A stretch of DNA of 64,000 nucleotides from Halomicrobium zhouii (lineage in GTDB: Archaea > Halobacteriota > Halobacteria > Halobacteriales > Haloarculaceae), in assembly GCF_900114435.1 (NCBI RefSeq), contig NZ_FOZK01000005.1:186001-250000 (forward strand), written 5' to 3'. Both the position numbers and the translations under genes were made by a program. Positions 1-64,000 of this stretch are shown one piece after another; positions within the stretch are counted from its first letter, which is position 1, and every line of letters begins with the position of its first letter. Under the pieces are notes generated by a model. That model ran no database searches and was not told the origin of the DNA. It saw only the letters and a program-made list of their open reading frames with translations.

Positions 1-1101
1 GTCGCCATCGAGACGCTCCGCGAAGCGGGCGCGGAGGTCCTGTTCGCGCCGAGCGAACCCCAGAGCACCCACGGCGACGTCGTCGACGCGCTGGACGCCC
101 GGGAGGGGATCACCGCCTTCGCCTGGGAGGGGATGACCGACGACGAGTTCGACGCGGCCCAGCACGAACTGCTCGAGGAGGAACCCGACTTCATCCTCGA
201 CGACGGCTGTGAACTCATCGCGAAGGTCCACGCCGAACACCCCGACGTCGCGGCACAGGTCATCGGCGGCGGCGAGCAGACGACGGCTGGCATCACCCGT
301 CTCGAAGCGATGGAGGAGGAGGGCATCCTGCAGTTCCCCGTCTACGGCGTCAACGACACGCCGATGAAGCACTTCTTCGACAACGTCCACGGGACAGGCG
401 AGTCCTCGCTCACCAACATCGCCATCACGACGAACTCCATCGTCTCCGGGAAGGACGTCGTGGTCTGTGGCTACGGCTACTGCGGCCGCGGCATCGCTCG
501 CAAGGCACGCGGGATGGGCGGCCAGACCATCGTCACCGAAGTCGACCCCCGGAAGGCGCTCCAGGCGCACATGGACGGCCACCGCGTGATGGACATGGCC
601 GAGGCCAGCGAGGTGGGCGACCTGTTCATCTCCGCGACGGGCAACCGCGAGGTGATGCGCGAAGAGCACTTCGAGAAGATGCAGGACGGCGCCATCCTCG
701 CGAACTCGGGGCACTTCGACGTCGAAATCGACCTGGAAGCGCTGGAGGCGGCGGCCGAATCGACCTCGACTCCCAAGGAGGGCGTCACCCAGTACCACAT
801 GCCAGATGGCCGGCGCCTGAACCTCCTCGCGGAGGGTCGCCTCGTCAACCTCACCGGCCCGTTCAGCCAGGGCCACCCCGCCGAGGTGATGGACACGACG
901 TTCGCGATGATGTTCGTCGCCGCCTACGACATGCTCGTCGACGGGCCGGACCTGGAACCCGGGCTGTACAACATTCCCGACCGCCTGGACCGCGCCGTCG
1001 CCGAGCGGAAACTGGAGACGCTGGGCGTCTCTATCGACGACATGACCGAGAGCCAGCAGGCCTACACCGAGGAGTGGGAACACCCCGACAGTAGCTTCTG
1101 A
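1..1101 (+). CDS. ahcY: Adenosylhomocysteinase (partial, start lies upstream of the window)
   Basis: Hydrolyses S-adenosylhomocysteine to adenosine and homocysteine, clearing the product of SAM-dependent methylation; cytoplasmic and NAD-dependent. The frame is open from base 1, so an internal ATG at 133 should not be taken as the start. About 366 codons are visible and roughly 60 N-terminal residues are missing compared with archaeal homologues of about 430. Visible signatures are the Rossmann glycine loop GYGYCGRG (near base 469), followed by an acidic residue in the VTEVDP segment, the ATGN motif, and the ANSGHFDVEI segment typical of the family. Nothing in the visible part looks damaged. 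The identification is firm. Confidence 0.96.
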   Translation, partial: VAIETLREAGAEVLFAPSEPQSTHGDVVDALDAREGITAFAWEGMTDDEFDAAQHELLEEEPDFILDDGCELIAKVHAEHPDVAAQVIGGGEQTTAGITRLEAMEEEGILQFPVYGVNDTPMKHFFDNVHGTGESSLTNIAITTNSIVSGKDVVVCGYGYCGRGIARKARGMGGQTIVTEVDPRKALQAHMDGHRVMDMAEASEVGDLFISATGNREVMREEHFEKMQDGAILANSGHFDVEIDLEALEAAAESTSTPKEGVTQYHMPDGRRLNLLAEGRLVNLTGPFSQGHPAEVMDTTFAMMFVAAYDMLVDGPDLEPGLYNIPDRLDRAVAERKLETLGVSIDDMTESQQAYTEEWEHPDSSF

Positions 1102-1153
1102 AGCGGCGGTGACGAAGCGACGGTGACTGCGGCAGGCTGGTGTTCCTCTTCTC

Positions 1154-1618
1154 TCAGGCCGAGTCGCTCCTGCGATAGTCGACGTACTCGACGAGCGTCC
1201 GGACCAACGTCCCCACCAGCACCAGCGCCGCGAGGCCGACCACGACGAAGAACACCCCGATAGCGCCCGGGCCCGCCATCGGACCCTCGGGGATCCAGGC
1301 GACCAGTGCGAGGAACCCCGCGACGGCGGCGACGGCGAGGCCCGCTTCGAGCGTCCGGGCGGCGCCGTACAGCGGCCGGTCGGCGAGTCGGTCGGTCACC
1401 CCTCGACCGTCGCCCAGCGCGCGATAGCCGGCGACCAGCGCCTCGGCGACGACGACCATCGTCAGGACGAACGCGACGAGCGGCGCGAGGAAGAGCGTCG
1501 TGATGCCGGCGTTCGGCGCGACGCCGAAGAAGACGGCGGCGCTCGCGAGGAGGGTGAGGATCACGGCGACGAGTTTGCCGGCCTGGAGGGGTCTGGACCG
1601 GTGGAACGGGGAGACCAT
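1154..1618 (-). CDS. Hypothetical four-helix membrane protein
   Basis: A 154-residue protein with about four hydrophobic segments (near residues 15-33, 39-60, 91-108 and 119-140) and short charged loops, so an integral membrane protein. The N-terminus is short and basic (MVSPFHRSRP) and there is no signal peptide or lipobox. It is convergent with ahcY and lies downstream of the aldo/keto reductase on the same strand, 78 bp away, so it could be the last gene of that transcript. No catalytic motif or recognised family is visible; function unknown. Codon composition and reading-frame quality match the neighbouring real genes. Confidence 0.7.
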   Translation of the reverse strand: MVSPFHRSRPLQAGKLVAVILTLLASAAVFFGVAPNAGITTLFLAPLVAFVLTMVVVAEALVAGYRALGDGRGVTDRLADRPLYGAARTLEAGLAVAAVAGFLALVAWIPEGPMAGPGAIGVFFVVVGLAALVLVGTLVRTLVEYVDYRRSDSA

Positions 1619-1696
1619 CTCTGCGAACCGTCAGACCGATCCGGTATCGGTCTTGTGGTGGCCGTCTCCGCGTTCGAAACCGCGTCCGCGGTGGTC

Positions 1697-2503
1697 CTAC
1701 TGGTTCCAGGGCGCGCCCTCGAAGTCGACCTCGCGGTGGCCGCGGTCCAGCTCCGCGATTCTGTCCAGGTCCTCCTCGTCCAGGTCGACGTCGTAGGCCC
1801 CCCAGTTCGCCCGGATGTGTTCCTCGCTGGTGGCCTTCGGAATCGCGGTGACGTTGTCCAGCGCGAGGAACCAGGCCAGCGTCACCTGGGGAATCGTCGC
1901 GTCGTGTTTCTCGGCGACGTCTTCGAGGACTGGGTCGTCGAGGACCTTCGTCCGGGCCAGCGGCGAGTAGGCCACGACGTGGTGGCCGTGGTCGGCGGCG
2001 TACTCGCGCAGTTCGGTCTGCTGGAGGTACGGGTGCATCTCGACCTGGTTGGCGAACAGCGGCGCCTCCAGGATCTCCCGGGCCTCGTCGAGGTGGCGCG
2101 GCTCGAAGTTCGAGACGCCGACGTGGCGGATCTTGCCCTGGTCGTACAGTTCGTCGAACGCCGACAGCGTCCCCTCGGCGTCGTAGGTGTTCGTCGGCCA
2201 GTGGACGTACAGCAGGTCGACGTAGTCGGTGCCGAGTTTGTCGAGGCTCTCGGCGGTGGAGTCGAGCACGTCGTCGTGGGCGAGGCTGTCGGTGTCCACC
2301 TTCGTCGCGAGGAACACCTCCTCGCGGGGGACGTCCGCTTCGGCGATGCCGCGGCCGACGTCCTCCTCGTTGTCGTAGCCCTGCGCGGTGTCGATATTTC
2401 GATAGCCAAGTTCCAGCGCGGTCCGGACGCTCGCGGCGCACTGGTCGGGGTCGTCGTTCTGCCAGGTGCCGAGTCCGAGTCGGTGCAGATCGAGTGCAGA
2501 CAT
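1697..2503 (-). CDS. Aldo/keto reductase
   Basis: NAD(P)H-dependent oxidoreductase of the aldo/keto reductase superfamily, 268 residues, cytoplasmic. The catalytic tetrad can be read directly: D38 and Y43 in NIDTAQGY, K68 in LATKVD and H101 in YVHWP. The length is that of the short prokaryotic 2,5-diketo-D-gluconate reductase-like branch. The C-terminus contains the IPKATSEEHIRAN segment that contributes the 2'-phosphate/NADPH site in this family. The physiological substrate cannot be read from the sequence. It follows the NTF2-like gene on the same strand at 62 bp, so the two may be co-transcribed. Confidence 0.92.
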   Translation of the reverse strand: MSALDLHRLGLGTWQNDDPDQCAASVRTALELGYRNIDTAQGYDNEEDVGRGIAEADVPREEVFLATKVDTDSLAHDDVLDSTAESLDKLGTDYVDLLYVHWPTNTYDAEGTLSAFDELYDQGKIRHVGVSNFEPRHLDEAREILEAPLFANQVEMHPYLQQTELREYAADHGHHVVAYSPLARTKVLDDPVLEDVAEKHDATIPQVTLAWFLALDNVTAIPKATSEEHIRANWGAYDVDLDEEDLDRIAELDRGHREVDFEGAPWNQ

Positions 2504-2565
2504 CTACCGTGGGTCGGACACTCCGGCACCTAACGCTTGTGGCCGGGGCAGATCGCCCCGTTTCG

Positions 2566-3039
2566 TCACTGCTCCGTCGATGGGCCCGTAAGCGGGATCC
2601 CCTCGTCGTCGAACCGCAGCGCGCCCCAGTGGGCGGTGAGTGTCCACTCGTCGTCGACGAGCGCGTATATCTTCGCCGTCCGGCCCTCCCAGTGGAACTC
2701 GGCGCCGGTCTCGCGGTGGCGCCACAGCGTGTCGATGTCGACGACGGCCATCCCGCCGTCGCCCTCGTCGCTCACCGAGACGTCGACCGTCTCCCGGTCG
2801 TTGTGGACGAGGTCGTGCGTGTCGAACAGGTCCTGCCACGCCTCGCGCCACCGCTCGCGGTCGAACCGACCGAACTCCAGGTCCCACGTGGCCGGGTCGT
2901 GGTCGTAGCCGGTCGGCGGCCAGGCCCACACCATGTCGGGGTGGAACAGGTCGAGCAAGGTTTCGACGTTTCGCGCGTCCCAGGCAGCGGTCTCGCGGTC
3001 GACCATCGCCCGAACCTCGTCCGCGGGTGCGTCGCTCAT
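2566..3039 (-). CDS. NTF2-like / SnoaL-type fold protein
   Basis: A 157-residue protein with the layout of small NTF2/SnoaL-like alpha+beta barrels. It has an N-terminal helix with DAR-VETLLDLFHPDMVW (the usual place where these proteins close the cone), then beta strands ending in VDDEWTLTAHWGALRF. Family members are either isomerases/hydrolases or ligand-binding proteins, so no reaction can be assigned. No signal peptide or membrane segment. It lies between ecfT and the aldo/keto reductase on the same strand, with 77 and 62 bp gaps. Confidence 0.78.
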   Translation of the reverse strand: MSDAPADEVRAMVDRETAAWDARNVETLLDLFHPDMVWAWPPTGYDHDPATWDLEFGRFDRERWREAWQDLFDTHDLVHNDRETVDVSVSDEGDGGMAVVDIDTLWRHRETGAEFHWEGRTAKIYALVDDEWTLTAHWGALRFDDEGIPLTGPSTEQ

Positions 3040-3116
3040 GACCGAGAGAGGTCGGGGGTCACGATGAGGGTTTCCTCGGTGCGACAGTCGATACCACGAT
3101 TCCGCCCACCGCTGAC

Positions 3117-3905
3117 TCAGACCACTCCGAGTCCAAAGACGTAGCGCGCGACGGCCGCACCGACGATCAGCGCGGCGCCGGCGAGGATGGCGAGCCAGTC
3201 GCGACCCTCCAGGGCTTCCCGGCCGTAGAAGGTCCGCTCACGTCGCGTGTCGAACCCGCGGGCCTCCAGCGCCATCGACTGGGTCTGGACGTTGCGGATG
3301 GCGGTCATGAACACGGGGATCAGGAGGGGGACGTAGTTGCGGATCCGCCTGATCGGCGAGCGCGTGGCGACGTCGTGACCGCGGGCCTCCTGGGCCTGTC
3401 GGACCGTCCCGGTCGCACTGAGCAGCGTCGGGAACAGGCGCAGCGCCGTCCCGACGGCGAAACAGAACGCGAAGGGGACGCCGAGGCTCCGGAGGCCGGC
3501 GACGATCTCCTCGTTGGAGGTGACCGTCACGAACAGCAGCCCGGTGACGATGAAGGACGCGAAGCGGGTCGAACGGCCCAGCGCGAGGAGCACCTCGTCG
3601 CGGGTCACGTCCATCACCGGCGTCGCGAGGACGACGGGGCCGCCCGCCGGGACGAACGCCGGCCAGACGACCATGCCGACGACGAAGATGGCGACGACGA
3701 CGAACCAGACTCGCATGAGGTTCTTCAGGCCGCCGAGCGCCAGCAGCGTCACGAGGCTCACCGCGAAGGGCACGATGACCCACGCGGGATGGTCGAACGC
3801 GAGCGCGACGGCGAACACGCCGAGGGCCAGCGCGATTTTCGCCCGCGGCGCGAGCCGGTGGAGCATCGAATCGCCGGTGACGTACAGCGACGACCCCCCA
3901 CTCAT
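3117..3905 (-). CDS. ecfT: ECF transporter transmembrane protein EcfT
   Basis: T component of an energy-coupling factor importer: the membrane scaffold that connects the substrate-binding S component to the ATPases. The 262-residue chain has five to six hydrophobic segments. It carries the two family-defining cytoplasmic Ala-Arg-Gly coupling motifs, seen here as AQEARGHD and ALEARGFD, which contact the ATPase grooves. The gene overlaps the ATPase gene by 4 nt (ATGA), a sign of translational coupling. The order on the minus strand is S component, ATPase, EcfT, so the module is complete. The name CbiQ is sometimes used for the same family; no cobalt-specific partner (CbiM/CbiN) is present here. 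Confidence 0.93.
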   Translation of the reverse strand: MSGGSSLYVTGDSMLHRLAPRAKIALALGVFAVALAFDHPAWVIVPFAVSLVTLLALGGLKNLMRVWFVVVAIFVVGMVVWPAFVPAGGPVVLATPVMDVTRDEVLLALGRSTRFASFIVTGLLFVTVTSNEEIVAGLRSLGVPFAFCFAVGTALRLFPTLLSATGTVRQAQEARGHDVATRSPIRRIRNYVPLLIPVFMTAIRNVQTQSMALEARGFDTRRERTFYGREALEGRDWLAILAGAALIVGAAVARYVFGLGVV

Positions 3906-5791
3906 CGGTCTTCCCCCGCAGCGTCGGTCGTCGCGGGCCGCGTCTCGTCCCCGCCGAGGCCCGCGACGAGTTCGTCGACGGAGAGCGCCGGCAGCGCGTC
4001 GTCGAGGCCCTGATCAGCAGCCAGGCGATTGGCGAGTGCGACGGGCTGTGGCGGACGCAGGTCCCACTCGTGGAGCTGGTCCTCGTCTGCGAACAGCTCG
4101 CGCGTCGGCGCGTCGGCCACTTTCCGGCCGTCGGCCATCACGACCGTCCGGGGCGCGTACGTCGCCACCGTCGACATGCTGTGGGTGACCATCACCACCG
4201 TGACGTCCTGTTCGCGGTTGAGTTCGGCGACCAGATCCATGAACGTCTCTTGCTGGGTCGCGTCCAGGCCGGTCGTGGGCTCGTCGAAGACGATGGCGTC
4301 CGGTTCGGTCGCAAGGATGCTCGCGAGGGCGACGCGCTGGCGCTGGCCCTTCGAGAGGTTGAACGGGTCGGCCTCCTCCAGGCCGTCGAGGTCCACCGTC
4401 TCGATGGCGTCAGCGACCCGCCGGTCGAGTTCGTCGCCGGAGAGCCCGAAGTTCTCCGGGCCGAAGGCGACCTCCTCCTCGACCGTGGCGGCGAATATCT
4501 GGTGGTCGGGATTCTGGAAGACGAAGCCGACGCGTCGGCCGACTTCTGACATCTGCAGGTCCGCGAGGTCACTCCCGTCCCAGCGGGCCACGCCCTCGTC
4601 GGGGTCGAGCAGGCCGTTGAGCTGCTTGGCGAGTGTTGTCTTCCCGCTGCCGTTGTGGCCGACGATGGCGACGACCTCGCCTTCCCGAATCGTCAGATCG
4701 ACGCCGTCGACGGCACGAACGGTCTCGCCGTCGGCGTCGTACTCGTAGGCCACGTCCTCGAGTTCGAACAGCGCGTCGCCGACGTCGGGGGCCGTCCCCG
4801 CGGGCGCGCCCGGCAGGGCCTCGCCTCGCGTCGCCGGCGGGTTCCAGGAAAGGTCCGATTCGGCTGCCGTCTCCGCGGCCGCGTCGACGGACAGCGGCAG
4901 GTCGGGCTGGTCGAAGCCGAGGCGGTCGAAGGCGTCGACCAGCGGTGGGACTGCGACCCGTGAGTCCCGGAGCGAGTCGACGTCGGTGAACACGTCCTCG
5001 GCGCGGCCCGAGTGGGCGACCTGGCCCCCCTCGAGCAGGACGGCGTGGTCGGCCAGCAGCGCTTCCTCTATCTTGTGGGTGACCAGGACGATCGAGTCGG
5101 GGCCGGCCCAGTCGCCCACCCGCTCGTCCGCGCGGGCGGCGTCGGCGAGGCGGCCGATCACCGACAGCGTCTCGCGGCTCCCCACGGGGTCGAGGTCGCT
5201 GGTCGGCTCGTCGAGCAGGAGGAGGTCGGGCTGCATGGCGAGGACGCCCGCGAAGACGAGGCGTTGCTTCTGCCCGCCGGAGAGGGCGTCGGGCGCGCGG
5301 TCCCGATCCAGGTCGGTCAGCCCCGCGACGGCCAGCGACTCCTCGATACGGCTGTCGATGTCCGCAACCGGGACGGCGAGGTTCTCCGGCCCGAAGGCGA
5401 CCTCGGCGGTGATCGAGGTGCCGAACAGCTGGGCCTCGTAGTCCTGGATCACCATGCCCACGTCGCGAGCCATCTCGCTGACCCGGGTCGACGTCGCGTC
5501 GCGGCCGACGACGTCGACCTCGCCGTCGAACGCGCCGGTGATGAAGTCGGGGATGATGCCGTTGAACGTCCGCAGAAGCGTCGACTTGCCGCCGCCGCTG
5601 GCGCCCATCACGACCGTGAACGAGTGGTCGGGGACGTCGAGGTCGAGACCGTCGAGGACGAGCCCGCCACGGGCGTCCGGGTCCGGACGGCCCGACCCTT
5701 CCTCGAAGTCGGCGTCGCGGTCGTAGGAGAAGAACACGTCACGGAGCCGAGCAGTGACGCCGTCGTCCCGCTCGTCCGCGGTACCAGTCAT
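3902..5791 (-). CDS. ecfA: ECF transporter double ATPase (two ABC domains fused)
   Basis: A 629-residue fusion of two ABC ATPase domains, equivalent to the EcfA-EcfA' pair. Domain 1 (about 10-280) has Walker A GASGGGKST, signature LSGGQKQR and Walker B LLLLDEPTSDLD. Domain 2 (about 340-600) has Walker A GHNGSGKTT, signature LSKGQRQR and Walker B AIVFDEPTTGLD. Both sites therefore look catalytically intact. The linker of about 60 residues is acidic and low in complexity. It energises uptake with EcfT, whose gene it overlaps by 4 nt. The fused arrangement is common in archaea and some bacteria. Confidence 0.95.
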   Translation of the reverse strand: MTGTADERDDGVTARLRDVFFSYDRDADFEEGSGRPDPDARGGLVLDGLDLDVPDHSFTVVMGASGGGKSTLLRTFNGIIPDFITGAFDGEVDVVGRDATSTRVSEMARDVGMVIQDYEAQLFGTSITAEVAFGPENLAVPVADIDSRIEESLAVAGLTDLDRDRAPDALSGGQKQRLVFAGVLAMQPDLLLLDEPTSDLDPVGSRETLSVIGRLADAARADERVGDWAGPDSIVLVTHKIEEALLADHAVLLEGGQVAHSGRAEDVFTDVDSLRDSRVAVPPLVDAFDRLGFDQPDLPLSVDAAAETAAESDLSWNPPATRGEALPGAPAGTAPDVGDALFELEDVAYEYDADGETVRAVDGVDLTIREGEVVAIVGHNGSGKTTLAKQLNGLLDPDEGVARWDGSDLADLQMSEVGRRVGFVFQNPDHQIFAATVEEEVAFGPENFGLSGDELDRRVADAIETVDLDGLEEADPFNLSKGQRQRVALASILATEPDAIVFDEPTTGLDATQQETFMDLVAELNREQDVTVVMVTHSMSTVATYAPRTVVMADGRKVADAPTRELFADEDQLHEWDLRPPQPVALANRLAADQGLDDALPALSVDELVAGLGGDETRPATTDAAGEDR

Positions 5792-5848
5792 CGACGGAAG
5801 GGTGAACGGGAACAGTTGTAAACGTTCGTACTCTGGCGAGGGTCCCTG

Positions 5849-6688
5849 TCAGCGACGGACCATCTCCGAGAGGCTGTCCCCGGAGATGGCCGTCAGCCCC
5901 AGGAGGACGAGGAGGCCGACCGCGCCCAGCACCTGCTGGGTGACCGACCCGCCCTGGCCGAACGTCTCGCCCGTCGTCGCCAGGAACTGCGTGCCCTCGA
6001 CGCCGACGCTGATGGCGATACCGACGGCGACCCAGACGATGGAGACGACCACGATGCCGGTGGCCGCGAGCTGTCGGCGGGAGGGCGCGACCTCGGGCAG
6101 GTCCTCTTCGCGCATGACGTCGGGGTAGAGGAGGCCCATCTCCTTGACGCGGGGGTAGACGAGGTACAGCAGCGGCGGGCCGAGCACCGCGGCCGCCAGG
6201 AAGTTGTTGACCGTGATGATCGTCCCGAGCACGGAGAAGGGGAACAGCTCCAGCACGTCGAGCCACCACGCGATGATGGCCGCACACGCGGCCGCGGCGG
6301 TGAGCGCGATGACGAGGTACTCGACGACCTGGCGGGCAGAGTCCATCCGGGGTTCCTCGCCGCTGGACAGCGGTCCGAGGTTGCCCCAGAGCTTGTAGCC
6401 GACCAGGCCGAAGAAGAAGTTCCCGAGGAATCCACCGAGGCTTCCCGGGCCCAGCTGGCCGCTGAAGACGTCGCCGATGAGGTTCCCGACGGCCGAGCCC
6501 CAGGCCGCCGCCGGGCCGAACATGATGCCGAAGATGACCGGGAAGACGTTCGCCGGCCGGATACTGGTGATCCCCGGGATGATCGTCAGTGCGTTGAACG
6601 GTATCAACACCGCGGCGTAGATGGCCGCGATCACCGCCACGAGCATTATCATCCGCGTGTCCCGCCACATCGTAATGAGTTCCCGCAT
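5849..6688 (-). CDS. ECF transporter S component (substrate-specific membrane protein), substrate unknown
   Basis: Integral membrane protein of about 279 residues with six or more hydrophobic segments. It has a conserved-looking stretch IPGITSIRPANVFPVIFG followed by FGPAAAWGSAVGNLIGD, resembling the RPA/GN loops of ECF S components (QueT-like rather than BioY-like, by eye only). It lies 57 bp upstream of the ATPase gene on the same strand, which supports its role. The ATG at 6688 was chosen over a GTG at 6703 because a TATA-like box (6714-6724) lies 26-36 nt upstream of it. No riboswitch that would reveal the substrate was found upstream. A vitamin or vitamin precursor is likely from family knowledge, but which one is not known. 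Confidence 0.8.
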   Translation of the reverse strand: MRELITMWRDTRMIMLVAVIAAIYAAVLIPFNALTIIPGITSIRPANVFPVIFGIMFGPAAAWGSAVGNLIGDVFSGQLGPGSLGGFLGNFFFGLVGYKLWGNLGPLSSGEEPRMDSARQVVEYLVIALTAAAACAAIIAWWLDVLELFPFSVLGTIITVNNFLAAAVLGPPLLYLVYPRVKEMGLLYPDVMREEDLPEVAPSRRQLAATGIVVVSIVWVAVGIAISVGVEGTQFLATTGETFGQGGSVTQQVLGAVGLLVLLGLTAISGDSLSEMVRR

Positions 6689-6713
6689 GACAGACGGGCA
6701 CACTCCCCGTCGT

Positions 6714-6724
6714 CACATAAAACC
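6714..6724 (-). promoter_or_regulatory. TATA-like promoter of the ECF S component
   Basis: Read on the minus strand the box is GTTTTATGTG. It lies about 26-36 nt before the ATG at 6688, the spacing expected for a leaderless or near-leaderless haloarchaeal transcript, and decides that start. Confidence 0.5.
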
Positions 6725-6860
6725 GATCCCCAGATCCGTCCGTGATGACAGGTCTTGCGCCGTCTACGGGCCATCTTGGGAGTAGCGCGGGATCTGGGCA
6801 CCCGCTCCACGCGCTCGTCCCTGCGGACCTGCTAAGTACCAGCGGCCGTGAGTGAGTGGT

Positions 6861-7847
6861 ATGCAGACGCTGCTTCTGGGTCCCGACGACGTCGACGCGA
6901 ACACGCCGCTCGCCGCAGTCATCGACGCCGTCGAGGGCGCCTTCGGCGCGTACGCCCGCGGCGACGTGGTGATGCCCGCGAAGTCCTACGTCGACCTGCC
7001 ACAGTACAACGGCGACTTCCGGTCGATGCCGGCCTACGTCGCCACCAACGAGTGGGACGCCGCCGCGGTCAAGTGGGTCAACGTCCACGCGGACAATCCC
7101 GAGAAATACGACCTCCCGACGGTGCTGGGGACCATCATCTACTCAGACCCGGCCAACGCCTTCCCGCTCTCGCTGATGGACGGCACCCACGTCACGCGCA
7201 AGCGAACGGGCGCCGCGGCCGCCGTCGCGACGGACTACCTCGCCGTCGACGACGCCCGGTCGATGGGGCTGGTCGGCGCCGGCGTCCAGTCCTACACCCA
7301 GCTGGAGGCGATTTCCCACGTGCGAGACATCGAGGAGGTCGTCGTCGCCGACGTCGACGAAGACGCCGTCCAGGCGTTCGTCGACCACTTCTCGGACCGT
7401 TTCGACGTCCGCGCCGGGTCCATCGAGGAGGCCGCCCACTGCGACGTCCTCTCGACGGTGACGCCGGTCGAGGAGCCTCTCGTCCACTCCGTCGGCGAGC
7501 ACACCCACGTCAACGCCATCGGGGCCGACGCCGCCGGCAAACACGAGATTTCGGACGACATCCTGCTCGACGCCACACTCGTCATCGACGACTACGACCA
7601 GTGTACGCACTCCGGCGAGATCAACGTCCCCTGGAGCGCGGGCGTCCTCTCCGACGCGGACCTGCACGCCGAACTCGGTGAGATCGTCGCCGGCGAGAAG
7701 GAGGGTCGGACGGCAGATGACGGCGTCACCGTCTTCGACTCGACGGGCCTGGCGATCCAGGACGTCGCCACCGCCCACGTCGCCTACGAGCGGGCCCGCG
7801 AGAACGGCGCCGGGACCGACTTTACCCTCGTGGGTACCGACGTGTAG
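6861..7847 (+). CDS. Ornithine cyclodeaminase / alanine dehydrogenase family protein
   Basis: NAD(P)-dependent enzyme of the ornithine cyclodeaminase/mu-crystallin family, 328 residues. The substrate domain contains KWVNVHADNPEKYDLPTV and DGTHVTRKRTGAA. The Rossmann fold follows with GLVGAGVQSYTQLEA and a later VVVADVDED acidic strand end. Archaeal members include both true alanine dehydrogenases and cyclodeaminases, so the reaction (NH3 release from alanine or ornithine, or imine reduction) is open. The ATG at 6861 is preferred over the upstream GTG at 6852 because a TATA-like GCTAAGTACC lies about 26 nt before it. Divergent from the ECF operon. Confidence 0.88.
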   Translation: MQTLLLGPDDVDANTPLAAVIDAVEGAFGAYARGDVVMPAKSYVDLPQYNGDFRSMPAYVATNEWDAAAVKWVNVHADNPEKYDLPTVLGTIIYSDPANAFPLSLMDGTHVTRKRTGAAAAVATDYLAVDDARSMGLVGAGVQSYTQLEAISHVRDIEEVVVADVDEDAVQAFVDHFSDRFDVRAGSIEEAAHCDVLSTVTPVEEPLVHSVGEHTHVNAIGADAAGKHEISDDILLDATLVIDDYDQCTHSGEINVPWSAGVLSDADLHAELGEIVAGEKEGRTADDGVTVFDSTGLAIQDVATAHVAYERARENGAGTDFTLVGTDV

Positions 7848-7875
7848 GAGCCGGCGGAGACGGCAGAAAGCTGGG

Positions 7876-8061
7876 TTATCGGCCGGTCAGCTTCGAGATG
7901 ACCCAGACCGCGATAAACACCGGCAGCAGCGGCAGCAGGACGATGGCCATCCCGATGAACACCAGCCAGCCGATGGCGTCCATCTGCTGGTTGGACGTAC
8001 TCCCCGTCAGCGGCGTCACCGATCGGATGAATCCTTCGTCGTCAGCCTCGTTGGTAGCCAT
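7876..8061 (-). CDS. Small membrane protein, hypothetical
   Basis: A 61-residue protein with an acidic start (MATNEADDEGF), a segment RSVTPLTGSTSNQQMDAIGW, and one long hydrophobic stretch that can make one or two helices, ending KLTGR. A longer open frame to 8178 exists. The ATG at 8061 was chosen because a TATA-like CGTTTTATC (8089-8097, minus strand) sits at the correct distance and the extra codons look non-coding. It is convergent with the preceding gene. The pattern resembles small single-gene haloarchaeal membrane proteins of unknown function; no role can be given. Confidence 0.65.
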   Translation of the reverse strand: MATNEADDEGFIRSVTPLTGSTSNQQMDAIGWLVFIGMAIVLLPLLPVFIAVWVISKLTGR

Positions 8062-8089
8062 ATTGGTCGAAAGTTCGGCCGCGAGGCTG

Positions 8090-8900
8090 ATAAAACGTCT
8101 CCATTCGCTTCGCCTGCCACCGCTCTGCTTGATCGCTATGCCGGGGTTAAGAGACTGTTCGATGCAAAGACGTCTCACCTAGTACTGCAGAAGAGACGAT
8201 TGGGTATTAGCAATTTCCTCTGTCAATCCTTTCCTTTACATTGGAATATCTATCATGTAATTCTTGGTGGAGCCGTTCATCTCCAATATATGACCCGGAA
8301 TTATCGATAAAGAACGCCATCTTCTCCATCAGGTTCTTTCTTAATTCCTCTGAGTCAGCAAGATGATAATAGTTAGAGTTATCGAGGATATCTGCGGCTT
8401 TTACGATTACTGGTTCTCTTCCCTTTTGGAAGCATCTATCGAGGGTATCATGGTATCTGTCTGGGTAGTCCTGAATCTCTCTATCGAAACTAGTGGCCTC
8501 TACGATATCTGAAACTTCCCTCCCAAAATTTGAAGCAATCTCGTCCTTCTCGACGTCTGTATCTTCTATCAGATCATGGAGGAGACCAGCGATTACGATA
8601 TGTTTCTCGTAACCTCGATTATAGAGGCCCATTCCCACGCGAATGCTATGGAAAATAACCGGTTTCTGATTTTCGCCAGACGCTTCGAAGGAATGTACTA
8701 AATATATTATCGCTCGCTCGATTTCTTCATCCTCTCTCCCATCTCTCATTGCCGGTCTAGAAAACCGTTTTGATTATAAACATTACCGGGTGGAAATTAG
8801 GGGTATGGCGTGAAACTCTCCTATTACATATGAGCGCGGAGGATTTCGCTCACTGCTCAATTTACTGCTAGAAGCTGTGATACGGAAAGTGGTCAGTACA
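8090..8900. other. Low-GC island around the HD-domain gene
   Basis: The DNA between about 8.1 and 8.9 kb is visibly richer in A and T than everything around it, with many AT-ending codons (for example runs such as aatatattatcg near 8700), whereas flanking genes end almost every codon in G or C. The island holds the HD-domain gene and about 200 bp of flanking non-coding sequence on each side, and ends abruptly at leuS. No integrase, transposase, tRNA or clear direct repeat was seen at its edges. Composition like this usually means recent acquisition. Confidence 0.7.
8207..8749 (-). CDS. SpoT/MESH1-like HD-domain phosphohydrolase
   Basis: A 180-residue single-domain protein. Metal-binding HD motifs are visible in order: H34 (PVIFHSIRVG), H58-D59 followed by E62-D63-T64 (LLHDLIEDTD), and D120 with N124 (VKAADILDN). 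The HD..EDT spacing, the FG residues after it (SNFGREVSD) and the KxAD-x2-DN motif are those of the RelA/SpoT hydrolase domain and its stand-alone form MESH1, which remove pyrophosphate from (p)ppGpp or phosphate from NADPH. No synthetase domain is attached. Codon use is AT-rich and unlike its neighbours, which points to transfer. The actual substrate in this organism is unknown. Confidence 0.82.
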   Translation of the reverse strand: MRDGREDEEIERAIIYLVHSFEASGENQKPVIFHSIRVGMGLYNRGYEKHIVIAGLLHDLIEDTDVEKDEIASNFGREVSDIVEATSFDREIQDYPDRYHDTLDRCFQKGREPVIVKAADILDNSNYYHLADSEELRKNLMEKMAFFIDNSGSYIGDERLHQELHDRYSNVKERIDRGNC

Positions 8901-8972
8901 CGCTCCTGCCGAGTGTTTGCCGTCGTCGAGTGAGAAGACGCGACGAGAAAGAAAACCTCGCCCGAAATCCAG

Positions 8973-11918
8973 TTACTCCAGATGGACGGCGGGGCGGAAC
9001 GGAATCGCGTTGCTCGCCTTGCCGCCGGGATCCTCGACGTCTTCGCCGTCCTCCGCGTACACTTCGACGTCGGCGTCGAACTCGGTTTCGAGGAAGCGGC
9101 GGGCGTCGTCGTAGACGGACTGTTCGTCGACGTCCGCCAGGGCCTCCAGCGTCTCGTCGTCGCGCTCGCGGACCAATTCCACCAGGTCCTGGACGAGGTC
9201 GTTGACGTCGTTACCCTTCTCACGCAGCTCTTCGTTCTGCATCACCTTCCCCATCACCGCGCCGACGTCGGGGCCGGTCTCTCGGACTTCGTCGAACACC
9301 GTCCGCTTCCAGTCGGCGGCGACGTAGAGGCGGACGACGTCGGGGTCGGTGTCGGTGACGTCGACGATGTCGTGGACGTCGTCGGTGACGGTCTCGACGA
9401 GGCGCTCCTGGACCTCGATGGTGTCCGACTCGAAGGCGGGGTCGGGCTCGGGCCAGGCGGCCTCCTCGACGGGCTCGCCGTTCAGCTGTTCGTACAGCTC
9501 GTTAGTGAGGAACGGGATGAAGGGCGAGAGCAGGCGCAGGCGGGCGTCGAGCACCTGGCGGAGCGTCCACTTCGCGCCCGGTCGGTCCAGGTCGGCGCGC
9601 CGTCGGTACCACTTGAGGTGCTCCTCGAAGCCGTAGAAGGCGGTCTGGCTGGCGGTCCGGGTCTCGAAGCGGTCCATCGCGTCGGTGCAGGTCCGGATAG
9701 TGTCCTGCAGCTTGGACAGCAGCCAGCGGTCGATGTGGGGGAGGTCGGGGATCTCGCCGTCCGCCGTCGAGCTCACTTCCGTCTCCTCCATCTCCAGGTC
9801 GACGGTGACGTCGACGACGTCCTCGACGCCGTAGTCGATGACCTCCTGGGCCCGATTCCAGAACCGGTCGAGCTGGTCGCGCGTGTCGCCGACGCGGTCG
9901 GCCCGCCAGTCGTAGTCCTGCCACGGCTCCGAGGAGTTCAGCAGGAAGAAGCGGACGGTGTCGGCGCCGAAGCGCTCGATTGCCTCGCCGGGGAGGACGA
10001 CGTGGCCCTTCGAGGAGGACATCTTCTCGCCCTCCAGCAGGCCCATCCCCATGACGGTGATCCCCTCCGGCCAGTTGTCCGGGTCGAACAGCTCCGCGTG
10101 GTGGAAGAGGAAGAACGTCAGGTGGTTGCTGATCAGGTCGTTCGCCGAGCAGCGGACGTCGACGGGGTACCAGTAGTCCCACTCCTCGCGCAGGTCCAGC
10201 GCGCGCTGGTCGGGCTCGTCGACGCCCTCGGGGCCGTAGAACAGTGTGTCGAAGAACTCCCGGTCCAGGTGGTCCGGCGGGATCTCCTGCAGCCGGTGGG
10301 CGATGGTGTAGTACGCCATGTAGATGGTCGAGTCCGAGAGGGGCTCGATGACGAAGTCCTCGTCCCACGGGAGCCGGGTTCCCAGCCCGTAGTTCCGGAT
10401 GGCGGGCCACTCGTTGAGCCAGTCGATGGTGTGGTCGTACTGCTCGCGCGTGTTCTCCGGGATGGCGTCGAGCTGGGCGACGGCGTCGTGGGCCTTCTGC
10501 TTCCACTCTTCGTCGTCGTACCGGAGGAACCAGGTGTCCTGCTTTGCCACCTCGACGTCGCCGCCGCAGCGACAGATCACCTCTTCGGAGAACTCGTGCA
10601 TCGTGTCGAAGGCGCCCGAGTCACGGTGGTGGTCGCGGTAGGCCTCGCGGACGTCCTCGACGACCTCGCCGGCGAACTCGCCGTACTCGTCGTTCAGTTT
10701 CCCGGCGTGGAACTCGTCCTGGTAGAGGTCGTTCGTCACGTCGTGGAGCGCCGGGTCGTCCGAGGAGTCGATGCCCGCCGACTCGACGGCGTCTTTCGCC
10801 GGAATCTCGCCGTACCCTTCGATGGTGAGGATGGGGACCGGTTCGATGGCCTCGACCTCGGCGGGGTCGACGCCGTACTCCCGCATGCGCTCGTCGTCGG
10901 CCTTGGCCTCCTGCAGTGCGACGTAGTCGTCCGGCGAGTGGGCCGGCACGGACATGACGACGCCCGTCGCGTTGTCGGCGTCGACGAAGCTCGCGGGCAG
11001 GACCAGCACCTCGTCGCCGGTGATGGGATTCGTGACTTCGGACCCGACGACCTGGCTCCCGGGGAACGACTCGTGGACCTCCACGTCGCGCTCCTGCAGG
11101 CGGAACTTCTCGGCGGCGTCCTCGGAGATGAGCCACTCCTCGCCATCGACGGTCGCCCGGACGTACGTCGCCTCGGGGTTGACGTACGCGTTGGTGACGC
11201 CCTGGACCGTCTCGGGTCGCAGGGTCGCCATCGGCGCGACGACGTCGTGGGCTTCCCCGTCGTCACCCTCGATTGCTGTCTCGAAGCGGATCAGCGTGTA
11301 CTCCTGGAACTCCGCTTCCTCGCCCTCCAGCAGGTCGTGGGTGGTGACCGGCTGTTGCTCGTTGGTGCAGTACTTGACGGGGTGGAGCCCGCGGTCCATC
11401 AGGCCGCGCTCGCGGAGCGTCTCGTACTGCCAGGTGATGAACTTGGAGTAGCGCTCGTCGTTGGTGGTGAACTCCCGGCGCCAGTCGATCGAGAGGCCCA
11501 GTTGCTTCATCCCCGACTTGTAGTGGTTCTCGACGAAGTAGCGGGCGAAGCCCATCGGCGTCTCCAGGTCCTGCAGTTCGTCCTCGGGGACGTCGTAGGT
11601 GTCCCGCAGGACCGACAGCTGGCTCTCCTCGCCCTTCTTCAGGCGCTCGACGGCGCCGATGATCGGCGTGCCCGTGACGTGCCAGGCGATGGGGAAGAGG
11701 ACGTTGTCGCCCTGCAATCGCCGGTAGCGGGCGTAGACGTCGGGCACGGTGTAGGTGCGGGCGTGGCCGATGTGCATCCCGCCGCTGGGGTAGGGATAGG
11801 GGACGGTGATGAACGTCGGGTCGTCGTCGCTGTCCGGGTCCGGATCGGCAGCGTATCGCCCCGAGTCGGCCCACCGCTCGCGCCACTTCGATTCGAGTTC
11901 CTGGGGCTCGTAATCCAT
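8973..11918 (-). CDS. leuS: Leucine--tRNA ligase
   Basis: Class I aminoacyl-tRNA synthetase charging tRNA-Leu, 981 residues, the archaeal/eukaryotic length class. The HIGH motif appears as GGMHIGHART near residue 50 and the KMSKS motif as EKMSSSKGHV near residue 635. Between them lies the CP1 editing domain, with the TLRPETVQGVTNAYV threonine-rich segment and the GVVMSVPAHSPDDY segment that surround the editing pocket. The C-terminus contains an anticodon-binding helical bundle and an acidic tail. A long antisense frame on the plus strand is a GC artefact. Start ATG at 11918. Confidence 0.97.
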   Translation of the reverse strand: MDYEPQELESKWRERWADSGRYAADPDPDSDDDPTFITVPYPYPSGGMHIGHARTYTVPDVYARYRRLQGDNVLFPIAWHVTGTPIIGAVERLKKGEESQLSVLRDTYDVPEDELQDLETPMGFARYFVENHYKSGMKQLGLSIDWRREFTTNDERYSKFITWQYETLRERGLMDRGLHPVKYCTNEQQPVTTHDLLEGEEAEFQEYTLIRFETAIEGDDGEAHDVVAPMATLRPETVQGVTNAYVNPEATYVRATVDGEEWLISEDAAEKFRLQERDVEVHESFPGSQVVGSEVTNPITGDEVLVLPASFVDADNATGVVMSVPAHSPDDYVALQEAKADDERMREYGVDPAEVEAIEPVPILTIEGYGEIPAKDAVESAGIDSSDDPALHDVTNDLYQDEFHAGKLNDEYGEFAGEVVEDVREAYRDHHRDSGAFDTMHEFSEEVICRCGGDVEVAKQDTWFLRYDDEEWKQKAHDAVAQLDAIPENTREQYDHTIDWLNEWPAIRNYGLGTRLPWDEDFVIEPLSDSTIYMAYYTIAHRLQEIPPDHLDREFFDTLFYGPEGVDEPDQRALDLREEWDYWYPVDVRCSANDLISNHLTFFLFHHAELFDPDNWPEGITVMGMGLLEGEKMSSSKGHVVLPGEAIERFGADTVRFFLLNSSEPWQDYDWRADRVGDTRDQLDRFWNRAQEVIDYGVEDVVDVTVDLEMEETEVSSTADGEIPDLPHIDRWLLSKLQDTIRTCTDAMDRFETRTASQTAFYGFEEHLKWYRRRADLDRPGAKWTLRQVLDARLRLLSPFIPFLTNELYEQLNGEPVEEAAWPEPDPAFESDTIEVQERLVETVTDDVHDIVDVTDTDPDVVRLYVAADWKRTVFDEVRETGPDVGAVMGKVMQNEELREKGNDVNDLVQDLVELVRERDDETLEALADVDEQSVYDDARRFLETEFDADVEVYAEDGEDVEDPGGKASNAIPFRPAVHLE

Positions 11919-11971
11919 GTCGCCCAGTTACCCAGCCGCGACTAAAAGGGCTACCATACCACGACAGGCGA

Positions 11972-12331
11972 TCACTCGAACAGCGAGTGGGGGACGTCGT
12001 CTACCTGTTCAGCCAGCGCGACCTCGCCGTCCGGGTCGAAGTCGGCGACGAGGCCGGCCGACGCCAGTTTGGGGAGGTGGACGTGGTACAGCGTCGTCGC
12101 GATCTCGCGGCGCTGCTCCCGACCGATCGGTCGGGCGACGGTCTGGCGCGCGACGTCGCCGACGAGTTCGTCGAACGACGCCGTTCCGCCTGCGTCGCTC
12201 AGCGACTGCAGCGTACAGCGCCGCCGGGCGTCGGCCAGCACGTCGAAGAGTTCGTCTAACTCCGCGGGCGTGAACTGTTTCGAGCGGAACGGACCGTCCG
12301 TGAGCCCGCTGTCGTTGGCCGGAGGCGTCAT
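11972..12331 (-). CDS. DUF7344-type winged-helix regulator
   Basis: A 119-residue protein with a DUF7344-like HTH layout: LDELFDVLADARRRCTLQSL, a spacer, then EQRREIATTLYHVHLPKLASAGLVADF. The TTLYHVHLPKL motif is the recognition-helix end and matches the pattern in the regulator at 55918-56508 (TSLQQVHLPRM). A DNA-binding transcription factor of a haloarchaeal family is the likely role; targets are unknown. The ATG at 12331 was preferred over an upstream ATG at 12394 because an AT-rich TATA-like ACAATTAAAG precedes it at about 25 nt and the extra codons are not conserved-looking. Confidence 0.8.
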   Translation of the reverse strand: MTPPANDSGLTDGPFRSKQFTPAELDELFDVLADARRRCTLQSLSDAGGTASFDELVGDVARQTVARPIGREQRREIATTLYHVHLPKLASAGLVADFDPDGEVALAEQVDDVPHSLFE

Positions 12332-12458
12332 TACTATCTCTTTAATTGTCCACCGAATAAGAATATGGCACCTAGCCTGCCTAGGGGCGACCACGGCCCG
12401 GCCGAAGCACGGACGGCGCCGCGAGTATGCGGTACATAACCGCCCCGTTCCCCGCTGA

Positions 12459-12857
12459 TCAGTTCACGGGGATGTCGGTCTCGTCGTCGTCACCGTCGTC
12501 CCGGGGCTTCGCGAGGCGGACGGTCAACACGCCCGCGTCGTAGTTCGCTCTCGCGTCCGCCCCCACGACGGGTTCGGGCAGCGAGACGGTCCGTTCGGCG
12601 GTGTGCTGGCGGCGCTCGCGCCTGACGTACCGGCCCTCCGCCTGGTCTCCAGATCGGCTCGCGGTGATCCGGAGCGTCCGCGCGTCGGGCAGCGAGACGT
12701 CGACGTCGTCGGGTCGGTAGCCGGGCAGGTCGGCGCGGACGACGTAGGCGTCGCCCTCGTCGATGAGGTCCGTCGGGACGCCGGCCAGTTCCGTCCCGAA
12801 CTGCTGGCTCAACAGGCCGAACACGCGCTCTATCTCGTCGAGTGGGTCCGTCGCCAT
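12459..12857 (-). CDS. hsp20: Hsp20/alpha-crystallin family small heat-shock protein
   Basis: ATP-independent chaperone of 132 residues. The alpha-crystallin domain is recognisable by AYVVRADLPGYRPDDVDVSL, the RERR segment, and the C-terminal strand with A-x-Y-x-A-GVLTVRLAKP that matches the family A-x-x-x-n-GVL motif. The tail DETDIPVN supplies the I-x-V oligomerisation motif (IPV). The longer open frame to 12941 is rejected because MATDPLDEIERVFGLLSQQF is a typical start. Single gene, convergent with nothing obvious. Confidence 0.93.
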   Translation of the reverse strand: MATDPLDEIERVFGLLSQQFGTELAGVPTDLIDEGDAYVVRADLPGYRPDDVDVSLPDARTLRITASRSGDQAEGRYVRRERRQHTAERTVSLPEPVVGADARANYDAGVLTVRLAKPRDDGDDDETDIPVN

Positions 12858-12963
12858 CGTTCTACGCCGGAGGTTGGACGCCGCGTCTCTTATAATTCGG
12901 GTGTCAGAACAGTCACCGCGCCGCGCTAGGGCGGATCGCACCGGACGGTTCGCTCCGGACGGC

Positions 12964-13782
12964 TCAGTACAGTACCGTCTCGGAGTCGTACGAGCCCAGG
13001 CGGCGGACCCACCCCTCCTCGACGATGTCCTCGACGTCGGCTAGTGCTTCCTGGGTGCGCTCCTCGTAGAGGCCGGCGGCGACGTCCATGTGGAAGACGT
13101 AGTCGCCCAGGCGCTCGCCGCTGGGACGGGACTCGACGCGGGTGAAGTTGACGTCCCGGTCGGCGAACGGTTCCAGCAGTTCCAGTAGCAGACCTGGGTA
13201 GTCGACGTCGGGGTAGACGATGAAGGAGGACTTCGACCCCGCGTCGGAGCGTTCCTCGGCGGGCGCGACGACGAGGAACCGGGTCGCGTTGGAGGACTGG
13301 TCCTGGATGTCCTCGGCCAGCACCTGGAGTTCCTCGGCGTCGGCCGCGTTGGCCGGGTGGCCGATGGCGGCGAAGGAAGCGTCCTCGCGTGCGCGCTGGA
13401 CGCCCCGCGCCGTCGAGGCCACCGCCTCGAGGTTGGCGTCGGGGTAGTGTTCCTCCAGGAAGCCTCGACACTGGGCCAGCGCCTGGGCGTGGCTGGCGAC
13501 GGTGTCGAACTCCTCGTCCTGGGCCAGCAGGGCGTGGCGGATGGGGGTGATGATCTCCTGGACCACCGCGACGTCGTACTCGGCGAAGGCGTCGAGTGAC
13601 TCCGTCACCGACCCCTCGATGCTGTTCTCCACGGCGACGACGCCGCGGTCGGCGTCGCCGTCGGCGACCGCCTCGACGATGGCGGTGACCGACTCGAGGA
13701 ACTCGATGTCGTCCCCGTCGGCCACGGCCTGGGCGGCCCGGTGGGAGTAGGTCCCCGCGGGCCCCAGCGTGAGCGTGGTCAT
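12964..13782 (-). CDS. pheA: Prephenate dehydratase with ACT domain
   Basis: Converts prephenate to phenylpyruvate in phenylalanine synthesis; 272 residues. The N-terminal catalytic domain begins LGPAGTYSHRAAQ and contains the SIEGSVTESLDAF segment and the conserved NATRFLVV motif with the essential Thr-Arg-Phe. The C-terminal ACT domain (about 190-272) carries the ESRPSGERLGDYVFH motif that binds phenylalanine for feedback inhibition. Start ATG at 13782 fits the family; a frame running up to 14019 adds low-complexity residues and is not believed. Phe-tRNA synthetase genes lie far away at 61.6 kb. Confidence 0.96.
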   Translation of the reverse strand: MTTLTLGPAGTYSHRAAQAVADGDDIEFLESVTAIVEAVADGDADRGVVAVENSIEGSVTESLDAFAEYDVAVVQEIITPIRHALLAQDEEFDTVASHAQALAQCRGFLEEHYPDANLEAVASTARGVQRAREDASFAAIGHPANAADAEELQVLAEDIQDQSSNATRFLVVAPAEERSDAGSKSSFIVYPDVDYPGLLLELLEPFADRDVNFTRVESRPSGERLGDYVFHMDVAAGLYEERTQEALADVEDIVEEGWVRRLGSYDSETVLY

Positions 13783-13840
13783 GTCTCCCGATACTGGGGT
13801 AGCCGTGAAAAGAATCGCGGTCTGACAGTGTGTACTCTCC

Positions 13841-14404
13841 CTACCCGCTCCGGGGAAGTCGCCCCTCGAAAAACCGTCCCGTCGCCAGCACCGCCATCGC
13901 GGCGACCATCGCGCCGGCCGCGACGGCGGCGGTGACCGGTGACGTCGCGGTCGCCGGGGGCCACCCGGTGACAAGTCCGACGAGGGCGGCCGCGACCGTC
14001 GCCGCGACGACCAGGCCACCGGAGGCGATGCCGAGGTACGACGCGGTGTCCTCGACCGTGACCAGGGCCAGCGCCTGGCGCTCGGTCAGCGGTTCACACC
14101 GGAGGCGACACGTTCCGACCGCGGCGTGGGTCGTCGCCCCCGCCGCGACCAGCGCGCCGCCAGCAGTGCCCAGGGTGAGAAGTCGAGTCGAGGCGGTTCC
14201 CGCTGCGCCGCTACTGACACCGAGTGCCAGCGCGAGCGCGGCCGCCATCGCGACGAGGAGCGCTCCCTCGACGCGGAGTTTGTCGGCCAGCGGCTGGGCG
14301 AAGTGCGTTCGCCGCCCCTCGCGCATCCGTTCGTAGGCCAGGCCGGGCGACCGACTCACGATGGTCGAACTGCGAACGTCGTCCGGTGACTGCTCCGTGC
14401 TCAT
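13841..14404 (-). CDS. Hypothetical membrane protein
   Basis: A 187-residue protein with a soluble N-terminus of about 45 residues containing RSPGLAYERMREGRRTHFAQPL, then about five hydrophobic segments rich in Ala, Val and Gly. No recognised domain. It lies upstream of pheA on the same strand with a 58-bp gap, and is divergent from the sulfatase gene across about 300 bp. Function unknown. Confidence 0.62.
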   Translation of the reverse strand: MSTEQSPDDVRSSTIVSRSPGLAYERMREGRRTHFAQPLADKLRVEGALLVAMAAALALALGVSSGAAGTASTRLLTLGTAGGALVAAGATTHAAVGTCRLRCEPLTERQALALVTVEDTASYLGIASGGLVVAATVAAALVGLVTGWPPATATSPVTAAVAAGAMVAAMAVLATGRFFEGRLPRSG

Positions 14405-14705
14405 GTCCGGTGAGTCTGCCGGCCGTTTCGTGACCCGCTACATATGCTTTTCCCGGTGGACACGACAATCGGAGAGAATCGCCGCATCACGTTCGAAAAC
14501 GACGGCTACCACGCAGTTATCCGATCGTATCCGAATCTAACTGGTACGTAAATTGTGTCCACTGAAGACCGACTGGAGATAACTCGTCCGACAGGTCGCT
14601 GCCAAGCGACGCGGCCGCGAAGGTATCGGAGGACAAACTCCCGAACGAGGGTCGATGGACGGCGGCCGGCCAACACTTTTGAAACTGTCGCGCGATTGCC
14701 GTTCC
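14405..14705. promoter_or_regulatory. Divergent intergenic region with sulfatase promoter
   Basis: About 300 bp between the membrane-protein gene and the sulfatase. It contains a TATA-like ACTTTTGAAAC (14672-14682) about 25-35 nt before the sulfatase ATG at 14706, and AT-richer patches near 14440 and 14540 that could hold the minus-strand promoter. No gene or RNA was recognised in it. Confidence 0.5.
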
Positions 14706-16406
14706 ATGGCTGACCCGGCCCGTCCGAACGTCGTCTGGCTCGCGATGGAGGACACCTCGCCCCGCCTGGGTTGCTACGGCGACGACGTGGCCCGGACGCC
14801 GAACGTCGACGATCTCGCCGCCGAGGGTCGGCGCTACCCCAACGCCTTCTCGACGGCGCCAGTGTGTGCCCCGAGTCGCTCCGCCGTGTTCACGGGCTGC
14901 CACCAGAACGCAATCGGCACCCACCACATGCGGACGACCCACACCAACGACGCCGCGCCGGAGCTGCCGACGCCGTACGACGCCGTCCCGCCCCACTACG
15001 TCACCGGGATTCCCGAGTACTTTCGCCGGGCGGGCTACTACTGCACCCTCGACGCGAAGACCGACTACCAGTTCGGCGCACCGTTCACGATGTGGGACCG
15101 CCAGCACGAGGCGACGCGCTCGCGTTCGCGCGACGACGGCCCCGGCGCGGGTCCGGGCTGGTGGGACGACGCCCGCGACCCGGACCAGCCCTTCTTCGCC
15201 GTCTTCACGAACGGCGTCACCCACGAGAGCGGGATGTGGGACCCGACCGGACCCGGCGCCGACGACCAGTTCGGCGGCGCGGTCGAGCATCCCGAGACGG
15301 ACCCCGACGCAGTCGACGTGCCACCGTACCTCCCCGACACCGAGACGACCCGAACCGCCATCGCCCGCCAGTACGACAACGTCGCCCGTTCCGACGAGTG
15401 GGTCGGCGAGATTCTCGACCGCCTGGACGCCGACGGCCACGCCGAGGACACCATCGTCGTGCTCTGGAGCGACCACGGCGAGGGACTGCCCCGTGCCAAG
15501 CGCTGGCCCTACGACTCGGGGACGAACGTCCCACTGGTCGTCCGCTGGCCCGGCGAGGTCGACGACGGTGACGTCGACGACCGCCTGGTGAGTCTCGTCG
15601 ACCTCGGCCCGACGACGCTCTCTGCGTGTGGGCTCGACGTGCCCCGGTACTGCGACGGCCGAGCCTTCTTCGCGGCCGGCAACGACGGTACCGCGCCGGA
15701 ACGCCAGTACGTCGTCTCGACCCGGGACCGCTACGACGAATCGTACGACATGGTCCGATCGATCCGCGGCGAACGCTACCGGTACGTCCGCCACTATCGC
15801 CCCGGCCGGCCCTACCGCCAGTGGATCCCCTACCGGAATCGCCACCCGGTGATGCAAGAGCTACTGGACCGGGACGCCGCGGGCGACCTGACGGGCGCTC
15901 AGTCCTGGTTCGGGGAAGATCGGCCCGCCGAGGAGCTGTACGACCTGGCGAACGACCCCCACGAGACGGAGAACCTCGTCGGCGACCCCGCTCACGCCGA
16001 CGCCCTCGGCAGGCTCCGCGACGCCCTCGACGAGTGGCGAGAAGACGTTGACGACGTGGGCGACGTCGCCGAATCGCAGATGGTCCACGAGCGATACGAG
16101 GGCGGCGACCAGCCGACGACCGCGACGCCCCGGTTCGTCCCGAATGTGCCCGGAAACCGGGAGCGAGATGTGATCGACGGCGTGGTGGAGCTGGACGGGC
16201 CCGCGACGCTCTCGCTGTACTGCGCGACCCAGGGCGCTTCTGTTGGATACGTCGTGGACGACGGTGAGGATAGCGAGGTCCAGTGGGACCTGTACACCGG
16301 CCCGATTCGGCTTTCGGAGGGCGAGACGACCATCCGTGCGAAAGCCATCCGCTACGGCTACGAGGAAAGTGAAGTGAACGAGGTGACGGTGCACGTTTCG
16401 AAGTAG
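14706..16406 (+). CDS. Cysteine-type sulfatase with C-terminal beta-sandwich domain
   Basis: Hydrolyses sulfate esters, 566 residues. The sulfatase signature C-x-P-S-R is present as VCAPSRSAV with Cys54, the residue that must be oxidised to formylglycine. Metal-site elements E15-D16 and later WSDHGEG are also visible. The last 90 residues (from about 475) form a beta-rich domain with LYTGPIRLSEGETTIRAKAI, resembling the chitobiase/Fn3-associated C-terminal domains of polysaccharide-active enzymes. No Tat or Sec signal is seen, so the enzyme is probably cytoplasmic. ATG at 14706 is chosen over 14655 from the TATA spacing. The next gene encodes the matching formylglycine-generating enzyme. Confidence 0.92.
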   Translation: MADPARPNVVWLAMEDTSPRLGCYGDDVARTPNVDDLAAEGRRYPNAFSTAPVCAPSRSAVFTGCHQNAIGTHHMRTTHTNDAAPELPTPYDAVPPHYVTGIPEYFRRAGYYCTLDAKTDYQFGAPFTMWDRQHEATRSRSRDDGPGAGPGWWDDARDPDQPFFAVFTNGVTHESGMWDPTGPGADDQFGGAVEHPETDPDAVDVPPYLPDTETTRTAIARQYDNVARSDEWVGEILDRLDADGHAEDTIVVLWSDHGEGLPRAKRWPYDSGTNVPLVVRWPGEVDDGDVDDRLVSLVDLGPTTLSACGLDVPRYCDGRAFFAAGNDGTAPERQYVVSTRDRYDESYDMVRSIRGERYRYVRHYRPGRPYRQWIPYRNRHPVMQELLDRDAAGDLTGAQSWFGEDRPAEELYDLANDPHETENLVGDPAHADALGRLRDALDEWREDVDDVGDVAESQMVHERYEGGDQPTTATPRFVPNVPGNRERDVIDGVVELDGPATLSLYCATQGASVGYVVDDGEDSEVQWDLYTGPIRLSEGETTIRAKAIRYGYEESEVNEVTVHVSK

Positions 16407-16437
16407 TTCGAACTGCAACGAAAATTGGACACAGGAG

Positions 16438-16562
16438 ACCGAAAGCCCTCGGCGCGCTACGAAGAGCCGACGACGATACCACAAACACCCAGAAAGCCCT
16501 CGGCGTGCTCCGGTCCCGCGGACCCCGCCGAGGGCTTTCCTCTGTTTGTGCGTTCTCTGTCG
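16438..16562. repeat. Short palindromic element (derivative of the larger family at 31.3 and 38.7 kb)
   Basis: Two copies of GAAAGCCCTCGGCG on the plus strand at 16441 and 16492, 51 bp apart. The second is followed after a 21-nt loop by its exact inverse CGCCGAGGGCTTTC (16526-16539). The inverted repeat extends outward, with CACAAAC on the left and GTTTGTG on the right. The loop retains a GGTCCCGCGGACC palindrome. The arm sequence is the same as the ends of the two long elements elsewhere in the window, so this looks like a copy that has lost its centre. It lies between the sulfatase and FGE genes and could also act as a terminator-like hairpin. Confidence 0.8.
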
Positions 16563-16626
16563 ACTCTCTGCACACAAGAGGACAGTTCTCCCAAGGACTT
16601 ACTCTCCAAGCAACCAATCATCGAGT

Positions 16627-17613
16627 ATGGCAGAGGACGAGCGGGACTGCTGTGCGCCGTCGAACGAGGCGATCGGCGCGTCGGCGGACGCCGGCACGAC
16701 TACCGCCGAACCACATAGAACGTCGCCCACAGCCACAGACGACGACCGAACGAAGGGGATGGTCAGGCTCGACGGCGCCACGTTCCGCATGGGCACCGAC
16801 GAGGACGTCGGCTACCCGGAGGACGGCGAGGGACCCGAGCGCGCCGTCACCGTCGACGCGTTCTATATCGACAAGTACGCCGTCACCAACGCCCAGTTTC
16901 TCCAGTTCGTCAAGGAGACGGACTACACCACCGACGCGGAGCGGTACGGCTGGTCGTTCGTCTTCCACGAGTTCGTCGCCGACGAGAGCGCCGTCCGCCA
17001 GCGGGTCCCGGGGACGGAGTGGTGGTGCGTCGTCGCGGGCGCGAACTGGTTCCGGCCGAGAGGACCCGAATCCAGCGTCGTTGAGGACGGCCTGCTGAAA
17101 CACCCCGTCACCCACGTCTCCTGGCGCGATGCGCAGGCCTACGCCGACTGGGCGGGCAAGCGCCTCCCCACGGAGGCCGAGTGGGAGTACGCCGCCCGCG
17201 GCGGCCACGACGACCGGCGGTTCCCCTGGGGCGACGAACTCGAACCCGGCGGCGAGCACCGTTGTAACGTCTGGCAGGGTGACTTCCCGGACCACAACAC
17301 CGGCGAGGACGGATTCCTCGGTACCGCCCCCGTCGATGCCTTCGAGCCGAACGATTTCGGGCTCTCGAACGTCTGCGGCAACGTCTGGGAGTGGTGCGCC
17401 GACTGGTTCAGTCCGGACTACCACACCACGGACGGCTACGACCCGGACAACCCGACGGGACCGCCCGACGGCGACGAGCGCGTGATGCGCGGCGGGTCGT
17501 ACCTCTGTCACGAGTCGTGGTGCAACCGCTACCGGCTGGCGGCGCGGTCGAAGAACGAACCCGACGCGTCGACGGGCAACGTCGGGTTCCGCTGTGTCGT
17601 CGACGCGGCGTGA
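16627..17613 (+). CDS. Formylglycine-generating enzyme family protein (sulfatase activator)
   Basis: A 328-residue protein with the full FGE-sulfatase fold: GMVRLDGATFRMGTDED, DAFYIDKYAVTNAQFLQFV, HPVTHVSWRDAQAYADW, GKRLPTEAEWEYAARGG and GNVWEWCADWF. The two copper-binding/redox cysteines of true FGE are present as C294 and C299 in GGSYLCHESWCNRYR, followed by the N-x-GFRC ending. This distinguishes it from the many FGE-fold proteins lacking them. It should convert Cys54 of the adjacent sulfatase to formylglycine. ATG 16627 is used; an earlier frame start lies inside the repeat. Confidence 0.93.
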   Translation: MAEDERDCCAPSNEAIGASADAGTTTAEPHRTSPTATDDDRTKGMVRLDGATFRMGTDEDVGYPEDGEGPERAVTVDAFYIDKYAVTNAQFLQFVKETDYTTDAERYGWSFVFHEFVADESAVRQRVPGTEWWCVVAGANWFRPRGPESSVVEDGLLKHPVTHVSWRDAQAYADWAGKRLPTEAEWEYAARGGHDDRRFPWGDELEPGGEHRCNVWQGDFPDHNTGEDGFLGTAPVDAFEPNDFGLSNVCGNVWEWCADWFSPDYHTTDGYDPDNPTGPPDGDERVMRGGSYLCHESWCNRYRLAARSKNEPDASTGNVGFRCVVDAA

Positions 17614-17680
17614 CCCGAGCTGGTGGACGGTGGCGACGGGACGGCGAAACGTCTTTTCGTCTCCACTGCGCCGTTCCGCC

Positions 17681-18133
17681 ATGCTCACGAACGTCCTGTC
17701 CGCCGCGAGCCAGCGAGTGCTGGAGGGGGTCCTCTCGTGGCCCTTTCCGCGTCCGGCCGCGCGGGCGCTGGTCGAGCGCGACGACGAGTACCTCTTCGTC
17801 GCCGTCGAGATGGCGGGAGAACGGCTGTGGATCCTGCCAGGTGGCGGAGTCGAGGCGGGTGAATCGCCACGAGAGGCGGCGGCCCGGGAAGTCCTCGAAG
17901 AGACCGGCCTGGACGTGACCGTCGGCGACCCCGTCGACGCCTTCGCCTTCGAGTCCTCGGTAGGCGCCCACGTCGCGACGGTGTTCCGTTGTACCGCTCC
18001 GAGGGGCGACCTCACGACGGACGAGAATCCGGACGTCGAACCGATCGTCGACGCGCGGTGGGTGCCAGCTGACGAGGTGAGCGACCTCTCGCTGCCGTCG
18101 GAACTGGCGCCTGTCGTCGATCGATGTTGTTGA
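17681..18133 (+). CDS. NUDIX hydrolase
   Basis: A 150-residue protein that cleaves a nucleoside-diphosphate-linked substrate. The Nudix box is complete: G-x5-E-x7-R-E-x2-E-E-x-G, read as GGVEAGESPREAAAREVLEE then TGL near residues 60-82. Substrate is unknown. The N-terminus MLTNVLSAASQRVLEGVLSW precedes the Nudix fold. It follows the FGE gene at 67 bp on the same strand, is convergent with lpdA, and may have its own promoter (AACGTCTTTTCG near 17647-17658). Confidence 0.9.
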   Translation: MLTNVLSAASQRVLEGVLSWPFPRPAARALVERDDEYLFVAVEMAGERLWILPGGGVEAGESPREAAAREVLEETGLDVTVGDPVDAFAFESSVGAHVATVFRCTAPRGDLTTDENPDVEPIVDARWVPADEVSDLSLPSELAPVVDRCC

Positions 18134-18160
18134 CCGGCTGGTCGACGGTATCGAGAGAAC

Positions 18161-19615
<1,455 letters not shown>

Positions 19616-19681
19616 TTCTTACTGTTGGGTCGGTCGGCCGCCGTTTAACTGTGGCGAGGGAGCCGCGTCCGTACCAGGGAG

Positions 19682-20968
19682 CTACCCGCCCAGCACGTCG
19701 ACGACCTGTTCGACGGCGGTCGGAACGCTCCGGGCCCGTAGCGTCGCCGTCGCGTACCGCTCCATCGGGTCGTCGAGTCGCCTGACGTCAACCTCGCCGT
19801 GGAACCGGCCGAGGCTCTCGTCGGCCCACGCGACGGTCCAGGCCGCCTCCGCGAGGACCGGGCGGGCGAGCGCCGGTCGCGGGCTCTCCGAGAGCGCCGT
19901 CCGGATGGCGTCGAGCGCCGTGGTGCGGGTCTCCCGGACGTCGGCGACCGATTCGGCGCCGAACGACTCGCCGTCGTCGACTCGCTCCTTGAACCGGTCG
20001 AACGCCAGGGAGTCCGTGAGTCCGTCGGTGGCTGCCAGCACGGCGCTGGCCGGGCCCTGCGCCTCGGTGACGCGCTCAGCGCTCCACTCGACTTCGTCCC
20101 GCAGGTCGTACCGGAGCCGGTCGACCAGGTCGTAGTCGTCCTCGGTGGGTTCGGGCGGCAGTTCCTCGCGGCGCTCCCGGAGGTCCGCGGCGAGCGACTC
20201 TGCCGCGGCGTCGAGCGTCTCCTCGACCGTTCCGGGGTCGTCGGGCAGCGACGACGTGAACCGGTCGTAGAGGTAGCGACTGTCGGCGACGCGGGCCCGC
20301 GCCGTCTCGGCGTGCTCGCCCCACTCGGCGACGGTCAGCAGCGGACTCTCCCGTGCGTAAATCGACGGGGGCTCGTTGTCGAGGACGAGCCGGAGGTTCC
20401 GCTCGACGCGAGCGTGGACCAGCGCCGCGTCGACGGGGTCCGTGCCGACGTACTCGTGGTCCGATTCCAGCGATTCGGCGTCGTCGACGGCCGCCTCGTG
20501 GTCGGCCTGCACCGCCGACTCTGTCAGCTCCTCGTCGACGAACGCCCAGCCGGTGGCGGCGTAGCGGGCCTGACACCGCGCCTCCCGGAGCGACTCGAGC
20601 GCCGAGAGTCGGGTCTCCGCCGTCCGGGCGTCGTCGACGTACTCCGTCGCGTCCTCGGCCGCGCCGACGAGGCGCTCCCGGACGTAGCCGTTCGGGACGT
20701 CTGCCGGGCCGAACGCCATCGGGAGCGTATCGAGCAGTTCGGTCACGCGCTGGCGGCGCTCGTCCAGGACCGTCCGCTCGATGTCGACGGGCACGTCCTC
20801 ACCCAGAATCGGTTCCACGTCGCCGTCCTCGGCGGCCTGGGGGAGCTCGTGGGCGTAGACGGTCTCCCGGTCGTCCTCGCCCAGTTGCTCCAGACTCCCG
20901 CAGCCCGCCAGCAGCGTCGTCCCGGCGGCGGCAAGGAAGCCGCGGCGGGTCGGGGATCCGTCTCTCAT
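19682..20968 (-). CDS. Tat-exported lipoprotein, function unknown
   Basis: A 428-residue secreted protein. The N-terminus has a twin-arginine motif TRRGFLAAAG followed by a lipobox-like LLAGC, so it is probably exported folded by Tat and lipid-anchored. The mature part is acidic and mostly helical, with no recognised catalytic motif. It overlaps the stop codon of the preceding lipoprotein gene by 1 nt, so the two are translationally coupled. An ABC exporter operon lies upstream on the same strand. Confidence 0.78.
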   Translation of the reverse strand: MRDGSPTRRGFLAAAGTTLLAGCGSLEQLGEDDRETVYAHELPQAAEDGDVEPILGEDVPVDIERTVLDERRQRVTELLDTLPMAFGPADVPNGYVRERLVGAAEDATEYVDDARTAETRLSALESLREARCQARYAATGWAFVDEELTESAVQADHEAAVDDAESLESDHEYVGTDPVDAALVHARVERNLRLVLDNEPPSIYARESPLLTVAEWGEHAETARARVADSRYLYDRFTSSLPDDPGTVEETLDAAAESLAADLRERREELPPEPTEDDYDLVDRLRYDLRDEVEWSAERVTEAQGPASAVLAATDGLTDSLAFDRFKERVDDGESFGAESVADVRETRTTALDAIRTALSESPRPALARPVLAEAAWTVAWADESLGRFHGEVDVRRLDDPMERYATATLRARSVPTAVEQVVDVLGG

Positions 20969-21795
20969 TACTGGTCACCCCCGTTGGTGGTCTGGTGCGG
21001 TGTCACGGGTGTCGCTGTCTCGCTCTCCGTGGAACGTTCGGCAGTCTGCGGGGCGCTTTCGGTGGTCCCGTCGCTCCCGCTCCCGCTCCCGCTCCCGCTC
21101 GACACCTCGGCGCGAGCCCGTCCGTTGCGGTCACAGCGGCCGCTGCCGCCGATGCCAGTGCTGTACGAGTTGACCGACTCTTCGTCGAGCGCGACCGGGA
21201 GCCGGATCAGCCGCGACTCGAAGACGTGGGCGTCGGCCTCGCACCGCTCGTCGTAGGACCTGAGCTGCTGGGTGTAGTCGGTGTCGATGGAGTCGGATCC
21301 CCAGGAAACGTGACAGAGCGCCAGCCGGAAGCACTCGCGGACGCGCGTGCTCTGGAGGTACAGTGACTCCGTCTCGAAGTCGGTCTCCGCGACGAACGCC
21401 GACACCGCCTCGGCGGCGTCGGCCCCGCCCTCCCCGTCCGTGTCGGTCTCTTCGCCGCCCGCGGTGACGCCGTCGGCCACGGTGAGCCGGTCGGCCCGCG
21501 ACTGACTGCCGATCACTTCGTTCGTGATCCGACCCGAGACGTGGTCGCGCTCGGGCGTCTCTGGACTCTCCCGGTCGGGGTCGTCGACGCGGACGGGGGG
21601 CCACGCCGTATCGGCGCGGACCAGCAGCGTCGGCGGGTCCGTCGCCGTGTTGCTCGCCGGTGGGTCCGGCCTGGCGCCTTCGGTCGCCGTCCGGGTGGAC
21701 TGTGCGCTACCGTCGGTGAACTGACTGCAGCCGGCCAACCCGCCGGCCGTTGCAGCCGCTACGTGGAGGAACCGTCGTCGCGTGTGGGGGACCAT
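20968..21795 (-). CDS. Tat-exported lipoprotein with Gly-Ser repeat, function unknown
   Basis: A 275-residue protein with HTRRRFLHVAAATAGGLAGC, that is, a twin-arginine signal and lipobox Cys. The central region contains four cysteines, including VRECFRLALCHVSWGS and DERCEADAHVFESRLIRLP, and a later GRCDRN, which suggest a folded core with disulfides. The C-terminal 60 residues are low complexity (SGSGSGSGSDG, then Thr/Ser/Glu-rich). No family with known function is recognised. Coupled by a 1-nt overlap to the next lipoprotein gene, so the products may act together outside the membrane. Confidence 0.75.
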   Translation of the reverse strand: MVPHTRRRFLHVAAATAGGLAGCSQFTDGSAQSTRTATEGARPDPPASNTATDPPTLLVRADTAWPPVRVDDPDRESPETPERDHVSGRITNEVIGSQSRADRLTVADGVTAGGEETDTDGEGGADAAEAVSAFVAETDFETESLYLQSTRVRECFRLALCHVSWGSDSIDTDYTQQLRSYDERCEADAHVFESRLIRLPVALDEESVNSYSTGIGGSGRCDRNGRARAEVSSGSGSGSGSDGTTESAPQTAERSTESETATPVTPHQTTNGGDQ

Positions 21796-22007
21796 CTGTG
21801 TCGATACAACGTGTGAGAACCGATCTGAAAGGTTTTGTGGGTCTCGGATTCGGTCGGTCGGCGGGTCCTCGACGGGTCGTCCGTCGTTGCAGTCGTGCCG
21901 GCGATCCGTACGTCGTCCGTGGGGCCGTACTGGCGCCCGGCGCTCGAACGGGGGCTGTCGGAGTGTGATGCGAGACTGATTCGAACCCGTCCCACCTCGC
22001 GTTCGGC

Positions 22008-23780
22008 CTACGTCTCGTCCAGCGTCAACCGGTCGAACTTCCGGACGGCGGCGACGTAGCCGCCGCCACCGAAGAGTGCGAGGACGGCAAGGTAGAGCGT
22101 CCAGGCGATGGCAGGCAGGAGGGGCGAGTGCGCGTCGACGCTCCAGGCGACCAGGAAGACGCCGATTCCGCCGACGAACAGCCCGCCGAACAGGTAGCAG
22201 ATCAGGGCGATCGTCGAGGGGTGAGCCCGTTCGACGCTCATGTACTCGCGGCGCTCGAACCGCGGGAGGACGGCGCCGATTCCGAGCGCCGTCCCGGCGC
22301 CGGCCAGCGAGAGGACGACGGCGAAGCCGGCGAGGGCGAGCGTCGAGACCACCGACGTGGAGGCGATACTCAGCGGCGTTCCCACCCCGACGGCGAGGAG
22401 GAGTCCGAGGACCAGGCCGGCCAGCACTCGGCCACGGAGCACCACCGCGACTGACCGGGTGCTAGTGAGCAGCAGCGGTAACTGGTCGCGGTCGTCGCCC
22501 AGCGGGTTCATGCAGTACGCGGCGCCGGCCACCGTCGCGCCGGCGATGGTGGCCGCCGGCGGACCGAAGGTGAGCAGCGACCCGGGGTTCCGGAAGACGC
22601 TCGCGCCCATGCCGAGCATCCCGAACAGCAGCGGGCCGAGGTGAGCGAGCATCCGTGGGTCCCGACGGGTGCGCAGCAGGTACCGCCAGGCTACCCTCGC
22701 CGAAGGGGTTGCGGTGAAGGGCCACGGCACGCCGCGGCTCCCGCTGGTCTGCTCCTCGTCGCTTGGCGACTCGCGCAGGAGCAAGTGGGTCTCCCACCGC
22801 ACCGCGGCGGCGAAGCCGAGCGGGACGGTGGCGAGCAGGAGAACGGCGACGAGACCCCCGAGCGGTCGCGGGTCCGCACCGAGCGGAGCGAACGCCACGC
22901 CGGCGTAGGCCTGGAGGGGCTCTCCGGGGAGAAACGCCGGCGGGAAGACCCCTGCGAGTCCACCGGATTCGTCCAGTCCGGCGTAGACGAACCGGTAGCT
23001 GCCGACGTACCCGACGACCGTGACGGCGAGGAAGACCAGCGCCTTCGTCCACAGCGACACCCGGAGGACCTCGCTGGCGTGTCGGACCGCGTCGCCGAGG
23101 AGGCGACCGACGGCGAACGCGGCGAGGAACACCGGCAGCGACGCGACGGCGAGCAGGGCAGGGGTTACCGGCCCGCCAGCGCCGACCGCCACTTCGAGGA
23201 GTAACGCGACCGCCGTGGGCACGCCGATCGCCGTCGCCTGGATCGACTCGCTCCCGAGGCGTCCCAGCGACATCGCCGTCGGCGAGATCGAGGTCCTGAC
23301 GAGCGGACCGACGGTCCCGGCGGCCTCCTGGTTGAACCCGCTGGCGCCGCCGACGTACAGGCCGAGGACGGAAACGGCGCCGAAGGCGACGCCTGCGGGC
23401 CCGAGCGGCGGGCTTCCGCTCGCCAGTGCGCGTCCGAAGCCGGTCCCAACGCTCCACAGCACGAGCGGGAAGAAGACGCCGAACGCGAGGGCCATGAACG
23501 CGACCGAGAGGAGTTTCCGCGCACTCCCGCGGACGTCTCGCACCCGACAGCGCAGTTCCGTCCGCGCGAGCACGCGGGCGTCGCGGACGTCTTCCCGGAG
23601 CCGGGACTGCCGAGTGGCTGGCGGCGACCCAGCGCGCTGGCCGGTCGGCCGTCCGTCTGTCGGCCGTCCGTCTGTCGACCGTCCGCCTGTCGACCGTCCG
23701 CCCGTTGACCGTCCGCCCGATCCCCGTCCGCCCGTCGACCGTCCGCCCGATCCCCGTCCGGCGACCGATCCGTCGCTCAT
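22008..23780 (-). CDS. ABC transporter permease with pentapeptide-repeat N-terminus
   Basis: A 590-residue membrane protein with about ten to twelve hydrophobic segments, paired with the ATPase gene that it overlaps by 4 nt (ATGA at 23777-23780). It is the membrane part of an ABC-2-like exporter; the cargo is unknown. The first 45 residues are an eight-fold pentapeptide repeat of the type GR(S/G/P)(T/S)(G/D), encoded by a 15-bp DNA repeat, and are likely a flexible cytoplasmic extension. The reading frame continues upstream to 24179, but that is a shadow of the ATPase gene; ATG at 23780 is chosen from the coupling. Confidence 0.85.
   Translation of the reverse strand: MSDGSVAGRGSGGRSTGGRGSGGRSTGGRSTGGRSTDGRPTDGRPTGQRAGSPPATRQSRLREDVRDARVLARTELRCRVRDVRGSARKLLSVAFMALAFGVFFPLVLWSVGTGFGRALASGSPPLGPAGVAFGAVSVLGLYVGGASGFNQEAAGTVGPLVRTSISPTAMSLGRLGSESIQATAIGVPTAVALLLEVAVGAGGPVTPALLAVASLPVFLAAFAVGRLLGDAVRHASEVLRVSLWTKALVFLAVTVVGYVGSYRFVYAGLDESGGLAGVFPPAFLPGEPLQAYAGVAFAPLGADPRPLGGLVAVLLLATVPLGFAAAVRWETHLLLRESPSDEEQTSGSRGVPWPFTATPSARVAWRYLLRTRRDPRMLAHLGPLLFGMLGMGASVFRNPGSLLTFGPPAATIAGATVAGAAYCMNPLGDDRDQLPLLLTSTRSVAVVLRGRVLAGLVLGLLLAVGVGTPLSIASTSVVSTLALAGFAVVLSLAGAGTALGIGAVLPRFERREYMSVERAHPSTIALICYLFGGLFVGGIGVFLVAWSVDAHSPLLPAIAWTLYLAVLALFGGGGYVAAVRKFDRLTLDET
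23646..23765 (-). repeat. 15-bp tandem repeat in the permease N-terminus
   Basis: Eight imperfect copies of a 15-bp unit (first copy on the plus strand CGGCCGTCCGTCTGT) encode the pentapeptides at the start of the ABC permease. Later copies change mostly at two or three positions per unit, consistent with slippage followed by drift. Confidence 0.85.
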
Positions 23781-24541
23781 CGACCCAGCGCAGCGTCCGG
23801 TTCGTTCGTCAGTTCGAGGAAGGCGTCCTCCAGGTCGGCGTCGCTGGCACCGCCCTGAGCGGCGGCGGTGAGTTCCGCGGGCGGGCCCTCGGCGACGAGG
23901 CGGCCGTCGTGGAGCACGCCCACCTCGTCGGCGATCTCCTCGACGACGGGGAGGATGTGGGTCGAGAGGAACACCGTCGCGTCGCTCGCGGCGATGTCCA
24001 GTATCTGCGAGCGCAGCGTTCGGGCCGCCCGCGGGTCCAGCCCGGAGGTCGGTTCGTCGAGGAAGACGACGGCGGGGTCGTGCTGGACGGCCTGGACGAA
24101 CGCCGTCTTCTGGGCCATTCCCTTCGAGTACCCCTCTATCCGGCGGTCCAGGTCTTCGGCAAGGTCCAGCGCCTCGCACATCTCCAGCGCTCGGTCGGCG
24201 ACGGTCTCCCAGCGGACGTTCCGGAGGTCGGCGGCGAACTGCAACTGTTCGCGCCCGGTCAGCTCGTCGTACAGCGGTGGCTCTTCCGGGAGCAGGCCGA
24301 CCTCGTCGACGAGTTCGCGTCGGTCAGTACAGGGCGTGCCGCCGACGCTGGCCGCGCCGTCGGTCGGTTCGACGAGGCCGGTGAGCATGCGCATCGTCGT
24401 CGTCTTCCCGGCGCCGTTCGGCCCGAGGAAGCCGTAGACGACGCCCGACTCGACGGCCAGGTCGAGGTCGTCGACGGCCGTCGTCGAACCGTACCGCTTC
24501 GTGAGGCCATCCGCGAGGATGGCGGTGGAGGGCTCTGTCAC
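23777..24541 (-). CDS. ABC transporter ATP-binding protein
   Basis: A 254-residue ABC ATPase with Walker A GPNGAGKTT, a degenerate signature loop around EGYSKGMAQKTAFV, Walker B VVFLDEPTSGLDPRA and an H-loop in LSTHILPVVEEIA. The YSKGM form of the signature is typical of ABC-2 and multidrug/gliding-type exporters (CcmA/NatA group). It is the first gene of a two-gene operon with the permease. The ATG is at 24541. Confidence 0.93.
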   Translation of the reverse strand: MTEPSTAILADGLTKRYGSTTAVDDLDLAVESGVVYGFLGPNGAGKTTTMRMLTGLVEPTDGAASVGGTPCTDRRELVDEVGLLPEEPPLYDELTGREQLQFAADLRNVRWETVADRALEMCEALDLAEDLDRRIEGYSKGMAQKTAFVQAVQHDPAVVFLDEPTSGLDPRAARTLRSQILDIAASDATVFLSTHILPVVEEIADEVGVLHDGRLVAEGPPAELTAAAQGGASDADLEDAFLELTNEPDAALGR

Positions 24542-24690
24542 GTAGGGACTGTCGGATAACCCGATTGAAAATCTTGGGGATCCAGGGGGTGGAATTTACG
24601 CCGTGTTCGCCGTTTGGGGGCTCGAACGCCAGCACCGACGCCGCCACACAACCACTTTGTGCCCGTCGGGCGACTGGACCACTGTCCGCT

Positions 24691-25140
24691 ATGGCCACCG
24701 CGAGGACGATCCGACCGGACGAACTTGACGAACTGCTGACGCTCTACCGGATGCTCAACCCGGACGATCCACCGCTGGAACCAGGCGACGGGCTGGACCG
24801 CCAGTGGCGTGAGATGCTGGCCGACGAGACGCTCGACGTCGTCGTCGTCGAACACGACGACAGGCTCGTCTCGACGTGCGTGCTGTCGATCACGCGGAAC
24901 CTGACCAGGGGCGCCAGACCGTTCGGGCTGGTCGAGAACGTGGTGACCCGGGAGGGGTATCGGGGGCGCGGGTTCGGGAAACGCTGCCTGGCGAAAGCCA
25001 GGGAGCTGGCGGAAGCGCGGGACTGCTACAAAGTCATGCTGCTGACGGGCACAGAGGAGGCGTGGAAACACGAGTTCTACGAACGCTGTGGATTCGACGG
25101 CGACGAGAAGTCCGGGTTCGTGCTCGACCTGCGGGAGTAG
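24691..25140 (+). CDS. GNAT family N-acetyltransferase
   Basis: A 149-residue acetyl-CoA-dependent acyltransferase. The acetyl-CoA loop R-x-x-G-x-G is read in YRGRGFGKRCLAKA (motif A), preceded by the beta strand VENVVTREG. Motif B is near WKHEFYERCGFDGD. The acceptor substrate is unknown. ATG 24691 is chosen over 24565 because the extra codons run through the promoter of the divergent ABC operon. Convergent with the beta-mannosidase gene. Confidence 0.9.
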   Translation: MATARTIRPDELDELLTLYRMLNPDDPPLEPGDGLDRQWREMLADETLDVVVVEHDDRLVSTCVLSITRNLTRGARPFGLVENVVTREGYRGRGFGKRCLAKARELAEARDCYKVMLLTGTEEAWKHEFYERCGFDGDEKSGFVLDLRE

Positions 25141-25170
25141 TCGCCGAGCGAACCGACGCCCGGCACTCTC

Positions 25171-27720
25171 TCAGTACGTCGCGCGGAGGTGCCGTATCTC
25201 CAGTCTGTCCTCGATTTCGGCCTCGACGACGGCCTCGCGCTTTCCGTCGTAGGCGTCGAACGTCACCGTCCGCTCCTCGCCCGGTGCGAGGTGGAAGAAG
25301 TCGTCCGAGAAGGCGCCCGACAGCGTGCCGACGTCGAGTTCGACGAACAGTGCGGCCCGGTCGCTGGCGACGGTGACGTCCGCGCCGTCGACGTCGACCG
25401 ATAGCTCGGGCTCGGGCAGGTCGAGGGCCTTGTACTCGGCGAAGACGGCGGTGGCGGGGTAGGACTCCTCGTCGCCCAGGTACTCCGCGCGCACCATGAC
25501 CTCGCTGACGTCGACGTCGTCGGGGAGGTCGGCGCGGTCGACGGTCGCCAGTTCCTCGCTGGCGTTCGGATCGAGGTCGAGTTCGACCGTCTCCTCGTGG
25601 ACGAGTCGGCCGTCCGTGAGGTGGACGACTGCCAGGTCGACCCGCCCGTCCAGCCGTTCGGGGACGTCGCTGGTGATCCACAGCGTCTGGGACTGGACGT
25701 CGCCCCACGCCGTCGCGTCGGGGTCCTCGGCCTGGGCGTTCTCCGCACCGCTGGCGCCCTCGAATCCCGGGTCGAAAGAGACCAGCACGGGCGCGTACTG
25801 CCGGCGGGCCATGTACTGCTGGGCCTTCCACTTGCCGTCGTACTCGATGGACGCCCACGAGGCGACGGGCCAGAGGACGTTGAGTTGCCAGTACAGCGTC
25901 CCCATGGTCTCGGGCTTGCGCCGGCGCCAGTGCTCGATGGCAGTCTGCATCGCCAGTCCCTGCTGGACCTGCGAGAGGTAGACGAAGTCCTCGAAGTCGA
26001 AGGGCATGCGAAACGTCTCGGCCATCCGGGTGAGGATCGTGGTGTTTCCGCCGGGATTGCGCTGGTGGTGTTCCATCATCGGGGAGGTCGGATTGAAATC
26101 TGCCTCCTCGATGACGGTCCGGAGCGAGTCCGTCGACGGGAACGACTGGTAGCCGAACTCCGAGACGAACCGGGGCTCTGTGGCGAGGTACTCCTCGAAG
26201 GGTTCGCCGGCGTGCCAGACGTCCCAGTAGTGGACGTCACCGGCCCCGAAGACGTCCGGGTCGTCGGTTCCCGGGCCGCTGGAGGGCGACCCGGGCCAGT
26301 ACGTCCGTGAGGGGTCCTCCTCGCGGCAGGCGGGAGCGATCGTCTCCTCGTACAGTGCCCGGTAGTCGGCGACGTGGTCGTCGTGGTGCTCGTGGTCGGC
26401 GAACCACTCGTGCAGCGCCACCTCGTTCTCGTTGTTCCCGCACCACAGCGCGAGCGAGGGGTGGGTGGCCAGCCGGCGGACCTGGTGGCGCACCTCCGCT
26501 TCCACGGATGCCAGGAACTCCTCGTCGGCGGGGTGGAGCGAACACGAGAACATGAAGTCCTGCCAGACGAGGAGGCCGTACTCGTCACAGAGGTCGTAGA
26601 ACGCCTCGTCCTCGTAGTAGCCGCCGCCCCACACGCGCAACATGTTCATGTTCGCGTCGGCGGCGCTGCGGACCAGGTGCTCGTAGCGCTCCTCTGTGAC
26701 GTCGCCGTAGAACGGCGACACCGGGACGGTGTTAGCCCCCTTCGCGTAGACGGGCTGGCCGTTGACCTCGAAATAGAAGGAGTTCCCCGCCGCGTCGGGT
26801 TCGACGACGAGTTCGACTTCGCGGAAGCCGACCCGGTCGGTGTGGGCGTGGCTGACTCCGCTGTCCTCGTCGGCGATCTCGACTTCGAGGTCGTACAGCG
26901 GCTGGTCGCCGAGGCCGTTGGGCCACCACAGGTCGCAGTCGGCGACGGGGACGGTGAGTTCGAGTTCCTGTTCGCCGGCTGCCAGGGAGACTGGTGCGGT
27001 CACCCCGGCCGCGGCGTCGGCGCCCGGGAGCGTCGCAGCGAGCTCGTACTCGCCGGCGCGGGGCGCGTCGATTCCCACGCGGACGGTCAGGTCGACGCTA
27101 TCGCCATCGCCGCCGTGGTCCTGTTCGGTCTTGACGTACTGGATCCGCGGGCTGGAGTACGCCTCGAGCGAGACGTCGCGGTAGATGCCCATCGTCGGCA
27201 GGCAGGGGCCCCAGTCCCAGCCGAAGTGGCACTGGGCCTTTCGGACGAACGGGCGCCCCGGCTGGTCGACGGGGTATCGCGTGCAGGGGACCTCGTAGGG
27301 GTACTCCGCGGCCCGCTCGACGCCGTACTCGACGGGCGAGCGAAAGCGGACGACGACCTCGTTCTCGCCGGGAACGAGGGCGTCGGCGACGTCGAACCGG
27401 TGGCCGACGTGCATGTTGGCCGACCGTCCTACCTCCTCGCCGTTGACGAAGACCGTCGCCACCGTGTCCAGGCCGTCGAATCGGAGCAGGACGCGTTCGT
27501 GGTCGAGGAGGGCCGCCCCGACGTCGACCGTCCGGCGGTACTCCCAGTCGGACTCGCCGACCCACTGGACGTCGAGTTCGTTGTCCCCGTAGAACGGGTC
27601 GGGGATCTCGCCCGCCTCGCGCAGGTCGGTGTAGACGCCGCCGGGGACCGCGCCGTCGAGCCACCGGTCGTCGCCGACCCGGCGGAACGCCCAGGCGCCG
27701 TTCAGTGATTTACTACGCAC
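25171..27720 (-). CDS. Glycoside hydrolase family 2 beta-mannosidase
   Basis: Exo-acting hydrolase of about 849 residues removing terminal beta-mannosyl units. The acid/base motif is WCGNNENEV near residue 430 (the N-E-N form typical of beta-mannosidases), and the nucleophile lies in SEFGYQSFPS near residue 520. N-terminal jelly-roll and Ig-like domains (SLNGAWAFRR, YRRTVDV, FRSPVEYG) and a C-terminal beta domain flank the TIM barrel. No signal peptide is seen, so it is probably cytoplasmic. The start is uncertain: GTG 27720 (giving M-RSKSLNGAWAF) is preferred, while an ATG at 27849 would overlap the divergent gene's start codon. Confidence 0.88.
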   Translation of the reverse strand: MRSKSLNGAWAFRRVGDDRWLDGAVPGGVYTDLREAGEIPDPFYGDNELDVQWVGESDWEYRRTVDVGAALLDHERVLLRFDGLDTVATVFVNGEEVGRSANMHVGHRFDVADALVPGENEVVVRFRSPVEYGVERAAEYPYEVPCTRYPVDQPGRPFVRKAQCHFGWDWGPCLPTMGIYRDVSLEAYSSPRIQYVKTEQDHGGDGDSVDLTVRVGIDAPRAGEYELAATLPGADAAAGVTAPVSLAAGEQELELTVPVADCDLWWPNGLGDQPLYDLEVEIADEDSGVSHAHTDRVGFREVELVVEPDAAGNSFYFEVNGQPVYAKGANTVPVSPFYGDVTEERYEHLVRSAADANMNMLRVWGGGYYEDEAFYDLCDEYGLLVWQDFMFSCSLHPADEEFLASVEAEVRHQVRRLATHPSLALWCGNNENEVALHEWFADHEHHDDHVADYRALYEETIAPACREEDPSRTYWPGSPSSGPGTDDPDVFGAGDVHYWDVWHAGEPFEEYLATEPRFVSEFGYQSFPSTDSLRTVIEEADFNPTSPMMEHHQRNPGGNTTILTRMAETFRMPFDFEDFVYLSQVQQGLAMQTAIEHWRRRKPETMGTLYWQLNVLWPVASWASIEYDGKWKAQQYMARRQYAPVLVSFDPGFEGASGAENAQAEDPDATAWGDVQSQTLWITSDVPERLDGRVDLAVVHLTDGRLVHEETVELDLDPNASEELATVDRADLPDDVDVSEVMVRAEYLGDEESYPATAVFAEYKALDLPEPELSVDVDGADVTVASDRAALFVELDVGTLSGAFSDDFFHLAPGEERTVTFDAYDGKREAVVEAEIEDRLEIRHLRATY

Positions 27721-27847
27721 GTGGTAGCCGTGTTCGCGGCGGCGGTAAAACGATACCGAGGCGCGCTCGCCGATTCTCGTCTCGGGGCCGATACTCTCGG
27801 ACCGGTCGCACAGAAGACACTTACCGGGGCCTGTTGCACCGTCGGCC

Positions 27848-29236
27848 ATGTCCCCTGACTGGTCCCGACGCGCGTTCGTCGCGACGCTGCCGGCCGCGGT
27901 CGCCGGCTGCGTCACGACGCCCGGTACGTCACCGAGCGATCGACGGTCGGAATCGGACGGCGACGCCGGTTCACGGACGCGAACGACGACCGAGACGCCC
28001 GAGGACGGGGTCGAGCGACTCTCCGCGGACCACCCGGCGCTCGCGTGGGCGGTCAAGCTCCCGCGTCCGGTCGAGTTCCGGCCGGCCCCCGGCCCCGGCG
28101 GCGCCAGCGTGTACGTCGGAACCGGTCAGACCTACGTCCCCGACGAGGGCACGGAGGGGCCGGGCGGCGACCTGTTCGCCCTCGATGCCGCCAGCGGCGC
28201 GGTGCAGTGGCGCGCCCGCTCGGACCTGCCGGTGTTCGACCGGCCGCTCGTCCACGACGGCCGCGTCCACGTCGTCACCGGCGGCTCCTACGGTGAGACC
28301 GGACGGAGCCACCGCGTGACTGCCTACGACCCGGACGGGTCGCGGCGCTGGCAGACTGACCCAGTAGACAACTTCCTCGGCTTCGTCGCCGGCCACGACG
28401 GCACCGTCTTCGCCGGGACCCGGGACGACAACTACGAGGCGTCCGGCGAAACCCTGTTCGCGCTCGGGGACGACGGTGACGTCCGGTGGGAACAGTCGAC
28501 CGGCGACTCGCGCTACCCTGGGACTGTCGTCGACGGCCGGTTGCTCCACAGCGCGGCTGGTATCGAACTCCAGGCGTTCGACCTCGAAACCGGGGAGACG
28601 GGGTGGCAAGTCGAGGGCGAACCGTTCGCCGACCCCGTCACGCCGGTCGCGGCGTCCGGAGAGCTGTGTTTCACTCAGCCGCCGGTCAATTCCGACGAAC
28701 AGGACGCCGTCGTCGCTCGTTCGACCAGTGACGGCGCCGAGCGATGGCGTTACGCGGGTCCCTCCAACGGCGGGGACTCGTTCCATCCGACGAGGGTCGT
28801 CACCAGTGGTGAGGGCGACGCACCTGCCGTTGTCGGCCGGGAGTACGACGGTACGACGTTCGCGCTCGACAGCGAGGGGAACGAACTGTGGACCGTCACC
28901 ACCGACGGCGACACGTACGGGAACCCGGTCGTCCGGGACCTGATCTACCTCAGCGACGGCGACGGGACCATCACCGCGCTGGACCCGGCGGACGGAACCC
29001 GTCAGTGGCAGGTTTCCTTCGCCGACGCAGCGGGGATCACGCCGACGGCGACCGGACTGCTCGCGCACGTGGACGACGAGAACGGGCGCGTCGTCTCCCT
29101 TGGCCGGAACGGGGATGAACGGTGGCGCTACGAGTTCTCGACCGCGACGCGACGGACGGCGATCGCCACTACCGACGGACGTGCGTACGTCGGCGGCGCC
29201 GACGGAACGGTCGCGGCGTTCGCGACCGTCGGGTAG
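27848..29236 (+). CDS. PQQ-type beta-propeller lipoprotein (Tat-exported)
   Basis: A 462-residue secreted protein. It has SRRAFVATLPAAVAGC at the N-terminus (twin-arginine plus lipobox), a Thr/Ser/Glu-rich spacer, then repeats of the PQQ-like propeller blade with the characteristic W near the end of each blade: DAASGAVQWRA, YDPDGSRRWQT, DDGDVRWEQ, DLETGETGWQV and DPADGTRQWQV. Seven or eight blades are likely. These proteins can be extracellular dehydrogenases or scaffold proteins (BamB type); the PQQ-binding residues are not obvious here, so a binding or scaffold role is possible. It is divergent from the beta-mannosidase. Confidence 0.85.
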   Translation: MSPDWSRRAFVATLPAAVAGCVTTPGTSPSDRRSESDGDAGSRTRTTTETPEDGVERLSADHPALAWAVKLPRPVEFRPAPGPGGASVYVGTGQTYVPDEGTEGPGGDLFALDAASGAVQWRARSDLPVFDRPLVHDGRVHVVTGGSYGETGRSHRVTAYDPDGSRRWQTDPVDNFLGFVAGHDGTVFAGTRDDNYEASGETLFALGDDGDVRWEQSTGDSRYPGTVVDGRLLHSAAGIELQAFDLETGETGWQVEGEPFADPVTPVAASGELCFTQPPVNSDEQDAVVARSTSDGAERWRYAGPSNGGDSFHPTRVVTSGEGDAPAVVGREYDGTTFALDSEGNELWTVTTDGDTYGNPVVRDLIYLSDGDGTITALDPADGTRQWQVSFADAAGITPTATGLLAHVDDENGRVVSLGRNGDERWRYEFSTATRRTAIATTDGRAYVGGADGTVAAFATVG

Positions 29237-29268
29237 CGGGACCGGTCTCCCGGCAGCCGGTTACCGAC

Positions 29269-31116
29269 TCACTCCAGCAACAGTAGCGTCGGGTCCGAGA
29301 GGTACTCCTTGACGGTGTTGACGAACCGCGCGGCGTCGGCGCCGTCCACGACGCGGTGGTCGATGGCCAGCGAGAGCGGGAGCGTCTGCTTCGCGACGAC
29401 CTCGCCGTCTTCTGCCACTGCTCGCTCTTTCAGCGCGCCGATGCCGAGAATGGCGGTCTGGGGTGCGTTGATGATGGGGTCGGCGAACTCGCCGCCGATG
29501 GCGCCGAAGTTGGTGACGGTGAAGGTGCCCTCCTGCATCTCCGAGCGCTCGATGGAGCGGTCGCGGCACCGTTCGACGAGGTCGTTCACCTCGGCGGCGA
29601 CCTCCAGGATGCGCTTGTCGTCGACGTCGCGGACGACGGGGACCATCAGTCCGGCGTCCGTCGCGGTCGCGACGCCGACGTCGTAGAACTCCTTGTAGAC
29701 GATCTCCTCGGCCTCCTCGTCGAGTTCCGTGTTGAGGATCGGGTGCTCCCGGAGGGCTGCGGCGACGGACTTCAGGACGAAGGGCAGGTAGGTCAGCTTC
29801 ACGCCGCGTTCCTCCGCCAGCGGTTTGAGTCGCTCGCGGGCCTCGACCAGCGCGCTCACCTCGGCCATGTCGTGGTGGGTCGCGTGGGGGATCTCGCGAC
29901 GCGAGCGCTGCATCTGCTCGCCGATGGTCCGGCGCACACCGCGGTAGGGCTCCCGCCGGGTGGGCCGCGGGGCGTCGACGACCTTTTCGGTGGGTTCCTC
30001 GGTCGGCTGCGACGGCTCGTCCGGCGCGCGTTCCGCCTGGCTCTCCGTCGCACTCTCCCCCTCGACTGCCTGCCGTCGTTGCTCGCGGGCCGTTTCGCTC
30101 ACGCTCGCGTCGCCGGCTGTCTCGCCCGGTGTCTCCGCTCCTTCCGCCGGACGGTCGGCCAGGGCCGCGTGGCGGCGCTCGGCGTAGGACCGTACCGCCT
30201 CCTCGGTGACGTACGCCTCGCCGTCGCGCGTCTCGTCCGTCGGGACCGAATCGACGTCGACGCCGAGTTCCCGGGCCACCTTGCGGGTCGCCGGCGTCGC
30301 GAGCGTCTGGTCGCGTGTGACCTCGTCGCCGTCGCTGGCGCCGACCTTCTTCACGGCGGACCTGACGGCCGGATCTTCGGCCCTGTCGTCGTCAGCGCCC
30401 CCGGCGTCGGCCTCCTCGGCCTCGGCGTCTCCCTCGCCCACGCGCTGGACGGCCGACTTGAGCTGGCTGTCCTCCTCCGCGTCTTCGTCGGTCTCGTCGC
30501 CATCGTCCTCCCCGACGCGACTGACGGCGGATTTGAGCTGTGTATCGTCCTCGCTCTCGCCTTCGGCTGCGACAGTCTCGTCGGCCTGTTCGTCCTGCTC
30601 GGCCGCCTCCGCCGCCGCGCGGACGTCGGCCTCCGAGACGCGCCCGCTCGGGCCGCTCCCGGGGACGTCCGTTATCTCGACGCCCAGTTCCCGGGCGAGC
30701 CGGCGGACGTTCGGCGGCGCGAACACGCGCCCGCCCTTCGCGCTCTGGACCGCCTCGCCGGTCACCTCGGTTTCGGCGGTGGCGGTCTCCTCGTCGCCTT
30801 CGCCGGTCGCCGTGGATTCGACGGACCCGTCCGCTTCGGCGGCCTCACTGGCCGATGCTTCGTCGGCCGCCTCGACGTCACCATCCTCGTCGATGGTGAT
30901 TATCACTTCGCCGACTTCGACCACGTCGCCCTCGTCGTAGCGCAGTTCCTCGACGACCCCGTCGACGGGGGAGGGGACGTCGACGGCGGCCTTGTCCGTC
31001 TCCACCTCCGCGAGCACGTCGTCTTCGGCCACGGCGTCGCCCGGCGCGACGTGCCAGGCCAGAATCTCTCCCTCGGCGACGCCCTCGCCGAGGTCCGGCA
31101 GCTTGAACTCGAACAT
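29269..31116 (-). CDS. pdhC: Dihydrolipoamide acyltransferase (E2) with two subunit-binding domains
   Basis: E2 component of a pyruvate- or branched-chain-type 2-oxoacid dehydrogenase, 615 residues. Order: lipoyl domain (1-80) with lipoylation site K42 in EVETDKAAVDV; acidic linker; peripheral subunit-binding domain 1 (about 130-168); a linker with three copies of a (L/V)-(K/R)-S-A-V-x-(R/K)-V-G repeat (193-259); a second subunit-binding-like domain (about 268-311); another linker; and the catalytic domain (about 390-615) with DHRVVDGADAARF holding the active-site His and Asp. A TATA-like box 24-34 nt upstream of ATG 31116 suggests it is transcribed separately from pdhAB. Substrate range (pyruvate versus branched chain) is not decided by the sequence. 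Confidence 0.93.
   Translation of the reverse strand: MFEFKLPDLGEGVAEGEILAWHVAPGDAVAEDDVLAEVETDKAAVDVPSPVDGVVEELRYDEGDVVEVGEVIITIDEDGDVEAADEASASEAAEADGSVESTATGEGDEETATAETEVTGEAVQSAKGGRVFAPPNVRRLARELGVEITDVPGSGPSGRVSEADVRAAAEAAEQDEQADETVAAEGESEDDTQLKSAVSRVGEDDGDETDEDAEEDSQLKSAVQRVGEGDAEAEEADAGGADDDRAEDPAVRSAVKKVGASDGDEVTRDQTLATPATRKVARELGVDVDSVPTDETRDGEAYVTEEAVRSYAERRHAALADRPAEGAETPGETAGDASVSETAREQRRQAVEGESATESQAERAPDEPSQPTEEPTEKVVDAPRPTRREPYRGVRRTIGEQMQRSRREIPHATHHDMAEVSALVEARERLKPLAEERGVKLTYLPFVLKSVAAALREHPILNTELDEEAEEIVYKEFYDVGVATATDAGLMVPVVRDVDDKRILEVAAEVNDLVERCRDRSIERSEMQEGTFTVTNFGAIGGEFADPIINAPQTAILGIGALKERAVAEDGEVVAKQTLPLSLAIDHRVVDGADAARFVNTVKEYLSDPTLLLLE
30340..30540 (-). repeat. Three-copy linker repeat in E2
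   Basis: Three copies of the decapeptide pattern QLKSAVxRVG at residues 193-202, 218-227 and 250-259, separated by strongly acidic stretches. The copies are QLKSAVSRVG, QLKSAVQRVG and AVRSAVKKVG. Confidence 0.85.
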
Positions 31117-31230
31117 GCCGTGAACCTCGGTGCCCCGCCGGATAAAAACTGCTAGCTACGGCTGTGGGGTGATTCTGGCTTGTGGGGGAATGTCGCTTGT
31201 GGGCTCGGCGGGGGTACTGATGGAACCGAC
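31117..31230 (-). promoter_or_regulatory. E2 upstream region with TATA-like box
   Basis: Reading the minus strand, AGTTTTTATC at 31141-31150 lies 24-34 nt before the E2 ATG, the expected place for a haloarchaeal TATA box. It lies between the palindromic element and the E2 gene, so E2 does not depend on read-through from pdhAB. Confidence 0.6.
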
Positions 31231-31720
31231 GCTCTCGGAGTCGATGACGATGCCGCAAACACCCCGAAAGCCCTCGGCGCGCTGGAGTCGCGCGGACCAC
31301 GCTGCGCGCCTCACTCCGTTCGGTGCTTGCGGGTCCGTGCTTCCTCCACCCCGCCTCGCCCTTTCAGTCCACCAGGCACCGCATCGCAGCCCTGCCCTCC
31401 CCCTGGTCGCGCGATGAAACGCGCTCTCACGGCGTGCGCCGTTCGAGCAAACGTGGTCGCTTCGCGACCGCTCCGCTCCCGGCCGACCGCCGCGCGGCTG
31501 CGGAGCGGTCAGGATGCGTGTCGCGCCGCCAGGCGCGACCGGGGAGGAGTGGGGAGTCAATCACGAGCGCGTGCCGAACGGAGTGAGGCCGCGCGAGCGA
31601 TGCTGGGCCTGGAGGACTGAAAGGGCGAGGCGGGGTCGACGACGTCCGAACCCGCAAGCACGCGAGGAACGAGCGCGCACAGCGGGTTCGCACGAGTCGA
31701 GCGCGCCGAGGGCTTTCGTC
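31231..31720. repeat. Long palindromic GC-rich element, copy 1 (about 490 bp)
   Basis: Non-coding element with perfect inverted arms. GAAAGCCCTCGGCGCGCT (31266-31283) is inverted at 31700-31717. A second perfect 22-bp inverted pair joins 31349-31370 with 31614-31635. Inside are an 8-bp stem with a 4-nt loop at 31520-31539, a stem formed by ACCGCTCCGC near 31467 and GCGGAGCGGT near 31500, and a 9-bp stem CGAACCCGC...GCGGGTTCG in the right arm. Similar sequence and the same arrangement occur at 38663-39085. Several frames across it are open, but none looks coding. Confidence 0.85.
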
Positions 31721-31800
31721 GTGTTGGCGGTCTCGATTCGGACTCCAGAGAGCGCGCCGAGGGCTTGCTGGGTGTTGTTGTCCTAATCCACGCAGCCGAT
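31699..31800. repeat. Tandem half units at the right edge of the palindromic element
   Basis: AGCGCGCCGAGGGCTT occurs at 31700 and again at 31750. The two are about 50 bp apart, like the 51-bp spacing of the tandem arms at 16441 and 16492. The second copy lacks a partner arm. Confidence 0.75.
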
Positions 31801-31827
31801 ACCACAACTTCGACCAAAATCAACGAC

Positions 31828-32826
31828 TCAAAACTCTATGGCGTCCAGAATCCCGTCCGCGATGCGAGCGGGTTCGGGCAGGTAGAAGTCCTCCAGGGCG
31901 TACAGCGGGAAGGGGACGTCGAAACCCGTCACCCGGCCGATGGGCGCCTCCTGGTAGAGCAGCGCCTCCTCCTGGATGGTCGCGATGATCTCACCCGCGA
32001 TTCCACCAGTTTTGGGCGCCTCGTGGACGACGACGGCGCGACCGGTCTTCTCGAACGACTTGACGATGGTCTCGGTGTCCATCGGCTTGAGCGTCCGGAG
32101 GTCGACGACCTCGACGTCGATGCCGTCCTCGGCGAGGTCCTCGGCCGCCTCGATGGTCGGTCGGCACATCGCGCCCCAGGTGAACACCGAGACGTCGGAG
32201 CCCTCGCGGCGGACGTTCGCCTCGCCGAGCGGGACGGTGAACTCCTCGTCGGGGACTTCGTCGCGGAAGGCCCGGTAGATCAGTTTGGGTTCCATGAAGA
32301 CGACGGGGTCGGGGTCCCGTATCGAAGCGGCGAGCAAGCCCTTCGCGTCGCGGGGCGTCGACGGGATCACGACTTTGAGTCCGGGTTCGTGGGCGTAGAA
32401 CGCCTCCTTGGACTCGGAGTGGTGTTCGGGCGCGCGGATGCCGCCGCCGTAGGGCATCCGGAGCGTCATCGAGCAGGCAAACCGTCCTCTGCTCCGCGAG
32501 CGCAGGCGGGCGGCGTGGCTGACGATCTGGTCGAAGGCGGGGTAGGCGAAGCCGGAGAACTGGATCTCCGGGACGGGCTTCATGCCGTAGGCCGCCATGC
32601 CGACGGCGGCGCCGACGATGCCCGACTCCGCGAGGGGCGTGTCGATCACCCGGTCGGGGCCGAACTCGTCGTACAGCCCCTGGGTCGCCCGGAAGACGCC
32701 GCCGTTCTCGCCGACGTCCTCGCCGAGGACGACGACGTCGTCGTCGCGTTCGAGTTCGCCGTAGAGGCCGTCCCGCACCGCCTGCACGAGCGTCAGGTTC
32801 TGGGTGGCGGATTCTTGCGTGCTCAT
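31828..32826 (-). CDS. pdhB: 2-oxoacid dehydrogenase E1 component, beta subunit
   Basis: The 332-residue beta subunit of the thiamine-diphosphate-dependent E1 that decarboxylates the 2-oxoacid and passes the acyl group to the E2. Visible signatures are LGEDVGENGGVFRAT, DTPLAESGIVGAAVGMA, FSGFAYPAFDQIVSHAA, MPYGGGIRAPEHHSES and VIPSTPRDAKGLL, with the C-terminal DLRTLKPMDTETIV segment. It starts 1 nt after the pdhA stop (ATG 32826), so the two are certainly co-transcribed. About 700 bp of non-coding repeat separate it from the E2 gene. Confidence 0.95.
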   Translation of the reverse strand: MSTQESATQNLTLVQAVRDGLYGELERDDDVVVLGEDVGENGGVFRATQGLYDEFGPDRVIDTPLAESGIVGAAVGMAAYGMKPVPEIQFSGFAYPAFDQIVSHAARLRSRSRGRFACSMTLRMPYGGGIRAPEHHSESKEAFYAHEPGLKVVIPSTPRDAKGLLAASIRDPDPVVFMEPKLIYRAFRDEVPDEEFTVPLGEANVRREGSDVSVFTWGAMCRPTIEAAEDLAEDGIDVEVVDLRTLKPMDTETIVKSFEKTGRAVVVHEAPKTGGIAGEIIATIQEEALLYQEAPIGRVTGFDVPFPLYALEDFYLPEPARIADGILDAIEF

Positions 32827-32827
32827 G

Positions 32828-33937
32828 TTAGCCCTCCAGGAGCGTCTCGTCGCCGTGGCGTTCGCGCAACTCTTCAAGGTACCCCAGTTGCTCTTCGAGG
32901 CGCTGGGGCATCTCCGCGTAGACGGCGGCAAACATCTCCTCGGGCGTGGGGCGGGCGTGGGATTCGGCTCTGTCGATGGCGTCGGCCACCTCGTCGGCGA
33001 CCGATTCCTCGAGCTCCTCGACCCGCTCGTCGTCGAGCAGGTCGCGGTCGCGCAGGAAGGCCTCCAGGCGCGGGATGGGGTCCTTGCGCCGCCACTCCTC
33101 GACCTCGTCCTCGTCGCGATAGACGCTCGGGTCGTCGGCGGTGGTGTGGGCGCCGAAGCGGTACTGGACGGCCTCGATGAGCGTCGGCCGCCGTTCTCCG
33201 TCGTCGGGGTCCCTCGCCTTCTCGACGGCCTCCTTCGTCACCTGATAGACGGCCAGCGGATCCATCCCGTCGACCTGGACGCCCTCGAAGCCGTAGGCCG
33301 TGGCCTTCTGGGCGAGCGTGGCGGTGGCGGTCTGGCGTTCCCTCGGTACGGAGATGGCCCACTGGTTGTTGTTACAGAGGAAGACGGCGGGGACGTCGAA
33401 CACGCCGGCGAAGTTGAGTCCCTCGTGGAAGTCGCCCTCCGAGGTGGCGCCGTCGCCGAAGTACGCCGCGCACACCGCGTCGTCGCCCTGCAACTTGGCG
33501 GCCCAGGCCCACCCGGTCGCGTGGGGAATCTGGGTCGCGATGGGGACCGAGAGGGTGAACGCGGCGACGCCCTCCGGCGGGTCGTTACCGGCCTCGTTGC
33601 CCATCCAGTACAGCAGGACCTGGTCCAGCGGCCAGCCGTGGACGTGGAGCGCGGCGTGTTCGCGATAGCTCGGAAAGATCCAGTCCGCGTCGTCGAGCGC
33701 CATCGCCGACCCGACCTGGGCGCCCTCCTGGCCGGCCATCGGCGGGTAGGTCCCCATCCGGCCCTGGCGCTGGAGGCTCACCGCCCGCTGGTCGAAGTGG
33801 CGGGCCAGCTTGAGTTCGCGGTACATCGCGACGAGTTCGTCGTCGGAGAGGTCCGGGACGGACGCGCCCTCGCGGACCGACCCGTCCTCGGCGAGGACCT
33901 GTACCTGGTCGGTCGGGTCGCGCTGGAGAATACTCAC
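32828..33937 (-). CDS. pdhA: 2-oxoacid dehydrogenase E1 component, alpha subunit
   Basis: The alpha subunit of E1, 369 residues, carrying the thiamine diphosphate motif GDG...NN ([15 protein letters not shown] to [10 protein letters not shown]). Also visible are [14 protein letters not shown] and the phosphorylation-loop region [16 protein letters not shown]. The GTG start at 33937 gives [15 protein letters not shown], the form usual in haloarchaeal homologues. A GTG at 33949 is possible. A perfect palindrome lies just upstream. The gene is followed after 1 nt by pdhB. Confidence 0.94.
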
Positions 33938-33950
33938 GGCGAAAGACACC

Positions 33951-33965
33951 TGTCACGGTGTGACA
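33951..33965. promoter_or_regulatory. Perfect palindrome at the pdhA start (candidate operator)
   Basis: TGTCACGGTGTGACA consists of TGTCAC and its exact inverse GTGACA around a 3-nt centre. It lies 14-28 nt before the pdhA start codon. A BRE/TATA-like CGAAAACTCTAAACATC (minus strand, about 33991-34007) is upstream, so the palindrome would fall just downstream of the transcription start, a position suited to repression. Confidence 0.6.
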
Positions 33966-34111
33966 TGAGTATGGTATTGTCTCTCGCGATGTTTAGAGTT
34001 TTCGTGGCCTCGGCCGCTGTACTTGCGGATCCCTGTTCAAATACGATCAGAAGTGAACGTATTCTCGCACCGGGAGTTGACGAACGAACAGTTCCGGATG
34101 TTCGATCGGTC

Positions 34112-35344
34112 TCAGGCGAGGCCGTAGTTCAGCAGCGGCGTCAGTAACTTCTCGTCCGCGGATCGATACGAGAGGAAGACACTTCCCCGGGAACTGCGGC
34201 CTTTTCGCGGGATCGTCAGGCTGTCGCCCGGTTCCACGCGCTCGGGCGGGTCCGCGAACGGCGACTGGTCCACCTCGCCGTCCCACCGCACTTCGAGACG
34301 GTCGGTCTCGACCGGGTCGCCGGCTTCGTGCCGGAACGTCACGCGGTCGGTACCCAGGTCGAACTCCGCGCCCCACGTGATCTGTGGGACGGGGTCGCGG
34401 GACACCGCGACGTCCTGTTCGTACCGCTCGTGGCTCAGCTGCATCTCGACGATCGCGAGCTGTCCATCGATCTCGATGTCGACCGACAGGGAGGCCAGCG
34501 CGCGGCCCCACTCGGCCAACCGCTGCTTGATCCTACGTTCGGTCACGTCGACGTCGTCCGGGTACAGCAGGACGTGGTACGAATAGACCGAGTCGTCGTC
34601 GTAGTCGAGCGAGTCGCCGACGCCGATAGGGTCGCCGTCTTCGCGCGCACTCGGATGTCGCAACGAGAACGACGTCCAGGGTCGCGCTCCAACGGCGCTG
34701 CTGAGCGTCTCGAACGCCGCGTTCCGCTCGTGGTACGGGGGGTACTCACCGCGCCGGGTCTCCTCGACGATACGGATGTCGGTAGTCGGTGCGGTGCCCC
34801 GTGAGAAGAGGAGTCGCCCGTCGCGGACGCCGACCGCTCGTGGGACGTCGGATCGGGTGAACAGGTCGTACCCGGCGACCGAATCCGCGCGTTCGTAGCC
34901 GGTGCCCTCGAGCGCAGCAGCGACGACGTCAAGGTCTACCGTCCCTTCGAGGACGGCCACGTCCCCGGTGTACAGGAGGAAGTCGTAGTTCTCGACGCCG
35001 ACGCCGAAGTAGTCCAGCGTGCCCGTGACGAACGCCCCGGGGAGGGTCGGTCTCGCGCCGAGCACTGACTCACGGAGTTTCGACGGGGTCGAGGTGGTCA
35101 GGCCGTAGCCGTCCTGCAGCGTCGAACTCGCGTCGTCCGGGAGGGCCGAAGGGGCGGGGAGCCACTCTCGATACATCGGGGCGGCGGGCTCGGGGGCGTC
35201 GACTCGCCCGTACTGCACTCGCTCGCCGAGCGGGGGGAGGGCCGAACAGCCGGCAAGGGACGACGCGACGCCGGCCAGGGCTGTGCCGCCGGCCGCCAGC
35301 AGGTCGCGCCGCCCGAGGGGCGGGTCAGTCGTCCATCGTGACAT
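34112..35344 (-). CDS. Tat lipoprotein with pilin-like C-terminal domain (paralogue A)
   Basis: A 410-residue exported protein. The N-terminus has GRRDLLAAGG and a lipobox-like SLAGC; the mature part begins SALPPLGERVQYG. It is a clear paralogue of the protein at 36277-37533: both contain YREWLPAPSALPD, a DLFTRSDVPRAVGVRDG / ELFARADVPRVLGVRDG block, and a VDIEIDGQLAIVEMQLSHE-type strand. The last 80 residues (VTFRHEAGDPV, then GDSLTI) resemble the beta domain of archaeal type IV pilins. Function unknown. A TATA-like GTATTAAGG (35369-35377, minus strand) precedes it. Confidence 0.82.
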   Translation of the reverse strand: MSRWTTDPPLGRRDLLAAGGTALAGVASSLAGCSALPPLGERVQYGRVDAPEPAAPMYREWLPAPSALPDDASSTLQDGYGLTTSTPSKLRESVLGARPTLPGAFVTGTLDYFGVGVENYDFLLYTGDVAVLEGTVDLDVVAAALEGTGYERADSVAGYDLFTRSDVPRAVGVRDGRLLFSRGTAPTTDIRIVEETRRGEYPPYHERNAAFETLSSAVGARPWTSFSLRHPSAREDGDPIGVGDSLDYDDDSVYSYHVLLYPDDVDVTERRIKQRLAEWGRALASLSVDIEIDGQLAIVEMQLSHERYEQDVAVSRDPVPQITWGAEFDLGTDRVTFRHEAGDPVETDRLEVRWDGEVDQSPFADPPERVEPGDSLTIPRKGRSSRGSVFLSYRSADEKLLTPLLNYGLA

Positions 35345-35368
35345 CCGGTTCGGGATACCCGACAGCGG

Positions 35369-35377
35369 GCCTTAATA
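35369..35377 (-). promoter_or_regulatory. TATA-like promoter of paralogue A
   Basis: GTATTAAGG on the minus strand, 25-33 nt before ATG 35344. A second AT-rich run, AAAATTTAAATG (35413-35424), lies further up and could be an alternative promoter. Confidence 0.5.
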
Positions 35378-35469
35378 CCGGCCGGCGTCCGTCGCGACGG
35401 TGCAGACCATGGCAAAATTTAAATGTTCGATTCGGGGAACAAGACCGCAGTCGACCGGCCAGATCTCCC

Positions 35470-35829
35470 TCAGTCGTCCGCCTCGACGGCGCGGTCAGCA
35501 GGTCGCGCGTCCGCCCGCGTGAGATAAAGCGAGTACGCGATACAGAGCAGCCCAGAGAGCTGGATCAATCGCACCACCAGCCGGAAATATCCCTGGTAGA
35601 CGAGGGGGAACGCCCCGACCTGCAACAGCGCGTTGCCCGCGAACGCCGTCACGTAGGTGACGCCGAACAGGAGCACCATCCCGAGGGAGAGGTATCGCAT
35701 GGGGGCGCTGTCGTGGCGCCGCAGCCCGCGATAGGCCTGGTAGCCGATGTAGAGGCCGACGAGCGCGGTCAGTCCGGCGGCGGCGGTCGTCGCCAGTTCG
35801 AGCGTCGTGAGCGAGTCGTGGAGCGTCAT
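35470..35829 (-). CDS. Small membrane protein (DUF7521-like), partner of the HTH regulator
   Basis: A 119-residue integral membrane protein with about three hydrophobic segments (residues 12-32, 46-66 and 83-102) and a charged C-terminal tail. It sits 1 bp after the HTH gene's stop on the same strand. The same order (HTH gene, then a three-helix protein of the same size) recurs at 42724-43381, which suggests a sensor-like or regulatory pair. No known function. Confidence 0.75.
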   Translation of the reverse strand: MTLHDSLTTLELATTAAAGLTALVGLYIGYQAYRGLRRHDSAPMRYLSLGMVLLFGVTYVTAFAGNALLQVGAFPLVYQGYFRLVVRLIQLSGLLCIAYSLYLTRADARPADRAVEADD

Positions 35830-35830
35830 C

Positions 35831-36280
35831 TCAGAAGTCCTCCCAGAGCCTGGTGAGTCGGTCGGCGACGTCGTCGCCGCGTCGTTCGAGGTCGAACTGG
35901 AGGTCGCCGTCGCGCAGACGTATCGATACCTCGTCCAGCGTCGCGACGTAGACGGTGTCGTGGTGGCCGTCGGCCCGCGGGCGGGTCCGCTCGTCGACGA
36001 GTCCGGCCGCCGTCAGGCGCTCGACGCGCCGGTAGACGGTGGCCTGCGAGACGTCGCAGCGCTCGCTCAGTTCCTTCGCGCTCAGCGCGTCGACGCTCGT
36101 GGCCGTGAGAATCTGCCGGACGTGCTCGTCGTCGAGCAGGGCGACGACGGCCTCGAGCGTCGGGTCGTCTGGCACGCCCGGCGGGTCGCTTGCTGGTGGC
36201 ATAAGTGTCGGTGTGGCGGCGGAGCGGTGGACGGGCCCACCATCGGCCCCGTCGGCTCCTCGTCTTTGGATTGTGGTCAT
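35831..36280 (-). CDS. ArsR-like winged-helix regulator
   Basis: A 149-residue DNA-binding protein. The core DDEHVRQILTATSVDALSAKELSERCDVSQATVYRRVERL is a typical winged helix with the SQATVYRRV recognition helix. The C-terminal wing and a beta segment (RLRDGDLQFDLERR) follow. The ATG at 36280 overlaps the upstream lipoprotein gene by 4 nt (ATGA), which favours this start; an internal ATG at 36202 would remove 26 disordered residues. It is homologous to the regulator at 43019-43381 (SQPTVYRRV). Confidence 0.85.
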   Translation of the reverse strand: MTTIQRRGADGADGGPVHRSAATPTLMPPASDPPGVPDDPTLEAVVALLDDEHVRQILTATSVDALSAKELSERCDVSQATVYRRVERLTAAGLVDERTRPRADGHHDTVYVATLDEVSIRLRDGDLQFDLERRGDDVADRLTRLWEDF

Positions 36281-37533
36281 GGCAGCTGGTACGCGATCAG
36301 CGTCGTCGAGGCCGAGCGGTCAGGCGCCTCGTAGGCGAGGCGGACGCTGGCGTCGGCACGGACGTCCGTCGTCGAGACGGTCACCTCGTCGCCGGGACGG
36401 ACCGCGTCGCCGACACCGTCGAACGACGTGGCGGGTTCCCGGCCGGTCCGGTACGCCGTGAGCCAGCCCGTCCGGACCGGGTCGCCGGCCTCGTGGTGGA
36501 ACGTCAGGCGCTCGGCGTCCGCGTCGTAGGTGACGCCCCAGGTGACGTGCGGGGTCACGAGCGGGTCGTTGCTCACCGCCATCCGGTACTGCTCGTGCGT
36601 GAAGTACATCTCGACGGTGGCGACGCGGCCGTCTATCTCGACGTCGACTGTGCTGGAGTCGGCGACCCGGCCCTGTTCGTCCAGCCGTCGCTTCATACGA
36701 GCCTCGGTCACGTCCGCGCCCGCGGAGAAGACGAACGTCTCGACGTGGTAGACGCCACTGTCGTCGGCGTCGAAGGCGATCCCCCAGCCGACGGGGTCCT
36801 CGTCGGCTGTCGCGTCGTTCTCGCTGACACTGCTGTGCCCGGACCAGGCGCCGTCGCTGCCGGGATGGAGCAGTCCCCACTGTCGGAGGCCGCCGCTCTC
36901 GCTCAGGGCGTCGAAGTCGGCGTCGCGGTCGACGTACCGCGGTCCGTCGCCCGCCCGGGCGTCCGCGAACGCCCGAAATTCGGCGTGCGCCCGGTCGCCG
37001 CCGGCGCAGACGACAGCGCCGTCGCGGACGCCGAGAACCCGCGGCACGTCTGCACGGGCGAACAGTTCGTAGTCCGCGTACGTGCCGTCAGGCTCGTAGC
37101 CCGTATCGGCGAGGACCTCGCGCACAGTCGCCGGGTCGACGTCGCCGAGGAGAACGCCCACCGAACGGCCCGCGAAGGCGAGGTCAGCGTCGTCCAGGTG
37201 GAGGCCGGCGTACGCCACCGAGTGAGTGATCAGGCCCCGGGCTATCGAGGTATGTTCGGGGGCGCCAGAGGCCGCTTCCGGCGCGTATACACCGACGTGG
37301 TAGTTCTCGGGGCGGCCGTATCCCAGGTCGGGGAGGGCCGAGGGCGCGGGAAGCCACTCGCGGTAGGCGGGGTCGGCCGCCGCCGGCGCGTCGACGCTGC
37401 CGTACCTGACTCTGGTGCCGAGCGGCGGCAGCCCGCTACAGCCCGCACCGAGAGCGGTGAGCCCCGTCGCGAGGGCCGCGCCGCTCCGTCGGAGGAACCT
37501 GCGACGGGACGCGTTTTCGAACGATTCTGGCAT
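36277..37533 (-). CDS. Tat lipoprotein with pilin-like C-terminal domain (paralogue B)
   Basis: A 418-residue exported protein with SRRRFLRRSG and a lipobox-like ALGAGC, followed by SGLPPLGTRVRYGSVDAP, nearly the same as paralogue A at 34112. Shared blocks are YREWLPAPSALPD, the FARADVPRVLGVRDG block, and VDVEIDGRVATVEMYFTHEQ. The C-terminus LTFHHEAGDPVRTGWL...GDEVTV fits a pilin-like beta domain. It is the first gene of a unit: lipoprotein B, HTH regulator, membrane protein, then paralogue A. Possible TATA CTTTATCAC (37556-37565, minus strand). Confidence 0.82.
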   Translation of the reverse strand: MPESFENASRRRFLRRSGAALATGLTALGAGCSGLPPLGTRVRYGSVDAPAAADPAYREWLPAPSALPDLGYGRPENYHVGVYAPEAASGAPEHTSIARGLITHSVAYAGLHLDDADLAFAGRSVGVLLGDVDPATVREVLADTGYEPDGTYADYELFARADVPRVLGVRDGAVVCAGGDRAHAEFRAFADARAGDGPRYVDRDADFDALSESGGLRQWGLLHPGSDGAWSGHSSVSENDATADEDPVGWGIAFDADDSGVYHVETFVFSAGADVTEARMKRRLDEQGRVADSSTVDVEIDGRVATVEMYFTHEQYRMAVSNDPLVTPHVTWGVTYDADAERLTFHHEAGDPVRTGWLTAYRTGREPATSFDGVGDAVRPGDEVTVSTTDVRADASVRLAYEAPDRSASTTLIAYQLP

Positions 37534-37555
37534 CTACGCAGCGATTACGTGGCGG

Positions 37556-37616
37556 GTGTGATAAAGGGAGGAGCCGGTCGGCTCACCAGTGCAGAGCGTG
37601 GAAACGATTATATAGG
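37556..37616 (-). promoter_or_regulatory. Promoter region of paralogue B
   Basis: Two TATA-like boxes on the minus strand: CTTTATCAC close to the start (about 25 nt) and CTATATAATC further up (37606-37616). The nearer one fits leaderless initiation at ATG 37533. Confidence 0.45.
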
Positions 37617-37648
37617 AACCTTCGCCCGGTCTCGATTTCCGCTGGCTG

Positions 37649-38578
37649 TCAGTCACCGGCCCGCGCCCGCTCGCGCGCCTGCTCGACGCCTTCGCCGTCG
37701 CGCATCACCGCTTCCACAAATAACTCGCCGGCCTTGTACGACGACCGGACCATCGGCCCCGAGGCGCAGTAGGCGAACTCGAACTCCTCCTCGGCGATCC
37801 GCTGCCAGGTGTCGAAGACGTCGGGGTGGACGTACTCCGAGACGTCCAGATGCGAGCGCGAGGGCTGGAGGTACTGGCCGAAGGTGACGACGTCGACGCC
37901 CACCTCCCGCAGGTCCGACAGCGTCTGGTACACCTCGTGGGCGTACTCGCCGACGCCGAGCATCAGGCTGGTCTTGGTGAAGACGTCCGACTCGCGCTCG
38001 GCCTGTTTGAGGACCGACAGCGACTGCTCGTAACCCGCCCGCCGGTCCCGGACCGGCCACTGGAGTCGCTCGACCGTCTCGACGTTGTGCGCGAAGACGT
38101 CCGGTTCGGCGTCGAGAATCTTCTGCACGAGGCGCTCCTCGCCCTGGAAGTCGGGAACGAGGCACTCGACCAGGATGGACGGGTCGCGCTCCTTGATCGC
38201 CCGGATGGTGTCGGCGAAGTGGCCCGCCCCCTGGTCGGCCAGGTCGTCCCGGTCGACGCTCGTCAGGACGACGTAGTCCAGCCCGATGTCGGCGACGGCG
38301 TCGGCGACGTTCCCGGGTTCTTCGGGGTCGAGGGGCTCCATCCCGCCCGTCTCGACGTCGCAGAAGTTACACCCCCGCGAGCACCGGTCGCCCATCAGCA
38401 TGAACGTCGCCGTGCCCGGGCCGTCCCGTCCCGACCAGCACTCGCCCATGTTGGGGCAGTTGGCCTCCTCGCAGACCGTGTGGAGGTTCCGGTCACGGAG
38501 CGACTGCTTGATCTCCGTGAACCGCTCACCCGACGGCGGCCGCATCTTCAGCCAGTCGGGCTTTCGGGTCTGGCTCAT
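37649..38578 (-). CDS. lipA: Lipoyl synthase
   Basis: Radical SAM enzyme, 309 residues, inserting two sulfur atoms into protein-bound octanoyl groups to make lipoate, which the E2 above and glycine cleavage H protein need. Auxiliary cluster motif C-x4-C-x5-C in CEEANCPNMGEC, radical SAM motif C-x3-C-x2-C in CSRGCNFCDV and the C-terminal RSSY motif (VRSSYKAGE) are all present. ATG 38578 chosen; the frame continues upstream into the palindromic element but that part is not coding. Confidence 0.96.
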   Translation of the reverse strand: MSQTRKPDWLKMRPPSGERFTEIKQSLRDRNLHTVCEEANCPNMGECWSGRDGPGTATFMLMGDRCSRGCNFCDVETGGMEPLDPEEPGNVADAVADIGLDYVVLTSVDRDDLADQGAGHFADTIRAIKERDPSILVECLVPDFQGEERLVQKILDAEPDVFAHNVETVERLQWPVRDRRAGYEQSLSVLKQAERESDVFTKTSLMLGVGEYAHEVYQTLSDLREVGVDVVTFGQYLQPSRSHLDVSEYVHPDVFDTWQRIAEEEFEFAYCASGPMVRSSYKAGELFVEAVMRDGEGVEQARERARAGD

Positions 38579-38662
38579 TGGCTGGTGGTTGGTCTGGGTC
38601 GTGGAAAAGGATGCGGTCCTCTGATCTGGATGGGTTTGTTGACAGGGTGGACTGTGGTGTGG

Positions 38663-39085
38663 CGTTGCCGCAAACAAAGGAAAGCCCTCGGCCCGCTGGA
38701 CTCGCGCGGACCCGCTGCGCTCCGTCGGTGCTTGCGGGTCCGTGCTTCGTCCAGCGCGCCTCGCCCTTTCATTCCTCCAGGGACAGCACGGCACCGCAGC
38801 CCTGCCCTTCCCCTGGTCGCGAGGGCCTCGCTATTGCTCGGCCACTCGCTCCCGGCCGGGCGGTGCGGTCAGGAAGCGTGTCGCTCGCCGGACGGCGAGC
38901 GACCGGGGAGGGGTGGCGGAGTCGATCGCGAGCGCCTTCATGGCGCGAGCAATGCTGATCCTGGTGGACTGAAAGGGCGAGTGCGGTTCCGGGAACCCGG
39001 AGCCCCCAAGCACCGCAGCGAAGCGAGGAGCGCAGGGCGGCTCCCGGGACCGGAACCGCACGAGGGCTTTCGACATATTGTTCCC
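38663..39085. repeat. Long palindromic GC-rich element, copy 2 (about 420 bp)
   Basis: Same family as the element at 31231-31720. Outer arms GAAAGCCCTCG (38680-38690) and CGAGGGCTTTC (39061-39071); an inner arm CTCGCCCTTTCATTCC (near 38760) inverted with one mismatch near 38967-38982; a perfect 10-bp stem with a 4-nt loop at 38880-38903; and a hairpin from GGACCCGC...GCGGGTCC near 38708-38740. The right arm also holds an imperfect 24-bp hairpin around GTGCGGTTCCGG (38981-39062). It fills most of the gap between lipA and the beta-helix gene. Open frames across it do not look coding. Confidence 0.85.
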
Positions 39086-39113
39086 GACTCTCGCTCCGCA
39101 GCAAACGCTCTCT

Positions 39114-40295
39114 CTACGAACCCCAGGAAGCGCCTTTCCGCGCGGGAATCGGGTCGACTTCGGGATCGCGCATCGTGGGCTGGGGGCCGGGCTCAGGTTG
39201 CTCCCGATAGCTACCACCGGGGAACTCGCCGTCGTCGACGTCGCGCTTCTGGGCGTTCAGGACCTCGCTCACGCGCTCGGAACCCTGGCTCGCGTCCTCC
39301 TGGATTCCGGGCGGTCGGCTATCGGCGAACTGGTTGCCTGAGAACTCGTTCCCCGCGCCGGCGGGCGTCCCGAGCGCCAGGTCGGCGAGGCCCGAGTCGA
39401 GGACGACGTTGTTCCGGACGACGTTGCCCGAGGGCGGGACGACGTTGTGGTGGGCGACGACGCCGTAGTTCTCGTGGTTGTCGACCAGGTTGTCTTCGAC
39501 GAGGTTGTCGCTGCCGCCCCAGAGGGCGATGCCGGTGCCGAAGGTGGGGAAGGTGTGGGCGACGCTGGGGGCGTCGCGGTTGTCGTTGCCGTAGACGACG
39601 TTGCCGACGATGCGGCTGGCGCGCTGGGGCGGGTCCGCCCGGTCCAGCGTGTTCGGGGCGATGCCGGTCATGTTGCGGCGGAACAGCGAGTCCCTGATCG
39701 TCAGGTCGGCGCCGGTGCTCGTGCCGGAGTAGCCCATGCCGTTGTGCTCGGCGACGACGTCGGACACCACTGCTGCGTAGGGGTGGTGGCGCCCGAGGTA
39801 GAAGCCGGCGTCGGGGTGGCCGGAGGCGTAGCTGTACTCGAAGCGGCCGTCGCGAGAATCGTAGGCGTAGATGCCGTAGTAGCCGTCGTTGTAGGCGGTG
39901 AGGTAGCTCCCGCGGAAGCCGACGACGCCGGACCAGTAGACGGCGTTGCGCCGGTAGCGCCGGACGGTGAGGTTCTCGACGGCGACGCCGTCGGCCTCGA
40001 TCTCGACGCCGTTCTGGCGCTGGAACCCGCCGTCGAGGACCACCCCGTTGCGGTCGCGCCCCCGGAGTGTGATGTCGGGCGTCGTCACCGAGACACTCTC
40101 GTCGTAGGTGCCCGGCGCGACCAGTACCAGGTCCCCCGATGCGGCCGCGTCGACGCCGGCCTGGACTGTTTTCTGGTCCTGCGGAACCCGGATCGTGTCG
40201 TAGCCGTCGCCGCCGGACTGGGCGAGGACGGCCGGTCCGGTGAGGACGCCGGTCCCCGCGAGGCCCACCGCGCCGAGGAAGGTTCGCCGGTCCAT
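39114..40295 (-). CDS. Tat-exported right-handed beta-helix protein (NosD-like repeats)
   Basis: A 393-residue secreted protein with a twin-arginine signal (MDRRTFLGAVG; no lipobox, cleavage near ALAQSGG). The mature chain is a parallel beta-helix of the NosD/pectate-lyase type, with the repeated pattern seen in VEIEADGVAVENLTVRR, VVAEHNGMGYSGTST and NLVEDNLVDNHENYGVVAH. It starts with TIRVPQDQKTVQAGVDAAASGD, the usual entrance. A polysaccharide-binding or degrading role is possible; catalytic residues cannot be identified. Convergent with nothing obvious; it lies between palindromic element copy 2 and the GntP gene on the same strand. Confidence 0.86.
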   Translation of the reverse strand: MDRRTFLGAVGLAGTGVLTGPAVLAQSGGDGYDTIRVPQDQKTVQAGVDAAASGDLVLVAPGTYDESVSVTTPDITLRGRDRNGVVLDGGFQRQNGVEIEADGVAVENLTVRRYRRNAVYWSGVVGFRGSYLTAYNDGYYGIYAYDSRDGRFEYSYASGHPDAGFYLGRHHPYAAVVSDVVAEHNGMGYSGTSTGADLTIRDSLFRRNMTGIAPNTLDRADPPQRASRIVGNVVYGNDNRDAPSVAHTFPTFGTGIALWGGSDNLVEDNLVDNHENYGVVAHHNVVPPSGNVVRNNVVLDSGLADLALGTPAGAGNEFSGNQFADSRPPGIQEDASQGSERVSEVLNAQKRDVDDGEFPGGSYREQPEPGPQPTMRDPEVDPIPARKGASWGS

Positions 40296-40426
40296 GGGGA
40301 CCGTTCGACCCCCGGCCCTTCGGTCTTGGTGGGTCCGGTGATCGACTGACAGCGAACGGATCACCGAACGAACGGAGCTGGTACCCTGGGACCGATATCG
40401 TCTCCGCGGGACCACCGGCCCGTTGG

Positions 40427-41839
40427 TCAGGCCAGCGGGAACAGCGTCGAGTAGATCACCGTCGTGATCAGCCCGGTCACGGCGATGATCGTCGTCAGGA
40501 CCGTCCAGGTCTTGAGCGTCTCGGCCTGGGTGAGGCCGCCGATCTCCTTGACGAGCCAGAACCCCGAGTCGTTGTACCACGAGAAGATGTTGCCACCGGC
40601 GCCGATGGCCATGACGAGGTAGGCGGGGTGGACCGTCAACTGGCCGGTCAGCGGCACCATGATCCCCGCGGCCGTCAGCATCGCTGCCGTGGCCGAGCCC
40701 TGGGCGATCCGGACGATGGCCGCGATGAGCCACGCCGTCACCAGCAGGCCGATACCGACCTCCGCGAGTATGCCCGCGATGTAGTCGCCGATGCCCGAGG
40801 CGGCCAGCATCGCGCCGAACGCGCCACCGGCGGCCGTGATGGCGGCGATGTTGCCACCGCTCTTGAGCGCCTCGGTCAGCTCTTCGGTCCACTCGCTCTG
40901 GGTCATGTCGCTGTACCGGTAGAACGTGTACGCCGCCACGAGCGCCGCGATGGTGAGGGCGACGTTCTTGTCGCCCAGGAACGCGACGACCGGTTGGATG
41001 CTCACCAGCGCTGGAATCGACTCCTGGAACGTGTCGACGAAGGTGAACGCGCCGATGAGCAGGACTGCCACCAGGATCGGCGCGAGCGATTCGAGGACGC
41101 CCGGAAGCCGGCTGGTCGGCCGGTCGGCGACTTCCTGGAGTTCCTCGGTCGTCGTCGCCATCGTGTCCCGGAGCGGGATGTCCAGCCGGCCGTTGATCCA
41201 CCGGCCGTAGACGAGGCCGGCGACGACGGCCACGGGAAGGGCCGTCAGGATCCCGACGAGGATGGTCATCCCCAGGTTGCTCTCTACCCTCGCGGCGACG
41301 GCGAGTGGGCCGGGCGTCGGCGGGACGAACACGTGAGTCGTCGCGGCGCCGGCGCCGACGACGACGATGAACAGCGCGTAGTCGCGGCCGACCCGGGCGC
41401 GCATCGAACGCGCCAGCGGCGCCATCAGGTAGAACACACTGTCGAAGAACACCGGGATGGCGAGGACGGAACTGCTTCCCAGTAGCGAGACGTCGGAGTT
41501 CCCCTTGCCGAGGACGTTCTGGAACCCCCTGACGGTGCGCTGGGCGGCCCCGCTCTCGAGCATCGACTTCCCGATGACGGCCGCCATCAGGATCGGTATC
41601 CCGATGCCGGCCATCCCGTTGCCGAAGGCTTCGGCGACGGCCGTTGCCGCCTCGGACGGGGCGAAGTCGGGGACGAAGACGACGTTAACGACGCCGACCG
41701 TGAACGCCGCGATTATCAGACCGATGAACGCTGGCAGGTCCAGCACAACGAGCAAGAAGACGACCGCGACGAGTCCGATGATGAACGTCACGAGCGGACT
41801 GTGCGCGAACTCGATCGCCTGTAATGGGACGAACACCAT
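40427..41839 (-). CDS. GntP-family permease (gluconate/organic acid:H+ symporter type)
   Basis: A 470-residue membrane transporter with about twelve hydrophobic segments. Recognisable GntP features are GIGIPILMAAVIGKSMLESGAA, the DSVFYLMAPLARSM segment, VPPTPGPLAVAARVESNLG, IAQGSATAAMLTAAGI and the ending GAGGNIFSWYNDSGFWLVKE. The ATG at 41839 was chosen from a TATA-like AATTATAAG (about 41867-41875, minus strand). A decayed copy of part of this gene lies at 43425-43605. The transported substrate (gluconate, other sugar acid or lactate) is not decided. Confidence 0.92.
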   Translation of the reverse strand: MVFVPLQAIEFAHSPLVTFIIGLVAVVFLLVVLDLPAFIGLIIAAFTVGVVNVVFVPDFAPSEAATAVAEAFGNGMAGIGIPILMAAVIGKSMLESGAAQRTVRGFQNVLGKGNSDVSLLGSSSVLAIPVFFDSVFYLMAPLARSMRARVGRDYALFIVVVGAGAATTHVFVPPTPGPLAVAARVESNLGMTILVGILTALPVAVVAGLVYGRWINGRLDIPLRDTMATTTEELQEVADRPTSRLPGVLESLAPILVAVLLIGAFTFVDTFQESIPALVSIQPVVAFLGDKNVALTIAALVAAYTFYRYSDMTQSEWTEELTEALKSGGNIAAITAAGGAFGAMLAASGIGDYIAGILAEVGIGLLVTAWLIAAIVRIAQGSATAAMLTAAGIMVPLTGQLTVHPAYLVMAIGAGGNIFSWYNDSGFWLVKEIGGLTQAETLKTWTVLTTIIAVTGLITTVIYSTLFPLA

Positions 41840-41866
41840 GTAACACATTCCCACGTATCATAACTT

Positions 41867-41875
41867 ATAATTGGG
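41867..41875 (-). promoter_or_regulatory. TATA-like promoter of the GntP gene
   Basis: AATTATAAG on the minus strand about 28-36 nt before ATG 41839. It decides between ATG 41839 and the GTG at 41854, which would be too close. Confidence 0.55.
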
Positions 41876-41956
41876 GATGTCCGACTACCAGTGCAGCTGG
41901 GCGTAGCGGGTCGCCGTTCGACAGAAATCAGGTCCCGACCGATGCTGTACAGACTG

Positions 41957-42232
41957 CTAGCACGTGGGCCGACAGGTTGACGACGGTCCGGTCCTCGCGC
42001 TGACGTCGACGAGCGCCACGTCGTACCCCTGCTCTGCGAGCCACACGGTGTAGCGACCGGCGCCGCCGCCGGCGTCGAGGACGCGCCCGCCGTCCGGCAG
42101 GTGGCCCTCCAGGTACTCGACGGTCCCCTCCCACTCCAGGCGACCGTGGAGTGACCGCTCGAGTCGCTCCCACTCCTCGTGGCCGTACTCGTCGTAGAAC
42201 GCCTCGGGGTCCTGTACCGCTCGATCGGTCAT
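41957..42232 (-). pseudogene. Truncated class I SAM methyltransferase
   Basis: The 91-residue frame begins MTDRAVQDPEAFYDEYGHEEW and runs to the SAM-binding motif I VLDAGGGAGRYTVWLAEQGY followed by DVALVDVSA. It then loses all similarity and ends RTGPSSTCRPTC before a stop. A functional methyltransferase of this type continues for another 120-150 residues, so motif II and the catalytic part are missing. No frame downstream restores them. It lies between the intact GntP gene and the decayed GntP fragment. Confidence 0.75.
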
Positions 42233-42332
42233 GGTACCGGCCCCATCGCTGGCGAGGGTGAAAAACGGTGGGAGGGCCGTGCGAACGGTTAACGGGGGCG
42301 GCCAGCGGGGCGGATCGGCTACCCTGAGGCCG

Positions 42333-42503
42333 TCATTCCTCGTCGCCGCCGAGGGGCTCCTTGGTGCCGCACTCGGGGCAACTGAACCAGTGGGTGTCGG
42401 GGTCGGTGGCCCGCTCGAACGTGGCACCGCACTCGACGTAGTCGTAGGACGGCGTCTCCGATTCCATTCCGATCGCCGACTTGACGGATTCGATGACGGA
42501 CAT
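42333..42503 (-). CDS. Small zinc-ribbon-like protein
   Basis: A 56-residue protein: MSVIESVKSAIGMESETPSY, then a ribbon-like half YVECGATFERA and a second half SCPECGTKEPL. In the usual haloarchaeal version the first half has C-x2-C, but here one Cys is replaced (YVEC), leaving three cysteines. It may bind zinc with a non-Cys ligand or not at all. ATG 42503 is preferred over the longer frame to 42581. Function unknown. Confidence 0.7.
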   Translation of the reverse strand: MSVIESVKSAIGMESETPSYDYVECGATFERATDPDTHWFSCPECGTKEPLGGDEE

Positions 42504-42723
42504 GGTACGTCGTGTACTAGTCCCACGATGCATGTTATACTCTGTCTCGGACTTCAGGCCGTGAATTCGCGCCGTCGTCACTCCGCCTTCGCGTGCCCCC
42601 TTCGCGTCCCGGACCGGGTATTTTCGGCGAGGGACGCGCCCTGCGGACGGATTACGGTCCGCCCACCCCGAGGGACGGATTTTGAGTCGCTGAAACTCCG
42701 CCGAGACGGGTGACGGCCCGCTG

Positions 42724-43026
42724 TCAGTAGTTCCGCAGCGAGTAGAACAGGACCGCGAGCCCGCAGGCGATCACCACGCCCTCCACGGCGTGGAGGGCGA
42801 GTAACTCCCGCTCCGAGAGCGCGAAACTCTGCCGGATCCCGAGTTCGTACAGGGCCTCGACGACCGAGCCGAGCGTCACCAGGCCGAACCCGGCGCTGGC
42901 GACGGCGAGCGACCGACGACCGGACCGGCGGTAGGCCGCCCCGCTCAGGCCAGCGAGGAGGCCGCCGAGGACGAGCACGAGGGCGTTCGACAGCAGGTAC
43001 GCCCAGAACTCCGGCGGGCTACCCAT
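42724..43026 (-). CDS. Small membrane protein (DUF7521-like), second copy
   Basis: A 100-residue protein with three hydrophobic segments and a short C-terminus ending YSLRNY. It overlaps the HTH gene upstream by 8 nt (HTH stop at 43019). It pairs with its HTH partner in the same order as the genes at 35470-36280, and has similar size and topology. Start ATG 43026 (MGSPPEFWAYLLSN). No known function. Confidence 0.72.
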   Translation of the reverse strand: MGSPPEFWAYLLSNALVLVLGGLLAGLSGAAYRRSGRRSLAVASAGFGLVTLGSVVEALYELGIRQSFALSERELLALHAVEGVVIACGLAVLFYSLRNY

Positions 43027-43381
43027 CGCGGCCACCTCGCTCCAGGTCGCTCCAGAAGTCACCGAAGCGGTCCACGAGGTCGTGTCGGAGCGAGATGCTC
43101 ACGTCGAACCCGCCGTCCTCGACCTCGAAGCAGATCCGCTGGAGAGTGGTCTCGTACTCCTTGTAGTGGTTCCCGTCGCCGTCCACGCGCGATCGCTCCG
43201 CGAGTAGGTCGTACTTCTCACAGACGTTCACCCGGCGGTAAACGGTCGGTTGCGAGGCGTCCAGTCGGTCGGCGAGTTCACTGGCTGACATGGGCTCGGC
43301 GTCGGCGAGCGCGAGGATCCGCCGGACCTCCTCGCTCCCGAGGACGTCGAACAGCGTCTCCGGGTCCCAGTCGTTGGTCAC
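43019..43381 (-). CDS. ArsR-like winged-helix regulator, second copy
   Basis: A 120-residue regulator: LFDVLGSEEVRRILALADAEPMSASELADRLDASQPTVYRRV is a winged helix homologous to that at 35831-36280, followed by a beta-rich segment (VEDGGFDVSISLRHD) that corresponds to the partner's LRDGDLQFDLERR. GTG at 43381 (VTNDWDPETLF) is preferred over a much longer frame whose extra residues look non-coding. Confidence 0.8.
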   Translation of the reverse strand: MTNDWDPETLFDVLGSEEVRRILALADAEPMSASELADRLDASQPTVYRRVNVCEKYDLLAERSRVDGDGNHYKEYETTLQRICFEVEDGGFDVSISLRHDLVDRFGDFWSDLERGGRDG

Positions 43382-43424
43382 GTGGGCGTGTGCGGACGCG
43401 CGTGACAATAAACGTCGGGCCGAC

Positions 43425-43605
43425 CTCACTCGGCCAGACCCCGGAGTCGTTGTCCTCCGAGAAGACGTTGCCGTCGCTCTCGGCCGGCCGTCAACTCCTC
43501 GCCCCACTCGCTCTGGGTCGTGTCGTTGTGCCGGTAGAACGTGTATGCCACCGCGAGCGCCGCGATGGTGAGGGCGACGTTCTCGTCACCCAGGAACGCG
43601 AGGAG
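43425..43605 (-). pseudogene. Decayed fragment of a GntP-type permease gene
   Basis: About 180 bp similar to two separate parts of the intact gene at 40427-41839. Bases 43465-43600 match its 40851-40990 region (reading AFLGDENVALTIAALAVAYT; the intact gene has AFLGDKNVALTIAALVAAYT), and 43433-43470 match its 40555-40595 region (codons around WYNDSG). The two parts are joined at a GATGTTGCCACCG sequence that occurs twice in the intact gene (40586-40598 and 40847-40859), so an internal deletion between these repeats explains the structure. Only a short, non-functional peptide remains. Confidence 0.8.
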
Positions 43606-43695
43606 CGCCACGTCGTCCCCCCGCTCGGCGGACTACAATTATTCTGCGCGTCCGAAACGAATATTTAACACGCGTCGGAGTCGCAAGTAGTACCG

Positions 43696-45093
43696 ATGTT
43701 CGACGTCTCGCGCGAGGAGATCGTCGGCGGGTCACTCCGACGGGTCCTCCTGGTGCTGGCCGGCCCACTCGTGGTGCAGAACTTCGCGCTCGTGGCGATG
43801 GAGGTCGTCGACCTGTTCTGGGTCGGTCGCCTGGGCGGGACGGCCGTGGCAGCGGTCGGGCTCGCCGCCGTCGTCGTGGGCCTGTTGCTGGTGCCGTTCG
43901 TGATGGTGTTCACCGGGACGCAGGTCGTCACGTCCCAGCGCGTCGGCGCCGAGGACCTGGCCGCCGCGCGCAGAGTCCCGTTTACCGGAGCCGCCGTCGC
44001 GCTCGTCCTGGCCGCCGCCGTCGCCGTCGCCGTCCTAGTCGGGGCCGACGACGTCGTCGGTCTGCTGACGGACGACCCGGCCGTCGCGGCCGGCGCGGCG
44101 AGCTACCTGACCGCCTACGCGTTCGCGCTGTTCACCATCGCCGTGAGCGACACCGTCGAGGGCGGCTTCACCGGGTGGGGCGACACCAGGGCCGCGCTGT
44201 ACGTGAACCTCGTCGCCATCGCCGTCAACGTCGTGCTGGACCCCCTGCTCATCCTCGGGATGGGTCCGTTCCCGCGCCTGGAACTGTTCGGCGCGGCGCT
44301 GGCGACGGGGATCGGTTACGGCGTCGGCGCCGTCTTCGCCGTCGCGCTGGCGGTCCGGGGCCGGAACGGTCTCCGACTGACGGGCGCGGCGATCCGCCCG
44401 GATCTGTCGGCCGCACGTGCGATTCTGGAGGTGGGCGCACCCATCGCCGGCCAGAACGCCGGTCGGCAGCTCGCCCGCCTCGTCGTCGTCGCCGTCGTCT
44501 CCGCCGCGGGCGGGGCCGCCGGTCTGGCGGCGTACCACATCGGCTCCCGCGTGGCGACCGTCGCGTTCGTCCCGGCCCAGGGGCTCGCACAGGCGGCGAC
44601 CAGCGTCGTCGGCCAGAACCTCGGCGCCGAGCGGCCCTTCCGCGCGCGCCGGGCCACCTGGCTCGGCGTCGGCTTCGCCGCCGCCGCGCTCCTAGTCGTC
44701 GGGGCCGGCCAGTGGCTCTTCCCGGTCGAGATAGCGCGCGTCTTCGTTCCCGACCTCTCGGGGACGGACCTGGCGCTCGCAGTCGCGTACCTCCAGATAC
44801 TCGCATACGGCTACTGGGCGCTGGGGGCGATGTACGCCGTCGAGGCCGGCTTCAACGGCGCCGGCAACACGACGGTCAGCATGGTGTCGACGCTGGTGCA
44901 GTACTGGGCGGTCCGCGTCCCCATCGCCGCCGGCGGGGTGTACCTGCTGGCCGCCGACGTCCGCGTCGTCTTCTGGGCCGTGACGATATCCAACGTCGCC
45001 GCGGCGCTGTGGTTGACGGGCTACTTCGCCTACTCGACCCGGCGCGGGATGCTCGAACGCGCCGCCGGCGAGGGGGCCGCCGCGGCGGACTGA
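43696..45093 (+). CDS. MATE family efflux transporter
   Basis: A 465-residue exporter with twelve hydrophobic segments in two similar halves. The first half starts RVLLVLAGPLVVQNFALVAMEV, with the conserved VDLFWVGRLGGTAVAAVGLA. The second half has PIAGQNAGRQLARLVVVAVV and AYHIGSRVATVAFVPAQGLAQAA, corresponding to the family motif. Driven by Na+ or H+; substrates are probably cationic drugs or metabolites. ATG 43696. It ends at a TGA that is part of a shared GACTGATAGTGGTGG motif. Confidence 0.92.
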   Translation: MFDVSREEIVGGSLRRVLLVLAGPLVVQNFALVAMEVVDLFWVGRLGGTAVAAVGLAAVVVGLLLVPFVMVFTGTQVVTSQRVGAEDLAAARRVPFTGAAVALVLAAAVAVAVLVGADDVVGLLTDDPAVAAGAASYLTAYAFALFTIAVSDTVEGGFTGWGDTRAALYVNLVAIAVNVVLDPLLILGMGPFPRLELFGAALATGIGYGVGAVFAVALAVRGRNGLRLTGAAIRPDLSAARAILEVGAPIAGQNAGRQLARLVVVAVVSAAGGAAGLAAYHIGSRVATVAFVPAQGLAQAATSVVGQNLGAERPFRARRATWLGVGFAAAALLVVGAGQWLFPVEIARVFVPDLSGTDLALAVAYLQILAYGYWALGAMYAVEAGFNGAGNTTVSMVSTLVQYWAVRVPIAAGGVYLLAADVRVVFWAVTISNVAAALWLTGYFAYSTRRGMLERAAGEGAAAAD

Positions 45094-45135
45094 TAGTGGT
45101 GGCTGTACGCCCGTACAAAGTTACAACCGCCACTA
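45094..45135. terminator. Strong hairpin after the MATE gene
   Basis: TAGTGGTGGCTGTA (45094-45107) pairs with TACAACCGCCACTA (45122-45135): twelve Watson-Crick pairs, one G-T and one mismatch around a 14-nt loop. It starts directly after the MATE stop codon. It could terminate or process the transcript. The left arm sequence recurs after another gene (61185-61198). Confidence 0.6.
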
Positions 45136-45228
45136 CGACGCCGGGCCGCAGGGCCCCATCCCTGCCCCGCCGTCCACTTTCACTGCGCCATAGTAACGCC
45201 TTTCACGTCGCGGGTCTCCCTCCCTGAC

Positions 45229-47607
45229 GTGGCTGGTCGCGCCGACACGGAGACGACCGTCGCGGTGGCGGACGTCCTCCCAGAGTACGCCGACGCATTT
45301 CCCTTCGACCGCTTCAACGAGATGCAGACGGAGGCGCTCCCCGCGTTCACCGACTCCGAGGAGAACGTGGTGGTGAGCGCGCCGACCGCCAGCGGCAAGA
45401 CCGCACTGGCCGAGATCGCGATCTGTGAGACGCTGGAAGCGGGCGGCACCGCCCTCTTTCTCGCCCCGCTGCGTGCCCTCACAAACGAGAAGGAGAGCGA
45501 GTGGGAACGCTTCGAGGATCTTGGCTACTCCGTCTACGTCGTCACCGGCGAACGCGACCTCAACCCCCGACGCGCCGAACGTGCCGACGTGCTGGTGATG
45601 ACGCCCGAGAAGGCCGACTCCGCGACCCGCAAGCACGATTCCCGGCGCTACGGCTTCATCACCGACGTCGACTGCTGTATCATCGACGAGGTGCACCTGC
45701 TCGATTCGGACCGACGAGGGTCGGTCCTCGAAGTGACCATCTCCCGGATGCGCCGTCTCTGCGGCCCGCGCGTCGTGGCCCTCTCGGCGACGATGCGCAA
45801 CGTCGACGACGTGGCCGCGTGGCTCGACGCGCCCGCCGAGACCACCTTCGAGTTCGGTGACGACTACCGGCCGGTGCCCCTCGACGCCGGCGTCAAGACC
45901 TACTCCCACGGCGAGAACGCCTTCGCCGACAAGTACCGCCGCCTCTACCGCGCGCTCGACATCGCCGAACCGCACATCCGCGAGGAGGGTCAGGCCCTCG
46001 TCTTCGTCTCCTCGCGCCAGGACACCGTCCAGGCCGCCAAGAAGGCCAGAGACGAGATCGTCGAGCGGGACGTCCCGATGGGCGCGCGCGGCGAGTACGA
46101 TTTCCATACCGACGCCAGCGACCTGAACAACGACACGCTGCGACAATCCGTGCTCGACGGGGTGGGCTTCCACCACGCAGGGCTCTCGCGGGAGGACAAG
46201 AACCGCGTCGAACAGTGGTTCAAAGAGGGCAAAATTCAGCTCCTCTTCTCCACCTCCACGCTCGCGTGGGGGGTCAACCTCCCCGCCCGCTGCGTCGTCA
46301 TCCGCGACACGAAGCTCCACGACCCCCTGGAGGGCGAGGTGGACATGAGTCCCCTCGACGTCCTCCAGATGCTCGGGCGGGCCGGCCGGCCGGGCTACGA
46401 CGACGTGGGCTACGCCTGGATCGTCTGCGACCGCTCGGACGCGGACAAGTACCGCGACCTCCTCCGGGACGGGAAGGACATCGAGTCCCGCCTCGCCGAG
46501 GACATGGACTCCCACCTCAACGCCGAGATAGCGCTCGGCACCCTGCACGACGTCGAGGACGTGATGGACTGGCTCGAGACCACCTTCTATTACCAGCGCG
46601 CCCAGAGCGCGCCCCACGAGTACGTCGCCGGGAGCGACCTCCGCGAGCGCGTCAGCGAGACGCTCCGCTCGCTCGTCGACGACGGCTTCGTCGAGATGGA
46701 CGACCTCTCGGTGGAGGGCACCGCCCTCGGCCGCCTGGCCTCGAAGTTCTACCTCCGCCTGGAGACCGCCCGCGGCTTCGCCGACACGGCCGAGCGGGCC
46801 GACGACGGCGTCGACCTGGCCGAGGACGACGTCCTCCGGGCGGTGGCCGCCGCCGCCGAGTTCGACAGCGTCAGCGCCCGCTCCGACGAGGAGGACGCCG
46901 TCGCCGCAGTGCTTGGCTCCCGGGCCGACGACCTGGGCCCGGGCCCGCGCAAGGTGCTGGCCATCCTCCACTCCTCGATGTCCGGCACCACCCCGACCGA
47001 ACTCAAGAGCGACGCCTGGGTGATCAAGCAGAACGCCCTGCGCATGCTCGCCGCGTTCCGCGCGTTCCTCGACCGCTTCGCCGGCCCGAAGGCCGCGAAC
47101 CTCGCGCGCCGCGTCGAGGCCCGCGTCGAGAACGGCATCAGCGAGAGCGCCGTCGGCCTCACCGCCATCAACGGCGTCGGCCCCGGCCGCGCCAGCACGC
47201 TCGCCGCCGAGGGGTACCGGACGCCCGCCGACGTCGTCGACGCGGGCGTCTCCGGCCTCGTCTCGGCCGGCCTGGGCGAGGGCGTCGCCGACCGCGTCGT
47301 CACGAACGCCCGCGAACTCCCCGCCGTCGTCGTCGAGTGGGGCGACCTGCCCGATTCGATCGCCAGCGGCGAGCGGGAACTCCACGAGGTGACGGTGAAG
47401 TCCGTCGCGGGCAGCGCCCGCGCGGGCATCCGCGTCACCATCAACGGCCACGAGATGACGGCCAAGCCCTCGTACCTGGGCGAGGCCACGGTCCCCGTCG
47501 CCGTCTTCGGCGCCGACGCCGACGAACTGGATCTGTGCGTCGAGGTGTGTTTCCCCGAACTGCCGCTGCCGCTGGTCGAGGAACACCGGACCGTCCGCGT
47601 CGAATAG
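45229..47607 (+). CDS. Ski2-like (Brr2/ASCC3-type) superfamily 2 helicase
   Basis: A 792-residue ATP-dependent nucleic-acid helicase. RecA domain 1: Walker A APTASGKTALAE, PLRALTNEKE, VMTPEKADS, DEVH box (IIDEVHLLD) and motif III LSATMRN. RecA domain 2: GVGFHHAGLSREDKNRVEQW, FSTSTLAWGVNLPARC and motif VI QMLGRAGRPGYDD. A winged-helix/ratchet domain and an HhH element INGVGPGRASTLAAEGYRT follow, then a C-terminal beta domain (Sec63/Fn3-like). The VMTPEK and QMLGRAGRP forms are nearer Brr2/Ski2-like proteins than Hel308. Substrate, RNA or DNA, is not known. GTG start at 45229. Confidence 0.88.
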   Translation: MAGRADTETTVAVADVLPEYADAFPFDRFNEMQTEALPAFTDSEENVVVSAPTASGKTALAEIAICETLEAGGTALFLAPLRALTNEKESEWERFEDLGYSVYVVTGERDLNPRRAERADVLVMTPEKADSATRKHDSRRYGFITDVDCCIIDEVHLLDSDRRGSVLEVTISRMRRLCGPRVVALSATMRNVDDVAAWLDAPAETTFEFGDDYRPVPLDAGVKTYSHGENAFADKYRRLYRALDIAEPHIREEGQALVFVSSRQDTVQAAKKARDEIVERDVPMGARGEYDFHTDASDLNNDTLRQSVLDGVGFHHAGLSREDKNRVEQWFKEGKIQLLFSTSTLAWGVNLPARCVVIRDTKLHDPLEGEVDMSPLDVLQMLGRAGRPGYDDVGYAWIVCDRSDADKYRDLLRDGKDIESRLAEDMDSHLNAEIALGTLHDVEDVMDWLETTFYYQRAQSAPHEYVAGSDLRERVSETLRSLVDDGFVEMDDLSVEGTALGRLASKFYLRLETARGFADTAERADDGVDLAEDDVLRAVAAAAEFDSVSARSDEEDAVAAVLGSRADDLGPGPRKVLAILHSSMSGTTPTELKSDAWVIKQNALRMLAAFRAFLDRFAGPKAANLARRVEARVENGISESAVGLTAINGVGPGRASTLAAEGYRTPADVVDAGVSGLVSAGLGEGVADRVVTNARELPAVVVEWGDLPDSIASGERELHEVTVKSVAGSARAGIRVTINGHEMTAKPSYLGEATVPVAVFGADADELDLCVEVCFPELPLPLVEEHRTVRVE

Positions 47608-47732
47608 GGCGGCGCAGACTGCAGAACTCGTTCCTCGCGTTTCGTCAGTGTCTCGTCAGCGAGCGGCCGCAGCAGTTGGACAGAAGAGCGACCCAAGAGT
47701 CGAAGAAGAGAGCGACCGACGACCGACTGCCG

Positions 47733-50700
47733 CTAGTCGTCCGCCGCCGTCGGGTCGTCCGCTGTGGTCGGGTCGGGCCCGTCGACGTCAGTCGACGCTG
47801 ATCCAGTCGCGTCCGCGCCGTCGCCGCTGACCTCGAACTCGTCGACCAGCTCCTCCAGGTCGTCGGCGAGGCCGGCGACCGACTGGACGTTCTCGGTGAC
47901 GCCGGTGAGCGAACTCGTCTGTTCCTCGGAGGCGGCCGAGACGTTGCTGGCCTCGGCGGCCGTCTCCTCGCTGACGGTGCTGACCTCGTCGACCATCGCC
48001 ACGATCTCCTCGGTGGAGGCGGCCTGGTCGTCGGTGGCGTCGCTGATCTCCTGGACGCCGACCTCGGCCTCGTCGACGGCCTCGGCGACCTCGTCGAACA
48101 TGTCGATGGACTCCTCGATAGTGGCGGCCCCGCGCTGGACCCGGTCGCGCATCCCCTGGATGTCGTCGACGGTGTCGCCGGTCGTGGACTGGATTTCGGT
48201 GATGAGGGTCTCGACCTCCTCGGTCGCCTCGCCGGCCTCCTTGGCCAGGGACTTGATCTCGTCGGCGACGACGGCGAACCCTTCGCCGGCCTCGCCGGCG
48301 CGGGCGGCCTCGATGGAGGCGTTGAGCGCGAGCATGTTCGTCTGCTCGGCGATGCCGGTGATCATCCCGACGATGTCGCTGATCTCGTCCATCTCGTCCC
48401 GCAGGTCCGCGACCTGCTCGACCGCGTCGTCGGCCTCGTCCTCGATCTCCTCGATCTCCGCCGAGGCCTCGGCGGCCTGCTCGCTGCCGCGTTCGGCGCG
48501 GGCGGCCGCCTCCTGGGCGGTGTTGGCGACGTCGACGGAGGAGGAGGCGATCTCCTCGATGGTCGCGGACATGTCGTTCATCTCGCTGGCGACCTCCTGG
48601 AGGTTCTCGGACTGGGTGTCGGAGCCGTTGGAGATCTCCTGGACGGACTGGGCGACCTCCTGGCTCGCGGCCTCGATCTCGGTCGCGCTGGCGGCGACCT
48701 CGTTGCTCGCGCTGTTCACTTCCCGGGCGATGTCCTGCACGCGAGCGATGCTCTCGTCGACCGCGTCCAGGCCCTCGTCGATGTTCGCCACGACCTCGCC
48801 GTACGCGCCGGGGAGGTCGGCGTCGAGGTCCTGGTCCAGCTTGCCCTCGCGCATGTCCGTACTCACGCGCTGGAGCTGGTCGAAGCTGTCCGAGAGCTGC
48901 TGGAGGCCGCCGTCGAGTTCGGACATCACCTCGCCGTAGTCGCCAGGCAGGTCGGTGTCGAGTTCCTGGTCCAGGTCGCCCGCGCTGACGTTCTTGCTCG
49001 CGCGGCTGATCTCCTCGAAGCTCGCGCCGAGCTGGGTCATGCCGGCCTCGAGACCCTCCATGATCTCCCCGAACTTCCCGGGCAGGTCGGTCTCGACGTC
49101 GTCGTCCAGCGTCCCCTCGCTCAGGGACTCGCTCACGGCCTCGATCTGGTCGACCTGTCGATTGAGGTTCGTCTGCATGGCCTCGAAGGCGTCGACCATC
49201 TCGCCGATCTCGTCGTCGGGCGCGTCGATGGTCTCGGTCTGGTCGAACTGGCCGCGGGACATCGCCGTCGCGCGGTCACGGATCTGCTCGATGGGCCGCG
49301 AGATGTACCTCGCCGCGGCGTAGCCGGTCACACCGACCACGAGCGCCGAGACGACGAACAGGCCCAGGATGAAGTTCCGCGCCGAATCGGTCGTGCCCTG
49401 GAGCGCCGCGCCCAGCGCCGCGATCGGTTCGTTGACGTCCGATTCGGGGACGGTCGCCACGAGCGTGAACTGCTTCATCCCCAGGTCCAGCGGCGCGAAC
49501 CCGACGTACTGGGTCGCGTTCTCCTCGCCCTCGACCTGCTTCGTGTACGTCGCCATCCCCGACTCGCCTTCGAGCATCCGGCTCTGGGCTATCTCGCCCA
49601 GTTCGGCGCCGTACTCGCCCTCGGCGACGTTCGTCCGCTGTTCGATCGTCGCTCGCTCGGGGTGGCTGACCGTCCGGCCCTGGTCGTCCAGGACGTAGAG
49701 GTAGCCGGTCTCGCCGACCGTCACCCGGTTCGTGGTCTCGGTGATGATCGAGTAGTTGAACTCGGCGGCCACGACGCCCTCGAAGGTGCCGTTGTGGTAC
49801 ACCGGCGTCGCCACGTGCATCTGTTCGTGGCCGTTCTCCGTGCGAATCTCGCCGAAGTGGCTCTCTCCCCGGTCGCCGCTTTTCGCCATCTCGAACCAGT
49901 CCTCGTCGGCGTAGGTCCGCGAGTCGTCGGCCCCCGTGGTGACGTCGCCGCCGGACCGCTCCGCGTGGAGAATCTCCGACCCCTCGGCGTCGACGAACGT
50001 GATCGCCTCGTAGGCGGTGCGCTCGTTGTCGCCGACCGTCACCGTCCGCGTCTCGAGGTAGCGCTCGAAGGAGTTCTCCATCTCGCTCTCGGCGTCGTCG
50101 ACGGCGGTCTGCTGGAGTTCGTGGTAGTAGACGCTCGGGGCGATTATCCAGTCGAAGGGCTCGTAGTAGGTGTAGGCGATGAACTTCGTCATCTCCGGGT
50201 TCCCCTCCTGGGTCGTGTCCTCCCACTCGTACTCGGCGATGCCCCAGTCCTCGCCGTTCCGGACCGCCTCGTCGGACTGGACGTGCGCCTTGATGTCCTC
50301 GAAGACGACCAGCGTCCCGCCGCTGTCCTCCTTGAGGTTGTGGCCCTCGTCGAGACTGTGATGGACGACGACGTTCGACTCCAGGTCGGTGATGTAGGCG
50401 TACCCCGTCTCACCGACGTAGCCCGGCTGGAACGTGTCGGCCATGGTCCCGCTGGACTGAACGCCCGTGCCTGCAGTGCCGCCGATCATCGCCTCGACGT
50501 CCCGCTCGACCTGTCGTTGCTCGGACGGCGAGAGCTGGTTCCACGAACGCCCGTCGTACTCCTTCTCCAGGACCATCTGCGTGGCACTGTCGATGCCGGT
50601 GTTCATCTGCAGCGATATGTGTCCCAGCTGGGCCTGACTCGACTCCTGGACCAGTGCCATCTCTCCGTTCTGGGCGGCGAGGTAGTTCTCCATCGTCGAG

Positions 50701-50942
50701 GACTCCGACAGCGACCTGACGTCGACCTCGCGCTGGTTGAGCTGGTTCTGGATCCCTTCCTGTCGCGCCTCGACGCTGTTGTTGAGCTGGTCCGTCATCT
50801 CGCCGCGCAGGTAGTCGCCGCTCTGGGCCTGTGCGTTCTGGTTGAGCTGTCCCATGCTGTTCGCCGAGAGGAGTCCGACGCCGGACAGCGGTACCAGCGA
50901 TATCGTCAACAACAGAACGATCAACTTGACCTGCAGATTCAT
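47733..50942 (-). CDS. Methyl-accepting chemotaxis protein with tandem HAMP domains
   Basis: A 1069-residue transducer. N-terminal membrane helix (residues about 4-25), a long extracellular double-Cache region with two modules (the first around [14 protein letters not shown], the second around [14 protein letters not shown]...[18 protein letters not shown]), a second membrane helix near 510-530, HAMP 1 after it ([18 protein letters not shown]), then at least three more HAMP-like repeats with the shared [19 protein letters not shown] pattern, then the signalling domain with the conserved tip [20 protein letters not shown] and [15 protein letters not shown]. The acidic C-terminal tail is disordered. 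The ligand is unknown. ATG 50942 preferred over a TTG at 50957; a TATA-like GTTAAATAGC precedes it. Confidence 0.94.
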
Positions 50943-51370
50943 ACACGTCGTCGTCAATACCGCTATTTAACCGCTTGTGGCGGATTCTTCCTTCCGATAA
51001 CTGGAGCGGGAATTCAGTCCGATTTGCGGCCGATTCTCTGCGAGGAGTTCGCATACCGACTCGCGCACACGAGCGGACGTGAAACAGGTTCGACACCGGC
51101 CGTGGTTCAGGCACCACGCGAGCACCACCCTCGCGGCAATTCGCCACCACGAGCAACTTCTGACCTCCTGACCACGACAAATAGGGGATACAACGTTAGG
51201 ATCGTCTATAAACAGTCTAATCAGTTCTGGGGCGGTGAAAAAACTCGAACGATCGTGGGTAAAAGGTGAGTATCGGGTGTATAGTTCCCCGAAACGAAGC
51301 GAATTATCGCCAATGGTCGACCTATTATATGGGGTATTCGTGCCAAGGAGTGAGTGAGGAGAGAGCACCA
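50943..51370. promoter_or_regulatory. Divergent intergenic region between the chemoreceptor and a small membrane protein
   Basis: About 430 bp, lower in GC than its neighbours. It contains the minus-strand TATA-like GTTAAATAGC (about 50966-50975) for the chemoreceptor, a plus-strand TATA-like CTATTATATGG (51322-51332) for the gene at 51371, and an additional TCTATAAACA (51205-51214) not assigned to a gene. A purine-rich GAGGAGAGAG stands 6-8 nt before ATG 51371. No RNA or additional gene was recognised. Confidence 0.5.
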
Positions 51371-51619
51371 ATGTCCATCGCGTCCCCATTCGGCTTCGAC
51401 CGATCCGCCTCCACCGTCGACGTACAGACCCTCCGAACGATCGCCCTGCGCCCCATCGAGACGGTCGCCTTCTGGGCCGCCGTCCTCATCCCGCTCGTCT
51501 ACCCCGCGCTGATGTACGGTGGACTCGACGGGCAGGAGCTCTTCTTCCTCCTGGGTGCCCTCGCGCTCAACGCGGCCGCGCTGTTCCTCGGCCGCGACTA
51601 CAATCGCGACCAGGCCTGA
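51371..51619 (+). CDS. Small two-helix membrane protein, hypothetical
   Basis: An 82-residue protein with a soluble 30-residue N-terminus (SIASPFGFDRSASTVDVQ), a hydrophobic helix ETVAFWAAVLIPLVYPALMY, a short loop GGLDGQE, and a second helix LFFLLGALALNAAALFLG followed by RDYNRDQA. A Shine-Dalgarno-like GGAGAG stands about 10 nt before ATG 51371. Unknown function. Divergent from the chemoreceptor. Confidence 0.7.
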   Translation: MSIASPFGFDRSASTVDVQTLRTIALRPIETVAFWAAVLIPLVYPALMYGGLDGQELFFLLGALALNAAALFLGRDYNRDQA

Positions 51620-51817
51620 ACGCGGTCGAACTGGCAGTCCGGAACCTGGTGGCTCCCAGGCCACCGCGGACCGCCCCTCCACGGTCCGACTCCTGACGTC
51701 CCCGCCCTCCTCCGGGTCGTCCCTCCACGGCCCGGCCCTCCACGCTCCACCTCTCCACGCCGTTTTCGAACACCCTCCTCCGAACCTTCAAGTACGAACA
51801 CGGGACCAGCCCGGGCC

Positions 51818-52558
51818 ATGCACGACGGAATCCGCGTGATGGCCGGCGACTGTACGACCGTCTTCGAGGGACCCCGCGAGCGCGAGCAACGCGGCGACGT
51901 GCTCGTAGTCGTCAAACCGGACAACACCGTCCTGGTCCACGACGTCGACGGGTACCAGCCCGTGGCGTGGCTCACACGGGCCGACAGCGTCGCCATCGAG
52001 GACGGCGCCGTCACCGCCCGTGACGGCGACGAACTGCTCCGGGTCGTCACCCACGAGGAACACGGGAGCGCGCGCTATCCCGCCTCCAGCGCGGGCGTCC
52101 CGGTCGGCGACTGTCCCGACTGTACCGGCACGCTCGTCCGCTCGAGCGGCGGCGTCACCTGTTCCGGCTGTGACGCCCGGTACGGGCTCCCCTCGGACGC
52201 CACCGTCACCGGCAGTCGCTGTGACGAGTGCGGACTCCCGACGCTCCGGGCCGAGCGCGGGCGCGCCTTCGAGGTGTGTCTCGACCGGGACTGCGAGTCC
52301 CTCGACGAACGCGTCAAGGCGGCCTTCGACCGGGAGTGGGACTGCCCTGCCTGCGACGGCGACCTCCGGGTCCTCCGGACGGGCGGCCTGCTGGTCGGCT
52401 GTGAGCACTACCCCGACTGCGACACCGGCTTCTCGCTCCCCGCCGGCGTCGTCGTCGGGGAGTGCGACTGCGGCCTCCCCGTGTTCGAGACGGCCAGCGG
52501 GCGGCGCTGTCTGGACGCGGCCTGCGAGGGCGAGACGGCCTCCGCGGCCGACGCCTAA
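51818..52558 (+). CDS. DUF91 (NucS N-terminal) domain fused to topoisomerase-type zinc ribbons
   Basis: A 246-residue protein. Residues 1-90 match the N-terminal dimerisation/DNA-binding domain of NucS-type endonucleases (GDVLVVVKPDNTVLVHDVDGY, QPVAWLTRADSV). The RecB-like nuclease half that follows in NucS is missing; instead there are several CxxC zinc-finger pairs: CPDCTGT...CSGC, CDEC, CPACDGD...CEHYPDCDTGF and CDCG. The CPACDGD/CEHYPDCDTGF block is the C-terminal topoisomerase I C4 zinc-finger type. It probably binds single-stranded or branched DNA without cutting it. The endA gene follows 38 bp later. Confidence 0.8.
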   Translation: MHDGIRVMAGDCTTVFEGPREREQRGDVLVVVKPDNTVLVHDVDGYQPVAWLTRADSVAIEDGAVTARDGDELLRVVTHEEHGSARYPASSAGVPVGDCPDCTGTLVRSSGGVTCSGCDARYGLPSDATVTGSRCDECGLPTLRAERGRAFEVCLDRDCESLDERVKAAFDREWDCPACDGDLRVLRTGGLLVGCEHYPDCDTGFSLPAGVVVGECDCGLPVFETASGRRCLDAACEGETASAADA

Positions 52559-52596
52559 ACACAGGGGCTTTGGTCCCGCGGTGGCAGGGTCGAGGT

Positions 52597-53664
52597 ATGA
52601 ACGCGACGCTCGCGGGGGACGTGGTCCGGGCCGGCAAGCAGGCCCGGGAGCGGTTCTACGACGCCCGCGGCTACGGCCGGCCGGTCGACGGCGGCGCCCT
52701 CGAACTCGCCCCCGTCGAGGCGGCCCACCTGCTGTACCGGGGGGACCTCGACGACGTCGACGGGATGGACGTCGGGGAGTTCCTGGCCTCCGCCGCCGTC
52801 TCCGAGGTGGCCTTCTTCGTCTACAAGGACCTGCGGGACCGGGGATTCTACCTGTCGAGGCCGGCGCCGACCGACGGGAGGGGCCGGCAACAGGTGAGCG
52901 GGGAGGAACGACCCGCGAACCGCGAGGCCGGCGACGACCGCCCGGTCGATTTCGAGGTGTACCCGCGCGGGAAGGGGCCGTGGGACGACGAGGTGGCCTA
53001 CCGCGTCTGCGTCGTCAGCGAGCGCGAGTCGGTCGCCGCGGAGTCGCTCGGTGACTGCGTCCTCGCCGTCGTCGACGAGGAGAGCGAGATAACGTACCTG
53101 GAGACCGGTCGTCCCGAGGTGTCGGGGACCAGCGCGAGCGAGATTCCGCCGGTGGAGGGCAGCCTGCTCGCCGACCGCGTGCTGTGCTGGGATCCGCCCG
53201 CCGAACTGTACGAACGCGGGTTCTACGGCCAGCGGCTGGACGACCAGGACGACGGCGACGGCGCGGTCCAGCTATCGCTCGTGGAGGCCGCACACCTCGC
53301 ACGTGAGGGCGTCCTCTCGGTCGACGGCGGCGCCGACGCGGTCCGCGAGCGCGGCCGCGACGTCGAGGGCGACCGGTTCGACCGCCGCCTGCGCGTGTAC
53401 GAGCGCCTGCGCGCCGACGGGATGGTCCCCAAGACCGGCTTCAAGTTCGGCGCCGACTTCCGGACCTACGCCGACGTCGAGTCCGTCGACGATCTGGGCC
53501 ACTCGGAACTGCTGGTCCGGGTGCTGCCCGCCGACCACGTCTTCGAACCGCGCGACCTGGCGCTGGACGTCCGACTCGCCCACGGCGTCCGGAAGACGAT
53601 GGTGTTCGCGCTGGTCGACGAGGAAGACGTGTCGTGGGTCGACGTCGAGCGACTGACGCCGTAG
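52597..53664 (+). CDS. endA: tRNA-intron endonuclease (two-domain form)
   Basis: A 355-residue splicing endonuclease that cuts introns from pre-tRNA at bulge-helix-bulge motifs. Two similar halves are visible: each contains a ...LELAPVEAAHLLYRGD-like / QLSLVEAAHLAREG segment, the haloarchaeal two-domain arrangement. The C-terminal half contains the catalytic residues: Tyr in GADFRTYADV, His in GHSELLVRV and Lys in HGVRKTMVFAL. ATG 52597 selected; an upstream frame to 52462 overlaps the preceding gene and is not plausible. Confidence 0.95.
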   Translation: MNATLAGDVVRAGKQARERFYDARGYGRPVDGGALELAPVEAAHLLYRGDLDDVDGMDVGEFLASAAVSEVAFFVYKDLRDRGFYLSRPAPTDGRGRQQVSGEERPANREAGDDRPVDFEVYPRGKGPWDDEVAYRVCVVSERESVAAESLGDCVLAVVDEESEITYLETGRPEVSGTSASEIPPVEGSLLADRVLCWDPPAELYERGFYGQRLDDQDDGDGAVQLSLVEAAHLAREGVLSVDGGADAVRERGRDVEGDRFDRRLRVYERLRADGMVPKTGFKFGADFRTYADVESVDDLGHSELLVRVLPADHVFEPRDLALDVRLAHGVRKTMVFALVDEEDVSWVDVERLTP

Positions 53665-53670
53665 CGGGTG

Positions 53671-53690
53671 GCAAAACGAACGCTTTTTGC
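53671..53690. terminator. Possible terminator hairpin after endA
   Basis: GCAAAA (53671-53676) and TTTTGC (53685-53690) form a stem of 6 bp with an 8-nt loop and a run of five T residues in the right part. It lies between the endA stop and the trpS start. Weak evidence only. Confidence 0.4.
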
Positions 53691-53718
53691 GCGTGTCGGT
53701 TCGAATATCGCCTAATTG

Positions 53719-55326
53719 ATGACACGTGACGACTCCGACCGGGACGACCCCGGGTCCGAACCCGTAACCGATGGAGGCACCGAGGCGGCGGGGGCCGACG
53801 ACGTCGCGCTGGACCCGTGGGGCTCCTCGACGGTGTCGGACTACCGGAAGCTGTTCGCCGAGTTCGGCATCGAGGAGTTCGACGAGATACTCGAGGAGGT
53901 CCCGAACCCCCACTACCTGATGCGCCGCGGCGTCATCTTCGGCCACCGCGACTACCGCCCGGTCGCGAAGGCGATGCGCGAGGGCGAAGAGTTCGCCGCA
54001 CTCTCCGGGTTCATGCCCACCGGCGACCCCCACATCGGCCACAAGCTGGTCTTCGACGAGATCATCTGGCACCAGCAGCAGGGTGGGGACGCCTACGCGC
54101 TGATCGCCGACCTGGAAGCCCACAGCGCCCGCGGCCTCAGCTGGGACGAGATCGACGAGCACTCGCGGAACTACCTGCTGAGCCTGCTCGCGCTCGGTTT
54201 CGACCCCGACGAGGGCGAGCTGTACCGCCAGTCCGACAACCGCGAGGTCCAGGACCTGGCGTTCGAACTCGGCGCCGAGGCGAACTTCTCCGAGATGGGC
54301 GCCATCTACGACTTCGACGGCGAGACCGACATCTCGCACATGCAGAGCGTCGTCACGCAGATGGCCGACATCCTCTATCCGCAACTCGAGGAACCCAAGC
54401 CGACGGTCATCCCGGTCGGCCCGGACCAGGACCCCCACATGCGTCTGGCCCGTGATCTGGCCTCGCGGATGCGGTTCTTCGGCGTCACGCGCGCCTACGC
54501 CGGCTTCGGGCTGGAGGACGAGGAGCGCGTGATCCTCGACGACCTCTACGCCGACCTCACGGACGAACCCACCGACGCAGGCGAGGACGCTGACCCCCTG
54601 CGCTGCGAGGACGCCGCCGAGGCGCTCCGAGAGTCCCGAGACCGGTACGAGTCGCCGGGCTGCGACCCCGCCACCGTCGACGCGCTCGCGGAGAAACTCG
54701 AAAACGCCGGGAAGGAACCGCTCCGGCCGCGGACCCGGTTCCTCGACCGTAACGCCACCGAAGAGGCGTTCGAGGCGCTCATCGACGCCGTCGAGGGCGA
54801 GAAGCGCGTCTACGACGAACACGTCGACTCCTTCGAACTTTCCCGCGAGGCGGCCGAAGAACTGGCCCGCGAGGTCGAACTCGACCACGGCGGCTACGGC
54901 TTCCTCCCGCCGTCGTCTATCTACCACCGGTTCATGACCGGATTGACTGGCGGGAAGATGTCCTCCTCGATTCCGGCCTCCCACATCAGCTTGCTCGACG
55001 ACCCCGAAGACGGCTACGACAAGGTCAAGTCAGCGACGACGGGCGGCCGGGCCACCGCGGAGGAACAGCGCGAGAAGGGCGGGAAGGCCGACGAGTGCCC
55101 GGTGTACGAACTGTACGCCTACCTGCTGGCCGGCGACGACGACGAGTTCGCCAAGGAGGTGTACGACGAGTGCGTCGGCGGCGAGCGCCTCTGTGGTGGG
55201 TGCAAGGAGCAGGCGGCCGAACTGATGGAGGCGTTCCTCGAGGACCACCAGGAGAAGCGCGCGGAGTGGGAGGAAAAGATCGACGAGCTGGACATCGACC
55301 TCGACTCCGACCGCAAACGGCAGTGA
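53719..55326 (+). CDS. trpS: Tryptophan--tRNA ligase
   Basis: Class I synthetase for tRNA-Trp, 535 residues; the long acidic N-terminal extension and insertion regions are usual in haloarchaea. HIGH motif as GDPHIGHK (in GFMPTGDPHIGHKLVF) and KMSKS motif as GGKMSSSIPAS near residue 412. Other signatures are VIPVGPDQDPHMRLARDL and AYAGFGLEDEE. ATG 53719 is used; the TTG three bases before it is less likely. Confidence 0.96.
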   Translation: MTRDDSDRDDPGSEPVTDGGTEAAGADDVALDPWGSSTVSDYRKLFAEFGIEEFDEILEEVPNPHYLMRRGVIFGHRDYRPVAKAMREGEEFAALSGFMPTGDPHIGHKLVFDEIIWHQQQGGDAYALIADLEAHSARGLSWDEIDEHSRNYLLSLLALGFDPDEGELYRQSDNREVQDLAFELGAEANFSEMGAIYDFDGETDISHMQSVVTQMADILYPQLEEPKPTVIPVGPDQDPHMRLARDLASRMRFFGVTRAYAGFGLEDEERVILDDLYADLTDEPTDAGEDADPLRCEDAAEALRESRDRYESPGCDPATVDALAEKLENAGKEPLRPRTRFLDRNATEEAFEALIDAVEGEKRVYDEHVDSFELSREAAEELAREVELDHGGYGFLPPSSIYHRFMTGLTGGKMSSSIPASHISLLDDPEDGYDKVKSATTGGRATAEEQREKGGKADECPVYELYAYLLAGDDDEFAKEVYDECVGGERLCGGCKEQAAELMEAFLEDHQEKRAEWEEKIDELDIDLDSDRKRQ

Positions 55327-55363
55327 CCTCGCGACGGGTCCGACTTACGCTGCCGACAGTCGC

Positions 55364-55921
55364 TTACTGACCGGCGTTGCCTGAATTCGATGTCGACTGG
55401 GTAGCGCCGTCCGACTTCGACCGATCACGCCCGCTCTCACCGCGGTTGGGCTTGCCAGTGCAGACGACGGTGACGTTGCGCTCCAGTTCGACGCTGCTCC
55501 CACCCGCGGTCGTCGCCGTGATTCGGATCCTGACCCGGTCGCTTCCGGGCGGATTGGCCCCGCAGGTCACGCTGGCCGTGACGGCGACGGACTCCCCGAT
55601 ACCGACCGGCGTCGGCGGTGGCTGGACGCCGTGGCCGGTGAGCCGGGGCGGTGACGGGTGCCCCGCCGAACGCACCGACGCGTCGACGTCGACGATGGCC
55701 GCCGGGAACCGGTTGGTGATCGTCAGCAGGGTGACGTCCCTGTGGTTGCCGTTCGGTAGCTCAGGCGCCGCCGACTCCACCGTCAGCAGGGCGCTGTCGT
55801 CGGCGCCGGAGGCGATCTGGACGGTTCGCTCGCTCGCCGCGGTCGTGAACCCGCCGCTGCTCGTCACGAGGACCAGCGAGACGGCGAGCGCGAGCACCGC
55901 GACCGGTCGGTGTCGGTTCAT
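55364..55921 (-). CDS. Secreted TasA/DUF1102-like protein, divergent third member
   Basis: A 185-residue exported protein: signal region MNRHRPVAVLALAVSLVLV, then SSGGFTTAASERTVQIASG followed by ADDSALLTV. The same order of residues is seen in the proteins at 56909 (GTGAFTSVTASRDV...DASAYLRL) and 57496 (GTGAFSSVGASRDV...DASAYLGI), so it appears to be a distant relative. The beta-rich core contains a single CGAN and a VVCTG, so two cysteines; the Ser/Asn-rich tail is disordered. It overlaps the regulator gene upstream by 4 nt (ATGA) and so belongs to its operon. Confidence 0.75.
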   Translation of the reverse strand: MNRHRPVAVLALAVSLVLVTSSGGFTTAASERTVQIASGADDSALLTVESAAPELPNGNHRDVTLLTITNRFPAAIVDVDASVRSAGHPSPPRLTGHGVQPPPTPVGIGESVAVTASVTCGANPPGSDRVRIRITATTAGGSSVELERNVTVVCTGKPNRGESGRDRSKSDGATQSTSNSGNAGQ

Positions 55922-56508
55922 CCGTCTAGCTCGGCGGGCCGGTCGGTCGACCCCAGCCGCATCTCGGTGCGGTTGTAGTACGTGTGGACGATGGACGCGA
56001 CGAGGACCGTCGTCGTCGCGAACGCGCCCCAGGCGATGTCCGGGAACGCCGTCAGGGGGGCGAGGTCCGCGCCCGCGGCCGCGAGCAGTGCGACGTTGAG
56101 GACGCTCAGCCCGAGGTAGAACTGGCTCCAGGGGACGTCGGCGCCGGTGACGACCTCCATGTACACGTCGAGGTCGTCCGACGCGGGCCCCAGTCGGACC
56201 GTTCCCTCGCGGTCGTCGAACTCGACGACCCCCAGGTCGTCCATGCGCGGCAGGTGAACCTGCTGGAGCGAGGTGTACACCCGTTTCCGGTCGGCCGAGG
56301 AAACCTCGCTGAGGCTCACCTCGTTCTCCCACGCGGCGACGACCTCGGCGAGTTCACCCAGCTCCGCGCGCTGGTCGCGCTCGTGGAGATAGTAGAGGAC
56401 GTATCGTCTGCGATGGTTACTCAGCAGGTCGAACCCCTGGTCGTGCGAGACGCCCTCAGACCCGCTCTCGATCCCTATCGAACCCGATGGCTGTACTGAT
56501 TTACTCAT
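55918..56508 (-). CDS. DUF7344 winged-helix regulator with two membrane helices
   Basis: A 196-residue protein. The HTH part has FDLLSNHRRRYVLYYLHERD, then ADRKRVYTSLQQVHLPRMDDLGVVEFDD (compare the DUF7344 regulator at 11972-12331). Two hydrophobic helices follow (LYLGLSVLNVALLAAAGADL-type and AFATTTVLVASIVHTYY), so it is a membrane-tethered regulator. It is divergent from the TasA-like operon and co-transcribed with the secreted protein downstream. An inverted repeat (56526-56545) lies between its TATA box and start, suggesting autoregulation. ATG 56508 used. Confidence 0.8.
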   Translation of the reverse strand: MSKSVQPSGSIGIESGSEGVSHDQGFDLLSNHRRRYVLYYLHERDQRAELGELAEVVAAWENEVSLSEVSSADRKRVYTSLQQVHLPRMDDLGVVEFDDREGTVRLGPASDDLDVYMEVVTGADVPWSQFYLGLSVLNVALLAAAGADLAPLTAFPDIAWGAFATTTVLVASIVHTYYNRTEMRLGSTDRPAELDG

Positions 56509-56525
56509 GACCACCCCTCACCAAA

Positions 56526-56551
56526 TTACAGTATAGATCCTGTAAATATAA
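56526..56551 (-). promoter_or_regulatory. Inverted repeat and TATA box of the DUF7344-membrane regulator
   Basis: TTACAG (56526-56531) and CTGTAA (56540-56545) are exact inverses around 8 nt, next to a TATA-like CTTATATTTAC on the minus strand (56541-56551). The ATG is at 56508. Located between TATA and the start, so it would be well placed to bind a repressor, possibly the regulator itself. Confidence 0.6.
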
Positions 56552-56908
56552 GTTGGGGGGTTAGTACGAAAAACGCCACTCGCTGGGGCTGCTGACAGCC
56601 GTCGGGCCGAGTCGGACGCTGGAACTGGTCCGCGATGGTGACAGACTGGACGGAGAGCCACCAGTTCGCTGGGACGACTCTCCCTGCGGTCCGTTCTGGC
56701 ACGTCCTTCGGCCGCTTCAGGCCGGGTGATACGCCCTGGCGCGCCGGTTCAGACCGACCGATACGATCGGGCCGTTTCGTTCCGGCGGCTCGATACAATG
56801 GGGTGTGGGGTCGTCGACGAAAGTGCACACTCACCCGCGAACCGAATCGCGGACGGCCCGCGTCAGTACGGGCCAGGGGGGTGTGGTCGAAATCAGGTGT
56901 GAGTACCA
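56552..56908. promoter_or_regulatory. Long leader/regulatory region of the TasA-like operon
   Basis: About 360 bp without a gene. It contains three imperfect copies spaced exactly 32 bp apart, each of the form TTC-x2-(A/G)-CCG-x3-GATAC: ending in GATAC at 56728, 56760 and 56792. The last GATACAATG could be the core promoter, leaving a leader of about 90-110 nt before ATG 56909. No small gene was recognised. Confidence 0.5.
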
Positions 56909-57481
56909 ATGCAACGACGCAAATTCGTGATAGGTGTGGGATCGCTCGCCGCCGGCTCGGCGGCTGCAATGGGGACTGGCGCGTTCACGAGCGTGACGGC
57001 CAGTCGGGACGTCGACGTGGAAGTCGCCTCGGACGCCTCCGCGTACCTCCGGCTCGAGGGGGCCGGCGGGCCGAACGCTCCGTACGTCACCGACGACGGG
57101 AGTTCCGGCACGCTGGGCATCACCCTCGATCCGAGCAACAGCACCGCGGCCGGCGGTGAAGGCGTGAACCCGGACGCGCTCACGCGCATCGACGACCTGT
57201 TCGTCGTCGAGAACCAGGGGACCCAGTCGGTCGACGTCTCCATCGCCAAGTCCGGTGACAACAGCGGGCTGGTCTGCTTCTTCGCCAACGACGCCCAGGG
57301 CGCCAGCGATCCGTACGACGAGAGCAACGGATCGACGGCCCGGATCGACGGCTCCGGCAACGACGTGACGCTGGACCCCGGCGAGAGCGTCTACGTCAGC
57401 CTCCAGGTCGACACGCGCGGTGAGGGCGTCGGCGACGGCGACGAACTGCTCGACACCGTCGTCGTCGAGGCGGTGGCCTGA
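56909..57481 (+). CDS. TasA/camelysin-like secreted protein (DUF1102 type), copy 1
   Basis: A 190-residue exported protein. N-terminus MQRRKFVIGVGSLAAGSAAA resembles a Tat-like/SipW-type signal, ending GTGAFTSV-TASRDV. The mature part is beta-rich and Asp/Gly/Ser-rich: SDASAYLRLEG, FVVENQGTQSVDVSI, LDPGESVYVSLQV. These features match DUF1102/TasA-like proteins, which in Bacillus (TasA) and in an archaeal pilus (AbpA) assemble into fibres by strand donation; assembly here is inferred. One Cys only. Followed by a paralogue after 14 bp. Confidence 0.8.
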   Translation: MQRRKFVIGVGSLAAGSAAAMGTGAFTSVTASRDVDVEVASDASAYLRLEGAGGPNAPYVTDDGSSGTLGITLDPSNSTAAGGEGVNPDALTRIDDLFVVENQGTQSVDVSIAKSGDNSGLVCFFANDAQGASDPYDESNGSTARIDGSGNDVTLDPGESVYVSLQVDTRGEGVGDGDELLDTVVVEAVA

Positions 57482-57495
57482 CGGGGTGACCAGAG

Positions 57496-58041
57496 ATGGA
57501 ACGACGCAAATTCGTGCTGAGTCTCGGCGCGCTCGCCGGCGGTAGCGCAGCGGTCGGGACCGGCGCGTTCAGTTCGGTCGGTGCGAGTCGTGACGTGACC
57601 ATCGACGTCGCGGGCGACGCGAGCGCGTACCTGGGCATCCAGCCCCACGACGGGCCGAACGGCCAGTACGCCGACACGACGAGTAGCGACGCCCTCGCGC
57701 TCGACTTCTCGGGCAGCAACTCGAATATCGGCGACGGCATCGCCGGCGGCGAGGGCGTCAACGCGAACGCGCTGACGACGTTCGCGAACGTCTTCACGGT
57801 CGAGAACCAGGGGACCCAGGACGTCGACCTGACGGTGACGCCGCTGGCGTTCATCGAGACGGACGGGGCCCCGTTCCCGACGTCGCTGCTGCTGGTCGCC
57901 ATCGTCCCGGCGGCACTGTCGATAACACTCGGTCCGGGCGAGTCCCAGGACTACCACGTGGTCGCGCTGTCGCTGGAGTCCGACGGTGAACCGGACGTGA
58001 GCCTGCAAGACGAGATGCAGATTACCGCGGAGGAGGCCTGA
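57496..58041 (+). CDS. TasA/camelysin-like secreted protein (DUF1102 type), copy 2
   Basis: A 181-residue paralogue of the preceding gene: MERRKFVLSLGALAGGSAAV, GTGAFSSVGASRDVTI, GDASAYLGIQ, FTVENQGTQDVDLTV and LGPGESQDYHVVAL. It differs in a more hydrophobic middle (SLLLVAIVPAALSI), which could be a partner-contacting strand region or a membrane-associated helix. Separated from copy 1 by 14 bp and from the next small gene by 2 bp, so the three form one transcript. Confidence 0.8.
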   Translation: MERRKFVLSLGALAGGSAAVGTGAFSSVGASRDVTIDVAGDASAYLGIQPHDGPNGQYADTTSSDALALDFSGSNSNIGDGIAGGEGVNANALTTFANVFTVENQGTQDVDLTVTPLAFIETDGAPFPTSLLLVAIVPAALSITLGPGESQDYHVVALSLESDGEPDVSLQDEMQITAEEA

Positions 58042-58043
58042 CC

Positions 58044-58178
58044 ATGAGTTCCGATTCACCCACGGTCGACGACTACTTCGAGGCATCGGACGAGTACGAC
58101 CACGACGACAAGTCGGAGATTCCCGCGGAGAAGCTGGCGGAACTCGAGGCGGAGATCTCGGCGCTCCAGTCGGACTGA
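58044..58178 (+). CDS. 44-residue acidic small protein
   Basis: Reads MSSDSPTVDDYFEASDEYDH, then DDKSEIPAEKLAELEAEISA, LQSD. It starts 2 bp after the TasA-like copy 2 stop and is in perfect haloarchaeal codon style. The C-terminal half is a short amphipathic helix or coiled coil (heptad-like LAELEAEISAL). No signal peptide, so probably cytoplasmic. Its position between the filament-like genes and the signal peptidase suggests a chaperone or regulatory role, but nothing is known. Confidence 0.7.
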   Translation: MSSDSPTVDDYFEASDEYDHDDKSEIPAEKLAELEAEISALQSD

Positions 58179-58211
58179 CCTGGCTGGCCGCCCGGTCCGG
58201 TCCGTCGTGAT

Positions 58212-58242
58212 CTCTCTCCTTTATTTCACCACTACTTATTTA
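58212..58242 (+). promoter_or_regulatory. T-rich terminator-like stretch and signal peptidase promoter
   Basis: A pyrimidine-rich run TCTCTCCTTTATTTC (58212-58226) follows the small gene and could end the upstream transcript. CTTATTTAGC (58235-58244) then stands 25-32 nt before ATG 58267, the right place for a TATA box. The signal peptidase and DUF5305 genes would thus form a second transcript. Confidence 0.5.
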
Positions 58243-58266
58243 GCATCTTGAGCGCAAGGGCGCTGT

Positions 58267-59412
58267 ATGGGTGGTGAACGGGGGTTCGGGGTCGCCGTAG
58301 AGGTCGCTGCCGTCGTCCTGCTCGGCGCGATGGTCGCCGGGCAGGCGCTCGGCCAGCCGATACTGTTGAGTTACGTCACGACCGGGAGCATGGAGCCGAC
58401 GCTGGAACCTGGTGACGGGTTCGTCGCCATCCCGGCGGCCGTCGCCGGGCCAGTCGAGACGGGCGACGTGGTGGTGTTCCGTGCCGAACAGCTGCACGGC
58501 GGCGGGCTCACGACCCACCGCGTCGTCGAGGAGACAGACCGGGGCTACGTGACGAGGGGTGACGCGAACCCCTTCACCGACCAGGACGGCGACGAGCCAC
58601 CGGTGAAGGACGAACAGGTCGTCGCGGTCGCCTGGCGGCCGGGCGGCGACGTGCTCGTCCTGCCGGGACTGGGAACCGCGGTCACCGGGGCGCGCTCGGT
58701 CCTTGACACCGGCCAGCGCCACGTCGCCGGGGCGCTGGGGACCCGCGCGGTGCTCGGGCCGCAGGGACTGGCCTACCTCCTCTTCGGGACGACGGTCGGG
58801 TACTACCTCGTGAGCGCCTGGCGGGCCGACGGCGCCGAGCGCGAGCGCACTCGCACGCGCGAGACGCCGACGGACCCCCGGCTCTACGCCGCGGCCTTCA
58901 CCGCGCTGGTGGTCCTGGCGGCGACGGCCGCGATGGTCGTTCCCGCCGGCCCCCAGCAGTTCGGCGTCGTCAGCGCCGAGTCCGACTCGCCGGGCCCGCG
59001 CGTCGTCGAACAGGGGACCAGCGAGTCCGTCGACTATCCGGTCGGCAACGGCGGGTTCGTCCCCGTCGTCGCGTACTTCGACTCGCGGAGCGACCGGGCG
59101 ACCGTCGAACCGACGTCGGTCGCCGTCCCCGCGCGCCAGTCCCGGAGCGTGTCGGTGACTCTCTCCGCGCCGCCGGCGACGGGCTACTACCGCCACTACC
59201 TCGTCGAACACCGCTACCTCGCGGTGCTCCCCCGACCACTCATCGACGCGCTCTACGGGGTCCATCCCTGGCTCCCGATACTGGCGATCGACGCGCTGCT
59301 GGCCGGGCCGTTCTACCTGCTGAACAGGCGGCTGCTCGGCACCGGACGCGTTCGGTCCCGGTCGCGCGGCCGTGACCCGGTGCGAAGCACGCTGCTGGGG
59401 CTGGAACGATGA
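58267..59412 (+). CDS. ER/SipW-type signal peptidase I with extracellular beta domain
   Basis: A 381-residue membrane protease. Catalytic Ser41 lies in VTTGSMEPTLEPGD and His84 in GGGLTTHRVVE, with Asp99 in YVTRGDANP; no Lys general base, so it is of the Ser-His-Asp archaeal/SipW class. N-terminal helix 9-29, then the protease domain, helix near 175-190, helix near 208-228, an extracellular Ig-like beta domain (240-330), and a last helix near 345-360. The extra beta domain makes it longer than ordinary archaeal enzymes (about 200-300 residues). It presumably processes the TasA-like precursors. Overlaps the next gene by 4 nt. Confidence 0.88.
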   Translation: MGGERGFGVAVEVAAVVLLGAMVAGQALGQPILLSYVTTGSMEPTLEPGDGFVAIPAAVAGPVETGDVVVFRAEQLHGGGLTTHRVVEETDRGYVTRGDANPFTDQDGDEPPVKDEQVVAVAWRPGGDVLVLPGLGTAVTGARSVLDTGQRHVAGALGTRAVLGPQGLAYLLFGTTVGYYLVSAWRADGAERERTRTRETPTDPRLYAAAFTALVVLAATAAMVVPAGPQQFGVVSAESDSPGPRVVEQGTSESVDYPVGNGGFVPVVAYFDSRSDRATVEPTSVAVPARQSRSVSVTLSAPPATGYYRHYLVEHRYLAVLPRPLIDALYGVHPWLPILAIDALLAGPFYLLNRRLLGTGRVRSRSRGRDPVRSTLLGLER

Positions 59413-61184
59413 CGGGGAGCGACGACGCCGCGACGGCGCCGCGCCTGGACCCGACGGAGCGCCGACTCCGCCGATTCAGGATACTCGTCGACGACAACCT
59501 CGCACTCGTGGTGACCGTGCTCGTTCTCGTCGCACTCCTGGGGGGCTACGTCACGTACGCGACCCACGTCGCGCCAGGGACGACGACGGAGACCCGCGAG
59601 GTTTCGGACTGGGAGTCCTCGGGCGAGTTCTCCCACCGGGCGACCGTCGTCAACGGCACCGACGCCTTCGAGCGCGGGGCCGTCCTCCGGAACCGGTCGG
59701 TGTACTTCCAGCGGGTCGCGCCGACGCTCGACGGCCGGTTCGCCTACGAGTACGCGGCCAGCGACGGCGGGTCACTGACGGTGACCGTCGAGACGGTGGC
59801 CGTCATCCGCTCCGTGTCGGCGTTCGAGGGGGACCGGAGGGCCGAGCACTGGCGCGTCGAAGAGCCACTGAACCGCGACCGGGTCGACTCGGTCGCGCCG
59901 GGCGAGCGCGTCACCGTCCCGTTCTCGGTCAACGTCTCCGCCGTCTCCGAGCGGGCCCGCCGGATCGAACGCCAGCTGGGCGCCAGCCCGGGCCAGACGG
60001 AGGTCACCGTCACCTCGCGCGTGACGGTCTCGGGCACCCGCAACGGCCAGTCCGTCGAGGAGACGCGGCGCTACCACCTCCCCATCGAACCCGGCGTCGG
60101 CGTCTACCACGTCGAGGAGCCGGATCCGGACGCGCTCACCGACGACGGGGGGACGCCCGAGCAGGTCTCGGTCCAGCGATCCTACGGGCCGGTCCGTGAA
60201 CTCGGTGCGCCGCTGCTGTTCGTGGCCGGCGTCGGTGGACTCGCTGCCATCGCCGTCGGCCGGCGCCGCGACGCGCTCGCGGTGAGCCAGACAGACCGTG
60301 AGCGCCTGGCCGCCGCGGCGACCCGGGAGCAGTTCGACGACTGGATCACGCGCGCACGCGTCCCGGCCACTGCCCGCGTGGACCCACCGGTTCCGGTCGA
60401 CTCGCTCGAAGGGCTCGTCGACGTTGCCATCGACACGGACGCGCGCGTCGTCGAGGACCGGGACCGGGGCGAGTTCGTCGTCCTCGGCGACGCCGTCACG
60501 TACGTCTATCGGCCGGCGAACCCGCGAATCGGTGGCGTCGGCACAACTGATCTCGACCCTCTCTCGTATTCGGACGAGTCGCCGTCGTCAGGCGGCCTCA
60601 CCAGCGCCGAGGTGACGACGGACGTTCGCGAGAACGGTGAGACGACGGCTCCGTCGGGGAACGGAACCGAGCACTCCTCGTCGGGGACTGGAGCGACCCC
60701 GGACGAACCTGAAAGCGGTGCTCCGGCGAACCCCGCTCCGGACGACGGGGTGTCCGAGGGACCGATAGCCGGCGAGTACGGAACTGGTCCGCCGACGGAC
60801 CTGATACCGGCGGACCGGGCGACTGGCGCGGAGGTAGATCCGTCGCCGGACACAGACGCGCCGAACACTGATGCGCCGGACACCGACGCGCTGGACACCG
60901 ATGCGCCGGACACCGACGCGCCGAACACTGATGCGCCGGACACCGATGCGTCGGACACAGACGCGCCGGACCCGTCCCCCGACGATTCGCCGTCTGCACA
61001 GTCCGCCGATGGGGCGGCGTCGGACCGGTCGACGGCGGCGGCCGACGGCACCCTCGAGACGGTGCCGGTCCCGAGCCTGGCCGTCGACGACCACCCGGCG
61101 ATCTATCACGAGAACGACGGCGCGGACGCCGACGGGTGGCCCGACGACCGGAACCTCGCCAGGCGGTCGCCGTCGGACGACTGA
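59409..61184 (+). CDS. DUF5305-like membrane protein with pentapeptide-repeat tail
   Basis: A 591-residue protein: cytoplasmic N-terminus, helix LALVVTVLVLVALLGGYVTY (residues 31-50), a large extracellular beta-rich region (about 55-260) with SHRATVVNGTDAFERG and SYGPVRELGAP, a second helix LLFVAGVGGLAAIAVG (about 270-287), and a long cytoplasmic C-terminal part. The tail contains about eight copies of a (D/N)TDA(P/L/S)-x pentapeptide, encoded by a 15-bp repeat. It starts in the stop codon of the signal peptidase gene (4-nt overlap), so the two work together. Such proteins often occur beside SipW-like peptidases in haloarchaea. Confidence 0.82.
   Translation: MTGSDDAATAPRLDPTERRLRRFRILVDDNLALVVTVLVLVALLGGYVTYATHVAPGTTTETREVSDWESSGEFSHRATVVNGTDAFERGAVLRNRSVYFQRVAPTLDGRFAYEYAASDGGSLTVTVETVAVIRSVSAFEGDRRAEHWRVEEPLNRDRVDSVAPGERVTVPFSVNVSAVSERARRIERQLGASPGQTEVTVTSRVTVSGTRNGQSVEETRRYHLPIEPGVGVYHVEEPDPDALTDDGGTPEQVSVQRSYGPVRELGAPLLFVAGVGGLAAIAVGRRRDALAVSQTDRERLAAAATREQFDDWITRARVPATARVDPPVPVDSLEGLVDVAIDTDARVVEDRDRGEFVVLGDAVTYVYRPANPRIGGVGTTDLDPLSYSDESPSSGGLTSAEVTTDVRENGETTAPSGNGTEHSSSGTGATPDEPESGAPANPAPDDGVSEGPIAGEYGTGPPTDLIPADRATGAEVDPSPDTDAPNTDAPDTDALDTDAPDTDAPNTDAPDTDASDTDAPDPSPDDSPSAQSADGAASDRSTAAADGTLETVPVPSLAVDDHPAIYHENDGADADGWPDDRNLARRSPSDD
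60846..60965 (+). repeat. 15-bp tandem repeat in the DUF5305-like gene
   Basis: Eight copies of a 15-bp unit such as CCGGACACCGACGCG, encoding PDTDA or PNTDA. A two-unit block (CCGAACACTGATGCG plus the next unit) occurs twice, 60 bp apart, so there is also a higher-order repeat. Confidence 0.88.
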
Positions 61185-61603
61185 TAGTGGTGGTTGTATC
61201 GTTTTACCGGCGTTCGACGTGGCCGGTGCCGGCGAACGCTTCGGCGTGCTCCGCAACGCTTTTCTCGCCCTGTGCGTACGTTTCGCACATGGCATCCGAA
61301 CCCCCGTTCGGTCGATCCGTGCGCCAGCCGCCGCAGCGCCCGGGGTTCGGCTTCTTCTTCGTCGCCCGTTGACGGGTGGTGGACTTCGGGGCTGGCCGAA
61401 ACGCGACTCCGAACGAAACCACTCGAAGGCGAGCGCGAACGACCGTGGCGTCTCCGGCCCGCAGACGAGCGGACCCACCGTCTGGCTCACGTGCCGTCCC
61501 GCTCCGTTCGCCATCGAGCCGGCACCTCCCTGCGGTCGGTGGCGCCCAATTGAGAACCGTTAACTGACGAACCACCGGTACAACAGACAACGACCACTAT
61601 CGC
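61185..61603. promoter_or_regulatory. 419-bp gap before pheS
   Basis: Begins right after the DUF5305 stop with TAGTGGTGGTTGTA (61185-61198); the near-inverse ACAACGACCACTA sits at 61587-61599, just before pheS, so the two enclose the gap. Inside are the Phe-rich ORF (61289-61372), a GCGTTCG...CGAACGC stem (about 61213-61241) and a TATA-like CCGTTAACTG (61555-61564) about 40-50 nt before the pheS ATG. A minus-strand frame (61204-61290, starting MCETYAQGEKS) is open but its reality is unclear. Confidence 0.5.
61289..61372 (+). CDS. Candidate Phe-rich leader peptide upstream of pheS
   Basis: A 27-residue ORF: MASEPPFGRSVRQPPQRPG then FGFFFVAR and stop. Four of its five Phe residues (residues 20, 22, 23 and 24, all TTC) cluster near the end, 230 bp before the pheS start. 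A Phe-rich leader in front of Phe-tRNA synthetase genes is known in enteric bacteria, where it controls attenuation (E. coli pheM). In an archaeon the mechanism would have to differ. No ribosome-binding site is obvious and the ATG shares CATG with a minus-strand ORF, so confidence is modest. Confidence 0.4.
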   Translation: MASEPPFGRSVRQPPQRPGFGFFFVAR

Positions 61604-63115
61604 ATGAAGCTACCACAGGCACAGGCGGCGGTCCTCCGGGCCGCCGACGCGGACGAGGACAGGCGCATCGACGAGGTGGCCGCCGAGGCCGACCTCAAAC
61701 CGGAGACGGCCACGCGGGCCGCCTTCGAACTCGAAGACCAGGGGCTCCTCACCGTCTCCGAGGAGACGGTCGAGTCCGTCGAACTGACCGAGGAGGGCGA
61801 CCGGTACGTCGACGAGAGCCTCCCCGAGCAGGACCTCTACACTGCGGCCGTCGACGCCGGCGCCGACGAGGGGCCGGTGTCGATGGGCGAGGCCATCGGC
61901 GCCTCGGGGCTCGAGGGCGCGGCCGTCGATATCGCGCTGTCGAACTACGCCCGCAAGGGGTACGGACAGATCGACAGCGGGGAGATAACGGCCGACCCCG
62001 AGGCGGCGCCCGGCGAGGACTCCGAGATGTTCACGCTGGAAGCCGTCGCGGACGGGCGTCCGGACGACGCCGACGCGGACGCGCTCGACCAGCTGGAGCG
62101 GCGCGGCCTGGTCGAACGCACCGAGACGACGGTCCGGTCGGTCCGGCTGACCGACGAGGGCGTGACCGAACTGATGGCCGGCGTCGAGGTGGCCGAGACC
62201 GTCGGCGAGGTGACGCCGGAACTGCTGACCAGCGGCGAGTGGGAAGGTGTCGAGTTCGCCGAGTACAACGTCGAGGCCGACGCCGGGGAGGTCCGGGGCG
62301 GCAAGGAGCACATCCTCCGCCAGACGGCCAACCGCGTCAAGGACGTCCTCGTCGGGATGGGCTTCCAGGAGATGGAGGGTCCCCACGCCGACGCGCAGTT
62401 CTGGATCAACGACTGCCTGTTCATGCCCCAGGACCACCCCGCGCGGACCCACTGGGACCAGTTTGCCCTCTCGAACCCCGAGGAGATCGACCACCTGCCC
62501 GAGGACCTGGTCGAGCGCGTGAAGTCGGCCCACCTGGAGGGCGTCGGCCCGGACGGCGAGGGCTACCACTCGCCGTGGGACGAGGACGTCGCCCGCGGCA
62601 TCGACCTCCGGGGGCACACCACCTCGCTCTCGATGCGCTACCTCTCCGGCCACCAGACCGGTGAGTTAGAGCCACCGCAGCGCTTCTTCAGCGTCGAGAA
62701 GGTGTACCGCAACGACACGCTCGACCCGACGCACCTCCTGGAGTTCTTCCAGATCGAGGGGTGGGTGCTGGCCGAGGACCTCTCGGTCCGTGACCTGATG
62801 GGCACGTTCACGGAGTTCTACGAGCAGTTCGGCATCACCGACCTGGAGTTCAAGCCCCACTACAACCCCTACACGGAGCCGAGCTTCGAGCTGTTCGGCA
62901 CCCACCCCGAGACGGACGAGATCGTCGAGGTCGGCAACTCGGGGATCTTCCGGCCCGAGGTGCTCGAACCGCTGGGCGTCGACGCCGACGTGATGGCCTG
63001 GGGGCTCTCGCTTGAGCGCCTGCTCATGCTCATGTACGGCTTCGAGGACATCCGCGACGTCCACGGGACGCTGGCCGACCTCGAACTCCTGCGGGAGACG
63101 GAGGTGGTGTACTGA
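61604..63115 (+). CDS. pheS: Phenylalanine--tRNA ligase, alpha subunit
   Basis: Class II synthetase alpha subunit, 503 residues. The N-terminal half contains winged-helix-like tRNA-binding domains (QAAVLRAADADEDRRI; VDIALSNYARKGYGQI). Catalytic core: motif 1/2 region GFQEMEGPHADAQFWINDCL, DHPARTHWDQFALSNP, FFSVEKVYRNDTLDPTHLLEF and motif 3 MAWGLSLERLLMLMYGFED. Its stop overlaps the pheT start (TGATG), so the alpha and beta subunits are coupled. Confidence 0.97.
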   Translation: MKLPQAQAAVLRAADADEDRRIDEVAAEADLKPETATRAAFELEDQGLLTVSEETVESVELTEEGDRYVDESLPEQDLYTAAVDAGADEGPVSMGEAIGASGLEGAAVDIALSNYARKGYGQIDSGEITADPEAAPGEDSEMFTLEAVADGRPDDADADALDQLERRGLVERTETTVRSVRLTDEGVTELMAGVEVAETVGEVTPELLTSGEWEGVEFAEYNVEADAGEVRGGKEHILRQTANRVKDVLVGMGFQEMEGPHADAQFWINDCLFMPQDHPARTHWDQFALSNPEEIDHLPEDLVERVKSAHLEGVGPDGEGYHSPWDEDVARGIDLRGHTTSLSMRYLSGHQTGELEPPQRFFSVEKVYRNDTLDPTHLLEFFQIEGWVLAEDLSVRDLMGTFTEFYEQFGITDLEFKPHYNPYTEPSFELFGTHPETDEIVEVGNSGIFRPEVLEPLGVDADVMAWGLSLERLLMLMYGFEDIRDVHGTLADLELLRETEVVY

Positions 63116-64000
63116 TGCCTGTCGTCGACGTCGACCCCGACGAGCTCCGACGGCTGACGGGTCACGACGAGAAGGACGACGACGAACTCCGTTCGGACCT
63201 GTTCAACCTCGGTCTGGAGTTCGAGGGCTGGACCGAGGACGACGAGTTCCAGCTCGAATTCGCCCCCGACAGACTCGACCGGCTCTCCGTCGAGGGCGTC
63301 GCCCGGTCGCTGCGCTACCAGTACGGCGACGACCGCGGGGTGTACACGCCCGACACGAACGCCGCGGAGTGGGTCGTCGAAGTCGAGGACACGCCGCCGG
63401 AGCGACCCTACGTCACGGCCGCCGTCGTCCGCGGGCTGGACATGGACGACGAGGCGCTGGACTCCATCATCCAGCTCCAGGAGAAACTCCACGCGACGAT
63501 GGGCCGCCAGCGCGCCAAGGGCGCCATCGGCGTCCACGACCTGACGATGCTGAAAGGCAAGTCCGGCGTCGACGAGGTCGGGAAGTCCGTCACCTACACC
63601 GGCATCGACCCCGAGGGCGACACGTTCGTTCCCCTCGAAGGCGACCAGGAGATGACGCCCGCCGACGTGGTCGAGGGCCACCACATCGGCAAGGAGTACG
63701 CCGACCTCGTCGACGAGATGGACCGAGTGCCGGCCATCTACGACGCCATCGGCCTGTTCTCGTTCCCGCCGGTGGTCAACGGCCGCCGGACCGAGGTCTC
63801 GACGGGCTCTCGCGACCTGTTCATCGAGATGACCGGGACGGACCAGTGGACCATCGACCACATGCTCAACATCGTCTGCTACGCGCTCGACGCCCGCGGC
63901 GGGCAGGTCGAGGAGGTCCGCATCGAGTACTCGGCCGACGCGCCTGGTGAGTACTCGGGCCAGCAGTTCGTCCGCCCCGACCTCGCCACGAAGACCAAGA
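63115..64000 (+). CDS. pheT: Phenylalanine--tRNA ligase, beta subunit (partial, runs off the window)
   Basis: Starts ATG 63115 inside the pheS stop. About 295 codons are visible, with PVVDVDPDELRRLTGHDEKD, the B1-type fold with EFAPDRLDRLSVEGVARSLR, and the region HDLTMLKGKSGV. The remaining half with the B5/B6 and tRNA-binding domains lies outside. Forms the alpha2-beta2 enzyme with PheS. Confidence 0.95.
   Translation, partial: MPVVDVDPDELRRLTGHDEKDDDELRSDLFNLGLEFEGWTEDDEFQLEFAPDRLDRLSVEGVARSLRYQYGDDRGVYTPDTNAAEWVVEVEDTPPERPYVTAAVVRGLDMDDEALDSIIQLQEKLHATMGRQRAKGAIGVHDLTMLKGKSGVDEVGKSVTYTGIDPEGDTFVPLEGDQEMTPADVVEGHHIGKEYADLVDEMDRVPAIYDAIGLFSFPPVVNGRRTEVSTGSRDLFIEMTGTDQWTIDHMLNIVCYALDARGGQVEEVRIEYSADAPGEYSGQQFVRPDLATKTK

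Follow-up and report, generated by a model that had tools for sequence, protein, structure and literature searches.

Haloarchaeal Tat-fimbriae (tafi) are thin surface fibers, and TafA/C/E/F are fimbrial proteins. Tafi, with TafA as a core component, were reportedly described by Galeva et al. 2025 (iScience 28:111793), as cited in PMC12687288. PDB entry 9p0a, released on 2025-07-23, carries the title "Structure of Natrinema sp. J7-2 Tafi pilus" in the Foldseek table. With the publication in 2025 and the structure released in July 2025, this is a known kind of cluster. The loci with TafA/C/E/F of the NCBIfam type presumably belong to Haloarcula. As regards other described fibers, the donor strand of Bacillus TasA is N-terminal (PMC9674648), and the thread subunit of Sulfolobus has been reported to be Sec-exported (PMC9715654).

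The window, that is, the whole stretch of 64,000 nucleotides of Halomicrobium zhouii DNA analyzed here, contains a cluster for which the original prediction proposed a TasA/SipW-like surface-fiber system. The locus is a tafi cluster and not of the TasA/SipW type; it is real, conserved, functional-looking, and compact in form. For the complete reading, in which Tat-exported pilins and their dedicated peptidase give a donor-strand filament and the TafC-like, DUF5305, HTH, and 44-aa proteins have roles of their own, we estimate a probability of about 0.88.

Gene Content of the Locus

Seven intact ORFs are located at 55364–61184 of the window, flanked by trpS (53716–55326) and pheS (61604–63115). 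The features are the following (the intergenic region and the TATA-like elements are putative, as read from the sequence):

55364–55921, reverse strand: TafC-like secreted beta protein of 185 aa (partial TafC match, E 9e-14)
55918–56514, reverse strand: membrane-bound HTH regulator, DUF7344 (PF24035, 109 bits)
56515–56908, no strand: putative divergent intergenic region
56552–56543, reverse strand: putative TATA-like element CTTATATTTA, assigned to the HTH gene
56909–57481, forward strand: pilin 1 (P0003), TafE/DUF1102-type (9p0a match, TafE 71 bits, model fold)
57496–58041, forward strand: pilin 2 (P0004), TafE-type, with twin-arginine signal and GTGAF site (TafE 60.5 bits)
58044–58178, forward strand: acidic 44-aa protein (position and weak family similarity)
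58235–58243, forward strand: putative TATA-like box CTTATTTAG, its center 28 nt upstream of the peptidase start
58267–59412, forward strand: long-form archaeal signal peptidase, carrying more TM helices and an additional beta domain on the outer side (TIGR02228, over cut-off)
59409–61184, forward strand: DUF5305 protein with two TM helices, an outer Ig-like beta domain, and an acidic cytosolic tail (PF17231, 197 bits)

All the genes named at the outset, i.e., those of three secreted proteins, the peptidase, and the DUF5305-like, 44-residue, and HTH proteins, are thus intact and in their expected places. The tight packing was also confirmed, with ATGA overlaps between the HTH and TafC-like genes and between the peptidase and DUF5305 genes, and a gap of 2 nt ahead of the 44-aa ORF. 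The HTH gene has an alternative ATG start at 56508. Its description as a membrane-tethered regulator agrees with the DUF7344 match and with two hydrophobic helices, read from the sequence, at the C-terminus of the protein. The Rfam search of 50000–64000 returned no match, and the scan for sigma-70 promoters and bacterial terminators was uninformative, as expected for an archaeon.

Pilin Family, Signals, and Fold

P0003 exceeds the Pfam cut-off for DUF1102 (32 bits against 22.2). P0004, which is 43% identical to P0003, scores 17.6 bits, and the protein of 55364–55921 has no Pfam match to DUF1102. Consequently, of the three secreted proteins first taken as DUF1102-type, P0003 keeps this assignment, P0004 carries it more weakly, and the third one matches a part of TafC instead.

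Both pilins carry the twin-arginine signal RRKFV, and the predicted cut of P0003 is GTGA^FTSV, between residues 25 and 26. In an alignment of 66 pilin sequences, R3, R4, G22, G24, A25, F26, A31, and R33 show little or no variation, R3 and R4 being conserved in at least 90% of the sequences. Among 103 relatives examined, 100 have the RR within the first 14 residues.

The solved J7-2 pilus links these proteins directly to a known fiber. In the sequence search of solved structures, P0003 alone matches 9p0a at E 2e-12, and the profile of the 66 pilins gives one strong solved structure, the 9p0a "Pilin," at E 3e-31. A gene 100% identical over the 185 printed residues of this pilin was found in genome G135. 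Its cluster (L218) has DUF5305, the peptidase, a Taf protein of ~400 aa, and the pilin on one strand, and the HTH and TafC-like genes on the other, a layout which matches that of the window. The same layout is found in L219 and L220, whose pilins are 93% and 74% identical to that of 9p0a. The entry has 215 residues deposited and 188 in the Foldseek chain, a difference which would fit a mature start at the conserved Phe after GTGA.

None of the Taf proteins of the window reaches the NCBIfam equivalog cut-offs for TafA/C/E/F: the TafE scores are 71 (P0003) and 60.5 (P0004) against a cut-off of 155, the TafC score is 51 against 410, and the TafA score 41 against 190. Even the solved J7-2 pilin reaches only 73.5 bits with the TafE model, against the same cut-off of 155. 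The Taf equivalog cut-offs (NF052520–NF052523) are narrow, so that most tafi loci will escape annotation. The proteins of the window are therefore filed as tafi-type and not as orthologs of the model-defining proteins. The locus shares with tafi the RR signals, the neighborhood of HTH, peptidase, DUF5305, and TafC-like genes, and a subunit whose homologue is an established tafi pilin.

The AlphaFold2 model of P0003, built on the 66-sequence alignment, is a beta sandwich with a mean pLDDT of 74 and values <50 in the signal region and N-terminus. The nearest solved folds in Foldseek are self-complemented FimA variants, the Pyrobaculum bundling pili (7ueg), the Sulfolobus threads (7pnb), and 9p0a, with E values of 3e-4 to 8e-3 and probabilities of 0.99–1.0; the TM-scores are only 0.33–0.43, so that the model supports the fold class only. 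The sandwich is Ig-like, of the FimA/AbpA/0406 kind in Foldseek; the fold comparison proposed with the original prediction thus favors a donor-strand pilin fold. The residues of the N-terminal strand are conserved in the pilins; the model is single-chain and of low confidence at this end.

Type IV pili were considered as a different assignment and rejected: there is no match to type IV pilin families in Pfam or NCBIfam, the signal combines RR with GxGAF, and the peptidase is of type I.

The secreted proteins could instead be soluble or cell-surface proteins that share only fold and neighborhood with tafi pilins and do not polymerize here. The filament of H. zhouii is a prediction, the confidence of the P0003 model is modest, and one of the two paralogous pilins could be non-polymerizing. 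Against this, the N-terminal strand and the cleavage motif of the solved-pilus family are intact in the window. Its genes, too, are intact, with counterparts of 90–98% identity in the sister species. The non-polymerizing alternative is considered very improbable, and fiber formation in H. zhouii is predicted.

Distinction from TasA/SipW Systems

A matrix-fiber operon of the TasA/SipW type, with a SipW-like peptidase, TasA-like fibers, and a TapA-like helper, shares one principle with the window, the pairing of secreted proteins of beta-sandwich fold with an adjoining ER-type signal peptidase. The peptidase of the window gives a weak match to the SipW model (30 bits), and AbpA, which is a TasA-like pilin, is similar to the P0003 model in fold. 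The pilins, on the other hand, have no match to camelysin/TasA or to the SipW-cognate signal (PF12389/Peptidase_M73, TIGR04088). When compared by profile with the TasA-like protein of the same genome (P0009), they align in the signal peptides only. P0003 moreover matches 9p0a directly.

In addition, this genome has a better candidate for a TasA/SipW operon outside the window. It is located at G000:C1:1291667-1294402 (L221:3668-6403, reverse strand) and is the actual TasA/SipW-like system. Two camelysin/TasA-family proteins, P0008 and P0009, are over the Pfam cut-off and carry twin-arginine and SipW-cognate signals; they precede the peptidase P0010, whose score against the SipW model is 113 bits. 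The operon also includes one more membrane protein. Membership of the window peptidase in the SipW family was rejected, its 30 bits standing against the 113 of P0010 and a curated cut-off of 190.

The assignment of the secreted proteins to the TasA family is accordingly abandoned, and a TasA/SipW operon in the window is highly unlikely. The broader proposal of a surface filament with its own enzyme and regulator is supported, P0003 being a homologue of a solved pilus subunit whose gene cluster is laid out in the same way.

Candidate Processing Enzyme and Membrane Components

The peptidase is an archaeal signal peptidase I (TIGR02228, 53 bits, over cut-off), with SEC11A/C as its match in the PDB (E 1e-5); four signal-peptidase matches were found in the H. 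zhouii genome. Among 24 aligned relatives, S41, H84, D99, and D105 are invariant, and so are N261, R316, Y317, and P334 of the extra outer domain. Of the earlier description as an ER/SipW-type Ser-His-Asp peptidase with an outer domain, the catalytic residues and the conserved domain were upheld and the SipW relationship, at only 30 bits, was not. Profile comparison showed no relation of the outer domain to the pilins (probability 9%), nor of the peptidase to DUF5305 (0.7%). A TapA-like chaperone role for the outer domain therefore remains a guess.

When coordinates were compared in 15 genomes, 16 of the 17 long-form peptidases lay within ~10 kb of a DUF5305 gene. Three genomes picked for the absence of DUF5305 have other peptidase forms only.

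The DUF5305 protein, correctly anticipated as a two-helix membrane protein (PF17231), has an AlphaFold model of high confidence (pLDDT 93.9), in which two long, membrane-length helices frame the outer beta domain. The fold search with this model gave generic Ig-like matches, none of them specific, and the sequence had no match among PDB sequences. Tandem TDAP(N/D) repeats are found in the acidic tail at ~60850–60960. The open frame differs in length between the window and the sister strain HArc-gm2 (602 and 577 codons, respectively).

The TafC-like protein has a GGFT cleavage motif without RR, and the mean hydropathy of its h-region is 2.1 compared with 1.4–1.7 for the two pilins; with this more hydrophobic core, its export is probably by Sec. 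In most relatives, a homologue of this protein adjoins the HTH gene. Among the TafC-like proteins by the HTH gene (loci L116, L121, L122, L131, L168, and 55364–55921 of the window), two signal types were observed, a Tat-like one with RR (e.g., in Halorubrum) and a more hydrophobic one, mostly without RR.

Distribution of the Cluster in Halobacteria

In 145 genomes of the order searched for DUF5305 and TafE-like genes, 93 genomes have DUF5305 and 89 have TafE-like genes; both are present in 86, only one in 10, and neither in 49. Of the 96 genomes with at least one of the two, 86 thus have the pair. Canonical TafA/TafC/TafE loci over the NCBIfam cut-offs are found in 8–11 genomes, and these share the HTH and peptidase genes of the window and mostly DUF5305 too.

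The peptidase profile alone, run on 84,980 species genomes, retrieved 80 loci, 57 of them with full flanks. Within these 57, DUF5305 is present in 54, the HTH gene in 51, and Taf-like genes in 56. DUF5305 directly follows the peptidase in 48 cases, and 49 loci show the opposite-strand HTH gene together with upstream Taf genes. These counts indicate that the order of the window is the common haloarchaeal order; it is also seen in Haloarcula, Halorubrum, Natrinema, Halobacterium, and Haloquadratum. The same genes are kept together across the order, and the gene set is therefore not a chance collection. The conserved neighborhood suggested for this locus was in this way strongly borne out.

A congener (L238, G262:C1:1882000-1896000) has the cluster at the same trpS–pheS site without DUF5305, a point against the tafi reading. 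The only DUF5305 gene of this genome is at a second cluster (G262:C1:765095-765739), and a single DUF5305 gene was found in each of the seven congeneric genomes searched. Placed in this way and in single copy, DUF5305 may serve more than one fiber.

Microprotein and Pilin Phylogeny

In ten other clusters, an acidic ORF of 41–44 aa begins 2–8 nt after the second short pilin. These ORFs belong to a small acidic family of 40–44 aa, mostly with P[TNS][LV] and then Y near the start, which matches no known family (loci: the window, L104, L128, L131, L137, L139, L153, L158, L160, L163, L170, and L238). The HMM of the family misses the 44-aa protein of the window at E values up to 1, and similarity to the window copy is weak beyond the sister strain. 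The 40-aa ORF of L238 fits the family HMM at E 3e-12 and the window protein at E 0.001 (small search). Since L238 alone bridges the family and the window protein, the latter is probably a divergent member. Its position directly after the second pilin and its probable membership in this family are new details.

The phylogenies of the pilins and the peptidase do not agree, which is likewise a new detail. The window's pilin 1 falls together with the pilin 1 proteins of Natrialbaceae and Haloarchaeobius (98% SH-aLRT, 55–66% identity), and the best pilin matches within the window's own family have 31–49% identity and are mostly partial. The peptidase groups inside Haloarculaceae (99%), and a single clade of microprotein-bearing peptidases was rejected (AU p 2e-36). 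This conflict suggests, as its simplest reading, exchange of the pilin module, the alternative being ancient paralogy with loss.

With module exchange as the starting point, a resident chassis of HTH, peptidase, and DUF5305 genes may be combined with exchangeable pilin modules. Pilin 1, pilin 2, and the microprotein could form one such module common to Haloarculaceae, Natrialbaceae, and Haloarchaeobius, the microprotein being a new factor dedicated to it in the cytoplasm, such as a helper of Tat export or folding. This extended proposal is tentative, and we consider it somewhat less likely to be right than wrong. If the exchange is real, the exposed fiber is replaced and its machinery retained, a pattern to be expected of a structure that viruses or partners put under pressure, and the microprotein would offer a concrete target of study.

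Proposed Assembly Model

On the basis of their RR signals, the two short pilins would fold in the cytoplasm and exit by the Tat route. The long signal peptidase would then cut at GxGA^F and free an N-terminal strand that starts with Phe. As the fold and the solved homologue suggest, this strand may fill the open beta sandwich of the next subunit, by which a donor-strand filament would grow. The TafC-like protein, with its probable Sec-like export, would likely serve as base, tip, or adaptor, and the DUF5305 protein as platform or anchor in the membrane. The divergent operon would be regulated by the membrane-bound DUF7344 HTH protein. The 44-aa protein is probably a cytoplasmic helper of pilin 2 that acts ahead of export; this is the weakest step of the model.

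The locus ties the DUF5305, DUF7344 HTH, long signal peptidase, and DUF1102 genes, mostly annotated as of unknown function, to one surface fiber. It also sets tafi apart from the TasA/SipW systems, the two coexisting in one genome.

Comparison with Known Systems

The Bacillus TasA/SipW/TapA system resembles the window in having a dedicated ER-type signal peptidase that adjoins the fiber subunit. The window differs from it in the subunit family, the peptidase subfamily, and the lack of TapA. The bundling pili of Pyrobaculum calidifontis (AbpA, 7ueg) and the Sulfolobus threads (7pnb) have the donor-strand pilin fold in common with the window, according to Foldseek. They belong to different lineages, and they gave no sequence match in the search of solved structures.

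The closer relatives are found among tafi. Those of the Haloarcula type have TafE- and TafC-like proteins, the HTH gene, and the long signal peptidase, with DUF5305 nearby, and the genomes over the cut-offs are mostly of the same taxonomic family as the window. In contrast to them, the window has no TafA or TafF over cut-off, and its TafC-like protein has half the length and no RR. The tafi of Natrinema J7-2 share with the window a homologous pilin, the twin-arginine signal, the GTGAF site, and the layout of the cluster. The difference lies in the second gene, which encodes a Taf protein of ~400 aa in Natrinema, whereas the window has a second short pilin and the 44-aa protein.
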